Under the pieces are notes generated by a model. That model was not told the DNA's origin. It was given only the letters and a program-made list of their open reading frames with translations, and did not search any database. DNA of 54,146 nt, taken from contig NZ_QJUG01000023.1 in assembly GCF_003426775.1 (NCBI RefSeq), positions 1-54,146 of the forward strand. Direction: 5' to 3'. The stretch is from Allorhizocola rhizosphaerae (GTDB lineage Bacteria; Actinomycetota; Actinomycetes; Mycobacteriales; Micromonosporaceae). A program made the position numbers and the translations under genes. Below, piece by piece: positions 1 to 54,146 of the stretch (positions are counted from its first letter, which is position 1; every line of letters starts with the position of its first letter).

Positions 1-1410
1 GCCGCCGGGGTCTATCAGGTGACCGCCGCACACCCGCAGGCACTGCTCGCCGCCGTGGCCGCGGCCGACCCGTCGGGCGGGTCGATGGCGGTGGTGCGCA
101 GCGACGAGCAATACGCGCAGGGCAAGGTCGAGCTGATCGGCGTGCAGTCCGAGCGGCTCGGCCGGGTGGCGGCGTGGCGGGGCAAGGATCGCGCGCAGGT
201 CGACCGGATCGGCGAGCGGCTGCGCGAGGGTGCGACGGCGCCCGTGCCGCTGGGCGGCGACGTCATGGTGCGGGTCAACGTGTCCGGGCTGGGCGACGTG
301 CCGCTTCGCCTGGGCGCCATGGTTTCCGTGCCAGGCCTGCCGCCGACCGTGGTGTGGCTGGGCAACCTGGCGGTGGGGCAGCGCGACTATGCGGCGCCGG
401 TCACCGCGTGCGCCGGGTGCCGGTTCGTGGGGCTCGCGGTCGGCCGGGTGGGCGCCGTCACCGGGGCGATCCGGGCAACCCTTGCGCTGCAAGAGATACA
501 CACGGGTGGGGCCAGCCTGCCGCTCGCGGCCGACCTGTGGCACACGTCTTCGGAGCGCAACCCGAGCGCGCGGGTGTCGGTGGCCGACAAGACCCTCACG
601 GTGGAGTCCAACGGGCCCGGCGAGGTCGTCGTGTCGCATGTGGACACGCCGGCGCGGCTGCCGGTGGTGCTCGCCGGTGCGGCTCCGGGCGAGGGCGACA
701 GTTTCGCGTTCCCGTCCTTCGCGGATGTGCAGCAGGAGTTCTCGGTCGTGGAGCGGGCTGATCTGCTGCCCCGGGGCGGGGCGCACGGGCTGCTGTTCGA
801 CCTCGACCTGGCGGTGCGATCCGCATCGGTGTCCGCTGGGCTGGGCGAGGCCTCCGACCTGCGCTACGAGGTTTGGACCGACGGCACGGCCGGGGCTGGG
901 CTGGACCGCAAACTCGCCGAGCACGGGGTGGGGCTCATCAGGTACCAGAGCATAGGAAGTGAGAAGGAGTTGCTGGCTCGCCGCGCCCCGGCACTCGGCT
1001 TCAGTCTCTACCTCCTCGCCGGGATCGCCGCCGCGGCGCTGGGGCTGGGAGTGCTTGCGCTGAGCCGGCGGCTGGGCGCGGCCGACAGGCGGGCCGAGCT
1101 CGCCGCGTTACGTGCCACGGGCGTGCGCACCCGGGTGTTGCGGCGGGCGCTGCGCCGGGAGCGGCTGATCGGCCTGGCGCTGCCGCTGGTCATCGGAGTC
1201 GTGGCCGGGGTGGGTGCGGCGGTGCTCATGCTTCCGGGCATCCCGCTGGTGACGGCCGGCAGCACGAGACCTATCGAGCTCGCCGAGCTGGAGCTGTGGC
1301 GGTCGGCGCTGGAGCCGTCGGCGCTCGTGATCGCCGCGGCCGCCGCGCTGCTCGTGGCGCTGGCCGGCTGGCTGACCGCCGGACGCCTGGCCCGGGGAGG
1401 CGTCCAGTGA
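1..1410 (+). CDS. FtsX-like ABC transporter permease, 5' end outside the window
   Basis: The reading frame is open from base 1, so the N-terminus lies upstream. The visible part (about 469 residues) begins with a large extracytoplasmic region. It ends with three hydrophobic segments, at about residues 335-358, 390-415 and 440-462 of the visible protein. Between the first two is a charged loop rich in Arg, Ala and Glu containing ELAALRATG, typical of the FtsX/MacB permease fold (coupling helix ahead of the penultimate membrane segment). The C-terminus ends in LARGGVQ at a stop whose surroundings are duplicated just downstream. Two ATPase genes follow on the same strand, so this is probably the membrane subunit of a lipoprotein- or peptide-handling exporter. 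Substrate unknown. Confidence 0.85.
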   Translation, partial: AAGVYQVTAAHPQALLAAVAAADPSGGSMAVVRSDEQYAQGKVELIGVQSERLGRVAAWRGKDRAQVDRIGERLREGATAPVPLGGDVMVRVNVSGLGDVPLRLGAMVSVPGLPPTVVWLGNLAVGQRDYAAPVTACAGCRFVGLAVGRVGAVTGAIRATLALQEIHTGGASLPLAADLWHTSSERNPSARVSVADKTLTVESNGPGEVVVSHVDTPARLPVVLAGAAPGEGDSFAFPSFADVQQEFSVVERADLLPRGGAHGLLFDLDLAVRSASVSAGLGEASDLRYEVWTDGTAGAGLDRKLAEHGVGLIRYQSIGSEKELLARRAPALGFSLYLLAGIAAAALGLGVLALSRRLGAADRRAELAALRATGVRTRVLRRALRRERLIGLALPLVIGVVAGVGAAVLMLPGIPLVTAGSTRPIELAELELWRSALEPSALVIAAAAALLVALAGWLTAGRLARGGVQ

Positions 1411-1495
1411 TGGCGTTGCCGAGGGGACTTCGGCCCGGGGAAAGCCGCCGTCGGACGCCTGGCCCGGAGAGGCGTCCAGTGATGGCGCTGCCGAG
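1381..1495 (+). repeat. Tandem duplication (period 72 bp) of the permease stop / next-start junction
   Basis: Bases 1381-1423 recur almost identically at 1453-1495. The copied block holds the last codons of the permease, its TGA stop and an overlapping ATG. The offset of 72 bp is a multiple of three, so the second copy would encode the same C-terminal residues followed by the same stop. A weaker third resemblance (a gcggggaggcgg stretch before 1523) lies at the ribosome binding site of the next gene. Seen directly; effect on translational coupling is inference. Confidence 0.8.
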
Positions 1496-1522
1496 CGGGT
1501 TTTTGGCGCGGGGAGGCGGGCG

Positions 1523-2383
1523 ATGACTTCCGCGGTGATGTGCCGAGGGCTGGTCTATATTTACCGGCTTGAGGGATACGACGTCGTGGCGCTCGGCGGG
1601 GTCGACCTCGACATCGCGCCGGGCGAATCGGTCGCGCTGCTTGGGCCGTCCGGTTCGGGCAAGTCTACTTTGCTCAGTCTGCTGGCCGGGCTGCTGCGGC
1701 CCGCGGCCGGTCGGGCCGCGATCGACGATATCGACCTGGCCAAGGCGAGCGAGGCCGAGCTGGCGCGCATGCGGGCCACGACGGTGGGCGTCGTGCTGCA
1801 GGGGGCCGAGCGCAATCTGTTGCCCTACCTGACGGCTGAGCAAAACGTGCGGTTCGCGCAGCGGGGTGCGGCGGCGCACGGTGTGCAGGGCATGCCGAGC
1901 CCGCGCGATGTGCTTTCGCTTGTGGGGCTTGGCGTGCGGGGCAAGCTGCGCCAGCGGCCCGACCAGATGAGCCCGGGAGACCGGCAGCGGCTCGCGCTGG
2001 CCGTCGCGCTGGCACACAAACCGGGGCTGCTGCTCGTGGACGAGCCCACCAGCCAGCTCGACACCATCGCGCGCGACGAGATCATCGCGGCGCTTGAGGG
2101 CGTGCGCAAGCTTGGCACCACGGTGGTCGTGGTGACACACGATCCGGAGGTCGGCGCGCGGATGGGCCGGCAGGTCACCATCCGGGATGGGCGGGTTGGT
2201 GCCGAGGGCCAGCTGGGCGAGGAGTTCGCGCTGGTGGGCCGGGACGGCTCGGTGCACCTGCCGCCCGAGATCCTCGCGGTGCTCCCGCCCGGCACCCGGC
2301 TGCGCGTGCACGCCATGCCCGATGGCACGGTGAGCCTCGTGCCCGCGGTGTCCACTTTGGAGGTTGCGGATGCTGCTCGCTGA
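1523..2383 (+). CDS. ABC transporter ATP-binding protein (LolD/MacB type) with C-terminal extension
   Basis: 286 residues. Walker A GPSGSGKS is at residues 41-48, the Q-loop glutamine is in VVLQGAE, and Walker B is LLLVDEPTS, followed by the H-loop VVVTHD. The signature region reads MSPGDRQR instead of LSGGQ, so the usual ABC signature is degenerate although the following QR pair is kept. About 60 residues after the H-loop form an extra C-terminal segment (EILAVLPPGTRLRVHAMPDG) not needed by the core domain. A GGGAGG ribosome binding site sits seven bases ahead of the ATG. It lies between the permease and a second ATPase, so the transporter probably uses two different nucleotide-binding subunits, of which this may be the less active one. 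Confidence 0.9.
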   Translation: MTSAVMCRGLVYIYRLEGYDVVALGGVDLDIAPGESVALLGPSGSGKSTLLSLLAGLLRPAAGRAAIDDIDLAKASEAELARMRATTVGVVLQGAERNLLPYLTAEQNVRFAQRGAAAHGVQGMPSPRDVLSLVGLGVRGKLRQRPDQMSPGDRQRLALAVALAHKPGLLLVDEPTSQLDTIARDEIIAALEGVRKLGTTVVVVTHDPEVGARMGRQVTIRDGRVGAEGQLGEEFALVGRDGSVHLPPEILAVLPPGTRLRVHAMPDGTVSLVPAVSTLEVADAAR

Positions 2384-3017
2384 TCGCGTCAGTGTGGCAT
2401 ACGGCAAGAATCGGCCCGTGCTGCGCGATGTGTCGGTGGCACCGGTCAAGGGGCGCATCCTCGCGGTGACCGGCGCCTCGGGCGCGGGCAAGACCACCCT
2501 GCTCATGACGCTTGCCGGGATGTTGCGCCCCCTGGCAGGCACTGTCACCGTGCACGGCGTCGCGCTGCGCGGGCGTGACCACGCGGTCGAGCAGGGAATC
2601 ATCCTTGTGCCGCAACACAATGGGCTCGCCCCGACGCTCACCGCCGCCGAGAACGTTCAGGTAGCGCTGCTTGCCGCGGGGGCATCCGCGGCCGACGCGC
2701 GGCGGCTCAGCGCGGAGGCGCTCGCGGCCGTCGGGCTTGAGGCGCAGGGCGACCAGCTCGTCGAGGAGCTGTCGGGTGGGCAGCAGCAGCGGGCGGCAAT
2801 CGCGCGCGGACTGGCGTTGCGCGGCGAAATCCTGATCGCCGACGAGGTGACCAGCGAGCTCGACGCGGCCAACCGGCAAAACGTGCTGCGGCTGCTGCGA
2901 TCCGAGGCCGAGCGCGGCGTCGCGGTCGTGTTCGCCACGCACGACCCACAGGCCGCGGCCGCGTGCGACGAGCAGCTGCATCTGGTGGACGGCTACACCG
3001 CCACCCCGCCGCGCTGA
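2370..3017 (+). CDS. ABC transporter ATP-binding protein, second subunit
   Basis: 215 residues. Walker A GASGAGKT is at residues 35-42, the signature is a canonical LSGGQQQR, Walker B is ILIADEVTS and the H-loop is FATHDP. The ATG at 2370 is preferred over the in-frame TTG at 2364 because the TTGGAGG ribosome binding site ends directly at 2363. The gene overlaps the preceding ATPase by 14 bases, indicating translational coupling. Together with the degenerate signature of its partner this suggests an asymmetric heterodimeric ATPase serving the FtsX-like permease. Substrate not predictable. Confidence 0.9.
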   Translation: MLLADRVSVAYGKNRPVLRDVSVAPVKGRILAVTGASGAGKTTLLMTLAGMLRPLAGTVTVHGVALRGRDHAVEQGIILVPQHNGLAPTLTAAENVQVALLAAGASAADARRLSAEALAAVGLEAQGDQLVEELSGGQQQRAAIARGLALRGEILIADEVTSELDAANRQNVLRLLRSEAERGVAVVFATHDPQAAAACDEQLHLVDGYTATPPR

Positions 3018-3114
3018 CCCCCACACGGTCCTGTCGGTATGCGATGTGGGTGAAGCCGACGCCAAATGGTGTAGCCGCGCGATTTGCGGTTGCGCCACCG
3101 GTTAACGTGAGGGA

Positions 3115-3774
3115 ATGACCTCTCGACCGGTACCGGGGGCCGTGCGGGCGGCGGCGATCGCGCTCGGTGCGCTGGCGTTCATCGGCGCGACACTGATTGT
3201 CGTTGGCGTGCTTGAGATCTTGTGGTGGCGCTCGCCCGACGCCGCCGGGCTGGCCGTGATTTTCGACCGGGTGAAGCAGACCTATGGCCTGGACCGTCCG
3301 GCGATGCTGCGCGGCGTGGGCGGTGCGGGCGTGCTGATCGCGTTTGGTGTGGTCGCGCTCGGGCTGTCCGGGCTGGCGTGGCCGATACGCGACGGCCACC
3401 AGTGGGCCAGAACGACCGCCGTGGTCGGCATGATCGGCCTCGTGGTCGTTGTCGGGGTGGACATCGGGAGTGACCTGGTCCTCGCGACCTCGCCCGCCAC
3501 ATACACGGCCGAGGTCGCGAGCTTCGATCCGCAGGGCCGTGTCGTGCGCGTTGAGGACATCCAAGCCCTGCTCTATCCGGCGTGGTATCCGTGGCTTGAA
3601 GATGTCGCGCAGGGCGCGCTGGTCCTCGTGTGCGTGTTTGCGCTCCTGGCGCTGGGCAAGGCGGCTGTCTGGAGCGAAGGCTACTTCAAGGCCGGGCCGG
3701 ACGCCCGCACCGATGACGCGTGGGGCGCCAAACTCGCGAAGATCCGTGAGGAGAACCAGCGACGTGATGCGTGA
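3115..3774 (+). CDS. Hypothetical integral membrane protein (four predicted membrane segments)
   Basis: 219 residues. I see four hydrophobic stretches: about residues 10-36, 60-85, 100-122 and 163-184. After the third there is a soluble stretch with VVRVEDIQALLYPAWYPWLE, and the C-terminus is a charged tail (KLAKIREENQRRDA) likely to be cytoplasmic. No enzyme motif is visible and I do not recognise the family. It overlaps the following GNAT gene by a few bases (stop at 3772-3774, GNAT ATG at 3767), so the two are probably co-translated. A 97-bp gap separates it from the ABC genes; it contains a weak CCCACA/TGTGGG inverted repeat at 3020-3050. Confidence 0.75.
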   Translation: MTSRPVPGAVRAAAIALGALAFIGATLIVVGVLEILWWRSPDAAGLAVIFDRVKQTYGLDRPAMLRGVGGAGVLIAFGVVALGLSGLAWPIRDGHQWARTTAVVGMIGLVVVVGVDIGSDLVLATSPATYTAEVASFDPQGRVVRVEDIQALLYPAWYPWLEDVAQGALVLVCVFALLALGKAAVWSEGYFKAGPDARTDDAWGAKLAKIREENQRRDA

Positions 3775-4636
3775 CAGGCCGGCAACACCCGACGACACTC
3801 CCGCCATCCACAAGCTGGTGTCGGCGTGCGACCCGGACTCCAGCCTCGACTCCATCGCGGCCGACCTGGCCCGCCCGGCGATCGTGCTCGCCCGTGACAC
3901 CGTCGTCGTGCATGACGACGGTGAACTGGTGGCCTGGGCGTGGGTCCACATGGGCCGCCGGGCTCAGGTCAACGTGCATCCCGACTATCGCGGCCGGGGC
4001 ATCGGCACGCGCCTTCTGGCCTGGGCGGAGGCCCGCTCGCTTGAGCTCGGCAGCTCACGGCTGGGCCAAAACGTGCCCGACAGTCGGACCGATGCGGCGA
4101 AGCTCTTGCGCGCCAACGGATACGAGCCGAAGGCGACCGCCTGGCTGCTGGAGATCGCGATGGAGCGCGAGCCGGAGGTCCCGGCGCTCGACGGCATCAC
4201 GGTGCGCTCCTTCCGCGACGGCGATGGCCTCGCGGCGTACCAGATGATGGAAAAGGCTTTTAACGAATGGCAGCAACGCCCTCACGAATACGGGGAGTGG
4301 GCGCAGCAGACGATCGAGCGGGAGACGTTCGTGCCGGAACTGTCCCCGCTGGCGTTCGCCGGGGAGCGGCTCGTGGGTGCTGTGCTGTCGCTGGATGTTT
4401 TTGCGCAGGGGTACGTCGAACGCGTCGCGGTGGACCGAGAGTTCCGCAATCGTGGCATCGCACGGGGATTGTTGCTGGAGGCGTTTCGTGGCTTCTACCG
4501 GCAGGGCCGCCGCGCGTGTCGTTTGTGGACACACTCGGACACGGGTGCGCTGTCACTCTATGAGCGCGTCGGCATGTCGGTCGTGCGCAGCTCGACGCAC
4601 TTCAGCAAGCCCCTGCAGCACGATCATCGCGGCTAG
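3767..4636 (+). CDS. Tandem-domain GNAT acetyltransferase
   Basis: 289 residues with two GNAT folds in one chain, as in mycothiol synthase and related actinobacterial enzymes. Each half carries an acetyl-CoA-binding motif A: VHPDYRGRGIGTRLL (about residues 68-82) and VAVDREFRNRGIARGLLL (about residues 222-239). The C-terminal half ends with a WTHSDTGALSLYERVGM segment typical of GNAT motif B. The start could be GTG 3764 or ATG 3767, both inside the preceding gene. It lacks enough recognisable sequence for me to call it MshD, and the neighbours give no thiol-metabolism context. The last 84 bases overlap the convergent membrane-protein gene at 4553-6187. Confidence 0.85.
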   Translation: MRDRPATPDDTPAIHKLVSACDPDSSLDSIAADLARPAIVLARDTVVVHDDGELVAWAWVHMGRRAQVNVHPDYRGRGIGTRLLAWAEARSLELGSSRLGQNVPDSRTDAAKLLRANGYEPKATAWLLEIAMEREPEVPALDGITVRSFRDGDGLAAYQMMEKAFNEWQQRPHEYGEWAQQTIERETFVPELSPLAFAGERLVGAVLSLDVFAQGYVERVAVDREFRNRGIARGLLLEAFRGFYRQGRRACRLWTHSDTGALSLYERVGMSVVRSSTHFSKPLQHDHRG

Positions 4637-6187
4637 CGCCCACAGCAGCGGGCCCCACGCGATGAGCGCGGGCAACGTCAAGTATGCGATCCACCCTCCC
4701 GCGACAACACCCGGCAAGCGGCGCGCTCCCGGCCGGACCGCCGCGAACCCGATCACCGAGCTGGGCACGAGCGTGAGCATTGACGCGAGCACGACCGTCT
4801 TGGTTGGACTGTCCCAGCCCACGGTTGACCAGTTGTTGCTGTAGACGCCGACGGCCCAGCACCCGACCGCCGTGCCACAGGCCCATAGCACGGCAACCGG
4901 CATGCAGGGACGTGCCCGCACGAGCGCCGCCATGAGCAGCAGCACGCACACCGCCGCGATGGTGTGCGGTGGCCAGGCGTTGAACGAAGCGAACGCCGCG
5001 TATCCGGCCGCGCTGCCCACACCCACTCCCGCGAGCCGTTCTTTGGAGAAAGGTGCCCGGCTGTGTTCCTCCCGCCCCCCAGCCCTTCGGGCCCGCCCGC
5101 CTTGCCCGAACCACCCGATCACGCACAACACGAGGCACGTGGCCAGCACGACGTGTGCGAGCCGGCCGAACCGGGCCGCGGTCAGGTCGTCCAGCGGCAG
5201 ATGCCAGGCGATGGCGTCGATCGGGCCGAGCCACGTCGCGGGCAGCGCGAGCAGCAGCCGGGCCATGATGGGCAGGCGCGCGGACTGCCCGCTGCGCCGC
5301 CGGTGCAGCGCGACGACCGCCGTGGCGAGCACCCCGGCCGCGACGACCGCGCCGATCCGGGCCAGCACGGGCTGGTAGTAGCCGGGTGCGGGCGGGCTGA
5401 CCACGCCACAAGCGACGATCACGGCCACGGTCGCGGCGAGCACGTTGAACCGTGACTCCAGGGTGGGCGGGCGATAGCCCGCAAGGGCGATGCAGCCGAG
5501 GCCTGTCAGCGACATGATGACCCACACGGGCGGGCGCTCGGGCGGCACGAACACCGCCAGCAGCGCGGTGGCAAGCGTCGCCGCGATGGCCACGCCGATC
5601 AGCGCCCGCGCCGCGCCTGGGCGCAGGAGCACCCACCCGGCGAGGGCAGAAAGCCATGCGGCGTAAGCCAATGGGCCGGTCGTGGGGATGACCGGCTCGA
5701 TGCGCCACCATGCGAACGCGGACAGGCCCGCCGCCAGGGCCAGCGCCCACGGCGCGGCCAGCGGCACGCCCAAATGCAGGTCGAAGGCCGCCATGCGCCT
5801 GCGCAGGGCGTGGCCCAGCACGTCGAGCACGTCGCCCAGCGGCGGGACTGTCCGATGTGGACCGGCGGAGTCGAGCAGAGTCGCCACGATCTCGTCGCCG
5901 CGATGAGCGCGATAGTCGGCCGGATAGGCGTGAAGCAGCAGGCGACAGCGCCGCTCCAGCGGGGTGGCGGCGTGGCCGACCGGCTTTTGTGTCATGGCGC
6001 GGGCAGCCGCCGGTTTTGTCTTCGTGCTCTGCGAGGTGATGGTATGCGACATGGCGTCGCCAGCCATGGGTTTTGTGATGGCGTGGCCAGTCGCCGGTTT
6101 TGTCATCGCGTCGCCAGCCATGGGTTTTGTGATGGCGTGGCCAGTCGCCGGGTTTGTCATGGCGTCGCCAACCACGGGTTTTGTCAT
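4553..6187 (-). CDS. Polytopic membrane protein coupled to PadR regulator, with N-terminal 9-residue repeats
   Basis: 544 residues. The first ~70 residues are a low-complexity tandem repeat of nine residues (consensus [MI]T[KN]PxxG[DH]A). Then comes a conserved-looking block, ERRCRLLLHAYPADYRAHRG, of the kind I know from membrane proteins encoded beside PadR regulators, followed by about twelve hydrophobic segments to the C-terminus. Its ATG overlaps the padR stop as ATGA, so it is translationally coupled. A shorter protein starting at the last repeat (MTQKPVGHAAT) is possible. Function unknown; probably an envelope or transport component repressed by PadR. The 3' end overlaps the convergent GNAT gene by 84 bases, more than is usual. 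Confidence 0.75.
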   Translation of the reverse strand: MTKPVVGDAMTNPATGHAITKPMAGDAMTKPATGHAITKPMAGDAMSHTITSQSTKTKPAAARAMTQKPVGHAATPLERRCRLLLHAYPADYRAHRGDEIVATLLDSAGPHRTVPPLGDVLDVLGHALRRRMAAFDLHLGVPLAAPWALALAAGLSAFAWWRIEPVIPTTGPLAYAAWLSALAGWVLLRPGAARALIGVAIAATLATALLAVFVPPERPPVWVIMSLTGLGCIALAGYRPPTLESRFNVLAATVAVIVACGVVSPPAPGYYQPVLARIGAVVAAGVLATAVVALHRRRSGQSARLPIMARLLLALPATWLGPIDAIAWHLPLDDLTAARFGRLAHVVLATCLVLCVIGWFGQGGRARRAGGREEHSRAPFSKERLAGVGVGSAAGYAAFASFNAWPPHTIAAVCVLLLMAALVRARPCMPVAVLWACGTAVGCWAVGVYSNNWSTVGWDSPTKTVVLASMLTLVPSSVIGFAAVRPGARRLPGVVAGGWIAYLTLPALIAWGPLLWALAAMIVLQGLAEVRRAAHDRHADALIE

Positions 6188-6208
6188 GGTGTCGCCAACC
6201 GGCGCAAG
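5967..6208 (-). repeat. 27-bp tandem repeat array spanning the padR / membrane-protein junction
   Basis: Seven full 27-bp units can be read: 5967-5993, 5994-6020, then after a 30-bp interruption 6051-6077, 6078-6104, 6105-6131, 6132-6158 and 6159-6185. A degenerate eighth (6186-6208) lies inside the end of padR. Units at 6051 and 6105 differ by one base, as do units at 6078 and 6132, so a 54-bp two-unit block was duplicated recently. Each unit is nine codons long in the membrane-protein frame, so copy number can change without a frameshift. The ATGA stop/start overlap of padR and its partner is part of unit 6159-6185 and its neighbour. Confidence 0.9.
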
Positions 6209-6498
6209 CGTGAGCGCGCCGCCTGGGCGTTGTCGGCCAGCCTGCTCGCCTCGGCGTCCAAATGCGACACTCCGTCGCGGGTGAGCTCGTAGTAGCGCCG
6301 CAGCCGCCCGTCGACGATCTCCTCCCGGCTCACGGTGACCAGGCCCTGCTCGGCCAGGCGGTCGAGCGCACCGTAGAGCGTGCCGGGGCGCAGCTTGACC
6401 CGCCCGCCGGACAGCTCCGCCACCTCCTGGATCACGCCGTAGCCGTGCATCGGCGCGCCCGCGAGGGCGGTCAGGATCAAAAAAGTGGGCTCTTGCAT
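6184..6498 (-). CDS. PadR-family transcriptional regulator
   Basis: 104 residues, a PadR-type winged helix. It has the conserved opening LILTALAGAPMHGYGVIQEV, then LRPGTLYGALDRLAEQGLV, which forms the recognition helix and wing, and RRYYELTRDG. PadR proteins usually repress a nearby membrane or efflux gene and are released by a small ligand. Here the next gene downstream overlaps by ATGA and the divergent gene at 6527 shares a 28-bp promoter region, so it probably controls both. The start is supported by a TAAACT box on the minus strand (6510-6505) six bases ahead of the ATG, which predicts a leaderless transcript. Confidence 0.92.
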   Translation of the reverse strand: MQEPTFLILTALAGAPMHGYGVIQEVAELSGGRVKLRPGTLYGALDRLAEQGLVTVSREEIVDGRLRRYYELTRDGVSHLDAEASRLADNAQAARSRLRRLATP

Positions 6499-6526
6499 AT
6501 AGTCAGTTTACCGTTATATTACGGCG
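6499..6526. promoter_or_regulatory. 28-bp divergent leaderless promoter pair of padR and the DUF4173-like gene
   Basis: Only 28 bases separate the two start codons. On the plus strand TATATT (6515-6520) lies six bases before the ATG at 6527. On the minus strand TAAACT (6510-6505) lies six bases before the padR ATG. The two -10 boxes are four bases apart, so the transcripts would start at or next to the AUGs, and RNA polymerase could hardly bind both promoters at once. The AT-rich ATATA/TATAT ends may also be the PadR operator. Boxes are seen; promoter activity is inferred. Confidence 0.55.
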
Positions 6527-7681
6527 ATGGACAAGTACCGGTTGATAGCGATCGCTGCCCTGTCGCTGGCCGCATCGGCGTTCGTCACCGTCGGCGAGCC
6601 CGGAATCGGTTGGCCTATCGCGGGTTTGGCGTTCGCGCTGATCGCCTGGCGGGTGGACCCGCGCAACGTGGGAATCGCGCTGTTGCTCGGCGTGAGCGCG
6701 CTACGGGAGGCCCAGTGGGTGTTCTGGCTGTGCCTGGCCGCCGCGCTGGCGCTCGCGGTGGTCGGGCGGGCGTGGACCCGCATCCCTCGGCCCGGTCACG
6801 GGGCGGGCCGAGGGATGATCATCGCGGGCACGCTCGTCGTCGTGTTCGGGGTGTTGCTCGCGTCCGCCGAGCGGGCCTTCGCCGAATGGCTCACGTCCGG
6901 GTTCCTGCTCGCGCTGCCGGTGCTGCTGGTGATGGGCGTCGGCATGGCGCTGCCGCAGGCTTGGCTCAAGGGCAAGGAGCGCACGTCGTGGGCGAGGCTC
7001 GACTGGATGATCCCGGTCGGGGGACTGATCGTCCTGTTTGGAGCGTTCGCCGCCGTCATGTTCAACGCGTTGTTCGGCGGGCACGAATATGTGCTCAACC
7101 CGGAGGGCCCGACGTACGCCAACCATGCGCGCACCGGGTTCGCCCAGTTGGCCGTTGTCGCGATGCTCACCATGGGCGTGGTTCTGGCCGTGCTCAGCCG
7201 GGTTTCCGACGAGGATCGGCGGCTCGCGATGGTCATGGTGGGTGTGCTGAGCGGGCTCACGCTCGTGATCGTGGCGTCGGCGCTGCTACGCATGGTGGTT
7301 TACGGGGAGGCGTTTGGGTACACCCGCATGCGTCTGCTGGCCGTCGTCGCGATCGTGTGGCTCGGGCTCGTCTTCGTGGCGCGCAAATACGCCTGGCACA
7401 CGGGCGTTGCCGTGCTGCTCGCGCTGGTCATCCTCAACCCCGACCGCCACATCGCGCAGACCGTGATCGGGCGCTGGGCCCATGACGGCCACCTCGACGC
7501 GCCCTATCTCGCGTCGCTGTCGACCGACGCCCTGCCCGCGCTGGACCGCCTGCCCGCCGAAAAGCGCGACTGCCTGACGGCGGCGGTCGCGAAGCGGGAA
7601 CGGACCGCCGAATGCACCCGCTACCTGCGCGAAGGGTACCGCCAGGAGGGAAACTGGACCGACCCGAGCCAAAGACCTTAG
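6527..7681 (+). CDS. DUF4153/DUF4173-like integral membrane protein
   Basis: 384 residues with about nine hydrophobic segments. The central ANHARTGFAQLAVVAMLTM and the later YGEAFGYTRMRLLAVVAIVW resemble the DUF4153/DUF4173 membrane family, in which an ARxGFxQL segment precedes a membrane helix. The C-terminal tail is soluble and contains ILNPDRHIAQ followed by LSTDALPALDRLP. The biochemical role of this family is not established. It is divergent from padR across a 28-bp gap and is likely to be regulated with it. Confidence 0.75.
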   Translation: MDKYRLIAIAALSLAASAFVTVGEPGIGWPIAGLAFALIAWRVDPRNVGIALLLGVSALREAQWVFWLCLAAALALAVVGRAWTRIPRPGHGAGRGMIIAGTLVVVFGVLLASAERAFAEWLTSGFLLALPVLLVMGVGMALPQAWLKGKERTSWARLDWMIPVGGLIVLFGAFAAVMFNALFGGHEYVLNPEGPTYANHARTGFAQLAVVAMLTMGVVLAVLSRVSDEDRRLAMVMVGVLSGLTLVIVASALLRMVVYGEAFGYTRMRLLAVVAIVWLGLVFVARKYAWHTGVAVLLALVILNPDRHIAQTVIGRWAHDGHLDAPYLASLSTDALPALDRLPAEKRDCLTAAVAKRERTAECTRYLREGYRQEGNWTDPSQRP

Positions 7682-7702
7682 CGATCGTTTAGGTTCGCGG
7701 TC

Positions 7703-7708
7703 TAGTAT
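7703..7708 (+). promoter_or_regulatory. Candidate -10 box of icmA (leaderless)
   Basis: TAGTAT lies seven bases ahead of the icmA ATG (7716), with no purine-rich ribosome binding site between them, so the transcript probably begins at or beside the start codon. Confidence 0.5.
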
Positions 7709-7715
7709 TCGGGGC

Positions 7716-9389
7716 ATGACCCCAGAGGAGATCGCGGCCGGCCGGGAGCGCTGGCAGCGCAGGTACGAAGAGGCGCCCAAAAGGCGCGCGGACTTCACGA
7801 CCCTATCCGGTGTCGAGGTGGACCCGCTCTACGGTCCGCCCGAAGGCGCCGCTTATCCGGGGTTCGAGCGCATCGGCTGGCCCGGCGAGTTTCCCTTCAC
7901 GAGAGGGCTCTACGCCACGGGCTATCGCGGGAGGACCTGGACGATCCGGCAGTTCGCCGGGTTCGGCAACGCCGTGCAGACCAACGAGCGCTACAAGCTG
8001 ATCCTTGGCGCGGGCGGCGGCGGCCTGAGCGTGGCCTTCGACATGCCGACCCTCATGGGGCGCGATTCGGACGACCCGCGCTCGCTGGGTGAGGTGGGCC
8101 ACTGCGGGGTGGCCATCGACTCGGCCGCCGACATGGACATCCTGTTCAAGGACATCCCGCTGCAGGATGTGACCACCAGCATGACCATCTCCGGCCCTGC
8201 CGTGCCGGTGTTCTGCATGTACCTGGTGGCAGCCGAGCGCCAGGGCGCCGATCTGTCCAAACTGGACGGCACGCTGCAGACGGACATCTTCAAGGAGTAC
8301 ATCGCGCAGAAGGAATGGCTGTTCGAGCCCGAGCCGCACCTGCGCCTGATCGGCGACCTGATGGAGCACTGCGCGCACAACATCCCGCGTTACAAGCCGT
8401 TGAGCGTGAGCGGTTACCACATCCGCGAGGCCGGGTCGACCGCCGCGCAGGAGCTGGCTTACACGCTGGCCGACGGGTTCGGCTACGTCGAGCTCGGCCT
8501 GAGCCGCGGGCTCGACGTCAACCGGTTCGCGCCGGGCTTGAGCTTCTTCTTCGACGCGCACCTCGACTTCTTCGAGGAGATCGCCAAGTTCCGGGCCGCG
8601 CGGCGCATCTGGGCACGCTGGATGCGCGACGTTTACGGGGCGACCGACGAGCGGGCGCAATGGCTGCGCTTCCACACCCAGACGGCGGGCGTGTCGCTGA
8701 CCGCGCAGCAGCCGGTCAACAACGTCGTGCGCACGGCGGTCGAGGCGCTGGCGGCCGTGCTCGGGGGCACGAACTCCTTGCACACCAACGCATTGGACGA
8801 GACCCTGGCCCTGCCCACCGATGAGTCCGCCGAGATCGCGCTGCGCACCCAGCAGGTGCTCATGGAGGAGATCGGCGTGGTCAACGTGGCCGACCCGCTG
8901 GGCGGTTCGTGGTATGTGGAGGCGCTCACCGACAAGATCGAGGCCGAGGCGGAGGAGATCTTCACGCGCATCCGCGAGCTGGGCAGCGACGGCACGATCA
9001 CGAGTGGGATCCTGCGCGGGATCGAGGACGGCTGGTTCACGGCCGCGATCGCCGACAGTGCGTATGCCTATCAGCGGGCGCTCGAAAGCGGTACCAAGAA
9101 AATAGTGGGTGTCAATGTCCACACCAGCACGGTGGCCAAGGAGCTGGAAATTCTGCGGGTCTCGCACGAGGTCGAGCTTGAGCAGGTGCGGGTGCTCAAG
9201 GAGCGGCGCGCCCACCGGGACGACGACCTGGTGAAGCAGAAGCTCGACGAGATGATCGCCGCGGCACACGGCAACGTCAACATGATCCCTTCCATGTTGG
9301 ACGCCTGCCGGGCCGAGGCCACGCTCGGTGAGATCTGCGACGCGCTGCGGGCCGAGTGGGGCGTCTATCGCGAGCCGGCACGCTTCTAG
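7716..9389 (+). CDS. icmA: Isobutyryl-CoA mutase large subunit (acyl-CoA mutase family)
   Basis: 557 residues, the length of a mutase large subunit without the B12-binding domain. The TIM-barrel segments FTRGLYATGYRGR, GLSVAFDMPTLMGRDSDD and SVSGYHIREAG (His235) are all present. The two residues that separate these mutases are diagnostic. Methylmalonyl-CoA mutase has Tyr89 and Arg207, whereas isobutyryl-CoA mutase has Phe80 and Gln198. Here RQFAGF puts Phe at 80, and EYIAQKE puts Gln at 198. It should therefore interconvert isobutyryl-CoA and n-butyryl-CoA using adenosylcobalamin, linking valine breakdown to butyryl-CoA. The small B12-binding subunit (IcmB) is not in the window and must be encoded elsewhere. 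Confidence 0.93.
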   Translation: MTPEEIAAGRERWQRRYEEAPKRRADFTTLSGVEVDPLYGPPEGAAYPGFERIGWPGEFPFTRGLYATGYRGRTWTIRQFAGFGNAVQTNERYKLILGAGGGGLSVAFDMPTLMGRDSDDPRSLGEVGHCGVAIDSAADMDILFKDIPLQDVTTSMTISGPAVPVFCMYLVAAERQGADLSKLDGTLQTDIFKEYIAQKEWLFEPEPHLRLIGDLMEHCAHNIPRYKPLSVSGYHIREAGSTAAQELAYTLADGFGYVELGLSRGLDVNRFAPGLSFFFDAHLDFFEEIAKFRAARRIWARWMRDVYGATDERAQWLRFHTQTAGVSLTAQQPVNNVVRTAVEALAAVLGGTNSLHTNALDETLALPTDESAEIALRTQQVLMEEIGVVNVADPLGGSWYVEALTDKIEAEAEEIFTRIRELGSDGTITSGILRGIEDGWFTAAIADSAYAYQRALESGTKKIVGVNVHTSTVAKELEILRVSHEVELEQVRVLKERRAHRDDDLVKQKLDEMIAAAHGNVNMIPSMLDACRAEATLGEICDALRAEWGVYREPARF

Positions 9390-9437
9390 GCACCTCGCTA
9401 GTGGGAGCGCCGGGGTTGGGAAAGGTTCGGCCGCTTC

Positions 9438-9443
9438 TAGACT
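9438..9443 (+). promoter_or_regulatory. Candidate -10 box of the CnoX-like gene (leaderless)
   Basis: TAGACT lies six bases ahead of the ATG at 9450, matching the leaderless arrangement seen repeatedly in this window. Confidence 0.5.
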
Positions 9444-9449
9444 GGGACC

Positions 9450-10325
9450 ATGAGTGAACCACGTCCGACACAGTCGATCTTCACCCGCGGCGCGGTGGAC
9501 CTGAGTAGCCTCCGTTCCACCCCTGCCCCTGCGCAGGAGGCGCCGCCTGCCCCAAGCGGCGGGCCATGGATCGAGGTCACCGAGGCCAACGTGCAGTCGG
9601 TGGTGCTGGAGCGATCGCTCAACACCCCGGTCGTGATCGCGTTCGTTGTGGATCACCCACAGGTCACGCCCTACTTCAACGAGCTTGTGTCGCAAAACAC
9701 GGCCGATGGAGGGTCGTGGGTGCTGGCCCGGGTCGACGTCCAGGGTCAGCAGCGCCTGGCGCAGGCGTTCCAGGTGCAGAGTGTGCCCACGCTCATGGCG
9801 GTGGTCGGCGGGCAGCCGGTGGACGGCGTTCCCGGCATCCTGCCCCCGTCCGACCTGCGCAAGTGGCTCGACGCGGTGCTCAAGGCGGGGGGTGTGCAGG
9901 TGCGCCAGGCCGAGGACCCGCGGCTCGCCGAGGCCGACGAGGCGCTGATCATGGGCGATCTCGACACGGCCGAAATGGCGTACAAGAAAATCCTCGCCGA
10001 TTCGCCCAAGGACGCGGCGGCAGAGGCGGGATTGGCACATGTCGGTCTGGCAAAGCGCGTCGCAGGCGTGGATCCCAACGCCGCCTTGGCAAAGGCCGCG
10101 CAAAACCCCCAGGACCTCGCTGCCCAGCTGATGGCCGCCGACGTCGAGGTGCTGTCCGGCCAGGCCGAACAGGCATATCGGCGGCTGGTGGAGTTGGTGC
10201 GCAACGTTTACGGTGACGATCGGGAGACGGTGCGCCAGCACCTGGTATCGCTGTTCACCATCGCCGGCCCGGACGACCCGGCGGTCGCCTCCGCGCGGCG
10301 CTCCCTGGCCAACGCGTTGTTCTAG
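9450..10325 (+). CDS. Thioredoxin-fold/TPR protein (CnoX/YbbN-like co-chaperone)
   Basis: 291 residues. A proline-rich N-terminal ~40 residues precedes a thioredoxin fold (about residues 43-150) with VVIAFVVDHPQVTPYFNEL where thioredoxins have WCGPC. The redox CXXC is therefore absent. The cis-proline loop SVPTLMAVVGGQPVDG is kept. The C-terminal half is helical with TPR-like repeats (ADEALIMGDLDTAEMAYKKI and AAQLMAADVEVLSGQAEQAY). This matches CnoX/YbbN, holdase proteins that protect clients and hand them to GroEL. Without cysteines the actinobacterial version cannot form mixed disulfides, so chaperone binding through the TPR part is the likely activity. Probably transcribed from its own leaderless promoter. 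Confidence 0.85.
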   Translation: MSEPRPTQSIFTRGAVDLSSLRSTPAPAQEAPPAPSGGPWIEVTEANVQSVVLERSLNTPVVIAFVVDHPQVTPYFNELVSQNTADGGSWVLARVDVQGQQRLAQAFQVQSVPTLMAVVGGQPVDGVPGILPPSDLRKWLDAVLKAGGVQVRQAEDPRLAEADEALIMGDLDTAEMAYKKILADSPKDAAAEAGLAHVGLAKRVAGVDPNAALAKAAQNPQDLAAQLMAADVEVLSGQAEQAYRRLVELVRNVYGDDRETVRQHLVSLFTIAGPDDPAVASARRSLANALF

Positions 10326-10352
10326 ATCGAGGAGCACAGCCGAGGGGGGTCA

Positions 10353-10433
10353 ATGCGGCGCATCGCGGTGCTTGACGCTCCCTCCAATCCGGGTCGCGTC
10401 CTTCCGTCGGAGGGGGCGCGATGCGTCGGATAG
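10353..10433 (+). CDS. 26-codon upstream ORF copying the start of the arginase-family gene
   Basis: An ATG at 10353 with its own GAGGGGGG ribosome binding site opens a 26-residue ORF beginning MRRIAVLDAPSN. The downstream arginase-family gene begins with the same twelve residues. Over the first 14 codons the two DNA copies differ at nine codons. Eight of these are synonymous and one changes Leu to Pro. The ORF ends with TAG at 10431-10433, 11 bases after the downstream ATG (10421), in a different frame. It may be a regulatory leader peptide, or the remnant 5' end of a lost paralogous copy. Translation is not proven. Confidence 0.5.
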   Translation: MRRIAVLDAPSNPGRVLPSEGARCVG

Positions 10434-11383
10434 CTGTCCTCGACGCGCCCTCCAATCTGGGGCTGCGGCCGCCAACGGAGACCTCGGTGCCGGGGTGCGC
10501 CAAGGCGCCCGGGGCCTTGCGCGACAAGGGTCTGCTGCCCAAAATCGGCGCCCGGGACGCGGGGTGCCTGACCCCACCCCGATACGACCCGGGCGACTGG
10601 CGGCCCGGCGACGGCGTGTCACACGCGCCGCAGATCCACAGCTACACGCTGCGCCTGGCCGAACGGATCACCACGATCATCGATGCGGGCGAGTTCCCGC
10701 TGGTGCTGGGTGGCGACTGCTCGATCCTGCTCGGGTCGGCGCTGGCCATGCGGCGGCTCGGCGAGGACGTGGGCGGGCGGCTCGGACTGGTGTTTGTGGA
10801 CGGTCACTCCGACTTCCGGCACCCGGGCAACGCGCCCTACACCGGGGCGGCGGCGGGCGAAGACCTCGCGCTCGTGACCGGGCGGGGCGCGCCCGAACTG
10901 GCCGGGATCGAGGGGCGGCGGCCATACTTCCGGGACAACGACGTCGTCGTGCTCGGCATCCGGGAAAATGACGAATACCGATTAGATCTGCAGGCGGCCG
11001 GCTTCTCGGTGCGCCCGGCGCCCGTCCTGCGGGCCGAGGGCGCGTCCCGCACCGCGGCGTGGGCGCGGGAGCAGTTGGCCGACTGCGCCGGGTACTGGCT
11101 GCACATCGACGTCGACGTGCTCGACGGCGCGATCATGCCGGCCGTCGACGCGCCGACACCGGGCGGCATCGCGTTTGCCGAGCTGGAGCTGCTCATCGCC
11201 GGTCTGGTCAACACGCCCGACTGCCTGGGCATGGAGGTGACCATCTTCGATCCCGATCACGATCCGCAGGGCAACTATGCGGCGCTCGTCGTCGAGACGC
11301 TGGTCGCCGGGCTCAAGCCGCTCTGGCCCAAGATCCCGGCTCCGCGCAAAGCCCATGATTCGGCCCGCCGGGCGGCACGTTAG
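10421..11383 (+). CDS. Arginase/agmatinase-family ureohydrolase
   Basis: 320 residues. Metal-ligand motifs of the ureohydrolase fold are visible in order: LGGDCSILLG (usual form GGDHS), FVDGHSDF (DAHxD) and HIDVDVLDGAIMPAVD (SxDxDxxDP). The first motif has Cys where the canonical His metal ligand stands, so metal binding or substrate may differ from textbook arginase. The family hydrolyses guanidino compounds such as arginine, agmatine, guanidinobutyrate or formiminoglutamate; I cannot choose between them. A GGAGGGGG ribosome binding site lies three bases ahead of the ATG, inside the mimic upstream ORF. The stop TAG also forms part of the -10 box (TAGTCT) of the next gene. Confidence 0.85.
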   Translation: MRRIAVLDAPSNLGLRPPTETSVPGCAKAPGALRDKGLLPKIGARDAGCLTPPRYDPGDWRPGDGVSHAPQIHSYTLRLAERITTIIDAGEFPLVLGGDCSILLGSALAMRRLGEDVGGRLGLVFVDGHSDFRHPGNAPYTGAAAGEDLALVTGRGAPELAGIEGRRPYFRDNDVVVLGIRENDEYRLDLQAAGFSVRPAPVLRAEGASRTAAWAREQLADCAGYWLHIDVDVLDGAIMPAVDAPTPGGIAFAELELLIAGLVNTPDCLGMEVTIFDPDHDPQGNYAALVVETLVAGLKPLWPKIPAPRKAHDSARRAAR

Positions 11384-11393
11384 TCTCTCCGTC

Positions 11394-11732
11394 ATGCTCA
11401 CCACAGCGGCATACGTCATCGCGTTTGCTCTGGCCGCATGGGCACTGCTGTGCGCCGCGATCAACCGCCAGCCGGACCGCATCCAGTTCTATGGCGCCAT
11501 CCTCGCGACCCTGTCGATCGTGGCACTGCTGATCCAGGCCGTTGTCCAGTGGCATCCTCAAGACCCCATAATCTTTATCGGGTACGGCTTGACGGCGCTG
11601 CTGCTTCCAGGGGCCGCATGGGCACTGGCGAGGCTGGAGCCCACCAGATACGGAAGCCTGATCGTCGGGGTCGCCGCGCTGATCCAGCCGGTGCTCGTGT
11701 TGCGGATGGGACAGGTATGGGGCGTGTCCTGA
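11394..11732 (+). CDS. Small membrane protein (four predicted segments)
   Basis: 112 residues, nearly all hydrophobic: segments at about 5-23, 33-52, 60-80 and 92-108. No motif recognised. The ATG at 11394 is chosen because TAGTCT (11381-11386) lies seven bases upstream, predicting a leaderless message. The gene overlaps the next small membrane-protein gene by 16 bases, and both have the same topology, so they may form a two-subunit membrane complex. Confidence 0.6.
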   Translation: MLTTAAYVIAFALAAWALLCAAINRQPDRIQFYGAILATLSIVALLIQAVVQWHPQDPIIFIGYGLTALLLPGAAWALARLEPTRYGSLIVGVAALIQPVLVLRMGQVWGVS

Positions 11733-12088
11733 CGTTCGTCTACGGGCTTTTCGCGCTGTCGGCCACGGCTCGGGCGATCGTGCAGCTGGCCACGCGGTTC
11801 GAGGTGGCCCCTCTGGCATACCTGCTCAGTTTGCTGGCGGGGCTCATCTACATCGCGGCCACGGTCGGGCTCGCGCTGGGCGCACGCGGGCGTCTGCTCG
11901 CGATCGTCTGTTGCTCCATCGAGCTCGCGGGCGTGCTCGGAGTCGGCGCCGCGAGCCTGTACTACCCGGATGCCTTCCCCGAAGCCACGGTCTGGTCCCG
12001 CTTCGGCCAGGGCTACGGATACGTCCCGCTGGTCCTGCCCTTCCTCGGGCTCGCCTACCTCATCACCCGCCGCCCGCGGCCAGCCTAA
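11717..12088 (+). CDS. Small membrane protein, partner of the preceding gene
   Basis: 123 residues beginning MGRVLTFVYGLFALSATARA. Four hydrophobic segments are visible, at about 5-22, 31-54, 62-82 and 98-117, followed by a basic tail RRPRPA. It overlaps the preceding gene by 16 bases and its stop interlocks with the convergent Uma2 stop. I do not recognise the family; paired small membrane proteins of this kind are common in actinobacteria without assigned roles. Confidence 0.6.
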   Translation: MGRVLTFVYGLFALSATARAIVQLATRFEVAPLAYLLSLLAGLIYIAATVGLALGARGRLLAIVCCSIELAGVLGVGAASLYYPDAFPEATVWSRFGQGYGYVPLVLPFLGLAYLITRRPRPA

Positions 12089-12660
12089 TCCCTGCGCCTC
12101 GGCAGCTCGACCTCGCCATTGGTCAGCTTGGACAACCGGGTCAGCAGCGCTGGGGCGTAACGTCCATCGCTCAGGTGGTAGATCTCTATTGCGGCGTCGG
12201 TCGGATCGTCTGCGACCTCGTCAACGATCCAGTATTCGGGGATGCCCGCGCCGGCGTATTCGTGAAACTTGACCTCGCGATCCCGATCGACAGACTTCTT
12301 GTCCTGCCATTTGTCGGGATCGTGAGAGATGACCTCCACGGCCACGGCGATCATGTCCGCGGTGAACCGCTTGAGCCGTTGGCGAAGCAGCTCATCTCGG
12401 GTCTGCAGCAGGGCAACGACATCGGGCCGGCGACCGTTGTCGCCAATCGGCACTGGGACATCACCGGTGGCGGAAGGGTAGTGCCGCTTCAGCAGGTCTT
12501 TGATCATGTCTGCGGTGAACTCGTGCCAGGGACTGGGCGGGGTCATTATCTCCAGCTTCCCGTCACTGATCTCGAACGGTGCTTCAAGATCGATGCTCCA
12601 CATGTCGTCCACCCTGAGCGCGCGCGACGGCAGCCAAGCCTGCACTAGGAGATCGGTCAT
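12085..12660 (-). CDS. Uma2-family (DUF820) putative endonuclease
   Basis: 191 residues. The Uma2/DUF820 restriction-endonuclease-like core is visible: EISDGKLEIMTPPSPWHE near residue 30, RRPDVVALL near 77, AVEVISHDPDKWQDKKSVDRD near 105-125, and KFHEYAGAGIPEYWIVDE. The D...ExK-type acidic residues (RPDV, VEVIS) are present. The family belongs to the PD-(D/E)XK superfamily, but no biological role has been shown for most members. A TAGACT box on the minus strand six bases ahead of the ATG suggests leaderless expression. Its stop overlaps that of the convergent small membrane-protein gene. Confidence 0.88.
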   Translation of the reverse strand: MTDLLVQAWLPSRALRVDDMWSIDLEAPFEISDGKLEIMTPPSPWHEFTADMIKDLLKRHYPSATGDVPVPIGDNGRRPDVVALLQTRDELLRQRLKRFTADMIAVAVEVISHDPDKWQDKKSVDRDREVKFHEYAGAGIPEYWIVDEVADDPTDAAIEIYHLSDGRYAPALLTRLSKLTNGEVELPRRRD

Positions 12661-12666
12661 GGATGA

Positions 12667-12672
12667 AGTCTA
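12667..12672 (-). promoter_or_regulatory. Candidate -10 box of the Uma2 gene (leaderless)
   Basis: On the minus strand TAGACT lies six bases ahead of the ATG at 12660. It falls in the short gap between the Uma2 start and the end of the broken RibD-like gene. Confidence 0.45.
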
Positions 12673-12995
12673 GCCGCGTTCGTAGCGCAGCAGGACGGTA
12701 CGGCCGTCGAAGGGGCGGGAATCGGTGAGGGTCAGGCTGAGGCGCTGTTGCCGTGCGGGAACACGGGTTTGCCGCCGCCGAGCATGACCGGGTGCACGAC
12801 GATATGGTACTCGCCGATGAGGCCCTGGTCGGTCAGCGCGACCGCGAGTTCGGAGCCGCCACTTAGCAGTATGTCGCCGCCGGGCTCCCACTTGAGGGTC
12901 GCCACCTCCTGCGTCCCCCCCATCACGCGGGCACCCCAGTCCGCCGATTCGAGCGTGCGGGAGACGACGACCTTGAAGGGGTGCGGCGGAGACAT
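12670..12995 (-). pseudogene. Remnant of a RibD C-terminal-domain (dihydrofolate reductase-like) protein
   Basis: Reading down the minus strand from 12995, FKVVVSRTLESADW, GGDILLSGGSELAVALTDQGLI and YHIVVHPVMLGGGKPVFP match the C-terminal half of the RibD_C/DHFR-like family. The first ~90 residues (the start of the Rossmann-like core) are missing. At about 12735-12760 the frame shifts. The 12995 frame stops shortly after the glycine-rich motif, while the +1 frame continues with RLSLTLTDSRPFDG to LLRYERG, the normal ending of this family. So the gene is 5'-truncated and frameshifted. The apparent 87-residue ORF starting MSPPHPF is not expected to fold. Confidence 0.75.
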
Positions 12996-13205
12996 CCAGC
13001 AGCTGGTCGAATCCGCTCCGACCGAGAACGGGCCGTGGACGGCGACCTACGTGGACTGGACCGAGTTCTTTGACAACACGGTGCGCAGCCACTGGGAGTA
13101 CGAGGCCGACCTGCCATACGGCTGGATCCGTGCGCGCGGCGTGTTCCAGGGCCGGAGCAAAGCCACGGCGGCCGCGTTCAACCACGGCGGCGGGTGCCCC
13201 GGGCT
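12993..13205 (+). other. Coding-like fragment on the opposite strand at the pseudogene breakpoint
   Basis: Directly beyond the truncated end of the RibD-like remnant, the plus strand reads open with coding-like composition: DIQQLVESAPTENGPW, then TYVDWTEFFDNTVRSHW, then YGWIRARGVFQGRS. It has no plausible start of its own and is cut by the end of the SDR gene. It may be a fragment of another gene brought here by the rearrangement that removed the 5' half of the reductase. Family not recognised; intactness doubtful. Confidence 0.35.
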
Positions 13206-13206
13206 G

Positions 13207-13944
13207 CTAACGCAGCACCCGCGCGATGTGGCTCTCCACCAACTCGCGCAGGCGCCCCGAGGCCGCCGGGTCGACCATAACCCCGATCCGGCGGCCGGCG
13301 CGAAACGCCGACACCGGTGAGTCGGGCGGGTTCGTGAGGAGTTCGAGGATCGGCGGGGCGGCCCGTTCCACAGGAGTGGCAAGCACAGCCGACGCCGTCT
13401 TGACCACGGCCCGCCAGGGCTGTGCGAGGTGTTCGGCCATGGCGGTGCGCACGAACAGCGGGTTGTACAGCACGTACCGGATCGGCGGGCCCGCCAACGC
13501 CAACAGGTCGTTGGCCCGCGCGCCCTGCATGGTCGCGCGGAACCCGCTGTAACGCCGGCGCAACTGCACATCGTCCCAATGGATGCGGCCCGTGCTGCCA
13601 CCCGTCCCGCACAGGTTCACGATCACCGGCCGCGAAGCGCGCTCCAGCAACGGCCGTAACCGCTGCGCGAGCAGGAACCGGCTCAGCACATAGAGCGCCC
13701 ACGTGTGCTCGAACCCCTCCGTGGTCTCGACCCGCCCCGGGTTGTAGCGAAAAGCGCCCAGCACCAACGCGTCCAGCGAGGCGAATCGCGCACCCACCGC
13801 CCGTGCGAGCGCGTCCGTCGCCGCCAGCGAGCTGAGGTCGGCCTGCCCGCTGCCGACCGTCATGACATCGTGCCCCTCGCTTTCCAGCCGCCGCGCCAGC
13901 TCTTTGCCGATACCTTTGGTGCCACCGGTGATGAGAACGTTCAT
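13207..13944 (-). CDS. Short-chain dehydrogenase/reductase-like protein
   Basis: 245 residues. The N-terminus MNVLITGGTKGIGKELARRL has the TGxxxGIG nucleotide-binding motif, and VIVNLCGTGG corresponds to the strand carrying the SDR active-site serine region. After it I see RYSGFRATMQGARAND where the YxxxK catalytic motif is expected: the Tyr is followed by Arg rather than Lys at +4. Catalysis may be altered or lost. YNPLFVRTAM matches the usual PGxxxT segment. It is divergent from an HxlR regulator with a 48-bp gap, a typical arrangement in which the regulator controls the reductase. Confidence 0.82.
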   Translation of the reverse strand: MNVLITGGTKGIGKELARRLESEGHDVMTVGSGQADLSSLAATDALARAVGARFASLDALVLGAFRYNPGRVETTEGFEHTWALYVLSRFLLAQRLRPLLERASRPVIVNLCGTGGSTGRIHWDDVQLRRRYSGFRATMQGARANDLLALAGPPIRYVLYNPLFVRTAMAEHLAQPWRAVVKTASAVLATPVERAAPPILELLTNPPDSPVSAFRAGRRIGVMVDPAASGRLRELVESHIARVLR

Positions 13945-13992
13945 GGCCCGATCATCACCGGCCCACCGCGACCCGCGAAAGAAGGCACATTG
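13945..13992. promoter_or_regulatory. Shared SDR / HxlR intergenic region
   Basis: 48 bases between two divergent start codons; both promoters and the HxlR operator must lie here or in the neighbouring 5' ends. The stretch includes CCGGCCCACCGCGACCCGCGAAAG and shows no clear palindrome, so I do not mark a specific operator. Confidence 0.35.
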
Positions 13993-14370
13993 ATGTTCCC
14001 GGTCCCCGTGCTGACCCTCGACCGCCTGTCGTGCAAGGCGACCGACGTCCTGTCCCGCGTGGGCGAGAAGTGGAGCATGCTGATCCTGGGCCTGCTGAGC
14101 GTGCGCGCCTACGGCTTCAACGAGCTCGACCGCACGATCGAGGGCCTGAGCCGGCGCATCCTCACCCGCACGCTTCGCACCCTTGAGCGTGAGGGGCTGG
14201 TCCGCCGGACACCGCCCGCCGACGGGTCGCAACGGGTCGAATACGTGCTGACCGAGCTGGGTCGGTCACTGCTGCCGCTGGTGGTCGCGCTCGGCGAGTG
14301 GGCCGAGCGGCACGAGCCCGCCATCCGGCAGGCCCGTGCCTCCTACGATCACGGCCTCACAGGGCCTTGA
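13993..14370 (+). CDS. HxlR-family winged-helix transcriptional regulator
   Basis: 125 residues. LDRLSCKATDVLSRVGEKW opens the HxlR domain with the family cysteine at about residue 13. RAYGFNELDRTIEGLSRRIL and TRTLRTLEREGLV give the helix-turn-helix, and PADGSQRVEYVLTELG the wing. HxlR proteins respond to electrophiles or oxidants, often through that cysteine, and usually control a neighbouring oxidoreductase, here the divergent SDR. The ATG at 13993 lies near a GAAAGAAGG ribosome binding site. The 3' end overlaps the convergent PBP gene by 14 bases. Confidence 0.9.
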   Translation: MFPVPVLTLDRLSCKATDVLSRVGEKWSMLILGLLSVRAYGFNELDRTIEGLSRRILTRTLRTLEREGLVRRTPPADGSQRVEYVLTELGRSLLPLVVALGEWAERHEPAIRQARASYDHGLTGP

Positions 14371-16261
14371 GGAACGCGTCGGTGATGGGAAGCGCGGTGT
14401 CCTTGGGGGAGCTGCCCTGCTCCACGAAGACCGCGAACGCCAGGTCTCCCGACCACCCGATGAACCACGCATGCGTCTTGGACGGGTCGCCGTCCACATA
14501 CTCGGCCGTTCCCGTCTTGCCGTGCAGTGCCGCGTGGTGCTTGAGCGAGTCGGCCGTGCCGCTCGTGACCACGAGCTTCATCATCTCGCGCAACGGGTCC
14601 ACTGTGGACGGCTTCAATGCGGGCCCGTCGGGCGCCGGCTTGCCCGGTGCCGGGTCGAGCACGAGCTGCGGCTGCTTCCACTGTCCGCGCGCGATGGCCG
14701 CCGCGACGCCCGCCATCGCGACCGGGCTGACCACCGTGGTCCCCTGCCCGAACGAGGCCGCGGCGAGCTCGGCCGGACTCCCGCCCTGCGACACCTTGCC
14801 CGAGGACACGTCGAGCCCGAGGTCCCACGGCTGTCCTAACCCGACAGTCGCGCCGGCCTTGGCCAGCCCGTCATCGCCGAGTTGTGGCCCGACCGTCGCG
14901 AAGGCCGTGTTGCACGAGCGGTAGAAGTCCTCGGTGAAGGTCGGGTTGGTGAGCGAGAACATGCCCGCGTTGTGTATGGGCGGGCGTCCCGGCACGGTCA
15001 GCTCGCGCGGGCACGGCACGACCTGTGTGGGCGTGACCTTGCCGCTGTCGAGCAGCCCGATGGCCGTGACCGCCTTGAACGTCGAGCCGGGCGGCACCTG
15101 CGCCGTGAACGCCATGTTGTAGGTGGCCTTGTTGGCCGCGGCCACGATCGCGCCGTCCGAAACCCGTATCGCGACCAGCGCGCTGTTTTGCCCGAACCGC
15201 GCGAGCGCCGCCTCAGCCGCCCGCTGCGTCTTGCTGTCCAGTGTGGTCTTGATGGGCTGGCCCGCCTGGGGCTCGATGGTGTGCAGCACCGCGGCCTCCT
15301 GCGTCGTGCCGTCGGGTGCCTTGCGCGTGCTCACCACCTTGAACCCGGCCGTGCCGCGCAGCCGCTGGTCATGCTTCTGTTGCAGGCCGCCCTGGCCCAC
15401 CATGTCGTTGGCCGAGTACACGCCGGGGTTGGCGTCCATGATCTCCTTGGTCACCGGGCCGACCGCGCCGAGCACGGGCCGGGCGAAGCTCGCGCTCTCG
15501 GCCAGCATCCGCTGCTCTTCCCGGAACTGCGTGCCGACCATCGGCTGGATCACCGAGCGGACTTGGTCGTATGCCTCACGGCGCAGTACCACGACCTCAA
15601 TGAATTTGTCTGCATTCGCGGGATCGCTGATTTGCGCGGTCAGCGGGGCGGTGTCGCCGAGGTTGAAGACCGGGGCGAGCCCGTCCTTGAGCTGGCTGAC
15701 GAACTGGTCTTTGGGGCCGGCGACGCGCTGCGGGTGGATGCCGACGATGACCACCGGGCGCGACTTGACCAGCTCCTCGGCGCCCGCGCCGAGGACACCG
15801 CCGCGGGTCTGGGCGAGCCTGCGCGTCTCGATCCGCTCGCCGCGCTTGAGTGAAGGGTGGATCACGGTGGGCTCCCAGATCACCTCCCAGCCGTCCTTGG
15901 CCTTGCTCAGCTTGACCGTGGTCGGATATTCCCACTTGAGCCCGCCCGGCAGCGGCTGAGCGACGCGGACCTCGCCTGTCGCCAATCCGTCCTTCTCGTC
16001 GATCTTGCTCACGCTCAGTTGCGGCTTGGTCTCGTAGAGCGTGCCGGACAGCGACTTGATCTCCTCGTTGATCGCGGCTGCCTGGACCTTCTCGCCGTTG
16101 GGCAGGATCACCGGCACGTCGCCGACGTTGCCGCTCGACCAGCCCTCCAGGAATTTCTTGAGCGCGGGCTCGGGCCCGTCGTCCTTGGAACACGCGGCCA
16201 GCCCGCCGGTGACCAATACGGCGGAAAGTACAGAAACCAGTAATCCCCGATTCAGAAGCAC
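14357..16261 (-). CDS. Penicillin-binding protein (class B transpeptidase) lipoprotein with MecA N-terminal-like domain
   Basis: 634 residues from a GTG start. The signal peptide ends in a lipobox, TGGLAAC, with the cysteine at about residue 24, so it should be a membrane-anchored lipoprotein. A MecA_N/NTF2-like domain follows (about 30-145: ALKKFLEGWSSGNVGDVP), then the PBP dimerisation domain, then the transpeptidase. The active-site motifs are SxxK in PPGSTFKAV (about residue 390), SxN in YRSCNTAF (about 448) and KTG in HGKTGTAEY (about 581). It cross-links peptidoglycan on the outer face of the membrane. The arrangement resembles PBP2a and actinobacterial PbpA-like proteins; low beta-lactam affinity is possible but cannot be read from sequence. 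Confidence 0.92.
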   Translation of the reverse strand: MLLNRGLLVSVLSAVLVTGGLAACSKDDGPEPALKKFLEGWSSGNVGDVPVILPNGEKVQAAAINEEIKSLSGTLYETKPQLSVSKIDEKDGLATGEVRVAQPLPGGLKWEYPTTVKLSKAKDGWEVIWEPTVIHPSLKRGERIETRRLAQTRGGVLGAGAEELVKSRPVVIVGIHPQRVAGPKDQFVSQLKDGLAPVFNLGDTAPLTAQISDPANADKFIEVVVLRREAYDQVRSVIQPMVGTQFREEQRMLAESASFARPVLGAVGPVTKEIMDANPGVYSANDMVGQGGLQQKHDQRLRGTAGFKVVSTRKAPDGTTQEAAVLHTIEPQAGQPIKTTLDSKTQRAAEAALARFGQNSALVAIRVSDGAIVAAANKATYNMAFTAQVPPGSTFKAVTAIGLLDSGKVTPTQVVPCPRELTVPGRPPIHNAGMFSLTNPTFTEDFYRSCNTAFATVGPQLGDDGLAKAGATVGLGQPWDLGLDVSSGKVSQGGSPAELAAASFGQGTTVVSPVAMAGVAAAIARGQWKQPQLVLDPAPGKPAPDGPALKPSTVDPLREMMKLVVTSGTADSLKHHAALHGKTGTAEYVDGDPSKTHAWFIGWSGDLAFAVFVEQGSSPKDTALPITDAFLKAL

Positions 16262-16311
16262 CCGCCATTGTTATCCAGAAGGGCGAGTCCCAGGCAAGCC
16301 CGTGGCTTGAT

Positions 16312-16317
16312 TAGGCT
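16312..16317 (+). promoter_or_regulatory. Candidate -10 box upstream of NAD-GDH
   Basis: TAGGCT lies 46 bases ahead of the chosen ATG (16364). The leader contains GAGGGGAGTGG as ribosome binding site, so this gene has a normal leader. A -35 is not obvious. Confidence 0.35.
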
Positions 16318-16363
16318 GAGGGGAGATGTCCCACAGCGTGGTGGGCGAGGGGAGTGGGCAAGC

Positions 16364-19300
16364 ATGTCCGATCGCGAAGCGGACTTTGGCGCAGGCGCCG
16401 ACACGGTCTACGAGGGAGCGAGCGTCGATACCGTCTACGAGCAGGGCCGTCCGGCGTCCGACGACATTGAGGAGTCGGACTTCGACGAGGCGCTTCCCAA
16501 CGGGGAAAACCTGATCGCCGCCGCGGTGGCGCTGGCGGTCACCGACCACGAGAGCCCCGCTGGGGAGAGCGGTCTGGCCGATGCCCAGCTGGTGCAGCGC
16601 TATTGGCGATTCGCGCCCGACGAGGAGCTGGTCGATCTCACCCCGGCACACATCCTTCACGCCGCCCGGGGACACCGCGATCTGGCCCAGCAGCGCCAGC
16701 CGGGTGAGCTCAAGCTGCGCCTGTCGCTGTCGCCCGACTCCCACCGCACCGTGATCGAGATGGTCACCGACGACATGCCGTTCCTGGTCGACTCGGTGAC
16801 CGGCGCGCTGACCGCCCGCAACCTCGACGTGCAGCTGCTGGTGCACCCGGTCATGGTGGTGCGCCGCAGCGAGGACGGCACGCTCACCGAGGTCTGCGCC
16901 GATGTCGAGCCCGACGACGCGATCGCCGGCGACATCGTCGAGAGCTGGATGCTCGTCGAGACCGATCCGGTGCGCGATTTGGGCGACCAGGACGCCCTGA
17001 AGGACGATTTGCAGCGGGTACTGGTCGATGTGCGCAATGCCGTGCAGGACTGGCCGAAGATGCGGGCCCGGGCGCTGTCGCTCGCCGACGAGATCGCCAC
17101 CGCGGAGCTTCCGGTCCCGGACCGGGACATCACCGACTCGGTCGAGCTGCTGCGCTGGCTGGCCGATGATCATTTTACCTTTCTGGGGTACCGGGAATAT
17201 GAGCTCGTCGATCGCGACGGCGAGGCGCTGATCCGGGCCATCCCGGGCAGCGGCCTTGGCATCATGCGCGGCGGGCAGGACGAGCCGCGCGTGCTGTCCA
17301 CGATGACCCCCGAGGCGCACCGCAAGGCCCTCGAAAAGCGCCTGCTCATCATCACTAAAGCCAACTCGCGGGCGACCGTGCACCGCAACGCGTACCTCGA
17401 CTACATCGGCTTCAAGACCTTTGACGCCAACGGTTTTGTGGTTGGTGAGAAGCGCTTCCTGGGGCTGTTCTCGTCGTCCGCCTATCGCACGAGCGTGCGC
17501 GATCTGCCGGTGGTCAGGCGCAAGGTGGCCAGTGTGCTGGAGCGGTCGGGCCTGTCGCCGCGCAGCCACTCGGGCAAGGATCTGCTCGAAATCCTGGAGA
17601 CCTACCCGCGCGACGAGCTGTTCCAGATCACCACCGACGACCTGTACCAGGCGGCAACGGGCGTGCTGCGCATGGCGGGCCGGCGTCAGCTGCGGCTGTT
17701 CCTGCGGCGCGACGCCTACGGGCGGTTCATCTCCGCGCTGGTGTATCTGCCGCGCGACCGGTTCACCACCGCGCATCGCCTTGCCATGCAAGAGATCCTG
17801 CTGCGTGAGCTCAACGGGATCGGCGTGGACTACACGACCCGGGTCAGCGAGTCCAACCTGGCCCGCGTGCACTTCATCGTGCGCACCGACCCGCACAACC
17901 CGCCCGGCCGCATCGATGTGGACGTGCTCGCCGAGCAGCTGGGCGACGCGACGCGCAACTGGGACGACGACTTCCGGCTCGTGCTGGAACGCAAGCTCGG
18001 CGACGAGCAGGCCAAGAAGCTCGCGTCGCGATACATCGACGCGCTGCCCGAGACCTACAAGGACGGGCACCTGCCGTACGAGGCCGTGCAGGACCTGGCA
18101 AAGCTGGAGCTGCTGGAGGAGCCCGGCCAGCTGGAGATGCACCTGTTCCGCAGGAAGAATGACGGGGATCAGGTGCGGTTCAAGGTGTTCCGTTACGGCG
18201 AGCCGATGGTGCTTTCCGCGGTGTTGCCGGTGCTGCACTCGTTGGGCGTCCGGGTAACGGATGAGCGACCATACTCGGTCGACAGACGCGACGGCACGAT
18301 CTACCTGTACGACTTCGGGCTGCAACTGCCCGAAGGGGCGCGCGAGCTCGCGGAGGTGCGGGCACACGTCGAAAACGCGTTCGCGGCGGCGTGGCGGGGC
18401 GAGGTGGAGGTCGACGGGTTCAACGAACTGGTCGTGCGCGCGGGGCTGACCTGGCGCCAGGCCGTCGTCTTGCGGGCCTATGCCAAATACCTGCGCCAGG
18501 CCGGCACCGTGTTTTCGCAGGAATCGATGGAGTCGACTTTCTCCCGGTACCCTCAAATAGCGGCTCTTTTGGTTGCCCTCTTCGAAACCCGGTTCGATCC
18601 GCGCCTGGTGCTGGCCGACGGGGAGCGGGCCGTGCAGGCCAAGGAGCTGGTTTCGGCGATCGCACGGCAGCTCGACGCGGTGGAAAGCCTTGACCAGGAC
18701 CGGATTCTGCGCAACTACCTGACGCTGATGCAGGCGACGCTGCGCACCTCGTTCTTCCAGCGGTCGGCCGACGGGCGGCCCAAGTCGTATGTGGCGTTCA
18801 AGCTCGACCCGACCGCGATTCCGGAGCTGCCCGCGCCCCGGCCCAAGTTCGAGATTTTCGTTTACTCGCCCCGGTTCGAGGGTGTGCATCTGCGGTTCGG
18901 TGCGGTGGCGCGCGGTGGCCTGCGCTGGTCGGACCGGCGCGACGACTTCCGAACCGAGATTCTGGGTCTGGTCAAGGCGCAGATGGTGAAGAACGCCGTG
19001 ATCGTGCCGGTCGGGGCCAAGGGCGGGTTCGTGCTGAAGCAGGCGCCTTCGGTGTCGGATCGCGACGCGTACCAGAAAGAAGGCGTCACCTGCTATCGCA
19101 TGTTCATTTCCGCGCTGCTTGACGTGACCGACAACCTCGATGCGGGCAAGATAGTGCCGCCGCGAGATGTGGTCAGGCACGACGGCGACGACCCCTATCT
19201 GGTGGTCGCGGCCGACAAGGGCACGGCGACGTTCTCCGATACCGCCAATGAGATTTCCAAGTCGTACGGCTTCTGGCTCGGTGACGCGTTCGCGTCGGGT

Positions 19301-21295
19301 GGGTCGGCCGGATACGACCACAAGGCGATGGGCATCACCGCGCGCGGCGCGTGGGAGTCGGTGAAGCGCCATTTCCGTGACGTCGGCATCAACATCCAGG
19401 AGCAGGACTTCACGGTGGCCGGCATCGGCGACATGTCGGGCGATGTTTTCGGCAACGGGATGCTGCTGTCGCCGCACATCCGGCTGGTGGCGGCGTTCGA
19501 CCACCGGCACATCTTCCTCGACCCGCAACCGGATGCGGCACGGTCCTATATGGAGCGTGAGCGGTTGTTCGGCCTGCCGCGCAGTTCATGGGACGATTAC
19601 GACCGTTCGCTGATCTCCGAGGGTGGCGGGGTCTATCCGCGCTCGGCCAAGTCGATCCCGCTCACGCCGGAAGTCAGGGCGGCGCTGGGCATCACGTCGA
19701 GCGCGACCGCGATGAGCCCCGCTGAGCTGATGAAGGCCATCCTGCTCGCACCCGTTGACCTGCTATGGAACGGGGGCATCGGGACGTATGTGAAGGCCCG
19801 CGGGCAGAGCCACGTCGACGTTGGCGACAAGGCCAACGACGCGATCCGGGTCAACGGGGCGCACCTGCGGTGCAAAGTGGTCGGTGAGGGCGGCAATCTC
19901 GGGTTCACTCAGGCGGGACGGGTGGAGTACGCGCGGGCCGGCGGGCGCATCTACACCGATTTCATCGACAACTCGGCGGGCGTCGACTGCTCCGACCACG
20001 AGGTCAACATCAAGATCCTACTCGGGAACTCGGTGGAGGACCGCGACGCGCTGCTGGCCAGGATGACCGACGAGGTCGCCGAGCTCGTGCTCAACGACAA
20101 CTATCAGCAGGCGACAGCGCTGAAATCGTCTGCGGCGCAAGCGCTTTCGCTGCTGCCCGTGCACCGGCGGCTGCTCACCGAGCTGGAAAAGGCCGGCCGG
20201 CTCGACCGCGCGCTGGAGGCCATGCCCAGCGACGAGGAGCTGGCCGTGCGGGGCGAGGCCGGGCAAGGCCTGTGCGCGCCCGAGTTCGCCGTGCTGCTGG
20301 CGTACGTGAAGATCACGCTGGAGGAGGAGATCGTCGCGTCGGACCTGCCGGATGAGGCGTGGACGATGCAGACGCTCATCGATTACTTCCCGACGCCGTT
20401 GCGCGACATGACCCAGCTCATGGCCGCGCACCCGCTGCGGCGCGAGATCGTGACCACGGTGCTGGTGAACGAGATCGTCAACCGGGGCGGGATCACGTTC
20501 GTGCACCGGGCGGTCGAGGAGACCGGAGCCACGGCAGCCGATGTGTTGCGGGCGTATGTGGTGGTGCGCGACGTTTTCGACCTGCCCGCGCTGTGGGCGG
20601 CGATCGAGGCCACCGACAACATGGTGTCGACGGATGCGCAGACGGCCATCTACCTCAAGGCGCGCCGGCTGCTCGACCGCGCCGTCCGCTGGCTCATCCA
20701 GAGCCGCCGGGCGCCCATGGACGTCGCCGCCGAGATCGGGCGCCTGCGGCCCGGAGTCACCGCTCTCCTGCCCAACCTGGAAAACCTGTTTCTTGGGTCC
20801 GAGCGGGAAGCCGTCGAAGCCGACACCGCAGGCCTTTTGGCCCTTGGCGTGCCGCCCGAGCTGGCCGGGCACGGCACGCGGACGCTGTACAGCTTCGGGC
20901 TGCTCGACGTCGTCGAGGTCGCGCTCAACACGGGCCGGGACATGCACGAGGTGGCGGGAGTCTACTTTGTCCTGTCGGAGCGGCTGCGCATCGACGACCT
21001 GCTGACCCGCATCTCGCGGCTGCCACGCGACGACAGGTGGCAAACCCTGGCGCGGATGGCCCTGCGTTACGACCTTTACGCGGCGCTCGCCGCGCTCACC
21101 GGCGAGGTGCTCGCGGCCACGCCGGCCCAGGCACCCGCGCTGGAGCGGGTCGAGCTGTGGGAGCAGCGCAACGCGGTCGCGATCGGGCAGGCGACGAAGG
21201 CCATCGGTGAGGTCGACGCGTCCCGGGCCGACCTGGCCGCGCTGTCGGTCCTCTTGCGACAGATCCGCACGTTGGTCCGGACCGCGGCAGCATGA
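16364..21295 (+). CDS. gdh: NAD-specific glutamate dehydrogenase, large (180-kDa) class
   Basis: 1643 residues, the expected size of the actinobacterial/proteobacterial L-180 class. The N-terminal ~700 residues carry ACT-like regulatory modules (VTDDMPFLVDSVTGAL near 140). The catalytic part shows RGGLRWSDRRDDFRTE (about 845), QMVKNAVIVPVGAKGGF (about 870) and GDDPYLVVAADKGTATFSD. The NAD-binding Rossmann motif is GIGDMSGDVFGNGML (about 1022). The enzyme deaminates glutamate to 2-oxoglutarate and ammonium, mostly catabolically, and is often allosterically controlled by amino acids. The ATG at 16364 follows a GGGGAGTGG ribosome binding site. The next gene starts inside its stop (ATGA), so the two are coupled. 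Confidence 0.96.
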   Translation: MSDREADFGAGADTVYEGASVDTVYEQGRPASDDIEESDFDEALPNGENLIAAAVALAVTDHESPAGESGLADAQLVQRYWRFAPDEELVDLTPAHILHAARGHRDLAQQRQPGELKLRLSLSPDSHRTVIEMVTDDMPFLVDSVTGALTARNLDVQLLVHPVMVVRRSEDGTLTEVCADVEPDDAIAGDIVESWMLVETDPVRDLGDQDALKDDLQRVLVDVRNAVQDWPKMRARALSLADEIATAELPVPDRDITDSVELLRWLADDHFTFLGYREYELVDRDGEALIRAIPGSGLGIMRGGQDEPRVLSTMTPEAHRKALEKRLLIITKANSRATVHRNAYLDYIGFKTFDANGFVVGEKRFLGLFSSSAYRTSVRDLPVVRRKVASVLERSGLSPRSHSGKDLLEILETYPRDELFQITTDDLYQAATGVLRMAGRRQLRLFLRRDAYGRFISALVYLPRDRFTTAHRLAMQEILLRELNGIGVDYTTRVSESNLARVHFIVRTDPHNPPGRIDVDVLAEQLGDATRNWDDDFRLVLERKLGDEQAKKLASRYIDALPETYKDGHLPYEAVQDLAKLELLEEPGQLEMHLFRRKNDGDQVRFKVFRYGEPMVLSAVLPVLHSLGVRVTDERPYSVDRRDGTIYLYDFGLQLPEGARELAEVRAHVENAFAAAWRGEVEVDGFNELVVRAGLTWRQAVVLRAYAKYLRQAGTVFSQESMESTFSRYPQIAALLVALFETRFDPRLVLADGERAVQAKELVSAIARQLDAVESLDQDRILRNYLTLMQATLRTSFFQRSADGRPKSYVAFKLDPTAIPELPAPRPKFEIFVYSPRFEGVHLRFGAVARGGLRWSDRRDDFRTEILGLVKAQMVKNAVIVPVGAKGGFVLKQAPSVSDRDAYQKEGVTCYRMFISALLDVTDNLDAGKIVPPRDVVRHDGDDPYLVVAADKGTATFSDTANEISKSYGFWLGDAFASGGSAGYDHKAMGITARGAWESVKRHFRDVGINIQEQDFTVAGIGDMSGDVFGNGMLLSPHIRLVAAFDHRHIFLDPQPDAARSYMERERLFGLPRSSWDDYDRSLISEGGGVYPRSAKSIPLTPEVRAALGITSSATAMSPAELMKAILLAPVDLLWNGGIGTYVKARGQSHVDVGDKANDAIRVNGAHLRCKVVGEGGNLGFTQAGRVEYARAGGRIYTDFIDNSAGVDCSDHEVNIKILLGNSVEDRDALLARMTDEVAELVLNDNYQQATALKSSAAQALSLLPVHRRLLTELEKAGRLDRALEAMPSDEELAVRGEAGQGLCAPEFAVLLAYVKITLEEEIVASDLPDEAWTMQTLIDYFPTPLRDMTQLMAAHPLRREIVTTVLVNEIVNRGGITFVHRAVEETGATAADVLRAYVVVRDVFDLPALWAAIEATDNMVSTDAQTAIYLKARRLLDRAVRWLIQSRRAPMDVAAEIGRLRPGVTALLPNLENLFLGSEREAVEADTAGLLALGVPPELAGHGTRTLYSFGLLDVVEVALNTGRDMHEVAGVYFVLSERLRIDDLLTRISRLPRDDRWQTLARMALRYDLYAALAALTGEVLAATPAQAPALERVELWEQRNAVAIGQATKAIGEVDASRADLAALSVLLRQIRTLVRTAAA

Positions 21296-21696
21296 GGCTG
21301 TTGCTGGTCCACGCGGCTGACCTGCCGCAGCTCAAGCCGTATGAGGAGCTGGAGGACGAGTACTTCTGGGCCGGGGAGAACCTGCTGTTTGTCATCGACT
21401 ACCTTTGGCGCGAGAAGGGCATCTCGCTGTTCTCGATCGCCCATCACGACCTGGAGCGGCGCCTGAACGATGCGAACCCGTCGAGCGCGACCATCATCGT
21501 CGGCCCGGAGCACAAGCCCCTGCTGGACAAGCTCCATCCGTCCAATCACGACCCAGCCGACCTGCGCCGCGCCCTCATCTACCGCGGCGTCTCACCGCGC
21601 GAAGCCGGCCCGGCCGCGGTTGACGGGCTCAAGCTGCTCTACGATCAACTCCTCGCCCTGCCCGACGACAGCGTGTTCGTCATCCACGTGGGCTAG
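21292..21696 (+). CDS. Hypothetical protein translationally coupled to NAD-GDH
   Basis: 134 residues starting MRLLLVHAADLPQLKPYEEL, with an ATGA overlap with the GDH stop. It looks soluble with alternating strands and helices: LFVIDYLWREKGISLFSIAHH, then SATIIVGPEHKPLLDKL, then SVFVIHVG at the end. I do not recognise the family. The tight coupling suggests a partner or regulator of the dehydrogenase, but nothing in the sequence proves this. Confidence 0.65.
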   Translation: MRLLLVHAADLPQLKPYEELEDEYFWAGENLLFVIDYLWREKGISLFSIAHHDLERRLNDANPSSATIIVGPEHKPLLDKLHPSNHDPADLRRALIYRGVSPREAGPAAVDGLKLLYDQLLALPDDSVFVIHVG

Positions 21697-21701
21697 CCGG
21701 T

Positions 21702-21851
21702 TCAGCTCGTCAGGCGCCGCACCTCGTCGGCGAAGGCGCCCGCGCCTGCCCTGTTGAGCGCGGACAGCAAGCCGTACAGCGTGGTGGGCTTGCGCTGGTG
21801 ACGACTGGCCTGAGTGCTGAGTGTCCGGATCACCCCATGAAGGTGCGGCAT
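21702..21851 (-). CDS. Small ORF or gene remnant between GDH operon and hexosaminidase
   Basis: 49 residues, MPHLHGVIRTLSTQASRHQ onward, ending LNRAGAGAFADEVRRLTS, which looks like the amphipathic end of a larger protein. A second minus-strand frame just upstream (about 21850-21925) reads FRSEPYGVELLAADELLLDAA, also coding-like, so this may be a frameshifted remnant of one gene. No family recognised. Confidence 0.3.
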   Translation of the reverse strand: MPHLHGVIRTLSTQASRHQRKPTTLYGLLSALNRAGAGAFADEVRRLTS

Positions 21852-21919
21852 CGAGCAGGAGCTCATCGGCCGCCAGCAGTTCCACACCATAGGGCTCCGA
21901 TCGGAATTTGTAGGCCAGG

Positions 21920-23368
21920 CTAGTGCGCGAGGCCCAGGAGTTCGGCGGCGGCGCGGCCGTTGGCGTGGGAGGCTCCGTATGTCGTGATGAACGCTCTGAC
22001 GCCCGCCGGACGCCAGCCGGAGGGCCAGCCCATCTCGACGACCGCGACCGGGTGGACCGCCGCGAGCCGCTCGGTGAGCGTGCGGGTGGCGGGGTTGCGG
22101 TGCACGTGCCGTCCAACCAGGACGATCGGGCGTCCCTGCGCGGCCTCGATGAGCGCCTCGGCGGACGTTTCGCTTGCCACGACGGCCATCTGCGGTGTGC
22201 CGTTCATGTGGGGCGCGAGGCCCCACGGCACGCGCCCCTCCGCGATGGTGTGCGAAGCGTACAGCTGCACGACCATCGGCGACTCGAACCCGGCGAGGCT
22301 GCCCTCCATCGCGACGGCACGCTTGGCCGCCTCGTATCCGAGCCGCGGCGCGGGTGCCACCGACGCCGCACCCATGCTCCACGCGGCCAACGCGTCGCAC
22401 CGGTCGGCCGCCTCCTCGACCCGCTCCTGCTTGAGCTCACCGGACACCATGGCGTCCACAATGGACGCCGCGATCCGCTCGATCAGCGCGAGGTCCACCT
22501 CGGCGCCGATGCACAGCAGGTCTGCGCCCGCCTGCAGGGCCCGGATCGCCGCCCGCTCAATGGAGCCCGCGATGAGCGAGGCCCCCTTCATCTCCAGCGC
22601 ATCGGTCACGACCGCGCCCGCGAACCCGAACTCGCCCCGCAACAGGTCCACGAGCAGCCCCGAATTGAAGGTGGCCGGGTCATCTCCGGTCAGCGACGGC
22701 ACGCGGATGTGCGCGGTCATGATGGCCTTCGCGTCCGCCGCCACGACGGCCGCGAACGGCGGGAGTTCCCGTTGGCGCAGCACGGCCGGCGACACATCGA
22801 CGGTCGGCAGCTCCAGATGCGAGTCGGTGGTGGTCGCGCCGTGGCCCGGGAAGTGCTTGGCGCACGCGGCGACACCCGCCTGCTGCAGGCCCACAACGGC
22901 CGCGGCCGCGTGGCCTGCGACCTTGACCGGGTCGTCGCCGAACGAACGGGTTCCGATGATGGGATTGTCGGTTGCGGTGTTGACGTCGACGGTGGGCGCC
23001 AGGTTGAGGTTCAGCCCGACCTCGGCCAGCTCGGTGCCGATGGCCTGGTACACCCGCCGGGTCAGGTCGAGATCGCCGATCGCGCCGAGTGCCGCGTTGC
23101 CGGGATAGGGGCTGCCCGTGCGGTGGGCCAGCCGCGTGACATCGCCGCCCTCCTCGTCGATCGCGAGCAGGACGTTGGGCCGGGCCGCGCGCAGCTGACC
23201 GCTCAGCTTCGCGACCTGATTATGATCAATGATGTTGTACCCGAAGAGCGTGTAGCCGGCCAGGCCCTGTTCCAGGAGGTCGGTTGCCCAAGCGGGGGCG
23301 CTGTGGCCGGGAAAGGCCGCAAGAAGCGTCCGCATGGCCAATCGGCGCAGATCCGGATCGATGGTCAC
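21920..23368 (-). CDS. nagZ: Glycoside hydrolase family 3 beta-N-acetylhexosaminidase (NagZ-like)
   Basis: 482 residues from GTG. IDEEGGDVTRLAHRTGSPYP, then NLAPTVDVN, and KHFPGHGATTTDSHLELP (about residue 171, carrying the His-Asp dyad specific to NagZ-type enzymes) identify the family. The nucleophile Asp is in VVTDALEMKG (about residue 253). A C-terminal GH3 domain of ~130 residues follows, longer than in the short E. coli NagZ. No signal peptide is visible, so it probably acts in the cytoplasm on recycled GlcNAc-anhydroMurNAc peptides or on imported GlcNAc oligomers. It is divergent from a ROK regulator, which fits amino-sugar control. A minus-strand TAGCCT (23394-23389) is a candidate -10. 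Confidence 0.92.
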   Translation of the reverse strand: MTIDPDLRRLAMRTLLAAFPGHSAPAWATDLLEQGLAGYTLFGYNIIDHNQVAKLSGQLRAARPNVLLAIDEEGGDVTRLAHRTGSPYPGNAALGAIGDLDLTRRVYQAIGTELAEVGLNLNLAPTVDVNTATDNPIIGTRSFGDDPVKVAGHAAAAVVGLQQAGVAACAKHFPGHGATTTDSHLELPTVDVSPAVLRQRELPPFAAVVAADAKAIMTAHIRVPSLTGDDPATFNSGLLVDLLRGEFGFAGAVVTDALEMKGASLIAGSIERAAIRALQAGADLLCIGAEVDLALIERIAASIVDAMVSGELKQERVEEAADRCDALAAWSMGAASVAPAPRLGYEAAKRAVAMEGSLAGFESPMVVQLYASHTIAEGRVPWGLAPHMNGTPQMAVVASETSAEALIEAAQGRPIVLVGRHVHRNPATRTLTERLAAVHPVAVVEMGWPSGWRPAGVRAFITTYGASHANGRAAAELLGLAH

Positions 23369-23421
23369 GATGACTCCTTCAGACCTGTAGGCTACGGCGG
23401 GTACCGGTAAGGCAACCCAAT

Positions 23422-23444
23422 CTAATAAGAAACTTAACTAAAAG
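23422..23444. promoter_or_regulatory. AT-rich inverted repeat, candidate ROK operator
   Basis: In an otherwise GC-rich gap between nagZ and the ROK regulator, bases 23422-23444 read CTAATAAG, AAA, CTTAACTAA: two imperfect arms with a perfect TAAG/CTTA core. ROK repressors such as NagC and XylR bind AT-rich operators of this kind. Position covers the ROK promoter and lies about 55 bases from the nagZ start, so autoregulation plus control of nagZ is plausible. Confidence 0.55.
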
Positions 23445-23463
23445 CTAGAGCCAAGGATGAGCA

Positions 23464-24639
23464 ATGGCATCAGTGTCCCAACCCGGCACACCGAGATTAC
23501 TGCGTGCGCTCAATGACCGGGCAGCCCTCGAGCTGTTGCTCGCCCGTGGACCGCTTACACGCTCGCAGTTGGGCGAACTGACCGGGCTCTCCAAGGTCAC
23601 CGCGTCCCAGTTGGTGGAACGGCTGGAGGGGCGCGGGCTGGTTCAGCGCGTCGGCGAGCAGGCCGGAGGGCGCGGGCCCAACGCACAGCTCTACTCCGTG
23701 CGCCCGTCCAGCGCCTACGTGGTGGGCGTCGAGGTCGCCTCCGACCACGCGGTCGCGGCGTGTGCCGACATCACCGGCGAAATCATCGGCCGGGTCGAAC
23801 ACTCCACTCAGGACACCGACGACCCCGTGGGCCTGGTGCACAACGCCGTGCTCGACGCGGTGAAGCAGGCCGAAGCCCCGATGGGGGACGTGCGGCGCAT
23901 CGTGCTGGGCACGCCCGGCCTGGTCGATCCGGCGACCGGCGACATCGTGTTCGCGTGGAACCTGCCCCGCTGGCACCGCGGTCTCGCGGCCGCGCTGCGC
24001 GACGACCTGCACACCACGATCATCTTCGAGAACGACGTCAACCTGGCCGCCGTCGCAGAGGCGCACAACGGCGCGGCCCGCGACGTCAAAGACTTCCTGC
24101 TGATGTGGATCGGCGGCGGCATGGGCCTGGCCGTGGTGCTGGGTGGTCGGCTGCACCGCGGTTTCTCGGGAGCGGCCGGTGAAATCGGCTACCTTCCCGT
24201 GCCCGGGGCCGAGATCACGCGCGAGGTGACCCGGCGCGGGAAGGGTGCCTTCCAGCAGATCGCCGCGGCCGATGCGGTGCGGGCGGTGGCGCGCGAGCAC
24301 GGATTCCGCGCGGCGACCGCGGCCGAAGCCGTGCGCAACGTCATCGCGGCGGGCACGAAGGGCGGGCCCGTGCTCGACGAGATCGCGCGGCGGCTCGCGC
24401 TCGGTGTGGCGTCGGCCTGCCTCGTGCTCGACCCGCCGATGGTCGTGCTGGCCGGTGAGGTCGGGGCGGCCGGGGGGACGCCGCTGGCCGAGCGCGTGCA
24501 GCACGAGGTCGCCGCGATCACCCCGGTGAGCCCGAAGGTCGTGGTGACGGGCGTGCATGAGCAGCCGGTGCTGCGCGGCGCCCTGCTCACCGCGCTCGAC
24601 ACGGTACGAGATGAGGTCTTCGGGTCCACAGTGGACTAG
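23464..24639 (+). CDS. ROK-family transcriptional regulator
   Basis: 391 residues. An N-terminal winged helix (LLARGPLTRSQLGELTGLSK, then TASQLVERLEGRGLV) is followed by a ROK sugar-kinase-like domain: VGVEVASDHAVAACADITG, a FENDVNLAAVAEAHNG segment and GGGMGLAVVLGGRLHRGFSG with AAGEIGYLPV. The CXCGxxGC zinc motif usual in many ROK proteins is not visible at the expected place. Such proteins sense sugars or amino sugars; the divergent nagZ suggests GlcNAc-related ligands. CCAAGGA at 23451-23457 supports the ATG at 23464. Confidence 0.9.
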   Translation: MASVSQPGTPRLLRALNDRAALELLLARGPLTRSQLGELTGLSKVTASQLVERLEGRGLVQRVGEQAGGRGPNAQLYSVRPSSAYVVGVEVASDHAVAACADITGEIIGRVEHSTQDTDDPVGLVHNAVLDAVKQAEAPMGDVRRIVLGTPGLVDPATGDIVFAWNLPRWHRGLAAALRDDLHTTIIFENDVNLAAVAEAHNGAARDVKDFLLMWIGGGMGLAVVLGGRLHRGFSGAAGEIGYLPVPGAEITREVTRRGKGAFQQIAAADAVRAVAREHGFRAATAAEAVRNVIAAGTKGGPVLDEIARRLALGVASACLVLDPPMVVLAGEVGAAGGTPLAERVQHEVAAITPVSPKVVVTGVHEQPVLRGALLTALDTVRDEVFGSTVD

Positions 24640-24758
24640 CTCTAAAACTCCTGGAGATTGTTGACCACTTTGGGTCTCGGATCGTTGGAGATTCCATGCC
24701 CCCGTCGCGAGAGCAGCAGCAAGATCGCCAGGCGATGCGCGGGCGGCGGCGGTGCCCT

Positions 24759-25697
24759 TTAGATGAGGTCGCGGCGGCGGAAGGTGGTGAAGGCGGTGGC
24801 GGTGGCGGCTATGGCCAGCACCAGGAACAGGACGCCGCTGTCGGTCCAGGTCATGTCGCCGATGCGGTCGCCGGTGCCGGGCCGTGCGAGCCACGTGTAC
24901 ACATGTGCCGACAGGAACAGGTGCTCAGCGTCGTTGCCACGGAAGGCGTTGATGGCATCGGCCACCACCCGCACACCGAGCTCCCACACCACCACGTATC
25001 CGATGAGCCCACCGAGGGCCGCGGCCGTGTGCCGGCCGACCGTCGCGATGGCGAAGGCAAGCACGCTCATCAACAGTCCGACCACATTGGCCCGCGCGCA
25101 CAACCCGACCAGGTCTGCCCAGAAATAGCCGTCGACCCGACCCACGAGGCCTGTGGAGGAGGCGATGGCGTAGAAGGTGCCCACATAAACGGCAGTAAAT
25201 ATGGCGGATATCGCGACGACCAGGCCCACCGCCGCACCGAACTTGGCCCCGAGCACCGCCATGCGGTTGGGCCGCCACAGCAGCAGGTTGGTCATGCCCC
25301 CGCTATGCAGCTCCGACCCGATGAACGAGGCCATGACCAGGAACCCGAAGAACCCCAGATAGATCGCGAGCCACATGACCAGATCCCCGATCCGGGTGTG
25401 GAACACGAACACGTCATAGAGGAACCGCTCCGTCACGAACTGGGCGGGATCATATTGCGCGCACACCTCCAACCGGTCCGGATTGGCCGCCGCGCAGGCG
25501 TCGTATCGCGGCGCATAGTTGTCGCGTGCCTGAGCCGCCGTCCGCTCGGCGTGCTGCCACATCTCGTCGGTCGGCGTGCGCGACTGGCTCATCACCGTGA
25601 ACACCGTGATGCCGAACACAATGATGAGCACGCTCAGCATGAGCTGGATGAACCGGCGCGAGAAGAACCGGCTGACCTCCGCCCGGATCAGGTTCAT
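24759..25697 (-). CDS. ABC transporter permease (ABC-2 type)
   Basis: 312 residues starting MNLIRAEVSRFFSRRFIQLM, the usual opening of ABC-2 permeases. The first membrane segment is followed by a ~90-residue external loop rich in Ala, Arg and Asp with three cysteines. Five more segments follow, including VMASFIGSELHSGGMTNLLL and the RRPNRM-like coupling region (LLWRPNRMAVLGAKFGA). The start codon overlaps the ATPase stop as ATGA. Substrate unknown; ATPases of this type serve bacitracin, lantibiotic or heme-like exporters. The gap 24640-24758 toward the convergent ROK gene shows nothing distinctive. Confidence 0.85.
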   Translation of the reverse strand: MNLIRAEVSRFFSRRFIQLMLSVLIIVFGITVFTVMSQSRTPTDEMWQHAERTAAQARDNYAPRYDACAAANPDRLEVCAQYDPAQFVTERFLYDVFVFHTRIGDLVMWLAIYLGFFGFLVMASFIGSELHSGGMTNLLLWRPNRMAVLGAKFGAAVGLVVAISAIFTAVYVGTFYAIASSTGLVGRVDGYFWADLVGLCARANVVGLLMSVLAFAIATVGRHTAAALGGLIGYVVVWELGVRVVADAINAFRGNDAEHLFLSAHVYTWLARPGTGDRIGDMTWTDSGVLFLVLAIAATATAFTTFRRRDLI

Positions 25698-26641
25698 CGG
25701 GTGACCTCCAGCTCGATCTCGCGCGGCGCGCCGGGCTGCGGCACCTGCGGCGCACTGGTCAGGTCGAGGAACACCCGCTCCAGGTCGGGCGCCACGCGAG
25801 TCAGCTCGGTGAGCCAGAGCCCTTGCCGCCCAAGCGTTTCGGTGATCCACGCGGGATCGGTGACGCCCGAAACGACGACCGCACCGTCCTCGACGCGCGC
25901 GTCGCCCAGCAGCCTCGCGGCCAGATCGGGATCTGCCACACGCACGCGATAGCACCCCTCGTCGTGCCCGGCCAGGATCGCGCCGACCGGGCCATGCACC
26001 ACCCGCCGTCCGTGCGAAATGATCGTCACCGTGTCGCACACCTGCTCGATCTCCGACAGCAGATGGCTCGAAATGAGCACCGTCACCCCAGCGGCGGCGA
26101 GCCCGCGCAGCAGCGTGCGCATCTCATGCATGCCCGCCGGGTCGAGCCCGTTGGCCGGCTCGTCGAGTATGAGCAGCTCCGGCCGCTTCAGCAGCGCAGA
26201 CGCCACCGCGAGCCGCTGTTTCATGCCGAGGGAGTAGCTTTTCACCGGGTCTGACCGCCGGTCCGCCAGGCCGACCGTGGTCAATGTCTGCAAGACCCTT
26301 TCATCCGGTACGCCGCCGGCCATCGCCAACAGGCGGAGTGTCTTGGCACCACTGAAGTTGCCGAAGAACTGCGGGCTCTCCACGATCGCGCCGACCCGGT
26401 GGGCGACCGAGGCATAGTCTCGCGATGACACGCCGAAAATCCGCATCGATCCGCTGTCGGCCCGCACGAGCCCCAGCAGCGCGCGCAGCGTCGTGGTCTT
26501 GCCCGACCCGTTGGGCCCCAGAAACCCGTGCACCTGACCGGCCGACACCTCCATGTCGAACCCGTCGAGGGCCACCTTTTCGCCACGCCGCAGGCTGCGG
26601 AAAGTCTTGCGCAGACCCGAAATCTCGATGACCGGACTCAC
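25694..26641 (-). CDS. ABC transporter ATP-binding protein (ABC-2 exporter)
   Basis: 315 residues. Walker A GPNGSGKT (residues 42-49), Q-loop in IVESPQFF, signature YSLGMKQR, Walker B LLILDEPANGLDP and H-loop ISSHLL. The SLGMKQR signature is the form seen in CcmA/BcrA-like exporters. A C-terminal ~100 residues (RVRVADPDLAARLLGDARVE) form the accessory domain typical of this group. It is the first gene of a two-gene operon with the permease, coupled by an ATGA overlap. Confidence 0.92.
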   Translation of the reverse strand: MSPVIEISGLRKTFRSLRRGEKVALDGFDMEVSAGQVHGFLGPNGSGKTTTLRALLGLVRADSGSMRIFGVSSRDYASVAHRVGAIVESPQFFGNFSGAKTLRLLAMAGGVPDERVLQTLTTVGLADRRSDPVKSYSLGMKQRLAVASALLKRPELLILDEPANGLDPAGMHEMRTLLRGLAAAGVTVLISSHLLSEIEQVCDTVTIISHGRRVVHGPVGAILAGHDEGCYRVRVADPDLAARLLGDARVEDGAVVVSGVTDPAWITETLGRQGLWLTELTRVAPDLERVFLDLTSAPQVPQPGAPREIELEVTR

Positions 26642-26741
26642 GGCGACAGCCTAGCCGCACCCGCCGATATTCGGGGGCTGGCCTGAAGGGCAGGGGGTGG
26701 GACAAACATTGTGTCCCGCCAGCTCGCGAGCGAGGCCAAGT

Positions 26742-27545
26742 ATGGTTGGACCCGTGCATCCCGATCTAGTCATCGCCGCCGAGAAGGTCAACGTCGTCCG
26801 GTCTCGCAAACACCTCCTGCGTGACGTCTCGTGGCAGGTCGAGCTCGACGAACGCTGGGTGATCCTGGGCCCCAACGGCGCCGGCAAGACCACCCTGCTC
26901 AACCTGGCCGCCGGGCGTTCCCATCCGACCAGCGGCACGCTGCACGTGCTTGGCGAGCGGATCGGGCGCACGGACCTGCAGGAGCTGCGCACCCGCATCG
27001 GCCTGTCCACGGCGACGCTCGCCGACCGGATCCCGCCCGGTGAACGCGTCCGCGACGTGGTGATGACCGCCTCATGGTCGGTCGTCGGGCGCTTCCGTGA
27101 GTCCTATGAGGACGTTGACGCGGCCCGTGCGCTGGAGCTACTCGGCGAGTGGGGCATGGGCGGGCTCGCCGATCGGGAATACGGCACGCTTTCGGAGGGC
27201 GAGCGCAAGCGCACCCAGATCGCCCGCGCGCTGATGGTCGACCCGGAGGTGCTCCTGCTCGACGAGCCGGCCGCGGGCCTCGACCTCGGTGGGCGCGAGG
27301 ATCTGGTGTCCCGCCTGACCGCGCTGGCCCTCGACCCGGACGCGCCGGCCATCGCACTCGTCACGCACCACGTCGAGGAGATCCCGCCCGGATTCACCCA
27401 CGCCATGCTGCTGCGCGAGGGAGCCGTGGTCGCCTCGGGCCTGCTGGCCGACGTGATCACGTCCGACAACCTGTCCGCGACGTTCGACACCAAGCTGCGC
27501 GTGAGTCAGGCCGACGGCCGATATTCAGCCGTGTCGGTGCGCTAG
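26742..27545 (+). CDS. ABC-type ATPase without a cognate permease nearby
   Basis: 267 residues from ATG 26742 (an in-frame GTG at 26754 is an alternative). Walker A GPNGAGKT is at about 43-50, the signature reads TLSEGERKRTQIARAL, Walker B is LLLDEPAAGLDLGGRE, and the H-loop ALVTHHVEEIPPGF ends the core. The LSEGERKR signature and HHVEEIPPGFTHA stretch belong to a soluble actinobacterial group related to molybdate-type ATPases, usually found without a membrane partner. Neither neighbour supplies a permease, so it may serve a remote permease or a non-transport role. Confidence 0.85.
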   Translation: MVGPVHPDLVIAAEKVNVVRSRKHLLRDVSWQVELDERWVILGPNGAGKTTLLNLAAGRSHPTSGTLHVLGERIGRTDLQELRTRIGLSTATLADRIPPGERVRDVVMTASWSVVGRFRESYEDVDAARALELLGEWGMGGLADREYGTLSEGERKRTQIARALMVDPEVLLLDEPAAGLDLGGREDLVSRLTALALDPDAPAIALVTHHVEEIPPGFTHAMLLREGAVVASGLLADVITSDNLSATFDTKLRVSQADGRYSAVSVR

Positions 27546-27760
27546 CCGACTCTGGCCGTTGCTTCGCCGGCTTGTGCGCGGCGGCTGACATCCGGCGGCG
27601 GCACACTTGCCCGGCGGCTGCGCTGGCGTGCCGATTTGCGGTTCCTCCCAGCCGCAGCGAACTGCGGGCCGAGATGGTGTGCCAGCCGTTTGCCCCCGGC
27701 TGCCTGGAGCTCCGGGGGCGATCAACGGAAAAGGAGGTGGCGGGGGCTGCGGGGAGGTCA
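27546..27760. other. Intergenic stretch before the tRNA-like gene
   Basis: 215 bases with no convincing ORF. Several GCCGGC/GCGGCGG-rich inverted segments near 27570-27630 could fold as a terminator for the ATPase gene, but there is no U tract. An AAAAGGAGGTGG purine block at about 27729-27740 looks like a ribosome binding site without a following start in a usable ORF. Confidence 0.3.
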
Positions 27761-27766
27761 TAGAGT
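27761..27766 (+). promoter_or_regulatory. Candidate -10 box of the tRNA-like gene / orphan operon
   Basis: TAGAGT lies 16 bases ahead of the first acceptor-stem base (27783), so a transcript would begin about nine bases before the mature tRNA-like 5' end, a normal spacing for a tRNA promoter. No strong -35 is visible. Confidence 0.4.
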
Positions 27767-27782
27767 CTGCCGGGAAATTCCA

Positions 27783-27856
27783 CAGCGTGTAGCTCAAAAA
27801 GTTGGAGCGCCGGGCTCGGGACCCGGAGGGTGCGGGTGCGAGGCCTGCCACGCTGG
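27783..27856 (+). tRNA. tRNA(Pro)-like cloverleaf, anticodon CGG, with altered elbow and discriminator
   Basis: The 74 bases fold as a complete tRNA. The acceptor is CAGCGTG/CACGCTG (7 perfect pairs) and the D stem GCTC/GAGC (4). The anticodon stem is CCGGG/CCCGG (5) around the 7-base loop CTCGGGA, giving anticodon CGG. The variable loop has 5 bases, and the T stem GCGGG/CCTGC (5, one G-U) surrounds the loop TGCGAGG. U8, A14, U33, G37, T54, C56, A58 and G53-C61 are all in place, and C1-G72 is the pair typical of bacterial tRNA(Pro). Unusual: the D loop AAAAAGTTG lacks the G18-G19 pair, position 55 is G instead of T, and the discriminator is G rather than A. CCA is not encoded (CGA follows). 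The orphan gene's ATG begins two bases after the discriminator. It could be a divergent tRNA, a decaying one, or a tRNA mimic controlling the downstream gene. Confidence 0.75.
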
Positions 27857-27858
27857 CG

Positions 27859-30114
27859 ATGAGCACTGAGAGCACCCATGAGACTGGCCAGGCCTATGCC
27901 GCCGGGCAGCTTGCGGCCGCCCTGATCACGGCGGCCACGCACACGGATGAACTGACCCGGCAGCGTGCCGGGCAAAGGGTGCGCCGCTGGCAAGCCGTGC
28001 TGGACGGAATGGCCGACGGCATGCTCAATGTCGGCTCGCGCACCGCGGTCGCCGGACTCCCGGTGTGGGTCACGCCCGAGGTGGTGCACGGTGGGTTCGC
28101 GACAGGTGAGGCCGCGGCCGGTGGCCCGCTGCGCGAGCACGAGCTGGCGGTCATCGCGCGGGCCGGGCTGCAGCAGCACAGCCGTGGTGCGCTGTTCGCC
28201 TACTACCTGTCCGAGCCGGGCGTGGCCGAGCTGGCCGCGCTGCTGGATTCCGGGGGCTACCGGATTGACGTGCCCGAGGAGGCGGCGCTGCTGACGGTCG
28301 CGTGGCTGCTGCGCACCGGAGACCACCGCGCTGCCGCGGATCTCGTCGACACGCTGCTCCCGTTTGCCGACCGGCTGCGCTTTTGGCCGGTGCCGGCCGA
28401 CGCACCGCCCGGCGACCCGGAAATCGTGTGGCGGGAGACCGCACAGCAGGCGGCCACGGCCCTGGCCAACAGGCGCCCGAACGCCGTGATCGAGGCCATG
28501 CGTGAGGCGCTGACCGTGTGGAATCCGTTCGCCGACAAGCTGTTGGCCCTGTGGTGCGAGACCACTGACGCCGACGGAAGGGTGGGCGCGCAGATTCCGC
28601 ACGGCTGGCCGGACCGAGCCGGCGCACTGCTTGCCACCTATCGGCGGCTCGCCGCAGAGCACACGCGGTGTTCCAAGCATCGCAAGCCAAAGGAAAACCT
28701 AGGCATATTGTGTACCGCGCTGGAGCGACGCGTCGCCGACGGCGCGCTGACCCCAAGGGTCGCGGGCCTGCTGCAGCACGCCGTCGACTCCATGCTCCGC
28801 CGACGCGGAACCGTCGGATCCCCGCAACACCAAGCTTTGCGCGCCCAGCAGGCCGCCGATGCCGCGCGCCCCACACACCACGCGTTCGCGGGGCTCGTCG
28901 CCGGGCGTTTGTCATCGTTGCCGCCGCAGACGGGCATCGCCGACGTCGCGGGAGTGCTGTGCGCGGTGCAGCCGGGCGAGGCCGTGCACACCGGTCTGCC
29001 GCAGGATGCCGTGATCCCGCAGCCGATCCAGCGGGTGGTGCGCCGAGCGCGGGCGGGCACGCCGGAGGAGCTCATCGGCGATGGCGTGATCTGCTCGGCC
29101 GAGGTGCTGGCCATGCTCACCCCGCAGGTCACCGCCGCGTCAGTGGTGTTCGGCTATCGAGACGCGGCCCTGCAAAGGCTTGCGGCAGCGCACTATCGGG
29201 CGTTTCGCAACCGGCGCTCGCTGCTCCTGCTCAACCTCGAACACCAGGTGCGCATCCACGAGCTCCCATGGGCCGGGGCGATGGACAGGCATCGCACGGT
29301 GACCGCTGCTGCGCAGCAGCAGGCCGCGCGGGCCCTGCGGCGCCTGGGCGGGATCGTGCTCAACGGGTTTCCCGCGACGGTACTGCCAAATCCAATGATC
29401 ACGGAGCTGGCGGCGCTGAGCAGGCAGGCGGGTGTCGACGTTCCATGGGTGGAGGAGCTGGCGGCGGACATCTTCATGGGCACGTTCTCGGCCAAGTTCC
29501 TGGAGGCTGCGAAGATCGCCGCCGAGTTGCTGCGCGGCACGTTCTACGAACGGTATTACGGCATCGACTACGCGGCGGTCGCGGCGATCAACGACGACGG
29601 CCGCAAGCGGCGGCGCATCGTGCGCACGTCGTCAACGTTCGATCTAATGTGCCAAGACCGGGCGGGAGGCTGGGGCAGCGGGCGGTATTCGGTGGCCGCC
29701 AACGGGATGGTCATCGAGCAGGCGCAGATCCTCACGACGCACAACCTGGCGACCCTGGCCGGGCGCTTGGGCGCCGGCCCGGCCGAAAGCTGGGAGGAGC
29801 TTGCGCGTCGGTGCCTGGATTGGACGCTACGGCTGGCGACACGCATCGAAAACAACGCGCGGCCGCTGCGTTCCGTGAAAGATTTGGCTTATGCCTGGCG
29901 GCACATGGTGTTTTATCTGTCGCTGGTTGCCCCGGCCGCCCAGCGGCGCTTCATTGGGGAGGCGCAGCGGGCCGGGGTCGGCCGTCTGCTTCCGGCACTG
30001 CGCGGTCTGGAGCACGTCGCCGGCGGTGGATCATTTGACGACTCGGGCTCGGCCGGCGATGCCCGGCGCCTGGTCGGGTGGACCGTCGGCCGACATTGGA
30101 TCTTGGCTGGCTAG
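27859..30114 (+). CDS. 751-residue orphan protein directly downstream of the tRNA-like RNA
   Basis: No signal peptide or membrane segment; the protein is largely helical and Ala/Arg-rich. The start ATG 27859 is chosen because the only in-frame alternatives lie inside the tRNA-like structure (TTG 27802 in its D loop). Blocks that look conserved by composition are CSKHRKPKENLGIL (about residue 273), FNRGTF-like AELLRGTFYERYYGIDYAAV (about 555-574), then TSSTFDLMCQDRAGGWGSG (about 594) and EQAQILTTHNLATLAGRL (about 625). I do not recognise a catalytic motif or domain. GGAGGG at 27825-27830 is too far (about 29 bases) to serve the ATG. The next gene, an enoyl-CoA hydratase, has its own promoter, so the orphan forms a unit with the tRNA-like RNA alone. 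Confidence 0.8.
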   Translation: MSTESTHETGQAYAAGQLAAALITAATHTDELTRQRAGQRVRRWQAVLDGMADGMLNVGSRTAVAGLPVWVTPEVVHGGFATGEAAAGGPLREHELAVIARAGLQQHSRGALFAYYLSEPGVAELAALLDSGGYRIDVPEEAALLTVAWLLRTGDHRAAADLVDTLLPFADRLRFWPVPADAPPGDPEIVWRETAQQAATALANRRPNAVIEAMREALTVWNPFADKLLALWCETTDADGRVGAQIPHGWPDRAGALLATYRRLAAEHTRCSKHRKPKENLGILCTALERRVADGALTPRVAGLLQHAVDSMLRRRGTVGSPQHQALRAQQAADAARPTHHAFAGLVAGRLSSLPPQTGIADVAGVLCAVQPGEAVHTGLPQDAVIPQPIQRVVRRARAGTPEELIGDGVICSAEVLAMLTPQVTAASVVFGYRDAALQRLAAAHYRAFRNRRSLLLLNLEHQVRIHELPWAGAMDRHRTVTAAAQQQAARALRRLGGIVLNGFPATVLPNPMITELAALSRQAGVDVPWVEELAADIFMGTFSAKFLEAAKIAAELLRGTFYERYYGIDYAAVAAINDDGRKRRRIVRTSSTFDLMCQDRAGGWGSGRYSVAANGMVIEQAQILTTHNLATLAGRLGAGPAESWEELARRCLDWTLRLATRIENNARPLRSVKDLAYAWRHMVFYLSLVAPAAQRRFIGEAQRAGVGRLLPALRGLEHVAGGGSFDDSGSAGDARRLVGWTVGRHWILAG

Positions 30115-30138
30115 TGCTTGCGGGCCAGGTTGTGCCTC

Positions 30139-30144
30139 TAGAGT
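30139..30144 (+). promoter_or_regulatory. Candidate -10 box of the enoyl-CoA hydratase gene (leaderless)
   Basis: TAGAGT lies six bases ahead of the ATG at 30151. Confidence 0.5.
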
Positions 30145-30150
30145 CGGGGC

Positions 30151-30924
30151 ATGGACTTTGTGAACGTGGAGACCCCCGTCGCAGGGATCGGCGTCATCCG
30201 GCTGGAGCGCCCGCCCATGAACGCGTTGAACGCGCAGGTGCAGGAGGAGTTGCGGGCGGCCGCGGCGACCTGCGCCGGGTCGGATGAGATCAGAGCGGTC
30301 ATCGTCTATGGCGGCCCCAAGGTGTTCGCGGCCGGTGCGGACATCAAGGAGATGGCCACGATGTCCTATGTGGACATGGCCGCGCGGGCCGGTGCGCTTT
30401 CGAGCGCGTTCGACGCGATCGCACGCATCCCCAAACCCGTCGTCGCGGCGATCACCGGATATGCGCTGGGCGGTGGGTGTGAGCTCGCGCTGGCGTGCGA
30501 CTGGCGGGTGGTAGCCGAGGACGCCAAGCTTGGCCAGCCCGAGATCAAGCTGGGCATCATCCCGGGAGCCGGTGGGACGCAACGGTTGTCGCGGCTGATC
30601 GGTCCGGCACGGGCGAAGGATCTGGTCTTCTCGGGCCGGATGGTCGACGCGAGCGAGGCACTGGCGATCGGGCTGGCCGATCGGGTAGTCGCCGCCGACA
30701 AGGTGTTCGACGAGGCGCTGGCCATGGTCGCGCCCTATGTGGACGGTCCGGCGCAGGCGCTGCGGGCGGCCAAGGCGGCGATCGACGGCGGGCTCGACCG
30801 CGATCTGGCGGGCGGCCTGGCGTGGGAGTCGCAGCTGTTCGCGGCGCTGTTCGCCACGGACGACAAGGTCGAAGGCATGAACGCCTTTGTGGAGAAGCGA
30901 AAGCCGGGCTTCACCGGTCGGTGA
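30151..30924 (+). CDS. Enoyl-CoA hydratase/isomerase (crotonase fold)
   Basis: 257 residues, normal for a single-domain crotonase. The oxyanion-hole segment KVFAAGADIKEM, the signature GYALGGGCELALACDWRVV (Glu at about 111) and LGQPEIKLGIIPGAGGTQ (Glu at about 131) contain both catalytic glutamates required for water addition. It should hydrate trans-2-enoyl-CoA in fatty-acid or branched-chain acyl-CoA oxidation. The C-terminal EGMNAFVEKRKPGF is the usual ending of this group. A leaderless promoter lies just upstream, so it is not necessarily linked to the orphan gene before it. Confidence 0.93.
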   Translation: MDFVNVETPVAGIGVIRLERPPMNALNAQVQEELRAAAATCAGSDEIRAVIVYGGPKVFAAGADIKEMATMSYVDMAARAGALSSAFDAIARIPKPVVAAITGYALGGGCELALACDWRVVAEDAKLGQPEIKLGIIPGAGGTQRLSRLIGPARAKDLVFSGRMVDASEALAIGLADRVVAADKVFDEALAMVAPYVDGPAQALRAAKAAIDGGLDRDLAGGLAWESQLFAALFATDDKVEGMNAFVEKRKPGFTGR

Positions 30925-30988
30925 TCCTTTGTGAACGTCGGCGATTCGACAGTCGGGACTGTCGTACTTCGGGTGCACAATATGGCGC

Positions 30989-31435
30989 GTGGAAGATGAA
31001 AGAGCGTTCATCGCGGCATTGACCGAGCTCGCTCTTGAGCGCGCCGCGCCCGACGAGCTGGTGGTTTTCGAGGAGACCGCGGAGGAATACTTCGCCGATC
31101 CGCAGGCGGCACTGACAGCCGCCAATCAAGACTCGGCGGTCGGGTTCGGGCTGGAGCTCGCGATGATCACGCCGGTGGCCCTCGCAGTCGGCGCGGCCGT
31201 GATGCAGGCGCTGGTGACCGCGCTGTCCGATCGCGCGGTCACGGGCGTGTCCGGTGTGCTGCGGCGGGTGTTGCGCAAGCGCACGCCCGATCCGGCCGAC
31301 ATCGTGCTCAGCCCGGATCAGGCGCGCTACGTCCGGCAGGTGGCGCTCGACCGGGCCCGCTCGCTGGGCATGCCGGAGCAGCAGGCGACGTTGCTCGCCG
31401 ACTCGTTTGTCGGCGCGATAGCCACCGCGTCGTGA
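30989..31435 (+). CDS. Hypothetical protein with central hydrophobic segment
   Basis: 148 residues from a GTG. The N-terminal ~60 residues are acidic (ALERAAPDELVVFEETAEEY). The central LAMITPVALAVGAAVMQALV is a likely membrane segment, and the C-terminal part is basic then amphipathic (VLRRVLRKRTPDPADIVLSP). Its stop codon lies just ahead of the M48-like peptidase frame, so both may be one operon. I do not recognise the family. Confidence 0.55.
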   Translation: MEDERAFIAALTELALERAAPDELVVFEETAEEYFADPQAALTAANQDSAVGFGLELAMITPVALAVGAAVMQALVTALSDRAVTGVSGVLRRVLRKRTPDPADIVLSPDQARYVRQVALDRARSLGMPEQQATLLADSFVGAIATAS

Positions 31436-31493
31436 GCCAGCCTTCCGGGCCGGGTTCGGCTTCGGCGGTGCGGCGGTCATCGGGCTGCTCGGA

Positions 31494-32951
31494 TTGCTGG
31501 TGCTGCTGGTGCTGCTGGTGATTCCGGCCCATGTGCGGCGCCGGGCCAAGCTGCGTGCCGCGGGTGAGCGGCTGGCCGGAGCCATGCAGCGCATCGGCGA
31601 GCTCAGCCGGGAGGCGGGGCTGTCCCGGCCACCGAGGCTGCTGCTCCGTCCGGCCGGGCAGCGTGACGCGTTCGTGTTCGGCCTGCCCTGGCGCTATTAC
31701 CTGGTGCTCCCGACGGCCATGGTGGTGCGGTGGCGCAATCGTGGGCTGTTCGATCCCGTTGTGCGCCATGAGCTCGCCCACCTGCGCAGGCACGATGTCC
31801 AGCTGGCGACGGCGGTGTGGATCGCGGCGGTGCCCGTGCTTCTCGCGCCGATCGTCGGGGCGGCGGCCACGTGGGACTTGTCGCTCATCCCCATGTACCT
31901 GTGGCGCGTGGCCCTCGTGATGGGCGGGCTGTGGCTGGTGCGCCGGCAGGTGCTGCGCTCCCGCGAATACGGCGCCGACCTGCGCGCGGCCCGGCAGTCC
32001 GGCTATTGGCGCCCGCTGAGCACGGTGCTGCAGCATGCGACCAACCAGCGGGGCGGCCGGTGGCGGCAATTCCTGTCGCACCATCCCACGGTCGCGCAGC
32101 GGCTCGGGGTGCTCGCCGATCCGGGGCGCGTCCGGGGCGCGTCCTTCGCCGACGGGCTGGCGTCGGCGTTCCTGGCCGCGATCTTCCTGCCGCTGCTGCA
32201 CAACACGCTTCAGGTGCTGACCACCGGCACACCGCTGTTCAGCTGGACGTCGCAGATCGCGGCCATCGTCGTGGGCCCGTTCATCGGGCTGGCGATCGTG
32301 CTGGGCCCGTTGCTCGGTCCGCTGTTCCATCTGATTCTCGTGCCGCTGGCCGTGGCGTGCGCAGCGCTGGTCTGGCGGCGGCGGGTGCTGCCCGTGCCGC
32401 GGTGGCTGATCGACGACGAGCGGACGGCTTGGCCGGCCGCCGCGCGGGAGCCCGGGTTGGGCTTCGCCTTGCTGACCGGGGTCGCGTCCGGTGCGCTGGC
32501 GGCAATCGGCGTGACCGTCTACCGGCTCGTGGCCGGCAAGCCGGTCAGCGATGAGGACAGCATCGGGCGCTACCTGCTGTGGCTGCTGACCGCGGTGGCC
32601 GTGGCGCTGGTGGTGTCGTTTGTCACGCTCGTGCTGGTGCCCCGCTCGGGCGCCGCCGTCGGTCTGGTCACGGGGGTGTCGGCGGCCGCGGCCGGCGGGC
32701 TGTTCATCAATGTGCTGAACACTTTCGCCTTCGGCAACATCCTTGACCTCCGATTCTGGTTGTCGACCATGGAGGCGATGGTTGCCCTTTGGCTTTTTGG
32801 GTACCTCTTGCTTCTCCCGCTGACGCTGGCGACCTGGCCACTGCCGTGGCGTGACGTCCCCGGCCGGTTATTGACGACGCTCAGCGTGATCGGGGCAGGT
32901 CTCGCGACGTTGTGTGTGGTGGGTCCGGCCCTCACCCTCCGAGAAGTGTGA
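31494..32951 (+). CDS. Membrane-embedded M48/M56-like zinc metalloprotease
   Basis: About 485 residues. After a membrane segment comes AGERLAGAMQRIGELSREAG, then VVRHELAHLRRHD: the HEXXH zinc motif, His at about residue 92. The glutamate that supplies the third ligand is probably in SREYGADLRAARQ. Several further membrane segments fill the C-terminal 250 residues. The family (HtpX, Ste24, BlaR1 relatives) cleaves membrane or misfolded proteins. The start is uncertain. The frame opens at 31422 without a good initiator, and TTG 31494 cuts the first hydrophobic segment short, so a start elsewhere or a small frame error is possible. Confidence 0.75.
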   Translation: MLVLLVLLVIPAHVRRRAKLRAAGERLAGAMQRIGELSREAGLSRPPRLLLRPAGQRDAFVFGLPWRYYLVLPTAMVVRWRNRGLFDPVVRHELAHLRRHDVQLATAVWIAAVPVLLAPIVGAAATWDLSLIPMYLWRVALVMGGLWLVRRQVLRSREYGADLRAARQSGYWRPLSTVLQHATNQRGGRWRQFLSHHPTVAQRLGVLADPGRVRGASFADGLASAFLAAIFLPLLHNTLQVLTTGTPLFSWTSQIAAIVVGPFIGLAIVLGPLLGPLFHLILVPLAVACAALVWRRRVLPVPRWLIDDERTAWPAAAREPGLGFALLTGVASGALAAIGVTVYRLVAGKPVSDEDSIGRYLLWLLTAVAVALVVSFVTLVLVPRSGAAVGLVTGVSAAAAGGLFINVLNTFAFGNILDLRFWLSTMEAMVALWLFGYLLLLPLTLATWPLPWRDVPGRLLTTLSVIGAGLATLCVVGPALTLREV

Positions 32952-32987
32952 AACTACTTCACATTTGTGGGAGTGATCGGCTAGGCT
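32944..32987 (+). promoter_or_regulatory. Promoter with palindromic operator ahead of the ThDP enzyme
   Basis: TGTGAA, a 5-bp spacer and TTCACA form a perfect 6+5+6 palindrome (32947-32963; nine-base arms with one mismatch over 32944-32966). TTCACA (32958-32963) also makes a 5/6 match to the -35 consensus. It is followed after 18 bases by TAGGCT (32982-32987) as -10. A regulator bound at the palindrome would cover the -35 box. CRP-like (TGTGA...TCACA) or GntR-like proteins are possible binders; spacing is seven, not the six of classical CRP sites. Confidence 0.55.
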
Positions 32988-33017
32988 CCAAGGCGCTCAA
33001 GAGAAAGAAGGAGTGGG

Positions 33018-34622
33018 ATGATCTCTGGCCACGGTGGACAGCTGGCGCTCGCGGCGATCGAGGCAGCCGGGGTGAAGGAGATGTTCACGCTGTCGGGCGG
33101 GCACGTCTTCCCGCTCTACGACGCGGCGCATCAAAACGGCTTCCCGCTCTATGACGTGCGGCATGAGCAGACCGCGGTCTTCGCGGCCGAGGCGGTGGCC
33201 AAACTCCAGCGGCGGCCGGGCGTCGCGGTGCTCACGGCCGGACCCGGGGTCACCAACGGCATTTCGGGCATCACGAGCGCGTTCTTCAACGCCGCGCCGG
33301 TGCTCGTGCTCGGTGGGCGGGCGCCGCAGTTCCGGTGGGGCGCCGGTTCGCTGCAGGAGATCGACCACCTGCCGCTGGTGCGCGCGATCACCAAACACGC
33401 GGCCACAGCCTCCTCGACGGACGCGATCCCGGCCGTCGTGGGCGAGGCGCTGTCGGCGTCGCTGACCGGGCATCGCGGGCCGTCGTTTGTGGACTTTCCG
33501 CTGGAGGTCATGTTCGGCTTCGGCGAGGCGGCGGTGGAGCCGCCCAAAATCGGCTCCTGGCTACCCGATCCGGACGAGGTGAAGCAGGCCGCCGAGCTGG
33601 TGGCCAAGGCGGCGCGCCCGGTGATCATCGCGGGCTCGGATGTTTATGCAGCCAACGCGGGCGAGGCGCTGCGCGCGGTGGCCGAGGCGTTCGAGGTGCC
33701 GGTGTTCGCCAACGGGATGGGGCGGGGCCTGGTGAGCGGACCGCTCGCGTTCGCCAAGACGCGCGGGCTGGCGCTCAAACAGGCCGACGTGGTGTGCGTG
33801 ATCGGCACGGCGCTGGACTTCCGGCTCGGGTTCGGCGACTTCGGCACCGCAACCGTGGTGCACATCGTGGACGAGCCGTCGCAGCGGGCCTCGCACGTGG
33901 CGCCCGCGGTTTCACCGGCCGGCGATCTGCGCCTGGTGCTGGAGGGGATGACGCGATACTCGGGCGAGCGAGTGTCGCATGTGGACTGGATCACCACGCT
34001 GCGCGAGGGCGAACAGGCGACCGCGGCCAAGCACGCCGAGGAAATGAGCGCCGATTCCGGCCCGATCAAGCCGGCCCGGGTGTATGGGGAGCTCAACAAG
34101 GTACTGGATAAAAATGCGGTGACCATTGGAGACGGGGGAGATTTCGTCTCTTATGCGGGGCGCTACCTTGAGCCGTCGCAACCGGGCACGTGGCTCGATC
34201 CGGGGCCCTATGGCTGCCTTGGGACCGGCATGGGCTATGCGATGGGTGCTCGCGTGACCTACCCGGATCGGCAGATCTGCGTGTTGATGGGCGACGGTGC
34301 GGCCGGGTTCTCGCTCATGGATGTCGAATCGCTCGCCCGGCAGCAGCTGCCCGTGGTGATTGTGGTGGGCAACAACGGCATCTGGGGGCTGGAGAAGCAC
34401 CCGATGCGCAACATGTACGGCTACGACGTGGCGGCCGACCTGCAACCGGAGCTGCGCTACGACGAGGTCGTGCGGGCGCTCGGCGGCGCCGGCGAGACCG
34501 TGTCGAAGGCGTCGGAGCTCAGGCCGGCGTTCGAGCGTGCCTTCGCGGCGGGCGTGCCGTACCTGGTGAACGTGCTGACCGATCCCGCCGACGCCTACCC
34601 GCGGTCGGCCAACCTGGCGTAA
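33018..34622 (+). CDS. Thiamine-diphosphate-dependent enzyme (acetolactate synthase / 2-hydroxyacyl-CoA lyase-like)
   Basis: 534 residues with the three ThDP-family domains. The cofactor-activating Glu is residue 50 in VRHEQTAVFAAE. The central domain contains ARPVIIAGSDVYA. The ThDP/Mg motif runs from MGDGAAGFSLMDVESL (about 423) to VVIVVGNNGIWG. AKLQRRPGVAVLTAGPGVTN is typical of the acetolactate-synthase and oxalyl-CoA-decarboxylase/HACL group. No regulatory ilvN-like gene is adjacent, so a catabolic carboligase or lyase role is more likely than branched-chain amino-acid synthesis. AGAAGGAG at about 33006-33013 is the ribosome binding site. Controlled by the palindromic promoter just upstream. 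Confidence 0.88.
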   Translation: MISGHGGQLALAAIEAAGVKEMFTLSGGHVFPLYDAAHQNGFPLYDVRHEQTAVFAAEAVAKLQRRPGVAVLTAGPGVTNGISGITSAFFNAAPVLVLGGRAPQFRWGAGSLQEIDHLPLVRAITKHAATASSTDAIPAVVGEALSASLTGHRGPSFVDFPLEVMFGFGEAAVEPPKIGSWLPDPDEVKQAAELVAKAARPVIIAGSDVYAANAGEALRAVAEAFEVPVFANGMGRGLVSGPLAFAKTRGLALKQADVVCVIGTALDFRLGFGDFGTATVVHIVDEPSQRASHVAPAVSPAGDLRLVLEGMTRYSGERVSHVDWITTLREGEQATAAKHAEEMSADSGPIKPARVYGELNKVLDKNAVTIGDGGDFVSYAGRYLEPSQPGTWLDPGPYGCLGTGMGYAMGARVTYPDRQICVLMGDGAAGFSLMDVESLARQQLPVVIVVGNNGIWGLEKHPMRNMYGYDVAADLQPELRYDEVVRALGGAGETVSKASELRPAFERAFAAGVPYLVNVLTDPADAYPRSANLA

Positions 34623-34633
34623 ACTCCCGCAGC

Positions 34634-34669
34634 AGCCCGGGTCGAACGCTTCGCGATCAACCCGGCTGC
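34634..34669 (+). terminator. GC-rich hairpin after the ThDP gene (first of a pair)
   Basis: CAGCCCGGGT pairs with ACCCGGCTG (one bulge) around a loop containing CGCTTCGCGA. There is no U tract, as is usual for actinobacterial hairpins, so intrinsic termination is uncertain. Confidence 0.5.
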
Positions 34670-34704
34670 GCCAACAACGCCGGGTCAACTGGGCGTGCCG
34701 TGCA

Positions 34705-34741
34705 CGCCGGGGTTTCACCGCTTCGCGACGAAACCCTGGCG
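34705..34741 (+). terminator. Second hairpin with the same loop sequence
   Basis: CGCCGGGGTTTC pairs with GAAACCCTGGCG over 12 bases (one G-U) around a loop again containing CGCTTCGCGA. The shared loop but unrelated stems make the pair unusual. No U tract. Confidence 0.5.
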
Positions 34742-34799
34742 TCAGGTGCTGTCAGCCGGATGTCCCGGTTTTGTCAGGGGGTACCGGCATAGTGGCGGC

Positions 34800-35750
34800 A
34801 TGACAAACGCCATCCTTGCAGAAGGTCTGGTCAAACGGTTCGGCCAGACCACCGCGCTCAACGGCGTCGATCTAGCGGTGCGCCAGGGCACGGTGCTTGG
34901 CCTGCTCGGCCCCAACGGGGCGGGCAAGACCACCGCCGTCCGGATTCTCGCCACGCTGCTTCGTCCCGATGCGGGCCGGGCCACGGTTGGCGGGCTTGAC
35001 GTGGTGCGCGACGCGCACCGTGTGCGGGGGTTGATCGGCCTCACCGGGCAATACGCCTCGGTCGACGAATCGTTGACGGGTTCGGAAAATCTTCGCCTGA
35101 TCGGTCGGCTGCACGGCTTCGACCGTGGTGCCGCCAAGGCCCGCGCCGCCGAGTTGCTGCGCGACTTCCGCCTCGAAGACGCGGCGGATCGGGCGGCCAA
35201 GACATATTCGGGCGGCATGCGCCGCCGGCTCGACCTGGCGGCCTCGCTGGTTGCGCGGCCGCAGCTGCTGTTTCTCGACGAGCCGACGACCGGTCTCGAC
35301 CCGCGGGCGCGGGCCGACGTGTGGGACATCGCGCGTGAGCTGGTCGCCTCCGGCGTGAGCGTGCTTTTGACCACGCAATACCTGGACGAGGCCGATCAGC
35401 TGGCCGACGAGATCGTGGTGATCGACCACGGCCGGGTCATCGCCGGCGGCACGCCCGACGAGCTCAAGCGCCAGACCGGGGCGCAGACCCTGGCGGTGCG
35501 GCCCGCGCTGGAGTCCGATGTGGACAAGGTGCGTGCGGTCGTTGCGGAGTTGGCGGCCTCGCCCGAGCTCGCGGGCGGCGTGGTGACGGCGCAGGTGACC
35601 GACCCGACGGTGCTGCCGGTGGTGGTGCGCCGGCTCGACGACGCGGGTGTGGCAATCGCCGAGCTGGCGCTGCGCACGTCCACTTTGGACGAGGTGTTCC
35701 TCGCGCTGACGGGGCATCGGGCCGAGCAAGAAGAGGAGATCAGGGCATGA
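34800..35750 (+). CDS. DrrA-like ABC exporter ATP-binding protein
   Basis: 316 residues. Walker A GPNGAGKT (37-44), Q-loop [14 protein letters not shown], signature [15 protein letters not shown], Walker [17 protein letters not shown], and [14 protein letters not shown], where Gln stands at the H-loop (TTQY) as in the daunorubicin-resistance DrrA group. The C-terminal ~90 residues ([13 protein letters not shown]) are the DrrA accessory domain that ties the subunit to DrrB. The ATG at 34800 lies in a region without a strong ribosome binding site. The permease gene follows with an ATGA overlap. Such pairs export hydrophobic antibiotics or lipids. Confidence 0.92.
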
Positions 35751-36538
35751 CCACGCTTTCCGCCGCCGCACCGCGCGTGCGGCCGCTCGCCGGGGTCGGG
35801 CAGAGCCTGTCGCTCGCGTGGCGAGGGCTGGTCCAGATCCGGCACAACCCGATGGAGCTCGGCGACCTGTCGTTCCAGCCCATCATGTTCGTGCTGCTGT
35901 TCACCTACCTGTTCGGCGGGGCGATCTCCGGCGACCCGCAGGCATACCTGCCGTTCATGCTGCCCGGCATCATCGTCCAATCCGGACTGATGGCCACGAT
36001 GAACACGGGCATGGGCCTGAGCATCGATCTGCACAAGGGATTCTTCGACCGGCTGCAGTCGCTGCCCATCGCGCGGTGGGCCCCGCTGGCCGGGCGGGTC
36101 ATCTCCGACACGGTCAAGCAGGGCTGGTCCATGTTCATCCTGCTCGCCACCGGATACGCGATCGGGTTCCGGGCGACCCAGGGCGTGCTGGGCATCCTCG
36201 GGGCATTCGGGCTGATGCTCGCGTTCGCCTTGCTGGTGTCGTGGTTCGCCGTGTTCATCGGCACCATCGCCAAGGAGCCCGAGCAGGTGATGATGTATGG
36301 TTTCACGGCCATCTTCCCGCTCAGTTTCTTGAGCAACGCCTATGTGCCGACCCACACGCTGCCGTGGTGGCTGCAGGCCTTCGTCAAAATCAACCCGGTC
36401 ACGCAGCTGAGCGACGCCATGCGCGGGCTGCTCACGGGCGGCCCGGTGCTCGACCACGCGCTCTATGGGCTGCTCGGTGGGCTTGTGTTCGCGGTCATCT
36501 TCGCACCGCTGGCCCTGGTCCGGCTCAAGCGCCGCTGA
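35747..36538 (+). CDS. DrrB-like ABC-2 permease
   Basis: 263 residues with six membrane segments. An N-terminal amphipathic stretch ([16 protein letters not shown]) precedes the first helix [36 protein letters not shown] and [18 protein letters not shown] match the ABC-2 signature of DrrB proteins, and [20 protein letters not shown] with [14 protein letters not shown] is the usual C-terminal motif. It works with the ATPase whose stop it overlaps (ATGA). Substrate unknown; no biosynthetic cluster is present here. Confidence 0.92.
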
Positions 36539-36547
36539 GGGGGAGCG

Positions 36548-36589
36548 CCGCCCGGCCCAGTGCGCGCACCGCGTTTCCGGGCCGGGCGG
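36548..36589 (+). terminator. Strong hairpin after the DrrAB-like operon
   Basis: CCGCCCGGCCC pairs perfectly with GGGCCGGGCGG over 11 bases around a 20-base loop, ten bases after the permease stop. No U tract follows. Confidence 0.6.
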
Positions 36590-36689
36590 CTGTCAGCGCC
36601 GGGCGGAGCAACCGTCGAGACCTGTGGGTTGGAGCCGCGCCGACCCGGCGGCGCTGATCGATACCTGCCAACAGTTTGATGGCACAAAT

Positions 36690-36709
36690 GGGCAGACGGT
36701 GTTCTGCCC
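36690..36709. terminator. Hairpin between convergent transcription units
   Basis: GGGCAGA pairs perfectly with TCTGCCC around CGGTGT. It lies between the plus-strand permease gene and the minus-strand excalibur-domain gene and could act in both directions. The surrounding 36590-36803 holds no convincing gene. Confidence 0.4.
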
Positions 36710-36803
36710 CTACAGGATCTGCGCGAACGTGAGGCTCATGCTTTGCTTCTGAGGTTACTGATCGCACTCGGCGGCGCCGTGTTGAGTCTGTCCAATATGG
36801 ATG

Positions 36804-37262
36804 CTACTCCTCTTGTTCGCAGCCCACGCCGTCGCGGTCGCGGTCGAGGTGTAGGCCGTAACCCGGCTCGACAGCGTGGACGGGCGCGGCCCCGGCCGAG
36901 CGGGCCTCGTCGCAGTTGTCGAAGAGGTTGCGAATATCCGCACCGCACGGCGGGACATCCACCGGCGTAATCAAGACGGAGTGCGCCCACCCGCCCCGGC
37001 TCAGGTACAGCCACATCGAACCGTACTTATCCGTGCCGTAGGTGGGCTCCCCTTGAGCCCAGCAAACCACGTCGACCGCCGTGCCTTCGGCAATGACGTC
37101 CCGGATGGTGGACGTGCTGTTGGGTTCCGCGCGCAGATTGGCTTCGGTCTTGACGGTCGCGGGCTGATCCTGTGCCGCGAAGGCCATTGCCGGAATCGAA
37201 GCAGCCGACACGGCGGCCGTGAGCAAGGCAGCCGACGCGAGGCGCCGCATGCTGTGGGACAT
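36804..37262 (-). CDS. Secreted protein with SH3-like and excalibur calcium-binding domains
   Basis: 152 residues. A signal peptide (MRRLASAALLTAAVSAASIP, cleavage near AFAAQD) is followed by an SH3-like domain (VKTEANLRAEPNSTSTIRDV, about 33-100). A C-terminal excalibur domain contains FDNCDEARSAGAAPV and the calcium-binding DRDRDGVGCE. Excalibur modules are found on actinobacterial and firmicute surface proteins. The ATG at 37262 is preferred to the in-frame GTG at 37271 because the G-rich ribosome binding site overlaps the GTG. Probably exported and cell-wall associated; no enzymatic domain is present. Confidence 0.85.
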   Translation of the reverse strand: MSHSMRRLASAALLTAAVSAASIPAMAFAAQDQPATVKTEANLRAEPNSTSTIRDVIAEGTAVDVVCWAQGEPTYGTDKYGSMWLYLSRGGWAHSVLITPVDVPPCGADIRNLFDNCDEARSAGAAPVHAVEPGYGLHLDRDRDGVGCEQEE

Positions 37263-37386
37263 AGTCGCCACCCCCCAAAACGCGACTAATCACACCCAGC
37301 CTACCTAGGCAACCGGGCCGGATCCAGCCTCGCCCGGCACTGGGACCGTGCGGGATACTGTCGCGGCGTTTGGTTGATTGACTACA

Positions 37387-37488
37387 GGATCCCGGATGTC
37401 GCACCGATTTTCGCGCGTGCGGCGACGTTATCCCGGATGTTGCGCCGTGGTGCGGCGTGCTTGACAACGTTATCCCGGATGTTGCGCC
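37387..37488 (-). repeat. Three direct repeats, period 41-42 bp, upstream of the SARP gene end
   Basis: ATCCCGGATGTTGCGCC-type units occur at 37389-37405 (two mismatches), 37430-37446 and 37472-37488. The last two are identical over 22 bases including ACGTT upstream (37425-37446 and 37467-37488). Spacers of about 20 bases differ. The segment lies in the gap between the excalibur gene start and the SARP gene stop (37272-37553), which holds no gene. Confidence 0.75.
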
Positions 37489-37553
37489 AAGGCCGTGGGC
37501 GTGCTTCTCGCCGGGATGCCAGCACTGCTGCGCGCGGGTCGCGGCCGCAACGC

Positions 37554-40412
37554 CTACTCCAGCCCGGCCAGCGCCTGCACACCGTCCAATGTGGTACGAA
37601 GCCCGCGCGCATAAGCCACCTCGAACCTTTGTGCCCCAAGCGCGCGCCGCGCCGCCGCTTCCAGACGCGCCCGGTCGGGCAGGGACTGGTCGACCGCCCC
37701 GTTCATCGCCGTCGCCGCGCCGAGCAGGGTCGCCGCCAGTTCCGCCCGGTTTTCGCGCAGCGACAGATCGGCGCACCCCACCAGCACCGCCCCGATCACC
37801 GGAAAGTCGGCGGACCCCAGCGCGTGCCGCAGCGCCTCCGTGTGCAGCACCCGCGCCGAGTCGAGATCCACCGCGACCATCGCCCGGTTGCTGGCGAGCA
37901 TGGCCCAGAACTGGGGCGCCACCGACATCCCCGACATGAGCTGCGAGGCCCGATCGAACCGCCGCCGCGCTTCCGCGTCTTCGCCCCGCGCCCGCGCGAG
38001 CGCGCCCCAAGCGAACTCCATCAGGGTCTGCCCCACGGGCAGCCCAAGCTCGTCGGCATCGGCCTGCGCATCCCGCAGCGCCTCGACACTGGGCTCGACG
38101 TCGCCCTGCATCCACAGCGCCATGGCCAACCGCCAGCGCAGCTGCAGCAGGTCCTCGGTCGTGCCAAGCTCGCTCAACAGCTCGATCGCCGCGCGCGCCG
38201 AAGCCGCCGCAGGGGTGAAGTCTCCCCGCTGCGCCTCGAACTCCGACAGCGCCTCCAACGCGAGCGACATGCCCCAACTGTCGCCGACCGACCGGTACCC
38301 CTCCAACGCCTTTTGAAAATCGACATGCGCCTCTTCCCGGCCCCGCCCCAGGTTGAGCAGGGCATGACCGTGAAACGATCGCGCCGTCGCGGCGACCCAC
38401 GGGTCGGAATCGTCGAACAGCTCCACATAGGACGGCAGCACGGACAGCATCTCCTGCGCCTCCCACGCGACCAGACTCCTCATCGGCACGACAAGCTTGA
38501 GCAGTGGATGCGACATCTGCGCCGTCACCAACTCGGATGCCTGCGAAAACCACTTCCCCGCCTGGGCGAAGTCCCCGTGCCCGTCCATCAGGTTCAGCGC
38601 GCCGACCACGAGGGCACGGGCATGCACCTCCGCATCGGTGAACCCGGGCAGCGCCAGCGCCTCCTTGGCCAGGTTGCTGCCCTCACCCCGGTAACCCGAA
38701 AGCCACCAGTACCAGCCGAGCGCAGCGACGAACCGCAGCGCCAGGTCGGAGTCTGACGCGGCGACCGCCCGCCGCAACGCGGCGTGCAGGTTGTCCTGGT
38801 CGGCCCGCAGCCGGCGCAGCCATGCGGCTTGCGCGTGGCCGCGCAAATGCGGTTCCGCCTCCTCCGCGAGCGCAAGGAAACATCGCGCGTGATCACCCAC
38901 GAATGGGCTGGAGTCGACATACTCCCGGATTGTCTCCAGCATGTGATAACGCTGCCCGTCGAAGCGCACCAACGACTTTTCCACCAGCGCGCTGACGACC
39001 GCGAAGTCCCCGCACACCGCCTCGGCCGCCTCAAGCGTGGCCCCGCCCTGGAACGTCGCGAACCGTTGCCACGCTTCCCGTTCCGCCGCCGAGCACAGCT
39101 CCCAGCTCCAGTCCACGACGGCACGCAATGTCTGATGCCGTGGCAGGGCCGTGCGGCTCCCACCCGTGAGCAGGCGGAACCGCTCATCCAACCGGTCGAC
39201 CAACTGCGCCAATGACATGGTACGCAACCGAGCCGCCGCAAGCTCGATGGCCAGCGGCATCCCATCCAGCGCCTCGCACAATCGCCGCGCCAGCGCCTGG
39301 TCCAGCTCATGCAGGGCGCGATCCTCCAGCAGCCGCACCGCGTCCTTGGTGGACAGTGGCGAAACCGGGAACACCACCTCGCCCGTGATGCCCAACGGCT
39401 CCCGGCTCGTGGTCATCACGCGGATACCCGGACACCCGCCGAGCACCGACGCGACGAACCGCGCGGCCGCGTCCAGCATGTGCTCGCAGTTGTCCAGGAT
39501 CAGCAGCCCCTCCCGGTGCGCCAGAGCCTCCACCGTGGACGGCACTTGCTTGCGCATGCCCAGCGCGTCCAGCACAGCGGGCTCCCATTGCGAACCGTCC
39601 GTGAGCGGGGCCAGCTCGATGAGCCACACCTGCTCGAAGTGCCGCGCGGCTTCGACGGCCAGGCGGGTCTTGCCCGAGCCGCCCGGCCCGGTGAGCGTGA
39701 TCAGGCGCGCCTTCATGTGCAGCAGCCGGTCGACCTCGGACTCCCGCCCCACAAACGAGGTCAGCGCTGCCGGGAGCCGGGCCGTGTACGACTCGCCGCG
39801 CAGGATGCGCAGGTGCAGATCGGACAGCTCGGCCGACGGGTCGGCGCCCAGCTGCTCGGCGAGGGTCGAGCGCAGCCGCTCGTATGCCGCCAAAGCCTCG
39901 GCCGCCCGCCCCTCCCGCCACAGCGCCCGCATCAGCAGCAGGACCGGACGTTCGCGCAGCGGGTATTCCGCGGCCAGCGCTTCCAGCTCGGACACGGATC
40001 CGGCCGCGGCCTCCCGCGCCGCGACCGCCCGCTCGGTCACCCGCGCGATCTCGGCCTGCGCGAACGGCTCATCCGCGACATCGGCGAGCACCGGCCCGCG
40101 CCACGCCCGCGGGGTATCGACATCAAAGATGTCGATGTTTTCCCGCGGCACGGGCAAGAGATAGCCCGATGCGTGTGCTTCGATGGCCACGCCCGCTTTC
40201 CGCAGCCGCGACACCAGCCGCTGCAGCGCGTTGGCGGCGTTGCCGGGCGGCTCGTCCCGCCAGACCGCCTCGATGAGCCGGTCCTGCCCGACCACCCGCC
40301 CGGGTTCGAGGGCGAGCCGGATCAGCAGCCGGCGCAGGCGGGCGCCACCGAGGTCGATGGGTGCGCCCTCATCGGTTACCGCCTCCACCGGCCCCAGCAG
40401 CGAGATCCTCAC
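37554..40412 (-). CDS. SARP/AfsR-type regulator (DNA-binding, BTAD, NB-ARC and TPR domains)
   Basis: 952 residues from GTG. The N-terminal OmpR-like winged helix (LLGPVEAVTDEG, about 1-90) and bacterial transcriptional activation domain (ERPVLLLMRALWREGRAAEAL, about 95-205) are followed by an NB-ARC ATPase. Its P-loop is LTGPGGSGKTRLAVEAA (about 240), Walker B is LLILDNCEHMLD, and MTTSREPLG and GMPLAIELAAARL are further NB-ARC motifs. The C-terminal ~450 residues are TPR-like. Such proteins activate secondary-metabolite or stress genes after an ATP-dependent switch. No biosynthetic genes are adjacent; the neighbouring secreted-protein genes at 40429-43377 are possible targets. Confidence 0.93.
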   Translation of the reverse strand: MRISLLGPVEAVTDEGAPIDLGGARLRRLLIRLALEPGRVVGQDRLIEAVWRDEPPGNAANALQRLVSRLRKAGVAIEAHASGYLLPVPRENIDIFDVDTPRAWRGPVLADVADEPFAQAEIARVTERAVAAREAAAGSVSELEALAAEYPLRERPVLLLMRALWREGRAAEALAAYERLRSTLAEQLGADPSAELSDLHLRILRGESYTARLPAALTSFVGRESEVDRLLHMKARLITLTGPGGSGKTRLAVEAARHFEQVWLIELAPLTDGSQWEPAVLDALGMRKQVPSTVEALAHREGLLILDNCEHMLDAAARFVASVLGGCPGIRVMTTSREPLGITGEVVFPVSPLSTKDAVRLLEDRALHELDQALARRLCEALDGMPLAIELAAARLRTMSLAQLVDRLDERFRLLTGGSRTALPRHQTLRAVVDWSWELCSAAEREAWQRFATFQGGATLEAAEAVCGDFAVVSALVEKSLVRFDGQRYHMLETIREYVDSSPFVGDHARCFLALAEEAEPHLRGHAQAAWLRRLRADQDNLHAALRRAVAASDSDLALRFVAALGWYWWLSGYRGEGSNLAKEALALPGFTDAEVHARALVVGALNLMDGHGDFAQAGKWFSQASELVTAQMSHPLLKLVVPMRSLVAWEAQEMLSVLPSYVELFDDSDPWVAATARSFHGHALLNLGRGREEAHVDFQKALEGYRSVGDSWGMSLALEALSEFEAQRGDFTPAAASARAAIELLSELGTTEDLLQLRWRLAMALWMQGDVEPSVEALRDAQADADELGLPVGQTLMEFAWGALARARGEDAEARRRFDRASQLMSGMSVAPQFWAMLASNRAMVAVDLDSARVLHTEALRHALGSADFPVIGAVLVGCADLSLRENRAELAATLLGAATAMNGAVDQSLPDRARLEAAARRALGAQRFEVAYARGLRTTLDGVQALAGLE

Positions 40413-40428
40413 AACCTCAAACTATGCC

Positions 40429-41241
40429 TCAGCCATTCCGCTTCAGCTGAATCGTGGTCTCCACGAACCCCTCGGTGCAAAAGATCGGACCGCACGCCAC
40501 CCCGAAGGTGAACGAGGCCGCCTTGCCCCCGGCGAACTTCGTGCCCAGTGCCGGCATGATGGTGGCGGACCAGGTGCGCGTCGTCCCGTCACAGGTGATT
40601 TCGAAGGCGTCGCCCCCGTAGACCACACCGCGCCCCACCTTCTGCATCAGTTCGGCCTGGATGAACGAGAACTCGACCTCGCCCACGCAGCTGATCGTGC
40701 CGCCGACCGTGGCCGAGCCGTCGGCCGGATTGAACGCACCGGTCGGGTTGACGGTCAGCGTGACAACCGGCGGTGGCGCGGCGGCCTCGGCCGTGAAGCT
40801 GAGTTTGCCGCCGGAGCCCGACGTGGAGCCATCGTCGATCACGAGGATGTAGTAGGTCGTGCCCGCGACGGCCTCGAACGCGATGGCGTCGGGCCCGCAG
40901 TCGACGATCTCGAAGCTGCCCGGCGCACCGGTCATGACCAGGAACCCGCCCTCGTAGTCCGCCGCGCTCATGTCGAGCACGATCGCGGTGTCGGCCGGCG
41001 GCGTGTACGAGTACCAGACGCTGGCCTCGGTCGCGGGCGCCTGGCAAGGCACATTGGCCTCCGCGTCATCGGCGTCGGTCGTGGCCTCGCTCGTGTCGAG
41101 CGTGGTGCTGAACGGAAGCGATGGGATCGCGATCGCCCCGGCGAACGTGTCGTTGGCCGGAGGCGCCGCCATCGCGGGTGTTGCCACCAGCACAGTGACG
41201 AGGGTGAGTCCTGCCGTGGCGATCCATGAGAGTCGTCGCAC
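40429..41241 (-). CDS. Secreted protein, possibly DUF6299-like
   Basis: 270 residues. A signal peptide (LTLVTVLVATPAMA, cleavage after AMA-A) precedes PANDTFAGAIAIPSLPF. It is followed by a beta-rich domain (about 40-150: EASVWYSYTPPADTAIVLDM) and a second domain (about 155-265) beginning VVTLTVNPTGAFNPADGSATVGG with paired cysteines (TISCVG, EITCDG, VACGPIFC). The second half resembles DUF6299, a family of secreted actinobacterial proteins without known function; I hold that loosely. AGGAAGGGAG ahead of the GTG is a good ribosome binding site. It lies 16 bases upstream of the SARP start on the same strand and may be co-transcribed. Confidence 0.7.
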   Translation of the reverse strand: MRRLSWIATAGLTLVTVLVATPAMAAPPANDTFAGAIAIPSLPFSTTLDTSEATTDADDAEANVPCQAPATEASVWYSYTPPADTAIVLDMSAADYEGGFLVMTGAPGSFEIVDCGPDAIAFEAVAGTTYYILVIDDGSTSGSGGKLSFTAEAAAPPPVVTLTVNPTGAFNPADGSATVGGTISCVGEVEFSFIQAELMQKVGRGVVYGGDAFEITCDGTTRTWSATIMPALGTKFAGGKAASFTFGVACGPIFCTEGFVETTIQLKRNG

Positions 41242-41301
41242 GGATTCTCCCTTCCTTTGTAGAGGCCCGCCCCGTGCGGGCCCCTATCAAGGGAGACGAT
41301 T

Positions 41302-43377
41302 TCAGGCAGCGATGGGACGCAATGTGTCGGATATCGGCACCTGTGCAACATCTCGCACGGCCCGGCGTTGCACGATGATCGCCCCGATCGCCCACACGAT
41401 CCAGACCGCCTCGGCGAGCATGCGCAGCAGCGCGGGCGACACCGCGATGTACGGCAGCATCAGCAGGCCGTGATCGATCGCGCCCAGGAGCGCGAACGCC
41501 GCCACGACGTAGGTCGCGATGCCGAACTTGCGCGTCCCGGCGGCGCGTAGCGCCCGGCCCAGCAGCACGAAGCCCACGCCGTAGAGTGCCAGCCCCACCG
41601 GATGCCAGACGCTTCCCATGTGGACGGTACCGAGCACGCCCACACCGAGCCCTGCGACTGTCACAATCAGGCCCAGCAGTGCGCCCTTGGACGAGCGCAA
41701 CCGTCGCAAGTAGACACCGAGCGCGAGCAGGGCCAGCACGATCGCCCCGATCGTCGCATCGCGCACCTCCACCCGGGCCAGACCCGACGCGCCGTACCAG
41801 TCGCAGCCCGTCGGGATGAACCGGTCGCCCCGGCTGTACGCGGCGCATTCGAGCATCTTCAGGGTGTGCGCCGGCTCGCCGAAGTAGCGGTGCGTGCCAA
41901 GCCCACCGCAGCCCGGCACCGTGCGAATGTTGGTGTCGGACATGGATGTCCAGCAGTTGTCGAACCCCTGCCCGTCCCACCAGAAGTTCAACCCATTGGG
42001 TTTCGAGGCGCCGTTTTCGTCGACACCCATTTTGTTGTTCTGGTACCGGTTGTGGTGCGACGTGTCGAACTGCCGGCCCAGCTCGTTATCGTTGCGCACG
42101 AACGCCGGCACGTAACTGGTGACGAAGCCGGAGTAGTTGTTGCCGTAAATCCAGTTGTCGCGCCAGACGTTGTAGTTGCCGCCCGGATTCACGATGCCGC
42201 CACCGATCGGCAGGCCCACGGCAGGGCACACCACACCCTGCTCGTAACCGCGATCCTTGAACGGCTTCGCACACGTACCGTCAACAATGTATTTATAATA
42301 ATCGGTGTTATTGTTCGCGATGACATTGCGCTCGAACTTGGCGTGATTCTGCGGCATTCCCGGGTGGTCCGGGAACGCGCTGTCGGTCGCCACACCGGTC
42401 GTGTTGTCGGTGAACCTGCTGTCGTGCACCCACACCGAATCGCCCGCCGTGCCGGAATATCCGAGCAGATTGTGGTGCCCCCAGCAATTGCGGATTTCGA
42501 CCGCGTAGCGCTCGACGTCGTGGCCCTTGTCCTTATTGATGTTCGACGCCGCGCCCGGATAGAACGCGGAATCGCCATTCCCATAGCCTTCACAGTCGGT
42601 GTAAAGCCCGTGGTCCACCGCGAAAGTCAAGAACCCGTATTCGTCATTCCACCGGCCGAGCGTGTTGTCGACGACAAACCCATCGGTCTCAATGATATAG
42701 AAGGCGTTGAATTCGCTCCGCTGCGCGGTCATGTTCTTGAAATACACGCCGTCGGCGTTGTCCGCCCGGATCGTGTTGAGCTTCTTGTATTCGGCGTCGA
42801 TGATGACGTCCTCGCGGTGCGCGCCGGTGCCCTCGATCTGCAGGTTCTTCTTGCCCAGGATCGCGACCAGGTTGGTCAGGTGCGGGCAGGCCAGCTGCTG
42901 ATCCCAGGTCAGGATCGGAAACGCCTCATACACCTTGCCCTTCGGCGCGGTGTCCCAGGTGTTCTGGCAGGCCGGGCTCGGCGGCGCCAGCGAAGGCTCC
43001 TCGTAGTAGTGTCCGGGCAAGATCTTTATGTTGGTACCGGGAAGCTTGGCCGCGTCGACGGCCGCCTGCAGGTGCCGGTAGCCATTGGCCTGGCACTCGG
43101 TCCACAGCCGCTCGTTTTCGGCCTTGAGTGCGGCCGGATAGGTCGCGATCTCCGCACGGAACCCGGCCTCGTCGGTCTTGCACACCAGCAGCGTCGGCCC
43201 GGTCGTGCGGTATGTCGGAACGCTGCCCTTCCCGTCCAGCTCGCGCGTCGGGCGCTCGTCATGGGCCCGCGCCGCGCTCGCCGTCCCGAACACGAAGAGC
43301 GCGACGATCGCGGCCGCGCCCACCACCCACAGCCATGCCTGAGCCCAGTGCCTCGCGGGCGCACCGCTAATCCTCAT
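41302..43377 (-). CDS. Exported right-handed parallel beta-helix protein with C-terminal membrane domain
   Basis: 691 residues. An N-terminal membrane/signal segment (WLWVVGAAAIVALFVFG) is followed by a long outward-facing domain with pectin-lyase-like repeats: IEGTGAHREDVIIDAEY, TIRADNADGVYFKNMTAQ, AFYIIETDGFVVDNTLG, SVWVHDSRFTDNTTGVATD and NVWRDNWIYGNNYSGF. The C-terminal ~160 residues contain about five hydrophobic segments. Such beta helices bind or cleave polysaccharides, but I see no clear catalytic set. The fusion of a beta helix to a polytopic domain suggests a surface-anchored carbohydrate-interacting protein. The ATG at 43377 is chosen because the signal segment starts there; a longer open frame upstream has no signal-like start. 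Confidence 0.82.
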   Translation of the reverse strand: MRISGAPARHWAQAWLWVVGAAAIVALFVFGTASAARAHDERPTRELDGKGSVPTYRTTGPTLLVCKTDEAGFRAEIATYPAALKAENERLWTECQANGYRHLQAAVDAAKLPGTNIKILPGHYYEEPSLAPPSPACQNTWDTAPKGKVYEAFPILTWDQQLACPHLTNLVAILGKKNLQIEGTGAHREDVIIDAEYKKLNTIRADNADGVYFKNMTAQRSEFNAFYIIETDGFVVDNTLGRWNDEYGFLTFAVDHGLYTDCEGYGNGDSAFYPGAASNINKDKGHDVERYAVEIRNCWGHHNLLGYSGTAGDSVWVHDSRFTDNTTGVATDSAFPDHPGMPQNHAKFERNVIANNNTDYYKYIVDGTCAKPFKDRGYEQGVVCPAVGLPIGGGIVNPGGNYNVWRDNWIYGNNYSGFVTSYVPAFVRNDNELGRQFDTSHHNRYQNNKMGVDENGASKPNGLNFWWDGQGFDNCWTSMSDTNIRTVPGCGGLGTHRYFGEPAHTLKMLECAAYSRGDRFIPTGCDWYGASGLARVEVRDATIGAIVLALLALGVYLRRLRSSKGALLGLIVTVAGLGVGVLGTVHMGSVWHPVGLALYGVGFVLLGRALRAAGTRKFGIATYVVAAFALLGAIDHGLLMLPYIAVSPALLRMLAEAVWIVWAIGAIIVQRRAVRDVAQVPISDTLRPIAA

Positions 43378-43454
43378 GAGGCCGGAGCCTAGAATAAGTT
43401 TCGCGTTTGGGCTAGAGAGCCGTTGCCCTGTTTTGCCCAGTTTGCCAACCGGCG

Positions 43455-43877
43455 TCAGTCCTCGGGCTTGTCCTTCTCGCGCAGCTCGTCCTCGCGGCGG
43501 CGCAGGTCTTCCTCCCACTTGCGCAGCAGCTCCCGCTCCTCCTCGGCCCGCCGCGCCGCCTCCTGCTCGGCCCGGCCGGTGTCGATCCGCTTGAGGAACT
43601 CGGGGTCGTCGTCGGGTGCCACCGTCCTACGTGGACGATCGCTCTCCGGGAAGCCGCCGCCCGGCCGCCACGCCTGCCGGCGCGGCGTCGAGTAGCGCTC
43701 CTTGCCGGCGATGAACCAGGCGAGCGAGCCCACGAGCGGGAACAGCAGGATGATGATCACCCACGCGAAGCGCGGCAATCCCTTGATGTCACCCTCCTCG
43801 GTCGACAGGCAGCTGATCAGCGCGGCCACGCACAGGGCGATCTGGAGCAGAAACAGGATCGGAAGCAATCGTCCCAT
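43455..43877 (-). CDS. PLDc_N-domain membrane protein with charged coiled-coil tail
   Basis: 140 residues. Two membrane segments (LPILFLLQIALCVAALISCL and AWVIIILLFPLVGSLAWFIA) match the phospholipase-D-nuclease N-terminal (PLDc_N) membrane module, including the PLVGSLAWFI ending followed by GKER. The remaining ~75 residues are highly charged (EEERELLRKWEEDLRRREDE) and likely a coiled coil on the cytoplasmic side. No phospholipase catalytic domain follows, as in most actinobacterial members. Role unknown. Confidence 0.8.
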   Translation of the reverse strand: MGRLLPILFLLQIALCVAALISCLSTEEGDIKGLPRFAWVIIILLFPLVGSLAWFIAGKERYSTPRRQAWRPGGGFPESDRPRRTVAPDDDPEFLKRIDTGRAEQEAARRAEEERELLRKWEEDLRRREDELREKDKPED

Positions 43878-43894
43878 GGCAGTGAAGGGTATTC

Positions 43895-44173
43895 CTACCG
43901 CACGACAAGTACGACCCCGAGCACCCCGAAAGCGACACAAGCGGCCGCCGTGAGCACAATCTCCCGCCCGACCGGCCCGGTGAGCGCGTTCACCCGGCGC
44001 TGCACGACCACCAGCAGACCCACCCAGCACAGGGCCGCCACACCGATCACGCCGACGCCCCGGCCCTCGTGCAGGGCCAAGCGCACCAACAGAATCGCGA
44101 CCACGGTGGCCACCAGGGAGGTACGCCGCCAGCTCAGCCGGGTGCGCTCGTGCGCGCTATCGGGCGGCGGCAT
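43895..44173 (-). CDS. DUF202-family membrane protein
   Basis: 92 residues. It begins DSAHERTRLSWRRTSLVATV, the ERTxLSWxRT motif characteristic of DUF202, and has three hydrophobic segments. It overlaps the upstream DUF202/YidH gene by 17 bases. Paired DUF202 proteins are common; function unknown. Confidence 0.85.
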   Translation of the reverse strand: MPPPDSAHERTRLSWRRTSLVATVVAILLVRLALHEGRGVGVIGVAALCWVGLLVVVQRRVNALTGPVGREIVLTAAACVAFGVLGVVLVVR

Positions 44174-44546
44174 CGACGATCACATACCCGATGGCCATCA
44201 GTCCACTGATCGTGACCACCAGGGCCAGCACACCGGGGAAGCGGGACGCGGGCAGCGGCTGATTGTGGCGCATGGCCACCTCGCACCTGATCCAGTGGTC
44301 GACTGCCCGCAGGGCCAGGAACGCGCCAATCGCGATTGGCATGATCGCGAGTGCCTCCTTCAGCCCGGCGACCGGGAGCGGCGACAGGAACTGTGCGACC
44401 GCCAGGCCGCCCGCGATCAGCGCCAGCCCGGTGCGGATCCAGGCCAGGAACGTGCGCTCGTTGGCGAGGGAGAACCGATAATCGGGAGTCGCGCCCGACT
44501 CCCGGATCTCGTGAGGATCAAACCAGTTGCGGAAGGTGCCCAGCAC
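44157..44546 (-). CDS. YidH/DUF202-family membrane protein
   Basis: 129 residues from GTG. DYRFSLANERTFLAWIRTGLA is the canonical DUF202 signature, followed by three membrane segments (residues about 44-60, 68-85, 105-125). The first gene of a two-gene unit with the shorter DUF202 protein. Its start lies 19 bases from the divergent GNAT gene start. Confidence 0.88.
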   Translation of the reverse strand: MLGTFRNWFDPHEIRESGATPDYRFSLANERTFLAWIRTGLALIAGGLAVAQFLSPLPVAGLKEALAIMPIAIGAFLALRAVDHWIRCEVAMRHNQPLPASRFPGVLALVVTISGLMAIGYVIVDAAAR

Positions 44547-44565
44547 GCACCTAGTATGGCTCCCG
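44547..44565. promoter_or_regulatory. 19-bp divergent leaderless promoter of DUF202 and GNAT genes
   Basis: TAGTAT (44552-44557) lies eight bases before the GNAT ATG (44566). Read on the other strand the same bases with one neighbour give CATACT (44559-44554), seven bases before the DUF202 GTG (44546). One short symmetric element thus seems to serve as -10 in both directions, making the two genes mutually exclusive at initiation. Confidence 0.45.
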
Positions 44566-45333
44566 ATGAGTCTGCTTGATCTTTATGATGCCCAGCTACG
44601 TACCTACGACGCGCTCGACGGCGAGTGGGACGGCCCCGTGTTCCGCAAGGTCGGCGGGCCTGGCGGGGGCTTTGTCGGGTACCGCGATGTATCGGGGGTT
44701 GAAGATCTTGACGCCCTGATTGTGCGCGAGCGCGACTTCTTCGCCGCCCGCGGGGAGCGGGTCGAGTGGAAATACCACAGCCACGACCTGCCCGCCGATC
44801 TCCCGGATCGCTTGCGCGCCAACGGGTTCGTGCCGGAGGCCGAGGAGACCGTGCTGATCGGCGAGGCGGCGCTGATGACGACGATCCCGGCGGGGAGCGT
44901 GCCGGTGCGCGAGACGAGCGACCCGGCCGATTTCGCGCGCATCGGCTCGATGAAGGCCGAGGTCTACGGCCGCGACATGTCGTGGGTGCCGCAGATGCTG
45001 GAGCAAGAGCATCAGACAGGGCTGCGCGTGTTCGTCGCCGAGCTTGAGGGGCGCATCGCGAGCGCTGCGTGGCTGCGGTTTGTGCAGGGCACCGAGTTCG
45101 CCGGGTTGTGGGGCGGCGCGACGCTCAAGGAGTATCGCGGTCGCGGCATCTACAAGGCGCTCGTCGCCCACCGCGCTCGGCTTGCCGTGGCGCACGGCTA
45201 CAAATACCTCTACGTCGACGCGTCCGACGACAGCAGCCCGATCCTGCAACGCCTCGGTTTCCAAGCCGTCACGAAGACAACGCCCTACGTCTTTACTCCT
45301 GCGCAAGCAAGTCGCGGGGTGGACCGCCTTTAA
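44566..45333 (+). CDS. GNAT-family acetyltransferase
   Basis: 255 residues. The C-terminal half is a GNAT domain: RVFVAELEGRIASAAWLRFV, GLWGGATLKEYRGRGIYKALVAHRARLA (motif A with RGRGIY) and YVDASDDSSPILQRLGFQAV (motif B). The N-terminal ~120 residues form a degenerate first domain with RERDFFAARGERVEWKYHSH. This two-part arrangement is known in actinobacterial GNATs of unassigned substrate. The ATG at 44566 is supported by the -10 box eight bases upstream. The stop overlaps the left arm of the long inverted repeat at 45325-45439. Confidence 0.88.
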   Translation: MSLLDLYDAQLRTYDALDGEWDGPVFRKVGGPGGGFVGYRDVSGVEDLDALIVRERDFFAARGERVEWKYHSHDLPADLPDRLRANGFVPEAEETVLIGEAALMTTIPAGSVPVRETSDPADFARIGSMKAEVYGRDMSWVPQMLEQEHQTGLRVFVAELEGRIASAAWLRFVQGTEFAGLWGGATLKEYRGRGIYKALVAHRARLAVAHGYKYLYVDASDDSSPILQRLGFQAVTKTTPYVFTPAQASRGVDRL

Positions 45334-45439
45334 GAACCTGCTCAGAGTTGTTGTCCGTAACTCCGGCGGATAGCTCTGGGCTGACCTGGCCCCGGTCGCC
45401 GACGTTACGGACAACGCTTTTGGCGACCTGCTTAAGGCG
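45325..45439. repeat. Long imperfect inverted repeat with GTTGTCCGTAAC / GTTACGGACAAC core
   Basis: Arms 45325-45368 and 45397-45439 are imperfect reverse complements (outer CGCCTTTAAG / CTTAAGGCG, inner perfect 12-mer GTTGTCCGTAAC at 45350 and GTTACGGACAAC at 45404). It could form a large RNA hairpin that ends GNAT transcription, or be a REP/MITE-like mobile element, since it covers the last nine bases of the GNAT gene. The region 45440-45679 holds no gene. Confidence 0.75.
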
Positions 45440-45487
45440 CCGTCTTCCCTCCCGATCTCGACCACTTCGTGGATCAAAGATCGCTCA

Positions 45488-45522
45488 GTCCAGACGCCAG
45501 CGATGGTCCGCCGGGTCTGGAC
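45488..45522. terminator. Short perfect hairpin in the gap before etfB
   Basis: GTCCAGAC pairs perfectly with GTCTGGAC around 19 bases. It lies in the 346-bp gap between the GNAT and etfB genes. Function unproven. Confidence 0.35.
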
Positions 45523-45679
45523 GCCGACCGGCTCCTGATCGCGGGCCGCTACTCCCGCGTGACCATGATGGCGTGAGGTCTGTCACGATTGGCTGGATTC
45601 CGCGGCTACCTTACTCGCAGGTAACATCGGGCGAAGTTAGTCTGCGGTTGATTTGAACGCCCGTTAACTGGAGTTGCGG

Positions 45680-46462
45680 ATGAAGATCGTCGTACTTGTC
45701 AAGCAGGTGCCGGATTCCGGCGCCGAACGCAATCTGCGCGCGGAGGACAACACCGTCGACCGCGCCTCCGCCAACAACGTGATCAATGAGATGGACGAGT
45801 ACGCCCTTGAAGAGGCGCTGCGCATCCAAGAGGCGCACGGCGGTTCGACGGTCACCGTGCTGACCATGGGACCCGAGCGCGCCACCGAATCGATCCGCAA
45901 GGCCCTGTCCATGGGGCCCGACGGGGCGGTGCACGTGCTCGACGACGCGCTGTCCGGCACGGACGCGCTCGGCACGAGCAAGGTGCTCGCGGCCGCGCTC
46001 AAGCGGCTGGAGCCCGACCTCGTGCTGTGCGGGGCCGAGTCGACCGACGCGCGCGGACAGGTCCTGCCGCACATGCTCGCCGAACGGCTCGGCGTGGCCG
46101 CGCTGACCGGGGCGCGCAAGCTCACCGTGGATGGTTCGCAGCTGACGATCGAGCGCCAGACCGAGGAGGGCTACGAGGTCGTGACGGCCGCGACCCCCGC
46201 GATCGTGAGCGTATGGGACACCATTAACGAGCCGCGGTACCCCTCCTTCAAGGGAATCATGGCCGCCAAGAAGAAGCCCGTCGAGACATTGACCCTCGCG
46301 GACCTCGGGGTGAGCGCCGACGAGGCCGGCTGGGCGGGTGCCCTGACGACCGTCGCCTCGCACGCCAAGCGGCCGCCGCGCAGCGCCGGGGTCAAGGTGA
46401 CCGACGACGGCGAGGGCGGCACGAAACTGGTCGAGTTCCTTGTGTCCGAGAAGTTCGTCTGA
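45680..46462 (+). CDS. etfB: Electron transfer flavoprotein beta subunit
   Basis: 260 residues. MKIVVLVKQVPDSGAERNL is the conserved start. Nucleotide-binding segments follow: NEMDEYALEEALRI, VTVLTMGPERATESIRKALS, and LVLCGAESTDARGQVLPHML. The ATG at 45680 is preferred over the in-frame TTG at 45674 because the CTGGAG ribosome binding site directly precedes it. With the alpha subunit it carries electrons from acyl-CoA dehydrogenases to the quinone pool via ETF dehydrogenase. Confidence 0.96.
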   Translation: MKIVVLVKQVPDSGAERNLRAEDNTVDRASANNVINEMDEYALEEALRIQEAHGGSTVTVLTMGPERATESIRKALSMGPDGAVHVLDDALSGTDALGTSKVLAAALKRLEPDLVLCGAESTDARGQVLPHMLAERLGVAALTGARKLTVDGSQLTIERQTEEGYEVVTAATPAIVSVWDTINEPRYPSFKGIMAAKKKPVETLTLADLGVSADEAGWAGALTTVASHAKRPPRSAGVKVTDDGEGGTKLVEFLVSEKFV

Positions 46463-46479
46463 GAGGTCGAGGTCGAATC

Positions 46480-47427
46480 ATGGCTGAAGTACTGGTGGTC
46501 GTCGAGGCCTCGGGCGGCACGGTCAAGAAGGTCTCGCTTGAGATGCTGACCATGGCGCGGGCGCTGGGCACGCCGAGCGCGGTGGTGTTCGGTGACGCGG
46601 CCGGGCTGGCGGACAAGCTGGGCGAGTTCGGCGCGGAGAAGGTCTATGTGGCGTCGGGTGACGATGTCGAGTCCTATCTCGTGGCGCCGAAGGCAACGGT
46701 CCTCGCGCAGCTGGTCAAGGACGTGCAGCCGGCTGCCGTCCTGCTGGGCTCGACCCAGGAGGGCAAGGAGATCGCGGGCCGGCTCGCGGTCAAGCTCGAC
46801 AACGGCGTGCTGACCGATGTGTCGGCGCTCGAACCCGACGGCACGGCAACGCAGGTCATTTTCGCCGGATCGGCAATCGTGAAGTCGAAGATCCTGGGCG
46901 GGATCCCGATCGTCACGGTCCGGCCCAACTCGCTGACCCCGGTCGCGGCTCCCGTCACTCCCGCGGTGTCCAACCTGGACGTTGCGGTGGGCGACGCGGA
47001 CAGGCTGGCCAAGGTCGTCGAGCGGGTGGCCGAGGCCAAGGGCGCGCGGCCGGAGCTCACCGAGGCATCGATCGTCGTGTCCGGCGGGCGGGGTGTGGGC
47101 TCGGCGGAAAACTTCAAGCTCGTGGAGGAGTTGGCCGACCTGCTCGGCGCGGCGGTCGGCGCGTCCCGCGCGGCCACCGACTCCGGGTTCTACCCGCACG
47201 CGTTCCAGGTGGGGCAGACCGGCAAGACCGTGTCGCCGCAGCTTTACGTCGCGCTGGGCATCTCGGGCGCGATCCAGCACCGGGCCGGCATGCAGACGTC
47301 GAAGACCATCGTCGCCGTGAACAAGGACGCCGAGGCGCCGATCTTCGAACTCGCCGATTTCGGTGTGGTGGGCGACCTGTTCCAGGTCGTGCCGCAGGCC
47401 GCCGAAGAGATCCGCAAGCGCAAGTAG
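46480..47427 (+). CDS. etfA: Electron transfer flavoprotein alpha subunit
   Basis: 315 residues, 17 bases after etfB. The N-terminal domain ([20 protein letters not shown]) precedes the FAD-binding C-terminal domain: [60 protein letters not shown] and [20 protein letters not shown]. All FAD-contact segments of the ETF-alpha signature are present. Same operon as etfB. Confidence 0.97.
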
Positions 47428-47452
47428 GTGTCGGGTTAGGCTTGGCGGCGAG

Positions 47453-48577
47453 ATGGGATACCTTGATCACGCCGCCACCACGCCTATGCTTCCTGAGGCG
47501 TTGGACGCCTATGTAGCGACGGCCCGGGAGGTCGGCAACGCGTCGTCGTTGCACGGTCCGGGCCGTCATGCCCGCAAGCTGGTCGAAGAGTCCCGGGAGC
47601 GGATCGCCGCCGCGCTTGGGGCCCGGCCCTCCGAAGTGATCTTTACTTCCGGGGGGACGGAGAGCGACAACCTGGCGGTCAAGGGCATCTACTGGGCGCA
47701 GCGCGCGCTGGGCCGCAACCGCGTGGTCGCCAGCTCCATCGAGCATCACGCGGTGCTCGATGCCGTGCAGTGGCTGGCCGACCACGAGGGCGCTCTTGTG
47801 ACATGGTTGCCCGTCGATGAAGTCGGCCGGGTGCAGCCGTTCGAGGCAGGCGATGATGTCGCGCTCGTGACGGTGATGTGGGCCAACAACGAGGTCGGCA
47901 CGATCCAGCCGATCGCCGAGCTGGCCGCCGGGGTCGGGGCGCCGTTCCACACGGATGCCATCCAGGCCGTGGGGCTCGTGCCGGTGAACTTCGCGGCCAG
48001 CGGGGTGTCGGCGCTGTCCGTGACCGGGCATAAGCTGGGCGGGCCGGCCGGGGTGGGTGCGCTGCTGCTCGGGCGCGACGTGTCGTGCACGCCGCTGCAG
48101 CACGGCGGGGGACAGGAGCGTGACGTGCGCTCCGGCACGCTCGACGTGCCCGCGATCGTGGCGTTCGCCACGGCGGTCGAGCATGTGGTGGCCGAGCAGG
48201 CACACGAGGCGGCGCGCCTGTCACACCTGCGCGACGAGCTCATCAAGCGGGTGCGCGAGGTCGTGCCCGACGCGGTGCTCAACGGCGACCCGGTGGACCG
48301 GCTGCCGGGCAACGCGCACTTCAGTTTCCCCGGGTGCGAGGGTGACGCGCTGCTGCTCTTGCTTGACGCGCAACACATCGCGGTGTCGACGGGCTCAGCC
48401 TGCAACGCCGGTGTGGCACAACCATCGCACGTGCTGCTGGCCATGGGCGCAGACCCGGTGACGGCCCGTTCGTCGCTGCGCTTCACGCTCGGCCACTCCA
48501 GCACCGTCAACGACGTCGACGAGCTGATCGCCGCCCTCCCCGGCGCCGTAGAACGCGCCCGCCGCGCCTCCCGCTGA
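47453..48577 (+). CDS. Cysteine desulfurase (NifS/IscS class)
   Basis: 374 residues. [18 protein letters not shown], then [15 protein letters not shown] and [14 protein letters not shown] are typical of the class. The PLP-binding lysine is in [13 protein letters not shown] (about residue 193). The catalytic loop cysteine is in [10 protein letters not shown] (about 317). The ATG at 47453 has TAGGCT (47437-47442) ten bases upstream, so it may have its own promoter. It should supply sulfur for tRNA 2-thiouridine synthesis by the next gene, mnmA, and possibly for Fe-S clusters. Confidence 0.95.
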
Positions 48578-48595
48578 CCACCCCTTTTTCTAGCC

Positions 48596-48650
48596 GATCA
48601 TGAACCTACGTCCATGTTGGACGGCGTGCCGTTTCCGAGACTTCATGATC
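48596..48650 (-). repeat. REP-like palindromic element, copy 1 (inverted orientation)
   Basis: 55 bases bounded by GATCATGAA and TTCATGATC. Its interior matches the reverse complement of the elements at 48679-48738 and 54060-54120 (for example GTCCATGTTGGACGGCG), so it is the same family in the opposite orientation. It lies just after the cysteine desulfurase stop. Confidence 0.85.
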
Positions 48651-48678
48651 GACGCCCCGTCCACCCCGGCGCTGGGGA

Positions 48679-48738
48679 GTTGACCATGAAGTTGATGCCG
48701 CGACACACCGCCGAACACGGACTAAGTTCATGATCGAC
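48679..48738 (+). repeat. REP-like palindromic element, copy 2
   Basis: 60 bases from GTTGACCATGAA to TTCATGATCGAC. The body (AAGTTGATGCCGCGAC and the rest) is nearly identical to copy 3. Copies 1 and 2 are 28 bases apart in opposite orientation, a paired arrangement like a bacterial BIME. Confidence 0.85.
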
Positions 48739-48774
48739 CGGAAGGTGAGCGGGCGGGCGGTGTGGGGACCTGGC

Positions 48775-48780
48775 TAGACT
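48775..48780 (+). promoter_or_regulatory. Candidate -10 box of mnmA (leaderless)
   Basis: TAGACT lies six bases ahead of the GTG start at 48787. Confidence 0.5.
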
Positions 48781-48786
48781 CGATGG

Positions 48787-49854
48787 GTGCGTGTTCTTGC
48801 TGCTATGTCGGGTGGAGTCGATTCGGCCGTGGCCGCCGCGCGGGCGGTCGAGGCCGGGCTCGACGTCACCGGCGTGCACCTGGCGCTGGCCCGCAATCCC
48901 GCCAGCCACCGCACGGGCGCCCGCGGCTGCTGCACCATCGAGGATTCGCGCGACGCCCGCCGGGCCGCCGACGTGCTGGGCATCCCGTTCTATGTGTGGG
49001 ACATGGCCGACCGGTTCCACGACGATGTGATCGAAGATTTTATTTCTGAGTACGCGGCCGGCCGCACGCCGAACCCCTGCCTCCGCTGCAATGAGAAGAT
49101 CAAGTTTGCGGCGGTGCTCGACCGGGCCGTCGCGCTGGGCTTTGACGCGGTCGTGACCGGGCACCACGCCCGGCTCGACGGCGGGGTGCTGCGGCGCAGC
49201 GTCGACCCGGCCAAGGACCAGTCCTATGTGCTGGCCGTGCTGACCCGCGAGCAGCTTGACCGCGCGATGTTCCCGCTCGGCGACTCGACCAAGGAGCAGG
49301 TGCGGGCCGAGGCCGCACAGCGCGGGCTCAGCGTGGCCGACAAGCCCGACTCGCACGACATCTGCTTCATCGCCGACGGTGACACGCAGGGCTTCCTGCG
49401 CTCGCGCCTGGGCTCCCAGGCCGGCGACATCGTCGATGCCGAGACGGGCGAGGTGCTCGGCAAGCACGACGGCGCATACGGTTTCACGGTCGGCCAGCGC
49501 AAGGGGCTCGCCCTGACCCGGCCCGCGCCCGACGGGCGCCCGCGCTACGTGCTGTCCATCACGCCGGTCAACAACACGGTCACGGTCGGCTCCGCCGAGG
49601 CGCTAGAGGTGTCCACTGTGGAGGGTGTCCGTCCGGTGTGGACCGGTTCGGCCGTGCCCGATGGCCCGATCGAGTGTCACGTCCAGCTGCGTGCGCACGG
49701 CCGGCCCATCCCGGCGGTGGTCGAGCTCGCGGGCGACAGGCTCACCGCCCAGCTGCGCACGCCCGAGCGCGGGGTGGCGGCGGGGCAGGCCATCGTCGCC
49801 TACCAGGGCGACTACGTCCTGGGCAGCGCCACCATCACGACCGCTGGGGCCTGA
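48787..49854 (+). CDS. mnmA: tRNA-specific 2-thiouridylase
   Basis: 355 residues from GTG. The PP-loop [12 protein letters not shown] is at residues 6-17. The catalytic cysteines are in [12 protein letters not shown] (about 98) and DICFIADG (about 193), and the C-terminal beta-barrel domains contain GQRKGLAL and VTVGSAEAL. The enzyme thiolates U34 of tRNA(Lys), tRNA(Glu) and tRNA(Gln), taking sulfur relayed from the cysteine desulfurase encoded just upstream. Probably leaderless. Confidence 0.97.
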
Positions 49855-50066
49855 GTCGCCCTCCGGGTTCGTCGGCGTGCCAGACGCCCGCGGCCTTGAG
49901 CCTGCTTGTGCCGGCGAACGGCCCTCTCGGTGGAGCTTGCCCACCTGACCCGGCTGATCGTGTTCTGGTCCCCCTTCTGTCGATATTGCACCCTGCCCTC
50001 GAAGTAGGTCAGCGCCAACCCGGCCAGCCCGATCAAGACCTCGATCACATCGATGGCTACGGACAT
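49812..50066 (-). CDS. Small protein with N-terminal membrane segment
   Basis: 84 residues. [21 protein letters not shown] is a likely membrane helix, followed by a basic tail ([19 protein letters not shown]). It overlaps the end of mnmA by 43 bases on the opposite strand. Not recognised; may be real, as the hydrophobic start is well formed. Confidence 0.4.
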
Positions 50067-50123
50067 GCGGTAAGTGTCCGCAGTCGATGGGCCGGTATCA
50101 ACAGGCGGAGGTGGTGGCGTGAG

Positions 50124-50129
50124 TAGGCT
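50124..50129 (+). promoter_or_regulatory. Candidate -10 box of the MetE-like gene (leaderless)
   Basis: TAGGCT lies six bases ahead of the ATG at 50136. No riboswitch can fit in such a leader. Confidence 0.45.
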
Positions 50130-50135
50130 TGGGCA

Positions 50136-53349
<3,214 letters not shown>

Positions 53350-53480
53350 GGCTGGGCCGAAGCGCGCCGACCGGTCCGGGCCTAACTCGGCGGTGCGCGA
53401 CGTACGCTATCGCTGGACCTTCCTGGTGGAAATGTCGGGTTCTACCGCTTAAACAGGCCAAAAGTCGTAAGTTGCTCATT

Positions 53481-53933
53481 ATGAGCCGAAAGATGAAAGC
53501 AGCGATTGTTGGGCTGAGCATTGGACTCGGCCTCTTCCTGCTCCTGTCAACCAGCCCCGCGCATGCCGGCGTCACCGCGTCCGTGTCGAGCAACGCCGTC
53601 AACCTCACCGCGACCGGCTGCTCAGGGGCGGCCGGGGCGACGTTCACGGTCACCGGGCCCGATGGCAAGTCGTTCGAGGTGAAGTCGCCGGGCAGCAACA
53701 CGGGCGGGTTCACCACGGCCGGATTCCCGCGCGGCACCTACCGGTTCACCGGCAAGTGTGCCAACGGGACGAGCGCCGGATCGGGCACCTTCGTGCTCGC
53801 CCCGAGCGGCGCGCCGATGGGCGGCGACGGTGGCCGTGATGGCAACGGCGTGGCCGTGATGGTGGGCGCGGCGATGCTCGGTGTTGCCCTGGCCGGTGGC
53901 TTCTTCCTCATCCGCCGACGTGCACGCGTGTGA
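53481..53933 (+). CDS. Small exported protein with C-terminal membrane anchor
   Basis: 150 residues. A signal peptide (GLFLLLSTSPAHA, cleavage after AHA) is followed by a ~90-residue beta-rich external domain with two cysteines (TATGCSGA, TGKCANG). It ends with a hydrophobic segment, VMVGAAMLGVALAGGFFLI, and the basic tail RRRARV. This is the usual architecture of a sortase-like or tail-anchored surface protein, but no LPxTG motif is present. Function unknown. Confidence 0.75.
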   Translation: MSRKMKAAIVGLSIGLGLFLLLSTSPAHAGVTASVSSNAVNLTATGCSGAAGATFTVTGPDGKSFEVKSPGSNTGGFTTAGFPRGTYRFTGKCANGTSAGSGTFVLAPSGAPMGGDGGRDGNGVAVMVGAAMLGVALAGGFFLIRRRARV

Positions 53934-54146
53934 CCGCTGCGGGTCGCCGCTGGGCCCCCGCAAGGGCCTGCTGGACGAGGTGCTCGCGTCGGTCGGGACG
54001 ATCGCCGCGGCCCAGCGCGACGCCGAAGCGGTGGTCTATCCGCCCCGCTCCCTTCGCGGGTTGATCATGAAGTTGATGCCGCGACGCGCCGTCGAACATG
54101 GACTTAAGTTCATGATCAACGGGAGGGGGTGGGTGGGGGTCGTGGG
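53920..54146 (+). CDS. Partial ORF with zinc-ribbon-like start, running into a REP element
   Basis: A GTG at 53920 opens HACDRCGSPLGPRKGL followed by a helical-looking LDEVLASVGTIAAAQRDAEA. The CxxCG pair suggests a half zinc ribbon. From 54060 the frame continues through the REP-like element to the window end without a stop. It may be a real gene whose 3' part was changed by the element, or a fortuitous open frame. It overlaps the end of the preceding gene by 14 bases. Confidence 0.3.
   Translation, partial: MHACDRCGSPLGPRKGLLDEVLASVGTIAAAQRDAEAVVYPPRSLRGLIMKLMPRRAVEHGLKFMINGRGWVGVV
54060..54120 (+). repeat. REP-like palindromic element, copy 3
   Basis: 61 bases from GTTGATCATGAA to TTCATGATCAAC, perfect terminal inverted repeats of 12 bases. 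The interior matches copy 2 with few differences. Confidence 0.88.

Follow-up and report, generated by a model that had tools for sequence, protein, structure and literature searches.

The tRNA-like RNA at positions 27,783 to 27,856 (plus strand) of a contig of Allorhizocola rhizosphaerae belongs to a conserved RNA-protein pair, in which a constant RNA body carries an exchangeable anticodon, and is distinct from the decoding tRNA-Pro of the same genome. The window, i.e. the whole stretch of DNA that was analyzed, comprises 54,146 nt (NZ_QJUG01000023.1, assembly GCF_003426775.1, positions 1 to 54,146, forward strand). An RNA that is counted as a tRNA by annotation tools is here half of a recurrent RNA-protein unit, and some actinobacterial tRNA annotations are mimics, e.g. 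the 'tRNA-SeC (TCA)' reported by ARAGORN at these loci. Searches of open-access literature, judged by titles and opening parts of abstracts, gave no description of the pair.

The tRNA-like RNA and its loci

The single tRNA detected by ARAGORN in the whole window is a tRNA-Pro(CGG) at 27,783-27,857, and the Rfam model RF00005 matches 27,783-27,856 with 52.8 bits against a cut-off of 29, as expected of a tRNA fold. The discriminator G (27,856) is followed by C and G and then by the ATG of an ORF for an orphan helical protein of 751 amino acids (27,859-30,114, plus strand), which was characterized through its homologues and an AlphaFold2 model. The original prediction of a complete cloverleaf ending two bases before this ATG was borne out by ARAGORN, Rfam and the ORF coordinates, and C1-G72, G55, G73 and the anticodon CGG are all as claimed. 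The stems had been called perfect, which does not hold for the T stem, where one pair is G-U. The D loop (27,796-27,804) had been said to lack G18-G19; alignment with relatives confirmed the absence of G18, which is replaced by A18, and placed G19 where it is expected. The anticodon loop (27,815-27,821) reads CTCGGGA, and its positions 34-37 (27,817-27,820) are hypervariable when the loops of the family are compared. In the T loop (27,837-27,843, TGCGAGG), the family alignment shows G55 replacing U55 and C56 retained. From the canonical elbow, G18-G19 with U55-C56, the window RNA thus departs at A18 and G55 and keeps G19 and C56. Recognition by prolyl-tRNA synthetase uses A73 as the discriminator; the window RNA has G73. 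When this RNA is folded alone, the acceptor and D stems form in the minimum-energy structure but the anticodon and T stems do not, and the assignment of the cloverleaf rests on family covariation and the Rfam score instead of single-sequence folding.

Among the 46 tRNA matches of the genome, the window RNA has the second lowest bit score. Directly above it ranks an RNA with 53.1 bits and the anticodon TCG, found two bases upstream of the ORF for the one further copy of the protein that the genome encodes; this copy is 68% identical to the window protein. Ordinary tRNA-Pro genes with the anticodons CGG, TGG and GGG are present elsewhere in the same genome.

A scan of the GTDB species genomes with two motifs gave 362 stretches encoding relatives of the protein. 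The best 80 of these were fetched for inspection of the loci, and their titles name Streptomyces, Micromonospora, Actinomadura, Embleya and other actinobacteria. The protein is present in 4 of 61 genomes of a sample of relatives, in 4 of 396 genomes of the phylum and in 19 of 298 genomes of the order (own genome counted each time, broken copies also counted in the order), in 1 of 66 genomes of the class of G283, and in six plasmid records, which add Curtobacterium. It had no match among phage records or viral contigs, and one exact pattern of the main RNA type had 0 matches in viral contigs.

An upstream tRNA-like RNA, in one to four copies, was found in 105 of 106 distinct homologous loci, the sole exception being L056, whose protein start is truncated. 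Loci L001-L085 have it in 84 of 85 cases, and the nine loci from the phylum survey and the plasmids in 9 of 9. Before removal of duplicates the count was 107 of 108, i.e. 93 of 94 plus 14 of 14 from the order survey; the two duplicates (L177, identical to L007, and L088, identical to L055) are still inside the 107-locus, anticodon, loop and type counts and inside the analyses of protein differences and flanking ORFs. Repeats of the source genome's own two loci (L086, L090, L176, L195) were not counted. Three broken copies lie outside the 106 loci, namely L193 (RNA partly left), L194 and that of G453 (L099, RNA present), while the broken or frame-split loci L192, L183 and L074 lie inside. Three chance folds, low-scoring folds and copies under 19 points were left out of the counts; L013 and L056 were left out of the analyses of loop versus protein identity, protein differences, trees and close pairs, and loop statistics refer to loops of 7 nt only.

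Broken or fragmentary copies of the protein were seen at G453:C62, G721:C1, G756:C1, G559:C1 and G596:C3. The RNA is intact in G453 and G756 although the protein is broken, and in G721 only a remainder of the RNA accompanies the broken protein. In L189 and L190 (G552, G613), repetitive sequence lies between two matched parts of the protein just before position 1500. L032 carries four tandem RNAs at 3640-3950, three of them identical, and its third RNA is followed by a copy of the first codons of the ORF, as if the array had grown via tandem duplication.

One account of the window RNA would be an ordinary decoding tRNA-Pro that lies by chance beside an unrelated gene, in line with the tRNA calls of ARAGORN and Rfam. 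It was rejected, and is given practically no credence, as the homologues refute it by carrying the RNA at nearly every distinct locus, as A18, G55 and G73 set the RNA apart, and as the genome has separate, ordinary tRNA-Pro genes. A remnant of an integration site was likewise rejected, on the constant body and the fixed spacing. The conserved adjacency and the compensatory stem changes across homologues, which were the check proposed at the outset, support the predicted non-decoding tRNA mimic paired with the protein.

RNA body and anticodon loop

In an alignment of 76 sequences, 99.9% of the 1,596 stem cells are paired, 12 of the 21 stem pairs have changes on both sides, and the covariation score was reached by none of 500 shuffles. 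All 21 stem pairs are standard in 137 of 141 RNA copies, and C1-G72 occurs in 141 of 141. Two types were distinguished. The main type, to which the window RNA belongs, has A18 and G55 in 122 of 122 copies and keeps G19 and C56. The minor type comprises 19 copies from ten loci, namely L004, L089 and eight from the order survey; G18 and U55 are present in 18 of the copies, the remaining one being unassigned. In nine of the ten loci a pair of RNAs is present, which carry different anticodons and lie at a greater distance from the ORF. A covariance model run on 101 close genomes found seven RNAs with at least 75 bits, all adjoining the protein or, in G453, its remnant; the next five loci read (L102-L106) are ordinary tRNA-Val(TAC) genes in genomes without the protein. 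The RNA body is 88-90% identical where the proteins are 45-65% identical, and 67% identical in the most distant pairs. Below 65% protein identity, the loops are no more alike than expected at random.

The anticodon takes 31 forms across the family, so that the 'Pro' identity of the window RNA is incidental. The entropies of loop positions 34-37 are 1.58, 1.74, 1.63 and 1.26 bits (116 loops, including the three chance folds dropped later), and the flanking C32 and U33 are found in 134 of 134 and 133 of 134 seven-nucleotide loops, respectively. Placed on the tree of 82 proteins, the anticodon nearest the ORF, with 21 states, requires a minimum of 49 changes, compared with 20 for the acceptor, 14 for the 5' T stem and 5 for the 5' anticodon stem. 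In 20 disjoint pairs with proteins at least 80% identical, the anticodon differs in 10; differences per site are 0.220 at positions 34-38, 0.018 in stems and 0.050 at other single-stranded positions, i.e. an approximately 12-fold higher rate in the loop than in the stems of close relatives. At 85% protein identity, 3 of 11 pairs differ in anticodon, with 0.091, 0.013 and 0.030 differences per site in the same order. Two anticodon bases are the only difference between the RNAs of L058 and L082. In L198 and L199, whose proteins are 94% identical over 267 residues, both loops have switched, CCA-A to CTG-G and GTG-G to GGT-A, with nt 37 changing too. More than one RNA copy is present in 27 of 107 loci, and in 24 of these 27 the loops are all different.

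Single loops with unusual features were also noted. At L008 (3464-3760), two identical upstream RNAs have a 6-nt anticodon loop (CTTTCT) and the copy at the ORF a 7-nt loop. The anticodon TCA occurs in six mimics (L025, L039, L044, L049, L062, L065); it would read the stop codon UGA and is the one that receives the tRNA-SeC label.

The loops were compared with cellular tRNAs of the same anticodon, using an incomplete panel of 44 tRNAs from the own genome and 57 from loci of one other genome. A joint match at nucleotides 37 and 38 is seen in 53 of 106 loops (25.2 expected from permutation, p=2e-4), and for unique loops the figure is 16 of 41 (8.7 expected, p=2e-4); kinship is allowed for in these permutation tests through the unique loops only. 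Position 37 alone matches in 78 of 106 loops (p=2e-4) and 26 of 41 unique loops (p=0.003), while the agreement at nt 38 alone is weak (p=0.018 for all loops, 0.11 for unique loops). By this agreement, the loops imitate cellular anticodon loops. The imitation is imperfect: G37 follows A36 in 23 of 33 loops and U37 follows C36 in 10 of 20, at positions where the tRNAs of this genome have A37. A35 is scarce, at 3 of 134 loops versus 13 of 44 cellular tRNAs (p=9e-7), and likewise when each loop is counted once (3 of 50, p=0.005), so that the family makes almost no use of anticodons for Val, Leu, Ile, Met and Phe. For TCG, TCA, CGA, AGG, ATG and GGA, no counterpart was present among the cellular tRNAs of this incomplete panel. 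Neutral drift of the loop was rejected on the rule for nt 37/38, the retention of C32 and U33, and a rate of change above that of other single-stranded positions.

A fixed scaffold with a short variable stretch would also suit a guide ribonucleoprotein, in which the 4-5 nt of the loop would bring the protein by base pairing to a codon, to another anticodon or to a site on an mRNA. Reasoning from the tRNA panel, complementary anticodons exist in the cells even where the same anticodon is absent. Such a guide would be very short, however, and pairing alone does not demand that nt 37/38 follow cellular loops. Some loops, moreover, have U37, which is ill suited to decoding, and the guide is considered rather improbable.

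Possible expression signals, neighbours and the orphan protein

A possible -10 box of a shared promoter, TAGAGT, lies at 27,761-27,766 (plus strand) and starts at -22 from the RNA. It is proposed from the statistics of family loci: in 89 of 107, a TANNNT motif begins between -24 and -12 relative to the first RNA (mode -16/-15), compared with 4, 5 and 17 loci for three intervals of the same width further upstream. A strict sigma-70 scan gave no promoter in 27,550-27,900, and a strict promoter and terminator scan of the window gave 0 sites. In many loci, a stretch resembling GAAA-N-CCGTTTGT was seen by eye to recur approximately 38-50 nt before the RNA; it may be a -35 element or the binding site of a regulator.

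In 81 of the 85 loci L001-L085, the start codon is found 2-4 nt past the acceptor stem, i.e. 1-3 nt after the discriminator. The four exceptions are L056 (truncated start, no RNA), L074 (with the RNA and an unclear N-terminal frame), L013 (with an RNA that has one mispair, left out of the spacing measurement) and L004 (minor-type RNA, 26 nt from the ORF). In main-type loci the start codon follows the cloverleaf too closely for a ribosome-binding site to fit in between, which makes a leaderless message after 3' processing likely.

The RNA could then be no more than a leader that serves the processing or regulation of the mRNA, for instance by giving the leaderless message, with a loop that is free to vary. 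Such a leader would account for the near-constant spacing of the start codon and for the likely -10 box just upstream. It would not account for tandem copies with different loops, for the retained C32/U33 and the nt 37/38 rule, for loops that differ at 0.220 per site when other single-stranded positions differ at 0.050, or for the greater distance of the minor type from the ORF, and it is judged quite improbable.

In the window, the locus lies near genes for an ABC-transporter ATPase and an enoyl-CoA hydratase. Across the family, no flanking gene family is shared by more than 9 of 80 loci. In 114 of the 148 nearest-neighbour ORFs (34 were left out), the commonest Pfam families are housekeeping ones, with 2-oxoacid dehydrogenase acyltransferase in 9. 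The flanking ORFs matched 65 PADLOC models; as raw counts uncorrected for background, mad2 was matched by four members among the 25 models shown, and type I restriction specificity and methylase models by two members.

The window protein has no match in Pfam, NCBIfam or PADLOC, and PDB sequences gave no match at E 10; one PHROG of unknown function matches at E 0.15. A Pfam scan of 60 members gave ten weak families, with McpB_HAMP in 4 of 60 (best 2.6e-4) and the TROVE domain not among the matches; the weak matches of single members and McpB_HAMP were judged spurious. The AlphaFold2 model is confident and mostly helical (pLDDT 88.8, pTM 0.83; C-terminal half 89.7 and 0.90), with the conserved stretches 58-62, 454-462 and 536-538 in low-confidence loops. 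For the whole model and the C-terminal half, the best Foldseek E values are 0.19 (DSR2, probability 0.07) and 0.87, and the best VIA-align Z scores are 6.8 over 48 residues and 6.5 over 62. None of these exceeds the background of the tool for helical proteins, no catalytic or sensor fold was recognized in these searches, and Ro60 is absent from the listed PDB fold matches, all of them weak. The protein is accordingly an orphan, as had been proposed, with no convincing family, PDB-sequence or fold match.

Among protein pairs at least 75% identical, the 61 with the same loop and the 165 with different loops have their differences distributed similarly along the protein. The ratio of difference shares over full 25-residue segments ranges from 0.83 to 1.47, the highest value falling in 526-550, which is conserved and has few differences, and no stretch stands out as tracking the loop. 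Single columns, among them 255, 249, 15 and 402, are raised for association with the anticodon, but are confounded by descent. The even spread of differences points to a protein that does not recognize the anticodon.

The layout of the locus resembles that of a type III-like toxin-antitoxin system. The protein would then be the toxin, with tRNA as a possible target, and would be blocked by the upstream RNA, an antitoxin that mimics its substrate. One to four RNA copies directly upstream on the same strand, a patchy distribution, plasmids and broken copies fit this arrangement. A protein of approximately 750 amino acids without a toxin family match does not, nor does it fit that protein differences fail to track the anticodon, yet the loop looks selected and not drifting. 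The RNA also outlives the protein in the broken loci G453 and G756, although in G721, where the protein is broken, it is partly lost. The toxin-antitoxin explanation is regarded as unlikely, and is together with the guide the main rival of the preferred reading.

Proposed function and known systems

The preferred reading, offered tentatively as possible and short of probable, is a two-part ribonucleoprotein in which the protein holds the fixed body and the loop serves as exchangeable bait for enzymes that attack anticodon loops. Transcription would probably start from one promoter near the 5' end of the tRNA-like RNA, which would be released as a tRNA-sized RNA, and the ORF a few bases on would probably be read as a leaderless mRNA. 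The large helical protein may bind the conserved body of the mimic, as the near-constant body and the lack of any protein part that changes with the anticodon would suggest. Through the exposed loop, the anticodon of a chosen tRNA would be presented to attacking enzymes, e.g. nucleases from phages, competitors or resident toxins, and bait that is bound or cut would either tie up the attacker or switch on the protein; sensing is favoured, since the protein is large and always present. Frequent loop switching would follow from attackers that change.

For the bait speak the presence of the RNA at 105 of 106 distinct loci, the constant body with its type-specific A18/G55 or G18/U55, the retained C32 and U33, the in-place switches, the imitation at nt 37/38, the tandem copies with different loops, the lack of a loop-tracking protein stretch, and patchy, sometimes broken genes that also occur on plasmids. 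Against it stand anticodons without a counterpart in the incomplete tRNA panel, imperfect nt 37, the near absence of A35, which leaves no bait for tRNAs of hydrophobic residues, mostly housekeeping flanks, no phage or viral match, and no catalytic or sensor fold. With equal reserve, the pair may represent a class of bacterial ribonucleoprotein immunity of a new kind, in which a fixed body is docked, the loop is re-coded in place to match the attacked anticodon, and tandem copies widen the range. If the bait or the guide reading is true, the tRNA fold here underlies a system programmed by RNA, whose target could be sought with the naturally occurring loop variants as a ready-made set.

Like YrlA with Rsr/Ro60, the family has a tRNA-like RNA encoded beside a large protein that would bind RNA. 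Unlike Rsr/Ro60, none of 60 members of the orphan family has TROVE by Pfam. The family RNA also differs from YrlA in being a whole cloverleaf with a switching anticodon, and we know of no such anticodon variation in Y RNAs. As precedents for the bait, PMC7790460 contains the suggestion that the tRNA-like domain of YrlA may inhibit an anticodon nuclease, and PMC10264068 discusses anticodon nucleases that recognize the loop sequence and the escape of phage tRNAs through mutations in the loop.

Like type III systems (ToxIN and kin; AbiF with its RNA), the family has RNA copies, single or tandem, directly upstream of one protein gene. RNA repeats in this position define the type III layout, and 1-4 copies occur here, with more than one in 27 of 107 loci. 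The known type III toxins are small endoribonucleases, and the 751-aa protein, with no Pfam, NCBIfam or PADLOC match, is unlike the ToxN, CptN and TenpN types. The family RNA is a cloverleaf, while type III RNAs are, to our knowledge, not tRNA-like.

Phage tRNA sets and actinobacterial tRNA array units are thought to counter tRNA-cleaving defences, according to PMC10264068 and PMC12803027, and the present RNAs may share that role of countering tRNA cleavage. Phage encoding, which marks the phage sets, is not seen here among phage records or viral contigs. As far as is known, phage tRNA sets and tRNA arrays consist of decoding tRNAs, each with its own body, whereas here one body bears every anticodon, beside one protein family.
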